IMG/VR virus record: IMGVR_UViG_3300031658_000139
Location: 1 to 23,104 of that record
DNA length: 23,104 bases
Reading direction: 5' to 3' (one strand)
Origin: a virus
The position numbers were made by a program, and so were the translations under genes. The notes beneath the pieces were generated by a model that saw nothing but the letters and a program-made list of their open reading frames with translations, was not told the DNA's origin and did no database searches. Positions 1 through 23,104 of the stretch are shown here, piece by piece (the stretch's first letter is position 1; the number at the start of each line of letters is the position of its first letter).

Positions 1-21
1 CCCAATATTTTTATACTCAAT

Positions 22-28
22 GAGAGGA
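22..28 (+). promoter_or_regulatory. Shine-Dalgarno that sets the start of the first gene
   Basis: The purine-rich GAGAGGA lies 9 bases before the ATG at 38. An earlier in-frame ATG at 20 overlaps this site and has no ribosome-binding site of its own, so the ATG at 38 is the better start. Confidence 0.6.
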
Positions 29-37
29 ACACCTAGT

Positions 38-610
38 ATGCCTACCAAATTAGAAGCACTTAAGAAACAAGCTGACGAACTCAAAATTACCTATCACCCT
101 TCTATTGGGCTGAACGCCTTACAAGAGAAAGTGAATACAGAATTAGACTTATTAAATGAAACTGCTAATACCCCTATTCCTACCCCCACAGTAGAGCCTG
201 AGCCTGAGCCGGTTCCTGTAGCTATCCCTGAGACAGAAGGGGAAATGCGTATGCGTATGAAGAAACACGCGCAGAAGAAGATACGCGTACGTATCACATG
301 TATGAACCCAAACAAGAAGGATTACGCTGGTGAAATATTTTCAGCAGGTAATAGGGTTGTTCCTACGATCAAGCAATTCATCCCTTATAATGCTGGCGAA
401 GAGGGATGGCATGTTAGCAATATCATCTTAGGCGTCCTACGGGGAAGACAGTGTCAGGTGTTTAATACCATTACTGATAAGCAAGGGCGTAAACATCGTA
501 AGGGTAAACTGATTAGAGAATTCGCTATTGAAGAATTACCCTCATTAACTCAAATTGAGCTTGATGCATTAGCCGCAACACAGGCAGCAACCAAATCATT
601 AGAAGATTAA
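38..610 (+). CDS. Phage virion-block protein with SAP/HeH-like N-terminus
   Basis: The protein has 190 residues from the ATG at 38. Three parts are visible. The first is a short helical N-terminus beginning MPTKLEALKKQADELKI, which resembles the SAP/LEM/HeH type of small helix-extended-helix domain. The second is a Pro/Glu-rich linker (PEPEPEPVPV). The third is a basic, beta-rich core that contains RVRITCMNPNKKDY, followed by an acidic C-terminal helix. I recall similar small proteins beside capsid genes of podoviruses but cannot give a proven function. A virion-associated or capsid-accessory role is inferred from its place just upstream of structural genes on the same strand. It is followed after 14 bases by the repeat protein, so the two are probably cotranscribed. 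Confidence 0.7.
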   Translation: MPTKLEALKKQADELKITYHPSIGLNALQEKVNTELDLLNETANTPIPTPTVEPEPEPVPVAIPETEGEMRMRMKKHAQKKIRVRITCMNPNKKDYAGEIFSAGNRVVPTIKQFIPYNAGEEGWHVSNIILGVLRGRQCQVFNTITDKQGRKHRKGKLIREFAIEELPSLTQIELDALAATQAATKSLED

Positions 611-624
611 TTTAAGGTAAACGA

Positions 625-1899
625 ATGACACATTTAACGATTGTCCCTGTCACTCTCCCCCAGTTATCAGAAGCAACTATTGATGGTACAGGGGTTTTCG
701 ATACCTTGATGCGTGCGAATAAGGTTCATCTTGAGCAAGAGTTCCTTAAGAATCGCATCAAGGGGCCTGAGTATGCCACGGTGTATTTGGGTTCCCTTGA
801 GACAGTAATGAACACTGCAGTTCAGTTCTTACTTAGTAAGGATAAAGTCTCCCTTGAAGCGGAACTAATTGAGCAACAGATTCTGTTAGCACAAGTTGAA
901 ATTATTAAGGCTAATGCCTCAGTACTTCAAATTGAATCACAGACTAAATTAGTCGATGCACAGATAGTTAACGCTGCAGCTGAACTTGCTATATTACAGG
1001 CCAATGTCTTAAAGATCCCTGCTGAGATTGCTCAGTTAACTGCTCAGACTTCTCTTACTGAAGAGCAAGAGAAAGGTGTAATTGCAGAGACGTTAAATGT
1101 TCCTAAGCAGGGATTACAAATAGAGGCTCAGACTGAGGTAGTAAAACAACAAGAGGCTAATTTAGTAATTGAAGCAGCAAACGCAGTTAAGCAAGGGGTG
1201 GAGTTAGACGCACAAACTCTTCTTACTACCCAGCAAAGAGTAAACTTAGTTGCGGAAGGTGTAAATATACCTAAGCAAGGTGCATTAATGGATGCGCAAA
1301 AGGTTCAAATAATTGAGCAAACCATTCTAACTCGTGAGCAAATTAAAACAGTAACCGCTGAGTTACTTAATATTCCTAAGCAAGGGGCACAGTTAGACGC
1401 ACAAACTACGTTGATAACTCAGCAGAAATTGAATCTGATAGCAGAAGGGGAAAATATCCCTAAACAGGGAGAGTTGTTAGATAAGCAAGTTCTGGATATC
1501 GTACAGAAAACTCTAAATGCTATATCCGAGAACGCTGTCCTTAATGCTACTAAGTGTAAGCTTGAAGCCGAGTTTGCTTTGTTAGGGGCAAATAAATTAA
1601 AAACAGATCAAGAAGCCGCATTACTACTACAGAAAGTTTCTACAGAGAAAGCACAAACTACTGGTTCTGGTGTAGATGCAGATAGTGTTATAGGCAAACA
1701 AAAATTACTATTCACTGCCCAAACTAACGGTTTTGCGAGAGATGCGGAACAAAAAGCCGCTAAGCTTTTGGTAGACACTTGGCAAACACGCCGTATGACT
1801 AATGAAACCACCGAAGCAAATAACATAAATGGCTTAGGTGATAATGAGATTGGTGCGGTTATAAATAAATTAGGATTAGGTATTGGCGTAGTAGTATAG
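625..1899 (+). CDS. Repetitive coiled-coil virion protein
   Basis: The protein has 424 residues. After a globular N-terminus of about 80 residues it becomes almost wholly helical and rich in Gln, Ala, Leu and Glu, with no catalytic motif. Residues about 129-303 are tandem units of 28 residues with consensus xNIPKQGxxLDAQTxLxxQQ; one unit is 35 residues. Both lengths are multiples of seven, as expected for a long coiled coil or helical hairpin stack. Long coiled proteins of this kind occur among the structural proteins of N4-like and other podoviruses, and N4 itself has a 30-kDa ejected protein (gp54) in a similar place. Equating the two is inference from position only. AAGG lies before the ATG at 625. 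A strong intrinsic terminator follows the stop, so this gene may be made in larger amounts than the genes after it. Confidence 0.75.
   Translation: MTHLTIVPVTLPQLSEATIDGTGVFDTLMRANKVHLEQEFLKNRIKGPEYATVYLGSLETVMNTAVQFLLSKDKVSLEAELIEQQILLAQVEIIKANASVLQIESQTKLVDAQIVNAAAELAILQANVLKIPAEIAQLTAQTSLTEEQEKGVIAETLNVPKQGLQIEAQTEVVKQQEANLVIEAANAVKQGVELDAQTLLTTQQRVNLVAEGVNIPKQGALMDAQKVQIIEQTILTREQIKTVTAELLNIPKQGAQLDAQTTLITQQKLNLIAEGENIPKQGELLDKQVLDIVQKTLNAISENAVLNATKCKLEAEFALLGANKLKTDQEAALLLQKVSTEKAQTTGSGVDADSVIGKQKLLFTAQTNGFARDAEQKAAKLLVDTWQTRRMTNETTEANNINGLGDNEIGAVINKLGLGIGVVV
1009..1533 (+). repeat. Tandem 28-residue protein repeats (84 nt)
   Basis: Six consecutive units encode residues about 129-303 of the 424-aa protein. 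They start at residues 129 (LKIPAEI), 157 (LNVPKQG), 185 (ANAVKQG), 213 (VNIPKQG), 248 (LNIPKQG) and 276 (ENIPKQG). Spacings are 28, 28, 28, 35 and 28 residues. The DNA has diverged more than the protein, so the duplications are old and kept by selection on the protein. Confidence 0.8.
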
Positions 1900-1922
1900 T
1901 ATTGTCGATAGAGAAACCTGGG

Positions 1923-1954
1923 GAAAGGGGCATAATAGCCCCTTTCTTTTATTT
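1923..1954 (+). terminator. Intrinsic terminator inside the late block
   Basis: GAAAGGGGC and GCCCCTTTC form a perfect 9-bp stem around the 6-base loop ATAATA, followed directly by TTTTATTT. This is a textbook Rho-independent terminator. It lies between the repeat protein and the 741-aa gene, so the downstream genes need read-through or their own promoter. Confidence 0.88.
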
Positions 1955-1960
1955 AAAGGA
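1955..1960 (+). promoter_or_regulatory. Shine-Dalgarno for a GTG start
   Basis: AAAGGA lies 6 bases before the GTG at 1967. It directly follows the terminator T-tract, and the long frame opens there. It supports GTG as the true start of the 741-aa protein. Confidence 0.7.
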
Positions 1961-1966
1961 TAGCTA

Positions 1967-4192
1967 GTGGCAAAGAGAACTACAGTAGGTACATCTGTAA
2001 GTAGAGTCCTTGATGATGACTCTATTCCTAATTCAATTGAGACCGGGGGGTTAATTTCCTTAATGACAGGAGATCCTCTACTTCCTACTGTAGAAGAGCA
2101 GGTTTTTGGGAGTATATCCTTTAAACTTAGTAGAATGTACAACTACGGGAGAGATAAATACGTCCATGGTTTGCCTAGTGGGTTAGCTTCTTCTGGGAGA
2201 ATTAATGAATCCACAGTCATTACCACACTTGCGGAGATGCATAACTCCTCTACTAATATAATACGGGTTATATATAGTTACTTTCAACCTAGTAATTATT
2301 TCCATTTTGCATGGATGGAACTTATTAGGGTATATGAATATAACCCAGTAACTAATGAATTGCCTGTATTGTCTGCTTCTGTGGGGTTTCCTGTATTTTT
2401 AGACGATATGGTTTTGCAAGTTCCTCTAGGGGATGGTTTTGAATATAGTGCTGAGGAACTCGCTTTATGGGATACACCTGCTAATGTGGGTAATACACCT
2501 AGTAGATCTTTTACATTATCATTATCTGGATTACGTCTACCTTCTCCAATTGTTGAGTTAGATACTATTACAGCGGTACAAGCATTAGTCACATATTCAT
2601 GGGCTACAGGGATATTAGCAAATAAGGAATTTAGCACTTCCAACGTTATAATAACTCCTAATGCTTTTGAGGAAGGCGCGTCATACTTACATATTAAATA
2701 CAGTTTGGGTACTGAAATAAAATATATGGCGTATGACCCAAGAACGGGCGTTTACCCTGCATTAGATGTTATGGTTAACCCTCCTGTTACAGCAAATGGT
2801 AAATTTTTTCCTTTTTCCTATTTTCGTTATGATAATATTCCAGAAACAACTGATAAGACATCAGAATCCTATATTGGTAATAAGAAGTTACTTAAGTATT
2901 TAAACCTAGATTATGATGACATGGCAGACTCCATCAATTCTCTTGAGGGTGCTGAATTTGTTGAACAAGCCATGCTCGTATTAGCTGTACCGGCTAATTC
3001 AACAAACCCACTAGATCAGCGGTACTTATTTGACTTCTTCAGTACATTTCCTGACGTTGAGTTATTTAAGAAAAGCAAAAATCATGCTTATTTTAATCAC
3101 ACTCATGTTATAGAAGATAAAAGATTTAAATTATCTTTAAACCTTATAAGCATAAAGAAACGTATATTTGCAGGTAGTATTGGTGAGGTAGGTACTTATA
3201 CGTTTGCGATAACTAGTGAACCTTCTGAGCTCTTCTTTGGAAGTCGGAGAAACGAGGTAAAGCGGTCTAAGCAAGCTTTTAATAATATACACAATTACCG
3301 TCATCAAATATCTCCTAATTTTTATGAAGAAATTAAGATCATTGGGTTAGAGATCCGATACCATGTCTTTGGTAAGTATCTTACAACAAGTTTTAATAAT
3401 GACGATATCCGTTTAATTCCTGTGGATTACTCAATATCCCAGAATTACGGGCTGATAGTTAGGGAAGAGTTCTATTCTAGATCTATGCATATTATCCTTA
3501 ATAGCAAACAGACTATAAAACTTAAGTGGTGGCAAACAGGCCCAGTTAAATTCCTTATTACAGTGGTGGTAATCGTCTTAGTGACTGCAGCTACCATAGC
3601 TTCCTTTGGTACTTTAGGCCCTATACTGGGACCTATATTTGCTACAGTATTAGCAGCAGCAGGAGTAGCCGTAGCATGGGCAGTAATCATTGTTATCACG
3701 GCGGCTATAGGAATGGTTATTAGTTATGTACTACGTAAAGTAGTAGCACTTATAGGGATTGAAGGAAGTTTTATTGCTGCAGTGATCCTTATAGCTACTG
3801 CGTATTTCTACCCTGAAGGGCTAATATTTGAAGGTGTCGCTTTCGGGCAGATACTTATAGATGTAACAGTAACGTACTTACTGGAGATAGGTCTTGGGTT
3901 AATAGTTGCTATTCAAGATTACACTGAAGATTTTTTACGTAAAGAAAACAAAGAATTTGAATTATTAAAAGAAGAAAAGTATAAAGAACTTGATCGTGCT
4001 AACGCATTACTAGAAGATAACTCAAATATACTCACCCCTTTCATAGTATTTGGCGAGACACCAGATGAGTATTACACCCGTACAATCCATTCTGGTAATA
4101 TAGGTACACTTACTATTGATTTCGTGCATGACTTTACGGCTCTAGCTTTACTATTGCCTGAACATAGACCTACACTAGGAGGATTGACATAA
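1967..4192 (+). CDS. Large phage virion protein with membrane-like segments
   Basis: The protein has 741 residues and starts at GTG behind AAAGGA. Residues 1-520 look soluble and beta-rich, opening with SRVLDDDSIPNS and KLSRMYNYGRDKYVHG. Residues about 527-655 hold several strongly hydrophobic stretches, including KFLITVVVIVLVTAA and SFIAAVILIATAYF. A charged helix rich in Lys and Glu follows (about 656-690). The mass (about 83 kDa) and the place a few genes before the vRNAP match N4 gp52, a large virion protein; this match is from position and from my memory of the family, not from alignment. The hydrophobic part suggests a protein that inserts into a membrane during genome ejection, but this is inference. 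Its TAA stop overlaps the ATG of the next gene (TAATG), so the two are translationally coupled. Confidence 0.75.
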   Translation: MAKRTTVGTSVSRVLDDDSIPNSIETGGLISLMTGDPLLPTVEEQVFGSISFKLSRMYNYGRDKYVHGLPSGLASSGRINESTVITTLAEMHNSSTNIIRVIYSYFQPSNYFHFAWMELIRVYEYNPVTNELPVLSASVGFPVFLDDMVLQVPLGDGFEYSAEELALWDTPANVGNTPSRSFTLSLSGLRLPSPIVELDTITAVQALVTYSWATGILANKEFSTSNVIITPNAFEEGASYLHIKYSLGTEIKYMAYDPRTGVYPALDVMVNPPVTANGKFFPFSYFRYDNIPETTDKTSESYIGNKKLLKYLNLDYDDMADSINSLEGAEFVEQAMLVLAVPANSTNPLDQRYLFDFFSTFPDVELFKKSKNHAYFNHTHVIEDKRFKLSLNLISIKKRIFAGSIGEVGTYTFAITSEPSELFFGSRRNEVKRSKQAFNNIHNYRHQISPNFYEEIKIIGLEIRYHVFGKYLTTSFNNDDIRLIPVDYSISQNYGLIVREEFYSRSMHIILNSKQTIKLKWWQTGPVKFLITVVVIVLVTAATIASFGTLGPILGPIFATVLAAAGVAVAWAVIIVITAAIGMVISYVLRKVVALIGIEGSFIAAVILIATAYFYPEGLIFEGVAFGQILIDVTVTYLLEIGLGLIVAIQDYTEDFLRKENKEFELLKEEKYKELDRANALLEDNSNILTPFIVFGETPDEYYTRTIHSGNIGTLTIDFVHDFTALALLLPEHRPTLGGLT

Positions 4193-4749
4193 TGGTTTTT
4201 GATAATAGAAATAATGGGACTCAGGGTCTGATACCTGATTTTGGTAATTATAATTCTTTAATTGATACAAGGAACCCATTGGATTTATCTCCAGATCTGT
4301 TCGGAGGCAAACAAAATGTAGGTGGGTCTATTAATTCATTTAGTAAACATATGGATAATCTCGGACAAGGCGCATCAGGAAAGATATTTAGCGGCGGAAG
4401 TAGATTAGGGCAAATTAGTGGAGCTCAACCTGGTGGAGCTCGACCGGGATTTCTTAGTCGAGTTAACCAGGGGTACAAAGATATCGTAGGTACTCCTAAA
4501 AAGCCTGGTTTTGGTAGAGATGCATTTGGGGTCGCAGCTGGTGGTGCTCAAGCATTCCTAGCAATGAAGCAATATGGGCTTATTAAGAAGGGTCTGAAAT
4601 TTCAAAAAGAAAGTTTCAATAAACAATTTGCAGCAAACAGACAAACCACTAATGCAGCTATTCGAGGTAGGGCAGCTGAAATGTTTGCTGCTACAAATGG
4701 CGGAAGTAGAACTGTAGAGCAAGCACTTAAAGAGGATGGGATAGCATAA
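4192..4749 (+). CDS. Small internal/ejected virion protein
   Basis: The protein has 185 residues. AGGAGG lies about 9 bases before the ATG, which overlaps the stop of the 741-aa gene. The N-terminal half is Gly/Ser/Asn-rich and probably disordered. A short hydrophobic patch (GVAAGGAQAFLAMKQYG) is followed by an amphipathic helix ending in FNKQFAANRQTTNAA. The order hydrophobic patch, then long Gln/Asn-rich helix with NRQTTN, then a C-terminal EQALKEDG-like tail is one I associate with small proteins in podovirus ejection modules. A role in the injected complex with the vRNAP is therefore inferred. By position it could correspond to N4 gp51. There is no enzyme motif. Confidence 0.7.
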   Translation: MVFDNRNNGTQGLIPDFGNYNSLIDTRNPLDLSPDLFGGKQNVGGSINSFSKHMDNLGQGASGKIFSGGSRLGQISGAQPGGARPGFLSRVNQGYKDIVGTPKKPGFGRDAFGVAAGGAQAFLAMKQYGLIKKGLKFQKESFNKQFAANRQTTNAAIRGRAAEMFAATNGGSRTVEQALKEDGIA

Positions 4750-6326
4750 TGCCAATTACATTTCAGAACGTAGCTGTACCAAAACCAGGTGCTACATCAT
4801 CTAGAGGAATAACCTCTACAGCAGATCTCTTAGGAGGAGCTTTTAGTTCTATTGATGATATCTTTACTCGGAGGCAGGAGGCTAACCAGGGGGCTTTAGA
4901 TAGGCAGGATACTGAAGGTACTCTGGCTATTAATCAGCTTCTTGACAGTGCTACTGATCAAGCTGGTATTGACGCAGTACGCCCTGAAATAGATAGGCTA
5001 AGACAAAGGTTGTCTATTGATGCCCAGGAGCTCTCACGAGGAGCAGGGAAACGGCGTGGTGTAGCTTTACGGGATGAACTTCTTGCTCAGCAGCAATTTG
5101 ATTCTGCTCAATTAGATTTCGCCCAAACTGAGGCTAATCGTGAAGAGAACAACGCTATAGGTTTACTGAATCAGGCTAATGAGCGTCAGGCTGCGAGACA
5201 AGTACAACAACAACCCTTTAATGATGAAATTGCTGCAGCATTTGCTACAGGTGATTTTGCCACGGGGGATAGACTACAAGCAGAACTTGAGGCTACAAAT
5301 AATGGTGTAGCTAACCCTGGCCCCTTAATAATAGGGAGGTTTAATGGTGAAGCGGCCATTGCTGCACAGGAATTAAACGCTCAGAAACTCCAAACTGCAA
5401 GAGGGGAGAACATCAATGCTAAGTTCACCGCAATTTCTGAGCGTATTGCGAGAAATAGTGCTAACTCCTCTAATACCACACAGGGTATTGCTTCGATTAG
5501 AGAGGGTATTAGTGGCCATTCAGACGATACTCAAAATACTCTTATGGGAAGCTTTAGTAGAGTCATGCAAGCAAACCCTCAGTTTGAGGGCATACCTTCA
5601 GAGAGTGCTATACAGGTTTTAAACAGTATAGGGGATGAGAGCTTCTTCTTTGGTGGCCGTGATGCTAAGGTATTAGCAGGGATTGAGCAGCAGTTTGGGC
5701 TTGATAGCGTCCAAGATAAGATAAAAAATAATGTCATTAAACGTGATGCTTTAGAGATAGAACGAGGTGGGGCTAGGGCTCAACAAGCTGCATTCTTCGG
5801 GTTACCTACTACTGCCCCTGATGAAGGTACGCCTGATAAAGAGGATCCAGAAGATGGGCCTCCACCTCCACCGCCTGGGCTAAGTGCAATAGATAAAAAG
5901 AGGGCAAAGCAGGCACAGGAGATAGTTAATGGGGAGCGTGAAGAATTCTCTTCTGATGTTCAGGAAGATAGAATACGTAAGGATGCTGCGATTATTAAAG
6001 GTGCAGGTACTGCTGTAGGAGATAAGCTTAATCAGGCTTTCGGGCTCGTGGGCGATATAATTACTGCAGGTCCTAGAAAATTAGGCGCTGCTTTTAATTT
6101 AGGGTTACGGGGCACTACCGCACTTGGTTTTACGGAACCAGGGGGTAGTCTTGAATTACCGGACCCACGGGGTCTCCTTTCTAGCTTTACTCCTGGGCTT
6201 GATATTGTAAATAAGCAGATAGCTGATAGAGCAAAGGTCAAAGCGCCTACCCCATTTAGGACTGATGGCGGTAGACTTACTCCTGAGGATAAAGCGGCGT
6301 TTTTTAAGCAAATAACACAAAACTAA
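4749..6326 (+). CDS. Phage virion-module protein, helical, function unknown
   Basis: The protein has 525 residues. Its ATG overlaps the previous stop (TAATG) and AGAGGA lies upstream, so it is coupled to the 185-aa gene. It is hydrophilic and mainly helical, rich in Gln, Ala, Asp and Arg over residues 1-340. A disordered acidic, proline-rich segment follows (EDPEDGPPPPPPG, about residues 367-379). The last 130 residues include a Gly-rich weakly hydrophobic stretch (AFGLVGDIITAGPRKLGAAF). I do not recognise the family. Its place between the small ejection-type protein and the vRNAP, only 15 bases before the vRNAP start, suggests that it is packaged or ejected with the polymerase. Confidence 0.7.
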   Translation: MPITFQNVAVPKPGATSSRGITSTADLLGGAFSSIDDIFTRRQEANQGALDRQDTEGTLAINQLLDSATDQAGIDAVRPEIDRLRQRLSIDAQELSRGAGKRRGVALRDELLAQQQFDSAQLDFAQTEANREENNAIGLLNQANERQAARQVQQQPFNDEIAAAFATGDFATGDRLQAELEATNNGVANPGPLIIGRFNGEAAIAAQELNAQKLQTARGENINAKFTAISERIARNSANSSNTTQGIASIREGISGHSDDTQNTLMGSFSRVMQANPQFEGIPSESAIQVLNSIGDESFFFGGRDAKVLAGIEQQFGLDSVQDKIKNNVIKRDALEIERGGARAQQAAFFGLPTTAPDEGTPDKEDPEDGPPPPPPGLSAIDKKRAKQAQEIVNGEREEFSSDVQEDRIRKDAAIIKGAGTAVGDKLNQAFGLVGDIITAGPRKLGAAFNLGLRGTTALGFTEPGGSLELPDPRGLLSSFTPGLDIVNKQIADRAKVKAPTPFRTDGGRLTPEDKAAFFKQITQN

Positions 6327-6341
6327 TTTTCTAGAGTAAAT

Positions 6342-9300
6342 ATGGCTAATCCATTTGATATCGACCAAATCCTTGCTTCAAGACAGGCAGAAGCAGAGGC
6401 TACACTCCCAGGTAAATTAGAGAATGTCTCTGCTATTACACAAGGTAAATTACAGAGATTAAGTGAATTCGCTGTAGGAGCTGATCAACGTAACGCCCAG
6501 AGAGCCGCTGAAAGGGAGGCTACTAAGGCTTCCTTAGTTGGGCAACTTGGTTTAACTCCTGGGTCCTTCACAGGTAATGTAGTGAATGTGGGTGCTTCAT
6601 TAGCTTCTGGAGCGTCTAGATTTATTGGGGGTATAGCTGCATTACCAGATAGTGCTGCTAGTAACCTCTTCTTACAAAATGTTACTAACCAGGAAGGGGA
6701 AGCTATACGTAGACAGCAGGGCGGTACAGCAACTCCTGCGGATCTTGCATTAATTAATCACCGTCCTGATGAAAGTTCATTAACAGTATTAGAAAAATTC
6801 CAGGCATCTAAAAGTTCCCGTGATAGTTCAATAGCAACTAATGAGGCATTTAATCTAACAGGACTAGTTGAGCAAACCAACCGTGAGGATTTTGTAGCAG
6901 ATATTGGTCGTAATTTTGACCCAGATTTTGGGGCAGTTAAAGAAGGGTTAGCTAGTATATCTGAAGGGGATGTACTCTCTGGTGCAGCGAGTTTAGCTAA
7001 GGGTGTAGGTAACTTAATCGCTACTGCTGGTAGTGCCATCCTTACTAACCCTGCTGCCATAGCTGAACAGGTTGTTGAGAATATCCCCCAGATAGCTGTA
7101 GGTGCTTTTGGTCCTGTAGGCATAGGCGTTATGACTGCCGGTAATATTGGCTTCGCTATGGATATCTTCCAACAGGGTATTGTAGAGCGTACTAAAGCAA
7201 ATGATGGTGTAGAGCCTACACTGGAAGAGAGATCCGAAATGGGCAAGTTTGCTGTTGCTCATGTATTATCCGAGACAGTAGGTGACTTCATTACCTTAGG
7301 TGCGGCGGGGGCTCTTACTGACGCGGTTAAGAATGGAATACGTAAGAACTTCCTTAATTCAGTTAAGAATATTGGTAAAGCAGGTGCTGAAGGTTTCGTT
7401 GGTGAAGCACCTACAGAAGGGGCACAGACATTCTTTGAGGGTAAGATACTAGGTGAAGATGCTTCTGCTAAAGATATATATGTAGGTAGTGTGATTGGTG
7501 GTGCTAGTGGTGCTGGCTTAGCAGGGGGTGGTAGAGCACTCACAGAAGCAGCAATAGCTGCTACTACATCAGCATCTGAACCAAAAGCCGATGCTCCTGA
7601 CGCGCCTGTAACTGCCTCACAAACCGAAGCAATAGATTCAGGTAATGTTGATGCCCTTACTGACCCTCTTACTGAATCCTATGCTCCTCGTGCAGCCATA
7701 CAAGCATTACACGGTAATAGCAGTAAGGAAGGCGCTACACAGGAAACTAAGGATGCCAACATAGTTAAAGCCAATCAGATAGTAACTGGCTTAGATGACC
7801 GTATAGACTACCTGCAGAGGATAATCAAGAGTCCTGATGCTGCACAGAAAGATATAGATGCTCTGAACTTGGAACAAGAGACTGAGGATGATCCTGCTAC
7901 TAAGGTGCTAAGACAAACAATAATTGACTCTTCCATTGCTCAGAGACAAGCCATTATTGATAATCCACCTAGTAAGGCTAATACAGATAATACTACAGCT
8001 GAGATTGCTAAATTAGAAGGTCTACGTGGTCCTGCTGTTGCTGCTAGAGATATCTTGGAACAGACTACAGGTATCACACCTACTGATGTAGATACGTTAG
8101 TACAAGAGGTAGACACACCTACGCCTAAGGTATCTCCTAATAGAGCAAAAGCCTTAGCTGCTGCTAGGTCTATTGTGGAGGCAGATGATGTTGGGGATAA
8201 AGTACATCTTACTGCTAGAAGAGCGAATAGTATATTAAGGGCATTAGACCAAGCAACAAAGGATACGGATAAACCTGCACAAGCTATAGATAGAATACGT
8301 GAATACTTAAAAGATATTCCAGAGTCCTCTACAACAGAAACTACACCTGAGCAGACTGCACAGAATGCAGATAGGGTTGTTACGTTGGCTATGGCAAGCC
8401 CTGACAAGATATCAGATGCACAGCTTAAGCAGTTAGCCAATAATGAAAGTAATACGCTTACAACGCCTCAGAGAGCGTTACTACGTGAATTGTCAGCAGC
8501 CCGTATTGCACTAAACGCATTGCAGGGAGTGAAAGGTGTAAATACCGATATTATTAATGGGCATGCAACTGACGCTAATAATAGAGGCATCAAACAATAT
8601 AATGCAGCTGCAGCCAAAGCATTAACTACAGGTAATAAAGCTGCACTTGAGGCAGAGATACTCTTACTGTCTAAATTCGTTAAATCACATACTAGTAAAG
8701 ATGCTGCGGTAAAGGCTGCGTTTCAAACAGTAAACAATAATAAAAATAGGATATCTGAAGTACAGGTTCATGCAAAGGATGGGGGATTCTTCGTTGCAGA
8801 GGTTCCCTTTACAGACATAGTTAAGGAAGGGGAAGAAACAATAACTGTTAAGGCCCAAATAGCTAAGAATGGTGGGCTAGTAATTGAAGCCAAGTCACGG
8901 AATATTGTGCCAGCTATTGGTAAAGAAGCAGTAGCGTTAACAAGAGCATTATCAGCAATGAAGGCAGCAAGGGATTTCCGATTTAATACACCAATTAACG
9001 AGGAAGCAGATGCTAGGAATGCGAGCGCAGCAGAGTCACAGAATGACGTACCGCCTACTCCAGCAGAAGAAACAGCAGCAGCACGAGAGGACGCAACAGG
9101 ACAAGATACTGGCAAAGTTAGTAAAGCCGCCTTTAAAGAAGTAACAGCAACAGGTAAGGCTAAAGTTAAAGGGGAAGCCCTTAAAGAAGTAAGGGAGGAG
9201 GACGCTCCTCTTACTTCTGCTGACTTAGGTTTCGATGGTAGCCCAATTGTAGAAGACCCTACACTCCCTAGAGACCTACTTGCAGAGGAAGCTCAAAATA

Positions 9301-12300
9301 GAAGACAAGACATTATAGAAGCAAGCGACGCTATACGAGAAGATGACCCCAGGTTAGGGGAGGCTTCAGTAAGGCGTTTAGCTGAAGGGGTAGCCGACGA
9401 GAAGGCTAAAGCACGAGCACAGAAATTAAAAGATACGAATAAAGTTAGCAAAGAAGACTTTAAAGAAGTAGAAGATTCACAACTAGATTTTAGTAAAAAT
9501 AGCCCTATTACCGAGTTAATAGAGGAGATAGGTAAGCATTTAGCTGTAATGATTGACATTAATAGTGATGACGCGAATGTGCGTATTCTGGAAAATGGGG
9601 AAGCAGGCATTCCGAAATATGATGCAATATTTGCTGTAGCTAGAGAGGCCTTTGATGGGTTGAACGATGCTTTGTTTAATCTATTGGGGCAAGTAGAGGA
9701 AGCACGCCCTAAAGACGTACCTCTCTTAGAGGCTAGGCGTAAAGCTATTAGAGTTGCCGATGATGAATTCTTAAACCAAAGCGCGGGCCAAATAATAACA
9801 TTAGCGAGAGAAGTGCTTACTTTAGTTAATGCTATCAAAAAAGGAAAAGCCAATAAAACCAATGAGAGAATAGCTCCTGAATCTGGTATTACTAAAATCA
9901 AAAAAGATTTTAAACTAACACTACGAGATAGCAAGGGGCGTGCTCATTTAGCTAAAGATCAACTGAAAGCAAATAAGGCTACTGTCTTCATTGGTGCGGG
10001 GGTAGAAGGCTCTGCTACTGCCCAATATGCTAAGGATGCTAAAGCAGCAAAGATACCTGTTAACCCAGATACTATTACGGCAGATGATGTTGTGTTTATT
10101 TCTGCTAATGGTGTTCGTAAGGGTAGAGTTGCCCCTAATACTGATCGTATAGATATAGCTATTGCTGCTGGAGCTACTATCATTACAGATACTGAAACAC
10201 ATAGAAATAAGGTAGTCGGAGGTAGAGCATTTAATATAGGGGAACAGGAAGTAGCTGATCACCTTAATAATCAAGGTTACAAGGAAGATAACGGAACAGG
10301 TGTGTGGACTCCAGTTGTGGAGCCTACAACAGATGCAAATACCGTTGTAGAGGATGAAGTATCAACTGAGACTCCACAGGAGGTGCAAGGGTTCGCTGTT
10401 TTACAGGCGGAAAGGACCGCTAAAGGTGTTGCTCCTAAGGCTTACGATAAACGTAACCTTATAGCTGATTTCTTTAAGCAAGTACTTAATAGAGAAGGGG
10501 ATACTACTTTACGTCCATTGGTAGCTGTTAAGGACTTCTTAGCTCCTAAATTAAAGTTCAGTGGGATACTAGAATTCTTACCTCAAGGTAAGCTTAAAGA
10601 GGAGCAGAAGGGATTTATTCAGCTATTTAAGAATCTACACCTTAGTCCGAATACCAAGGACCTTATCACAAAAGAGAATATGTCTTGGGAAGCAATCATT
10701 ACAAGGAATCTCTTCAAGAAAGACAAGAACAAGAATGACTCAGACTTCTATCACAGAGACTTACTACAATTCTTAATTACAAGAGCAGAGGATGGCAACC
10801 CTGATATAGAGCAAAATGCTAAGACAGCAATAGCATATGCTGCATTTAACTGGCTTACATCTGCAGCTGCAGGTCCACGAGTTAATGGGGCTAGAGAGGT
10901 TAACGCTCTACTTGGTAGACGTAGTGACACTCCTGTCAGTAGGAAAGAGATGGCAATACTTGGTTCTGTTGGTTCTCTTCAAAGTACTATAGTCAATTCA
11001 ATGGGGATGCCCGCAGTACAGGCATTAGGATTCAAGGCGAATAAAGATACTCCTGTAAATTTACCAGGACAATTGGAATCAGCATTTGGTGGACAAGTAT
11101 TTAAATTACTACATGATATCGGTGTAGTAGAGACTACTAGAGTTGAGAGCCAAGTAATGTCTGCACTTCGAGCTGAAACAGACAAGTTTGGTAATCTCAT
11201 TCCTATTGACCCAAGAGATGAATCTTTTCAAACTTTTGTTAGATTAGTACAAGTTCCTCAGAAAATAGGAGCTAATAAACTTTCTCCTAAAGCTGAGGAA
11301 ATTCTTGCTGCGGGTAAAGGTACTCAAGGTATTTTAGATAAGCTATTCTCAGTGGATTCTGGATTGAAGGCCCCAACTAGTGAGCCTGTTTCATTTGCCC
11401 AAGAAGATATAAGAGGACAAAAAGTTCCTGAGGTTGCTAAGGCTATATTAGAAGCAGAGAATGCTACTCCTAGTTTCTTAGATCCTGCGGTATTGCAACT
11501 TATTAGTATTATTGATAGAGCTAACCTTAGTAAGATATTAGGCAGAAAGAGTACTGCTAAACAACATGGCGCTCTTATCCCTGGTATAGACGCCAATAAT
11601 GACGCTATAGAGCGTTCTATTGATAATCTAACTAACTACGTTAGTGAGATGTTTACTGACGGTGTGCCTGACGTGTTACAGGCTATCTTCTTCAGTCATA
11701 AGATGCAGGTCACTCAACGTGTAGGTATTGAAACTACACAGATTAACCCTCAGTCAGATAAGTTCCACCGATTTGCTTTAGTACGAGAAAAGTGGAAGAC
11801 AGAGATCACTAAGGATAATCTTGATGCTTTCTTGTTAGTTGCAGGTGAGGGGCTTGGGGTCAAAATTGATAAACAGGATAATTCTAAATCTGTTGAAGAA
11901 ATAAGAGACATCATCTTTTCTAAGGATATAAAAGCTGGTGTGACCGCGCTTGTTTTCATGCTAAATAATCCTGACGTTACTACTATGAGTGATGCTCATC
12001 AAGCGGCTGTGCTTAAAGCAGTAGAAGGGGGCAAAGAGAAGACCCATTCATTATCCGCACTAATGGCATTAGCTAAGTTCCAGATAGCTAGGAAAGAGGC
12101 TCAGGATGCTGGTGATGATACTCAATGGAAGTTCTCTACTCAACTGATGGGAGAAGTGGATGGAGGGAATAATGGAGTAATGTTGTCTCACCTTGCTCTC
12201 GGTGCAGCTTCTCCTAGTAAATCGAAGACAGCAGTACAGAATTTATTCACCTTATTAAATAAAGGTGGCTTCTTTGAAAATAGTGATGCACAGGAGGATA

Positions 12301-15300
12301 GCCAATTTAATCTATGGCGTTCCCGTGCAGGTAATCTTGATCTGTATGAATCCACTGCGGCTAATATCATCAAGAGTATTAATAGCCTGACCCTTACTGG
12401 TATATTTTCTAAGGATGGGGGAACTCAATTAGTTTCTCCTAAAAATTTAAAATTAGCAGTAGATAGCATCTATTACTTTACTGGTGAGTTAAAGGGTGAG
12501 GATATAAATGGAAACCCTGTTGTAAATAAAACAGGACGGGATATTACCAAGACTCCAGTACTTGCACTAGCATTTGGTTCCTCTACTAGGAAAGCTGTAG
12601 AGGGTATGGCTGAAGACTACATTACAGCTATCTATAAGAAGATTGCGGATATTGGTTTGGAGGGTTTGAAGGATGACAATAAGGGGTCACAGAAGGATGT
12701 CTTAATCACTAACCTCAATACCATGTTAAAACGTGGGGGGGCTTCTCATGGAATAAATTTTAAGAAGATTACCTCTGCACAATTAATGGGATCTAAAGTA
12801 GGTACAGGAAAGCGTCAAATTGCTCTTACTGAGGAGCAAATAGTAGCCCTGAAGAAAGGCTTTATTGATACCTTTGGTGTAGCTGTAGAGAGCACATTAG
12901 AGGCTGACTTTGCTCCTCTTATTGAACAACGGAAGCAAGTTAACACGGGTACTCAAGTGACGCATGCTGTATTTTCATCAATAGAGACTGCCTTAATCCA
13001 AGAGTTCAAAGAGGCTGCTATGGATGCTTCTGTAGATCCCGATCCTACAAATACGCACGCAAAGCTTCCCTTCAGAATAGAGAAAGGGGTACGGGTTCCA
13101 TTACATGATCTAACTTCAGAACAATTTACTACCATACGTGAGAAATTGAAGGCCTTTAGCCCTCATGTGGCTACCCATATGACTAATTTAGGGGGCAAGG
13201 ATGCTCCAATAGACCAAGGCATATTAATATCTAAACAGGAAAGTAAACTCAGCAAAAATTCTACGTATGAAGATAAGTCCTCTTATAGTGTCCCCTTCAG
13301 GGGAACAGGTAAGAGGAGCATAACTGTTAAAGGGAATGAAACAACTACTGCTGATCCTGGTGTACGTATGGTTCCTCTACTTACACATTCAATGGAAGTT
13401 GCTACATTACTCGCTTCTTTAAATGCAGAAATTCAACAGTTGAATGTATTCGATGCTGTAGGCGCTGGTGTAGGCCAATTGAAGGAAGCAGCACAACGTA
13501 TTAATGCGTCATTATTTAATGTAATGTTAAATTACTCTCCTGCTGAGGAAGTCTATACCACATTCACTCGTACCCTCCGTGGGTACGAAACCATGCCTGA
13601 GGTAGGTAATTTACCTGATGCTGCTCTTGAGAATCTTGTCGATTCATTAGAAGACATGGCAGATAAGGGCAAAAATGATCCTACAGTTCCTGCGTTTGAT
13701 ACAGGAATGCTGTTTAAACTGGTTCAGAATATGAAGAGCACAGCTTTTAAAGCTGACACAGTAAAACTTGATACCTTAGCCCAATCTAAATCCTTTGACC
13801 AATACGCGTTTGAAGGGGGTAATTATAAGGTTACATCTGCTGATCGTAAGGCTGCTGTTGATAAGAAGGCCGAGCTAACTGACTCAATTGACGCGGAGAC
13901 AGTTAAAGCATTGAAGTTAATTCAAGCTGAATTGGCTCCTATCATTACTAAGAGAATTGCTGAGAAGGCTGCTGCTAAGAGAGCTAAAACCACGGCCTCT
14001 AAGAAGAAGGCTGCACCTAAAGCTAAGAAGCAGACTCCTCCAGTAGTGAAAACTGATTTTGGCTTAATAGGAAAATCTAGTACTTCTTCAGATTCTGAGT
14101 TAGTAACCTTCTTTGAGAAGAACCCAGATACTACAGCTAAACGAGTTATTGAAGGGCTAGAGCGTAAATACGGCAAGGGGTCTACATTACCTAATGCGGC
14201 ATTTAATCTTCAATTACTAAAGGTATTAAAACGCGCTATTGCCCCCGATTTTAAAATTAAATATATAACTAAAACTACACAGACGAGTGAGATCCTAGGG
14301 GAGCGAGTACTTAATGCTAGAGCCTGGTTTGCTAGTAGTTTAACTGATGAAGGTATATATATCCTTGGTTCAGATTTTGTTGATTCTGCAGTGCGCCCAG
14401 AAGTTATATTGCATGAGTTAGTTCATGCCGCTGTACATACTCAAATTACTAAATCTAAGCCAGGTAAGAGAACAGAAGCGCACATTGCCTCTCTTAAAGG
14501 GATATTGACTGCAGCACAAAAGCATATAAAAACAACTCCAGAACTAGAAGAGAAATTCTCTAAACTTATTGGTACTGACGATGCGGCTAGGAACTTAGAA
14601 GAGTTAGTTGCCTGGGGGATGACTAACCGTACTTTCCAAGTTGAGGTGTTAGGTAAATTAGATGTAGGGGTTAAAGTTAAATCAGGGCTAGAGAAATTTA
14701 TTGATTTAATCACTAATCTCCTTTTCCAGATTACACCAAAAGCATCATCTAATAGTATGGCTACATTAATAAATGATGTAACCAGTATTATCGAGTTAGG
14801 GGGTGTAGCAAGGAAGGCGGCTAAGAAACGACAAGAACAAAAGAATACGGTAGCAGAGGGCGAAGTAGTTACGCGTTCTATGGCAGCACAAACGGCGCCA
14901 ATGGAAGCCATCGATAACTACACTGCACTAGAAATATTCGATGCTATGGATAACCGTGCCTTAGATCGTGTAACGCAGAATAGACTACGTAGCGTACTGA
15001 CTGACATAGTAGAGACGTTACATGGTCCATTTGGTGCGTTTAAAGAGAGTATGCGTAAGGATGAAGCAACGAATCCTTTAGCTGTTTGGCTTAAAGCATT
15101 AGATGAAGGTAAGGCTCCTTTCGTTAGTAGTATTTTAGCTTCTGGTTTCACAGGTAGTAATCAACAAGATTTCGTTATGGAACAGGTTGAAGTTACCATG
15201 CGTGCTGCCTTATCAGATAAAGCAATAACTACTACTACGGTACATCGTGAGCTAACTAAATTATTTGATGAGACCCGTAAGCGTCTTAAGCCAGTGGATT

Positions 15301-18300
15301 TCTTAGGAGGAGCGTTTCCTACTAATACCTTAGAAGAGGCTACAGCTTTATATGATTTCGTATTTACGATAGCTCCCGGTACAGATAAGCGTTCAGATCA
15401 CCTATCCCGATTTGCTGCATTAGGTTTAGGGCATAAAGGGGTTAATCGTTTACTACAGGTGAAGACTAAGATTTCAGATAAAGCAGAAGCTAAGACTTTT
15501 ATTGAAAAGTTAGAAGGATTATTTACTGAGGTACTAGAATTTTTCCAACGTAGAATTACTGGAACCTATGCAGGTCAAGCTGCTGATTTCAAGTTAGAGT
15601 CTCTTGTAGGGCAATTGGTTAGTATTGAGGCTAAACGCCGACATACCCTTAAACGCAAACAATCACAGAATAGAGCGTATTTAGTACCTGTAGAGGAGGC
15701 AATTAAGGAAGGGGTTGATGCTGCACTGAAGAAGACCGTAGAAGCTCTTAAACACCCTCTAATAAGCGAGAAAGCTCATGTATTCATACGAGCACCAGCA
15801 GCAGTATTAAGTCTTGCTGCAGGGAGGCATTTAGATACCTTCTTAGACACTATGGGTGTCATGCGGGATAAGACGTATGAGGGACAATTGGGTATTGCTG
15901 CAGGATTACTTAATAACATTAAGGGCCCTGTTGAAGCATTCAGTATGTTGCTCCGTATGCGCACATTGAGTGAACAAGAACAAGTAAGTCATAGTAATAC
16001 ACTAGCTAAACAGGCTATGGGTGCCTTCATTAATAAGGGTAGAGACCTAGACGCGGAAACCAAGAAAGCAATCACTAGAGTGTTTATGCGTACTGGTTTA
16101 CATTCTCTAACAGAGCGTATGTCTCTAACTGAGATAGAGAACTTACTAGATAACCCTACCGCAATAGAAGCAGAGATTGCTAAACTTGAGACTGAGCTAG
16201 ATGTGTTTGGTGCAGCTACTAGGGAACAGTTTACTGATGATGCGAATGCTTTAGGTTATTCAGTAGTCACTAGCATTGCTCGTGTGGCAAATCTGAAGAA
16301 TAATACACACCAGATAGTGAACCAGATTGGGCTTACAAAGAACCTTACTGTTGCAGAGAAGAAAGCAGCAGCTCTAGTTGTGGATCCTTTAATTGCTCTG
16401 TATGCATTACGTTATTCAACAGGAACAACTCTAGTTGATAACAAAGTAGTTACCATAGCCTCATTAGCTAAGAAAGTTATGCAAACAGAGAATGCTCGTG
16501 GAGAGACTGTTGGTAATGGTATAGCTTTCGTCCTCCTCACTTCTAAGCAGTTACAGAAGGAAGCTCAAGCTAAATTGTTTAAGGGGGATCCTGCGTTAAT
16601 GATGCATGGTTACACCCCTGAGATATATAACCCACATACATCATTATTATCGGCTAATGAAACAGCGGGTAAAGAATTAGAGTATTTAAATTACACTAAG
16701 GGAAGTTTATTACCAAAAGATCCTTCTGATCCTAATGGGGAAGATAAACATATTTATGTGTTATCAGATGGTGGTATGGCACCACAGATTACAGGAGTTG
16801 TAGGTTACGGAAGCCAACAAGCTAAAGGTACTCAAGTAGGTATTGAGCATTTGGGTATAAACGCTACAGGCGGAGCACATAATGCAAGTGCTGTAGCAGC
16901 GGTTAACGCTCATCGTGCTAAATTACGAAATACCACTACTAACCCAAGTCGTGACTTATCTAAGGAGACAGGTAACTACATGGCTCCTATATATAATACG
17001 GCGGGCGTAGCAGTAGGTTGGCGTCACCTAATGGCTGAGAGTACAAAGGATGTCTTACTAGAACGCAATAATGATTTCTCTAAATTATTAGGTGCAGCAG
17101 GAGGCAGTATTTTAGGTAAGCCAGCCACTGTTGTTGATAACAAGAGAGCGTTCATAGCTATGCGTGAACAGTTTGAGTCTGAATTTGCTACTAGAGGTGC
17201 TTCTTATATTACAGTTGGCCCTAAGAGTGATGACCCTGAGCTACGTGCTATCTACGCTAGGTTGCCTGGAGAGACCAAGAAAGACATAAAGGAAATCTGG
17301 GGTGGTGACAGTGTAATGGTAAGGAAGGATTCTTTAGATATCCTCTTTGGGTACCGTAAGGTGTCTGCTGCTGACCCATTTAGACGATCAGTTACTGAGC
17401 GTACGAGGCTTAAGCTTCTTGGTTTAGACCATGGTATAAAAGATGTAAAAAGTATTAATGCAGCTCAGAAATTACTTATCGGTATTGTAGAGGCAGTGGT
17501 TAAGTCTTACGCACGCACCACAAAAGGAATGACGGAAGAGCAAGCAGAGAACTATTCCAAACGTATCGCAGCATATGTAGCGAAAGCAGAGAACATATGG
17601 CAAGGGGTAGTCACTGAGATTAAAGACATAATTGTAGTAAAGTCAGGAATCGTACTTGCTGGTAACATATTTGCTAACTTTACAATGCTCCATTTACAGG
17701 GCGTCTCTTGGTCTGACATGGTTAAGCACACCTTGGTGGCATTTAAAGGTGCAGCGCAACACAGAGCTGATAGCGTAGAATTAGATCAGCTACAGACCCA
17801 ACTTGCTACAGGTTACACACTAGGTCAGGATGTTGAGATTAAGAGACGCATCAAAGTTCTTGAGTCTGCAATAATTAATAACCCAGTTAATGTGTTAATT
17901 TCTGAAGCTGGCTTGATGCCTACCATTGTTGAGGACGTTGATATGAGTGAAGATATCTACTCATTCAAAGGTGCTCTAGCTAGGAAAATAGATAAGGTAT
18001 CAGATAAGTTACCAGCAGGTGTTGTAAGTGCAGCCAGAACGCTCTATATGACCCGTGACGGGAAGATGTACAAAGGGTTGGCACACTTGACTCAAATGTC
18101 TGATTTCGTTGCTAGGTACGCTCTATACCAGCACCAAACCACACGTAAGAAAGATCCTCTTGAGCATGATGAAGCAGTTCAGCGTGCAAGTGATGCTTTT
18201 GTTAATTACGATATCCCACTACACCGTGGTATGCAGTACAGTGATGATATGGGGTTCACCTTGTTTACTAAGTACTTTATTAATATTCAAAGGGAATTAA

Positions 18301-18497
18301 TGAGAGTGTCTAAGGAAAATCCTGGAAGAGTGTTTACAATGATTTTATTAAATCAATTTATGAACCTAGGACCCATCGTATTAGATAGTTCTGTGTTCAG
18401 TGGTTCCGGCAGTCCTTTCCGCCCTGGTGCTTTAGATTACCCTTATGTGTTAGATGAACTAGCCACGATAAGTACTACGTTAGCAGTAATCAAATAA
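6342..18497 (+). CDS. Giant virion RNA polymerase (N4 vRNAP-like) with extra domains
   Basis: The protein has 4,051 residues, against about 3,500 for N4 gp50. It is the phage-encapsidated, T7-family RNA polymerase that is injected and transcribes early genes. Residues about 205-405 hold Gly/Ala-rich membrane-like segments. Residues about 1203-1325 form a Rossmann-like domain (FIGAGVEGSATAQYA). The polymerase spans about 1350-2480: INPQSDKFHR (1801-1810, compare T7 NPQ), motif A with D1940 (EVDGGNNG), motif B with R2066, K2070, F2078 and G2079, the T7-like helix LLTHSMEVATLL, and motif C with D2371 (NVFDAVGAG). The R-x3-K-x7-F-G spacing equals that of N4 R666/K670/Y678. A Lys/Ala-rich linker follows at about 2542-2566, then a metalloprotease with HELVH at 2691-2695. 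The last 500 residues (LTQMSDFVARYALYQH) resemble C-termini of other giant phage proteins; in N4 the C-terminal domain is needed for packaging. The start has only a weak Shine-Dalgarno. The TAA stop lies within the terminator stem. Confidence 0.92.
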   Translation: MANPFDIDQILASRQAEAEATLPGKLENVSAITQGKLQRLSEFAVGADQRNAQRAAEREATKASLVGQLGLTPGSFTGNVVNVGASLASGASRFIGGIAALPDSAASNLFLQNVTNQEGEAIRRQQGGTATPADLALINHRPDESSLTVLEKFQASKSSRDSSIATNEAFNLTGLVEQTNREDFVADIGRNFDPDFGAVKEGLASISEGDVLSGAASLAKGVGNLIATAGSAILTNPAAIAEQVVENIPQIAVGAFGPVGIGVMTAGNIGFAMDIFQQGIVERTKANDGVEPTLEERSEMGKFAVAHVLSETVGDFITLGAAGALTDAVKNGIRKNFLNSVKNIGKAGAEGFVGEAPTEGAQTFFEGKILGEDASAKDIYVGSVIGGASGAGLAGGGRALTEAAIAATTSASEPKADAPDAPVTASQTEAIDSGNVDALTDPLTESYAPRAAIQALHGNSSKEGATQETKDANIVKANQIVTGLDDRIDYLQRIIKSPDAAQKDIDALNLEQETEDDPATKVLRQTIIDSSIAQRQAIIDNPPSKANTDNTTAEIAKLEGLRGPAVAARDILEQTTGITPTDVDTLVQEVDTPTPKVSPNRAKALAAARSIVEADDVGDKVHLTARRANSILRALDQATKDTDKPAQAIDRIREYLKDIPESSTTETTPEQTAQNADRVVTLAMASPDKISDAQLKQLANNESNTLTTPQRALLRELSAARIALNALQGVKGVNTDIINGHATDANNRGIKQYNAAAAKALTTGNKAALEAEILLLSKFVKSHTSKDAAVKAAFQTVNNNKNRISEVQVHAKDGGFFVAEVPFTDIVKEGEETITVKAQIAKNGGLVIEAKSRNIVPAIGKEAVALTRALSAMKAARDFRFNTPINEEADARNASAAESQNDVPPTPAEETAAAREDATGQDTGKVSKAAFKEVTATGKAKVKGEALKEVREEDAPLTSADLGFDGSPIVEDPTLPRDLLAEEAQNRRQDIIEASDAIREDDPRLGEASVRRLAEGVADEKAKARAQKLKDTNKVSKEDFKEVEDSQLDFSKNSPITELIEEIGKHLAVMIDINSDDANVRILENGEAGIPKYDAIFAVAREAFDGLNDALFNLLGQVEEARPKDVPLLEARRKAIRVADDEFLNQSAGQIITLAREVLTLVNAIKKGKANKTNERIAPESGITKIKKDFKLTLRDSKGRAHLAKDQLKANKATVFIGAGVEGSATAQYAKDAKAAKIPVNPDTITADDVVFISANGVRKGRVAPNTDRIDIAIAAGATIITDTETHRNKVVGGRAFNIGEQEVADHLNNQGYKEDNGTGVWTPVVEPTTDANTVVEDEVSTETPQEVQGFAVLQAERTAKGVAPKAYDKRNLIADFFKQVLNREGDTTLRPLVAVKDFLAPKLKFSGILEFLPQGKLKEEQKGFIQLFKNLHLSPNTKDLITKENMSWEAIITRNLFKKDKNKNDSDFYHRDLLQFLITRAEDGNPDIEQNAKTAIAYAAFNWLTSAAAGPRVNGAREVNALLGRRSDTPVSRKEMAILGSVGSLQSTIVNSMGMPAVQALGFKANKDTPVNLPGQLESAFGGQVFKLLHDIGVVETTRVESQVMSALRAETDKFGNLIPIDPRDESFQTFVRLVQVPQKIGANKLSPKAEEILAAGKGTQGILDKLFSVDSGLKAPTSEPVSFAQEDIRGQKVPEVAKAILEAENATPSFLDPAVLQLISIIDRANLSKILGRKSTAKQHGALIPGIDANNDAIERSIDNLTNYVSEMFTDGVPDVLQAIFFSHKMQVTQRVGIETTQINPQSDKFHRFALVREKWKTEITKDNLDAFLLVAGEGLGVKIDKQDNSKSVEEIRDIIFSKDIKAGVTALVFMLNNPDVTTMSDAHQAAVLKAVEGGKEKTHSLSALMALAKFQIARKEAQDAGDDTQWKFSTQLMGEVDGGNNGVMLSHLALGAASPSKSKTAVQNLFTLLNKGGFFENSDAQEDSQFNLWRSRAGNLDLYESTAANIIKSINSLTLTGIFSKDGGTQLVSPKNLKLAVDSIYYFTGELKGEDINGNPVVNKTGRDITKTPVLALAFGSSTRKAVEGMAEDYITAIYKKIADIGLEGLKDDNKGSQKDVLITNLNTMLKRGGASHGINFKKITSAQLMGSKVGTGKRQIALTEEQIVALKKGFIDTFGVAVESTLEADFAPLIEQRKQVNTGTQVTHAVFSSIETALIQEFKEAAMDASVDPDPTNTHAKLPFRIEKGVRVPLHDLTSEQFTTIREKLKAFSPHVATHMTNLGGKDAPIDQGILISKQESKLSKNSTYEDKSSYSVPFRGTGKRSITVKGNETTTADPGVRMVPLLTHSMEVATLLASLNAEIQQLNVFDAVGAGVGQLKEAAQRINASLFNVMLNYSPAEEVYTTFTRTLRGYETMPEVGNLPDAALENLVDSLEDMADKGKNDPTVPAFDTGMLFKLVQNMKSTAFKADTVKLDTLAQSKSFDQYAFEGGNYKVTSADRKAAVDKKAELTDSIDAETVKALKLIQAELAPIITKRIAEKAAAKRAKTTASKKKAAPKAKKQTPPVVKTDFGLIGKSSTSSDSELVTFFEKNPDTTAKRVIEGLERKYGKGSTLPNAAFNLQLLKVLKRAIAPDFKIKYITKTTQTSEILGERVLNARAWFASSLTDEGIYILGSDFVDSAVRPEVILHELVHAAVHTQITKSKPGKRTEAHIASLKGILTAAQKHIKTTPELEEKFSKLIGTDDAARNLEELVAWGMTNRTFQVEVLGKLDVGVKVKSGLEKFIDLITNLLFQITPKASSNSMATLINDVTSIIELGGVARKAAKKRQEQKNTVAEGEVVTRSMAAQTAPMEAIDNYTALEIFDAMDNRALDRVTQNRLRSVLTDIVETLHGPFGAFKESMRKDEATNPLAVWLKALDEGKAPFVSSILASGFTGSNQQDFVMEQVEVTMRAALSDKAITTTTVHRELTKLFDETRKRLKPVDFLGGAFPTNTLEEATALYDFVFTIAPGTDKRSDHLSRFAALGLGHKGVNRLLQVKTKISDKAEAKTFIEKLEGLFTEVLEFFQRRITGTYAGQAADFKLESLVGQLVSIEAKRRHTLKRKQSQNRAYLVPVEEAIKEGVDAALKKTVEALKHPLISEKAHVFIRAPAAVLSLAAGRHLDTFLDTMGVMRDKTYEGQLGIAAGLLNNIKGPVEAFSMLLRMRTLSEQEQVSHSNTLAKQAMGAFINKGRDLDAETKKAITRVFMRTGLHSLTERMSLTEIENLLDNPTAIEAEIAKLETELDVFGAATREQFTDDANALGYSVVTSIARVANLKNNTHQIVNQIGLTKNLTVAEKKAAALVVDPLIALYALRYSTGTTLVDNKVVTIASLAKKVMQTENARGETVGNGIAFVLLTSKQLQKEAQAKLFKGDPALMMHGYTPEIYNPHTSLLSANETAGKELEYLNYTKGSLLPKDPSDPNGEDKHIYVLSDGGMAPQITGVVGYGSQQAKGTQVGIEHLGINATGGAHNASAVAAVNAHRAKLRNTTTNPSRDLSKETGNYMAPIYNTAGVAVGWRHLMAESTKDVLLERNNDFSKLLGAAGGSILGKPATVVDNKRAFIAMREQFESEFATRGASYITVGPKSDDPELRAIYARLPGETKKDIKEIWGGDSVMVRKDSLDILFGYRKVSAADPFRRSVTERTRLKLLGLDHGIKDVKSINAAQKLLIGIVEAVVKSYARTTKGMTEEQAENYSKRIAAYVAKAENIWQGVVTEIKDIIVVKSGIVLAGNIFANFTMLHLQGVSWSDMVKHTLVAFKGAAQHRADSVELDQLQTQLATGYTLGQDVEIKRRIKVLESAIINNPVNVLISEAGLMPTIVEDVDMSEDIYSFKGALARKIDKVSDKLPAGVVSAARTLYMTRDGKMYKGLAHLTQMSDFVARYALYQHQTTRKKDPLEHDEAVQRASDAFVNYDIPLHRGMQYSDDMGFTLFTKYFINIQRELMRVSKENPGRVFTMILLNQFMNLGPIVLDSSVFSGSGSPFRPGALDYPYVLDELATISTTLAVIK

Positions 18498-18567
18498 AAC
18501 GAACCCCACAGCGTATTCTTACTACAGGAGCTACTTGTTTTAAGTAACTGTGGGGTTCGTTTTATTT
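18492..18567. terminator. Bidirectional terminator between convergent operons
   Basis: A perfect 20-bp inverted repeat has arms at 18492-18511 and 18548-18567 (core ACGAACCCCACAG). The loop is 36 bases and contains a smaller hairpin, TACTT/AAGTA (18532-18546). The outer ends are A-rich on one side and T-rich on the other, so a T-tract follows the stem on both strands. The vRNAP stop codon is inside the left arm. It is placed to stop both the late (+) and the minus-strand transcripts. Confidence 0.85.
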
Positions 18568-18580
18568 ACTACTTAATGGT

Positions 18581-18613
18581 GCTTCCCTCTTCTTGTGAGT
18601 ACGGCAGGGAAGC
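18581..18613. other. Secondary hairpin in the convergent gap
   Basis: GCTTCCCT and AGGGAAGC form an 8-bp stem with a 17-base loop. No T-tract follows on either strand. It may help end minus-strand transcripts or protect their 3' ends, but there is no direct support for either role. Confidence 0.35.
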
Positions 18614-18647
18614 GCATCTTTACCGTATAACTATTTCACGTAGTTGC

Positions 18648-18860
18648 CTATTTCTTCTTGGTTTCTTCTACTTCTGAAGATTCCTCATCAGGGGTTACGG
18701 CACCTTTAATAGCCGCAATAGCTATTGCTAGTACTAATACTACAATGGCTATTGAGGCTAGAATGCTTCCCATAGCTGTAAAGAAGAGAACAATCCCGGA
18801 TATTCCTAGGAAAGCCACAACAGCAAGCGTAACTCCCCCAATAAACTTAAGCGCATCCAT
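18648..18860 (-). CDS. Small two-helix membrane protein
   Basis: The protein has 70 residues from the ATG at 18860, beginning MDALKFIGG. Two hydrophobic helices are separated by a short turn: about residues 10-31 (TLAVVAFLGISGIVLFF) and 33-54 (ILASIAIVVLVLAIAIAA). A charged tail rich in Glu and Lys follows. It is therefore an inner-membrane protein with both ends on the same side. A second in-frame ATG at 18872 overlaps the stop of the upstream gene and would add four residues (MRSI); a third start farther upstream is less likely. Small two-helix proteins with charged tails include class II holins, but the gene sits in a DNA-metabolism operon with no endolysin beside it, so the holin idea is weak. 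It is the last gene before the bidirectional terminator. Confidence 0.65.
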   Translation of the reverse strand: MDALKFIGGVTLAVVAFLGISGIVLFFTAMGSILASIAIVVLVLAIAIAAIKGAVTPDEESSEVEETKKK

Positions 18861-18864
18861 TATG

Positions 18865-19179
18865 CTACGCATCCGCCGTTTCAGGATGGAAGATGCTAGT
18901 AGTTGGGTACTCTTCTGCATCTTCTGATGCTGGGGGAACTAACTCAAGTTGAGGAGTATCTTCCACCTCTGGGGTGTCAATAGCAGGTTCTGTTAGTAAC
19001 CCTTGGTTACATACTACTGAAGAAGCCTCGATAATGACTAATTCAGCAGATAACCCTGTAGGGCCTCTACCTTGGGTGAAGACAACAGGAATGCCTAGTT
19101 CTACTGAAGAGTACCCTCTATGCATTAAGTACTCAGCTACAGCTACAGTAATTTCTTCTTGGTTTAATTTTATTTCCAT
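18865..19179 (-). CDS. Conserved-looking small phage protein, function unknown
   Basis: The protein has 104 residues. The N-terminal half (about 1-55) looks like a small alpha/beta fold: a helix (NQEEITVAVAEYLMHRGY), then beta strands with FTQGRGPTGLSAELVIIE. I recall short phage proteins with this opening (MEIKLNQ...) and the TGLSAE-like strand, but none with a known function. The second half is acidic and Pro-rich, probably disordered (PEVEDTPQLELVPPASE). AAGGAG is placed 8-9 bases before the ATG and lies inside the last codons of the resolvase gene. The stop of that gene is only 6 bases before this start, so the genes are coupled in one transcript. Confidence 0.65.
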   Translation of the reverse strand: MEIKLNQEEITVAVAEYLMHRGYSSVELGIPVVFTQGRGPTGLSAELVIIEASSVVCNQGLLTEPAIDTPEVEDTPQLELVPPASEDAEEYPTTSIFHPETADA

Positions 19180-19185
19180 GTATCT

Positions 19186-19512
19186 CTACTCCTTCTTAGT
19201 TTGTGCTGCCATCATTGACAGCAACTGTTGAAACGTGTTGCTTGCCATGCCTGCATAAATAGTAGCCACAGCATCAGCCATATGCTCTGCTTTACTAGTA
19301 ATAATCCTAGGAGAGCCCTTAACAGTCTGTATAGGCCAATTGGCTTCAGGGTGCTTATCTACAGCCCAACTAATCATCTGATCCTTAGTAGCTGTTTTAA
19401 TACCTACACTAACTAATTTGACTTCAGTAGGAGTTACTTCAAAGAAAGGTATGCCACTAGCACGTAATGCTCCTAGTACGCCCACACAGATGCCGTATGA
19501 GGCCATTGCTCG
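19186..19512 (-). CDS. RuvC-like Holliday junction resolvase, 3' exon
   Basis: This is the C-terminal 108 codons of a RuvC-fold nuclease. It begins RAMASYGICVGVL, the helix that in phage RuvC-like proteins directly follows the EVPxGSQSA motif of the upstream exon. Near the end it carries AEHMADAVATIYAG, where the Asp of the H-x-x-DA motif is the last metal ligand of the RuvC active site. Open reading can be traced back to a TTG at 19524, but the four residues before RAMASYG do not fit the family and belong to the intron. Joined to the 5' exon it gives a 198-residue protein, a normal length for phage RuvC-like resolvases. The protein would cut branched DNA during recombination or before packaging. 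Confidence 0.82.
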   Translation of the reverse strand, partial: RAMASYGICVGVLGALRASGIPFFEVTPTEVKLVSVGIKTATKDQMISWAVDKHPEANWPIQTVKGSPRIITSKAEHMADAVATIYAGMASNTFQQLLSMMAAQTKKE

Positions 19513-20536
19513 CAATATGTTCAATAAAGGTCGCTACACCTCTACCCGTTCTCTTATGAACTGCTGCGTGTTTCTACACAGATCAGACTATATCTTTATC
19601 CTTTCGGATAGTGACCGCTTCCACCATCAATAGCTTATGGTGTACTCCCCTATGGGATAGTCGTTACACATTCTTAACATTGGTGCGGTAAATTATATTT
19701 TTTAATAAAATTACGTCTGGCGGTAACAGCCTCTTCTTCTGAGTGTCCATAATAAAGAGAGTGTATTTTCCCTTTCCATTGAAGTTTAGAAATCCAAGCT
19801 TTGTTGGTGGTACAGAAAATTACACCTATATACTTTGAGGAACTATTAGGCTTCTTCCAAGTTTTATTAGCTGCTTGAGTTGAGTCATCTACCCACCTAA
19901 GGTTACCAACCTCGTACCCTTTATCTGTGTTTATCCTATCAATAGAGATTGTTTGAGAATTCTTTGTTATATTTGTGTACGGGTACTGTTTTAAAGTACT
20001 AACGTATTTTAAAAAGTCATCAAATAAATCGAAATATTCTGCTACCTTAATACCTCTACCCCCATAACGGGGGTACCTACCATTGTTAGGGTTGTTACAC
20101 CTATCTCTAAGTGATGCCCATACAGTGTATAAAGGGTGGGTGTCTGCACGATAAGCAGTATTTCTCCTGGTGAGAATACCCCCACATTGATTAGAGCAGG
20201 TTTTTTGTCGGATTCGTTTTGCATTAGCATATACAGCAGTAAATACTGACTCACACACAATGCAACGTAACCTGACCATTCTATCTCTTCTGTTTCCACG
20301 ATATGTAGGAGTATCTTCTTTGATGAAATTTCCATCAAACTCAATTGAAGTTATTTCTTCCCTTTTCTTGCACATTATAATTTACCATATGTAGTAATAC
20401 CAAACAGTTTACTCTAATCTGTTATGGTTTACCAATATTAAGCTTTGCTCGGTATCGTCCTCGACTCTACGTTAGGAGATTCACCGAATTCAATCACTTA
20501 TAATATTACCCATTACTGAGCAACACGCCCTGTTTG
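19513..20536 (-). ncRNA. Group I self-splicing intron in the resolvase gene
   Basis: The intron is about 1,024 nt. Near its 3' end are the two strands of helix P7: CGACTATCCC (about 19653-19662) and AAGATATAGTC (19586-19596), the latter the classic phage group I signature, with a P8-like hairpin (ATCCGAAAGGAT) just before it. Near the 5' end, 20441-20496 reads as P3-P4-P5 (TTCGGTGAAT ... GATACCGAGC). P9-type hairpins lie at about 19545-19582. The proposed 5' exon ends in T and the intron ends in G, as the class requires. Joining GCT to CGA restores VPVGSQSA-RAMASYG in phase 0. Without splicing, reading stops at the TAA at 20513-20515. I could not resolve a convincing P1 guide helix by eye, so the exact splice sites may be off by a few codons. 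Confidence 0.85.
19674..20375 (-). CDS. AP2/HNH homing endonuclease encoded in the intron
   Basis: The protein has 233 residues. The N-terminal part has a likely zinc-binding knot with CIVC and CSNQC (about residues 38-64). The HNH nuclease core is near residues 135-165, with SIDRINTDKGYEVGN then LRWV, the usual D-R-I-D-x-x-x-G-Y-x-x-x-N-x-R-W pattern. The C-terminus is an AP2-type DNA-binding domain (SKYIGVIFCTTNKAW ... HSEEEAVTARRNFIKKYN). This layout is typical of mobile phage endonucleases that cut the intronless allele and spread the intron by repair. The gene starts 66 bases after the P3-P5 part of the intron and ends just before P7, so it probably sits in a P6-region loop. Only a weak ribosome site precedes the ATG, as is common for intron-borne endonucleases. 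Confidence 0.9.
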   Translation of the reverse strand: MCKKREEITSIEFDGNFIKEDTPTYRGNRRDRMVRLRCIVCESVFTAVYANAKRIRQKTCSNQCGGILTRRNTAYRADTHPLYTVWASLRDRCNNPNNGRYPRYGGRGIKVAEYFDLFDDFLKYVSTLKQYPYTNITKNSQTISIDRINTDKGYEVGNLRWVDDSTQAANKTWKKPNSSSKYIGVIFCTTNKAWISKLQWKGKIHSLYYGHSEEEAVTARRNFIKKYNLPHQC

Positions 20537-20806
20537 AGCTGACTGACTACCTACTGGAACTTCAACGAAAATCGCATGAGCGCCTTGTGTGGCACTTATA
20601 GCATCACGATACAATTGGTGTGCTGCTTCCAGGTCTTTACTGTTAACGCGTAATTGTTTACCAGTAGAGATAATCGGCTGTATTACGGTTAAATCATCAA
20701 TAGTGAGGTTTTGTGTAGTCGTGTCTAAATAACCAACCGCTACTCCCCAATTTCTGAGTGATGGATCGAACCCCACTACTTTTAAGTTATTCTTGAGGAG
20801 ACTCAT
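20537..20806 (-). CDS. RuvC-like Holliday junction resolvase, 5' exon
   Basis: This is the N-terminal 90 codons of a RuvC-fold nuclease. Strand 1 carries KVVGFDPSLRNWGVAVG, whose Asp is the first metal ligand. The second acidic ligand is in FVEVPVGSQSA at the exon end. The reading continues seven codons into the intron (QTGRVAQ) and stops at 20513-20515. The start is taken as the ATG at 20806 because AGAAGG (20820-20815) is 8 bases upstream; the GTG at 20815 overlaps that site. The start lies 20 bases inside the upstream 112-aa gene, so translation is coupled. Spliced to the 3' exon (19512-19186) it encodes a 198-residue junction resolvase acting with the Sak4-like ATPase and SSB of the same operon. 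Confidence 0.85.
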
Positions 20807-21125
20807 TAATAACACCTTCTTCTTTGATAACTAATTCATCATCTAAGACTTCGGGGATCTCAGTGAAAGGCAGTGATCCTAGGTATGCTAAAGCTAGTTC
20901 TATTCCAGCTTTAAAACCAACTAGTTTATCCCCTTCAAGAATTACTTCAGTAGTGGTATCTGTAGCCTTATCGGTTACTTCTACTGAATTACCTGCGGGT
21001 ACAAGTAAGATGTGCTCTAGTTCAGCAACCTTCTTAGCATGCCAATCCGTAGTGAATTCTATAAATTGGCCAAGGTCTGTTACTTCTATAAATTCTGGGG
21101 GTTCTTGTATTGGCGGAGTTTCCAT
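20787..21125 (-). CDS. Small acidic phage protein, function unknown
   Basis: The protein has 112 residues with a strongly acidic sequence. It opens with a Pro/Glu-rich stretch (METPPIQEPPEFIEV), then an amphipathic helix (WHAKKVAELEHILLVP), a short beta hairpin region with GNSVEV and TTEVILEGDKL, and a hydrophobic helix (FKAGIELALAYLGSLPF). I recall phage proteins with the same helix-hairpin-helix order and an LxxLxxLPF end, none with a proven role. AAGGAA stands 6 bases before the ATG. It overlaps the start of the resolvase gene by 20 bases, so both are translated from one message and may act together. Confidence 0.65.
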   Translation of the reverse strand: METPPIQEPPEFIEVTDLGQFIEFTTDWHAKKVAELEHILLVPAGNSVEVTDKATDTTTEVILEGDKLVGFKAGIELALAYLGSLPFTEIPEVLDDELVIKEEGVINESPQE

Positions 21126-21362
21126 AGTGATTCCTTATATTTTCTAGTTATTTCCAACAACTTCCCTACATTACCTAGTTATGATTTTTCAGCCGACCTA
21201 GGATACCAAGCTACGTAACTTCACTTAATTATGGGGATTACGTAATGTGCATGTAGGGCATTTTCCCGCGTGTGTTGGCAACGAAGCTATAAAACAGTAG
21301 TCCAATTAAGGACTTCAATGGCGATGTCTTGCCTGTCGGCACCCAAATACTTATGCTACTTG
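21126..21362 (-). other. Intergenic region after the SSB gene
   Basis: This 237-base gap has no gene I can support. On the minus strand it holds a small hairpin, AGTCC-TTAATT-GGACT, followed by ACTGTTTTATA (about 21291-21316), a weak terminator candidate for the SSB message. Two copies of the palindrome TACGTA lie near 21212 and 21240. No tRNA or clear promoter is visible. Confidence 0.4.
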
Positions 21363-22133
21363 TTACTTAGAGGCAGCAGGTGTTGGTACTGGGGCAGTTA
21401 CAGGCTTCTGAAATAAGCTCTCTGTAGGCTTACCGCCACTGCCTGGTGTTTTAACTGTAGGCGCACCTTTAGTGCCTGTCTTCTTCTTGGTTTTATCCCG
21501 TGTGATACCTGTGTTCTTCTCGCTCCAGGTATCTACAAATTTCGCTACTGTAGCCTTAGCAAGTATTTCTGAGGAGGTCATACGACTTTCAGCATGGAAG
21601 AATTTATCAATTTCATTCTCTTCACGGGTTTCACCACTATCATGATACTTCCCATCATCGCCTTTCTTCTGCTTATCTACCGTTTGCTTGACTAGCCCGA
21701 TAAGAATCTTCTTGCCCATCATCTCGGTAATCATAGGTACTTTAGTAGGTACATCAGACTTAGCTGTAAAATTGTAGATATCGATTGTTTTCTCCTCGGT
21801 ATCTACTTTATTTAATGGCTTACCTGTTGTCATCTTGCATAGGGATTGGCCGGCTAAGAAACCAGGGAGGTACTGGGTTTCATTGTTTTTATCTTGGTAG
21901 GTAGTCAACTTACCCTTAGCAGTGCCTGAAGTAAGGTAAATGGTGGTACGTATGTTCTGCTGTTGTTCCCCTTTAAACTCTAGGTGCAATGCTGTTGCTC
22001 CTCCAGAGGATTCACCTAAGTAGGCTAGTGTAACTGTTGCCGGGTACAGTCCTGAATCATGGACACTACCACCAATAATATCGTTTTCACCTGCAATGTT
22101 TTCATCTTGTACAAGATTTTCTAGTAATGACAT
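21363..22133 (-). CDS. Probable single-stranded DNA-binding protein (N4SSB-like)
   Basis: The protein has 256 residues; N4SSB (gp45) has 265. Residues about 20-175 look like an OB-fold-type beta domain (HDSGLYPATVTLAYLGES ... LHLEFKGEQQQNIRTTIYL), the pattern of phage SSB and DUF669-like proteins. After about 215 the chain is a flexible Lys/Gly/Pro/Thr-rich tail ending TPAASK. It lacks the acidic tip of bacterial SSB, which also holds for N4SSB, whose basic C-terminus activates host sigma70 polymerase at late promoters. The neighbour upstream, 14 bases away, is a Sak4-like recombination ATPase, a common partner of phage SSBs. AAAGGAA precedes the ATG. The call rests on size, tail and context, not on an alignment. 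Confidence 0.65.
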   Translation of the reverse strand: MSLLENLVQDENIAGENDIIGGSVHDSGLYPATVTLAYLGESSGGATALHLEFKGEQQQNIRTTIYLTSGTAKGKLTTYQDKNNETQYLPGFLAGQSLCKMTTGKPLNKVDTEEKTIDIYNFTAKSDVPTKVPMITEMMGKKILIGLVKQTVDKQKKGDDGKYHDSGETREENEIDKFFHAESRMTSSEILAKATVAKFVDTWSEKNTGITRDKTKKKTGTKGAPTVKTPGSGGKPTESLFQKPVTAPVPTPAASK

Positions 22134-22147
22134 ATTTTAATATTCCT

Positions 22148-22873
22148 TTAATTGTAATAAGAAGTGAGACGGTCTAAGACTAATTGAATATTATTATCCG
22201 TGTATGTTTCTGGTACGGTGAATAAATCCAATGGGCCACGCAGACTTTCGTGAAGGGTTGCTTTAGTTACTTGTGTTTGAAACACATACTTGAATCCAAG
22301 TACTTTCTCTCTATCTGTGATAGTTAGTAAGTCAGAAGAGAATGGCTCTAAATCTTTCAGAGTCACTTTCTTAGATGCGATTACAGTACTAAACCAAGAC
22401 TCTAACCCATTGTTTTTCAAGGATCCTTTAACTGGGACTCGCGTTTCCATAGCCATCTCTGTCTTATTAAGAATGTCTAAGGTGTGCGCAGTGAAGATTA
22501 CTGATTTAGTTGAGCTGGCTACGTATTGTTGCATTAACGCTCTAAAGTAATGAGCGAATTCTCCCCAAGCCTTCTGACCATCTACAGCTTGGTAAATATA
22601 CATGGTTTCATACATATCTAAGAGATAAGTTAGACTGTCAATTATTATGGTATGAATGGTGGGTTGGTCTTCCGCCCAAGTGAATGCCTCATAAATCTGG
22701 AGAGGATCCGTAATGGTCTTTTCTTGGAAGCCTGACTTAAAGGGGAGTCTCTTCCCACTTTCTGTATTTAGGTACAATACTCCTGCAGGGTCTTTAAGCC
22801 CCATGAGGGCGTGAGACTTACCTGTTGTGCTTTTTCCTGCTAGGAGGACTAACTGGTCGTTAACGCTTGCCAT
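22148..22873 (-). CDS. RecA-like P-loop ATPase, Sak4 / N4 gp43-44 type
   Basis: The protein has 241 residues. The Walker A loop is at residues about 12-20 (LAGKSTTGKS). A Walker B-like strand reads TIHTIIIDSLTYLL, with the Asp after four hydrophobic residues. A later strand VIFTAHTLDI fits the RecA-core sensor strand. Length and order match the AAA_24/Sak4 group of short phage RecA-like proteins, which load on ssDNA together with a phage SSB and promote strand annealing. The SSB gene lies directly downstream, which supports this. The C-terminal 60 residues (after KVLGFKYVFQTQVTK) are less typical. AAAAAGGAAT precedes the ATG. A replicative helicase loader or a terminase-like ATPase is possible but fits the length less well. 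Confidence 0.75.
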   Translation of the reverse strand: MASVNDQLVLLAGKSTTGKSHALMGLKDPAGVLYLNTESGKRLPFKSGFQEKTITDPLQIYEAFTWAEDQPTIHTIIIDSLTYLLDMYETMYIYQAVDGQKAWGEFAHYFRALMQQYVASSTKSVIFTAHTLDILNKTEMAMETRVPVKGSLKNNGLESWFSTVIASKKVTLKDLEPFSSDLLTITDREKVLGFKYVFQTQVTKATLHESLRGPLDLFTVPETYTDNNIQLVLDRLTSYYN

Positions 22874-22936
22874 ATGAAGATTCCTTTTTATAATTAATAG
22901 AGAGTTCGCAAGAACAGACGGAGGCTGTCCTGAGGC

Positions 22937-23104
22937 TTACCCTACGGCTATCTTTATAGTTACTGATTCCACTGTTGCAGGGGACTCTCCTGTTACTCTC
23001 CCGTCACCTAGAATAGACTGCATAGCGACATGTAGGTTAGCTTTCAGTTCTTCAGGAGTTATGGCAGTATGCTCTCCATCAGGATCGTTACCTGATGGGG
23101 CTAC
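22937..23104 (-). CDS. 3' end of an unknown gene, cut by the window edge
   Basis: An open frame enters from the right edge and ends at TAA (22937-22939), giving the last 55 residues of a protein. It reads with normal codon use (AITPEELKANLHVAMQSI, then ESVTIKIAVG at the end): a helix followed by a beta strand. It is in the same direction as the ATPase gene and 63 bases before it, so it is probably the preceding gene of the same operon. No family is recognisable from this fragment. Confidence 0.6.
   Translation of the reverse strand, partial: VAPSGNDPDGEHTAITPEELKANLHVAMQSILGDGRVTGESPATVESVTIKIAVG

Follow-up and report, generated by a model that had tools for sequence, protein, structure and literature searches.

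In an N4-like phage, the gene for a RuvC-like resolvase is, as judged from its sequence, very probably interrupted by a mobile group I intron, inserted in frame in phase 0. The DNA analysed here (the window), 23,104 bases long, is a virus record from a metagenome. It is assigned to an N4-like phage, as an earlier note on the same DNA had proposed, on the basis of a 4,051-aa protein at 6342-18497 (+) that scores 1,645 bits against phrog_2206, the family of virion RNA polymerases, together with a minus-strand gene order (Sak4-like, SSB, RuvC-like) that is the same as in N4 relatives. This polymerase is longer than the 3,406-position PHROG profile, which aligns nearly full length. A small ORF at 20787-21125 (-), overlapping the start of the resolvase gene, gives 'Mu Gam-like end protection' matches (phrog_15896, 3.3e-11; phrog_6755, 3.2e-7), i.e. 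a match to a DNA-end-binding protein adjoins a resolvase.

The two halves of the interrupted gene match complementary regions of a single family (phrog_159, positions 89-168 and 167-262), and excision of the insert restores a 198-aa resolvase reading …EVPVGSQSA|RAMASYGIC…. The joined protein matches 309 named phage records, N4 gp46 at 48.6% included, each at one place and each with a match covering at least 80% of the 198-aa query. A further 114 distinct resolvase homologues on viral contigs are contiguous across the junction, 55 of them with exactly PVGSQSARAMASYGIC, the commonest form; because these homologues read in frame through it, both the junction, GCT(20537)^C(20536)...TTG(19513)^CGA(19512) in phase 0, and the length of the insert are fixed. 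The earlier note had described RuvC-like halves on the same strand, split directly after EVPVGSQSA by an insert of about 1,024 bases, and this description is borne out by the phrog_159 matches to both halves and by end-to-end alignment with intronless genes, which gives an insert of exactly 1,024 nt and indicates that the two frames are not normally separate genes. The insertion point lies eight codons past Glu82, which with Asp14 and Asp170 we place at the RuvC active site by motif and take to be the putative catalytic residues. Against the Pfam RuvC model the joined protein scores 17.2 bits (cut-off 22.2), and it is by sequence family that the host gene is identified as encoding a RuvC-like Holliday-junction resolvase, homologous to N4 gp46.

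Two further virus records carry an intron at the identical RuvC codon boundary. In IMGVR_UViG_3300016478_000202 (L334/L441) it is 1,025 nt long, with nuclease and resolvase 62% and 64% identical to those of the window, respectively; in IMGVR_UViG_3300034045_000008 (L287), where the gene order is again N4-like (Sak4, SSB and RuvC, with a long convergent ORF next, at the place of the virion polymerase), it is 1,019 nt long, with corresponding identities of 46% and 40%. Both introns have the same core as that of the window and a 5-bp P1, in which the guides (GGCAG or GGCUG) match a silent difference in an exon Ser codon (TCT or TCA). The introns of L287 (2348-2350) and L334 also start with UAA right at the splice site, and ribosomes on unspliced RNA would therefore halt at the end of the exon. 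An intein can be excluded, because exon 1 runs into in-frame stops in all three carriers. Given that the window comes from a metagenomic assembly, we also considered whether two phages had been joined artefactually, the probability of which we put close to nil: a second contig (L086) carries exon 1 together with the initial ~540 nt of the insert, and by eye it shows no difference from the window there, so that a misassembly unique to the window is unlikely, and the inserts of L334 and L287 are homologous and lie at the identical codon boundary.

Table 1. Features of the interrupted resolvase gene and its intron (window coordinates; helix strands as RNA).
Feature	Position	Strand	Details and basis
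5' exon, RuvC-like resolvase	20806..20537	-	90 codons, MSLLKNN...EVPVGSQSA; D14, E82 (putative catalytic); phrog_159 3.6e-14
Group IA-type intron	20536..19513	-	1,024 nt; U^C...G^C boundaries; junction, core helices, covariation
P1	20541..20524	-	exon CAGCU 20541..20537 + guide GGCgUG within GGGCGUG 20530..20524
P3	20497..20491 / 19617..19611	-	GUGAUUG / CGGUCAC; 7/7 paired
P4	20488..20483 / 20453..20448	-	UUCGGU / ACCGAG; 6/6 paired
P5	inside P4 (20488..20448)	-	UCC/GGA; core comparison
P6 and P6a, 5' strands	20448..20432	-	P6 GCA; P6a CUUAAUAUUGG (20442..20432); sequence pairing
HNH homing endonuclease (putative), predicted C-terminal AP2-fold domain	20375..19674	-	233 aa; phrog_374 1.6e-36; AP2 model match
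P7	19662..19657 / 19591..19586	-	GACUAU / AUAGUC; 6/6 paired; conserved in relatives
P7.1 and P7.2	19656..19622	-	CCC/GGG and CACCAU/AUGGUG; hairpins between P7 and P3
P8	19617..19597 (including P3 strand)	-	UAUCC/GGAUA, directly after P3 3' strand; pairing
P9	19581..19564	-	hairpin
P9.1	19561..19548	-	hairpin
P9.2	19543..19526	-	hairpin
3' exon, RuvC-like resolvase	19512..19186	-	RAMASYGIC...stop, 108 codons; D170 (putative catalytic); phrog_159 2.4e-23

All of the group I core helices P3-P8 are present in the insert (Table 1), the 5' core (P3, P4, P5 and P6; 20497..20446) having been located by comparing relatives. A U.G pair stands at the 5' splice site in each of the three carriers, and the last intron base is G. 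The P6a strand CUUAAUAUUGG pairs at all 11 positions with CCAAUGUUAAG at 19683..19673; this helix is 11 bp in the window, 16 bp in L287, 7 bp in L334 and 11 bp in phage PhAPEC7 (L002), and its sequences differ. From the position of P7.1 and P7.2 between P7 and P3, the intron is assigned to subgroup IA, close to the phage IA2 introns.

A scan of viral contigs with a P7 pattern returned at least 120 stretches, and the core blocks of 26 distinct phage introns were aligned and scored for covariation in P3, P4 and P6, P7 being the search pattern itself. P3 was paired in 174 of 182 cells, as compared with 106 +/- 6 for shuffled partners and 55-84 when the partner strand was slid by 1-3 bases, with three or four pair types at most positions. 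The corresponding values were 156 of 156 for P4 (shuffled mean 141) and 52 of 52 for the two pairs scored in P6 (shuffled mean 37), and in none of 5,000 shuffles was the observed pairing reached for any of the three helices. P4 and P6 also co-change among these introns, the A-U pair of the window in P6 being a rare variant.

These data bear upon the possibility of a gene in pieces, i.e. that a nuclease cassette split the resolvase into halves which are translated separately and then assemble, leaving the core as a non-splicing remnant. Possible starts for the second ORF are TTG 19524 and the in-frame ATG within RAMASYG, and a precedent is provided by nrdA of phage Aeh1, split by mobE (reference 36 in the list of PMC5418858). 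However, the core helices of the window are all intact and co-vary in relatives, exact excision with a U^...G^ boundary restores the frame, and the whole arrangement is kept in three divergent phages, so that we regard such an arrangement as very unlikely.

A spliced group I intron thus remains the preferred reading, and the claims of the earlier note regarding it fared well: the group I identity is supported by the core helices, the covariation and the U^...G^ boundaries, both P7 strands are confirmed at the positions in Table 1, and the P3-P5 and P8/P9 helices that it had listed are present. Its expectation of a match to the Rfam group I model was realised in part, in that the RF00028 match is real but its score, 30.2 bits (E 1.8e-5, in a 1.3-kb stretch), lies below the gathering cut-off of 50; accordingly, a search of the window at the gathering score returned no match. 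The match is in the 3' half, and the 5' half of the alignment falls on nuclease coding sequence, not on the 5' core. ORF-less related introns score 56-103 bits against the same model, and the lower score of the window probably arises because the 702-nt nuclease ORF interrupts it. RF00028 matches twice on each of two other viral contigs (L207, L236), so that each has more than one group I intron within a short distance.

The protein encoded by the insert, which the earlier note had taken to be an AP2/HNH endonuclease, matches the HNH families phrog_374 (1.6e-36) and phrog_3377 (2.2e-24) and contains an HNH motif (IDRI...GY...NLRW); searches of Pfam and NCBIfam with it gave no match. These family profiles and the motif indicate a nuclease of HNH type with putative catalytic activity. 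A structure model built from 11 related sequences has a low-to-middling overall pLDDT of 70 with a well-predicted three-strand-plus-helix unit at the C-terminus. Model residues 177-233 best match plant AP2/ERF domains (Foldseek probability 1.00, E 0.036; superposition Z 7.3, rmsd 2.3 A over 56 residues), in agreement with the earlier note and pointing to a predicted C-terminal AP2 fold; a structure search with the model returned no HNH chain, the AP2 part alone being matched.

The nuclease ORF sits in the P6a loop, such that its last codons, CAA TGT TAA, make up most of the 11-bp 3' strand of P6a; in L287 the ORF continues further, its stop lying in the joining segment that precedes P7. Hairpins occur just 5' of the nuclease start in L441 (2110-2190, z -3.5) and L287 (2455-2519, z -3.3) and resemble the translation-control hairpin of T4 I-TevI (PMC2988022), and at the equivalent place in the window no clear hairpin signal was obtained (z -0.69). 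Promoter sites predicted ahead of the nuclease are no commoner than in shuffled sequences.

The P1 of the window is weaker than those of L334 and L287, its contiguous pairing being short (3 bp, a bulged G and 2 more bp, versus 5 bp), as might be expected of a decaying allele in which the ribozyme or nuclease is failing, neither splicing nor homing takes place and the resolvase is lost. We give this explanation very little weight, since the nuclease ORF is intact over its 233 codons and keeps all 14 invariant columns of an alignment of related nucleases (A2), both exons are intact, and P3 (7/7), P4 (6/6), P6a (11/11) and P7 (6/6) are fully paired.

The intron was found at the resolvase site in none of the 309 named phage records. 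In a tree of 110 resolvases, evaluated with 200 bootstrap trees, the three carriers occupy at least two separate places and three changes are needed, no bootstrap tree (0/200) uniting the carriers; this patchy distribution fits spread driven by homing, or repeated loss. As nuclease identities (62 and 46%) track those of the host gene (64 and 40%), such transfers would not be recent. No clear co-conversion tract was detected beside the intron, the 98th percentile being reached only in L334, in the bin spanning codons +10 to +20. Metagenomes 3300031143 and 3300016478, as identified by contig name, each contain both intron-bearing and intronless resolvase contigs, and donor and target may therefore co-occur.

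Two sets of candidate carriers were rejected. In Agrobacterium phage OLIVR1 (L326) the resolvase shows a 132-nt offset, but nothing comparable is inserted there and the reading frame seems to be broken: at 695-1326 the annotation has a short resolvase CDS and, after it, a small hypothetical CDS in which a match to the C-terminus of the resolvase persists, and the break looks like a frameshift, whether natural or from sequencing. A search of bacterial genome contigs with a RuvC-site/P4 pattern gave 80 matches, which we attribute to chance because none falls in a RuvC gene.

By analogy with established group I biology, we infer splicing, cleavage by the nuclease and repair-driven copying (homing) for the mobile intron. 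In P1 the internal guide would pair with CAGCU at the end of the exon, P3-P8 would build the ribozyme core, and two transesterifications, initiated by exogenous guanosine bound at P7, would join ...UCAGCU to CGAGCA, so that the spliced RNA encodes the restored 198-aa resolvase. The HNH/AP2 protein expressed from the P6a-loop ORF would introduce a cut or nick near GSQSA|RAMASYG in any intronless resolvase gene of a co-infecting relative, and that gene would then acquire the intron when it is repaired with the intron-bearing copy as template.

With this case, the range of phage genes carrying group I introns would extend to a recombination gene, that of a RuvC-like resolvase, which harbours a small family of same-site introns in three divergent N4-like phages. 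The replication/recombination block of these phages is a recurrent target, because related introns of other N4-like phages occupy the DNA polymerase gene and the Sak4-like gene next to the resolvase. Such resolvases will probably be overlooked by annotation pipelines, since the gene resembles two fragments and Rfam is silent at its default cut-off. Because the product of the intron's host gene may resolve the Holliday junctions of the intron's own homing, the efficiency of splicing could set the supply of resolvase and hence the outcome of homing and recombination in co-infection; we consider this unlikely, but if true, a mobile intron and the recombination enzyme on which its homing depends would be coupled by feedback. 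In T4 homing the resolvase gp49 is used, and its requirement is ambiguous (PMC2988022).

Comparison with known systems shows introns in N4-like phages to be less unusual than the earlier note had implied, as such elements have already been described in td, DNA polymerase, gp24, gp43 and gp44. A second side claim of that note, a possible delay of resolvase production through splicing, likewise gains no support. The N4-like phage pVa5 has a td intron (RF00028, 1e-18; PMC5746245), and the Vibrio N4-like phages JA-1, VchO139-I and phi 1 have HNH-split homologues of DNA polymerase, gp24 and gp43 (PMC3670811). Like the window, all four are N4-like with HNH-bearing introns or intron-like splits, whereas the host genes differ. 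In N4-like PhAPEC7 a putative intron is annotated in gp44 (Sak4-like), a gene for ssDNA annealing two genes upstream of the resolvase position. By DNA this is the nearest named intron, with 74.6% identity over two segments that lie towards opposite ends of the query, and comparison of the insert with named phages gave partial matches alone, none covering 80%. The PhAPEC7 intron has a similarly built P6a and a nuclease related to that of the window (35% over 156 aa). Within it (4036-4725), the annotated ORF comprises just 88 aa (4116-4379) and similarity to the window's nuclease spans 4140-4586, so that the PhAPEC7 nuclease may be broken or mis-called.

An incomplete literature search found no report of an intron in a phage resolvase or RuvC gene; since N4-like introns are recorded in other genes, the resolvase gene looks, as far as could be searched, like a new host for an element of known type. 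The window intron differs from phage IA2 introns in having a RuvC-like resolvase as host gene and in its HNH/AP2 nuclease; that of the T4 td intron is of the GIY-YIG type. Its helices follow the order seen in the IA2 introns Twort orf142-I2 and T4 td, with which it also shares the U^...G^ boundaries and the placement of P7.1/P7.2 between P7 and P3. In both the window and T4 td the nuclease ORF occupies a peripheral loop and reaches at its 3' end into the core structure, the overlap of ORF and core being established for td (PMC2988022).
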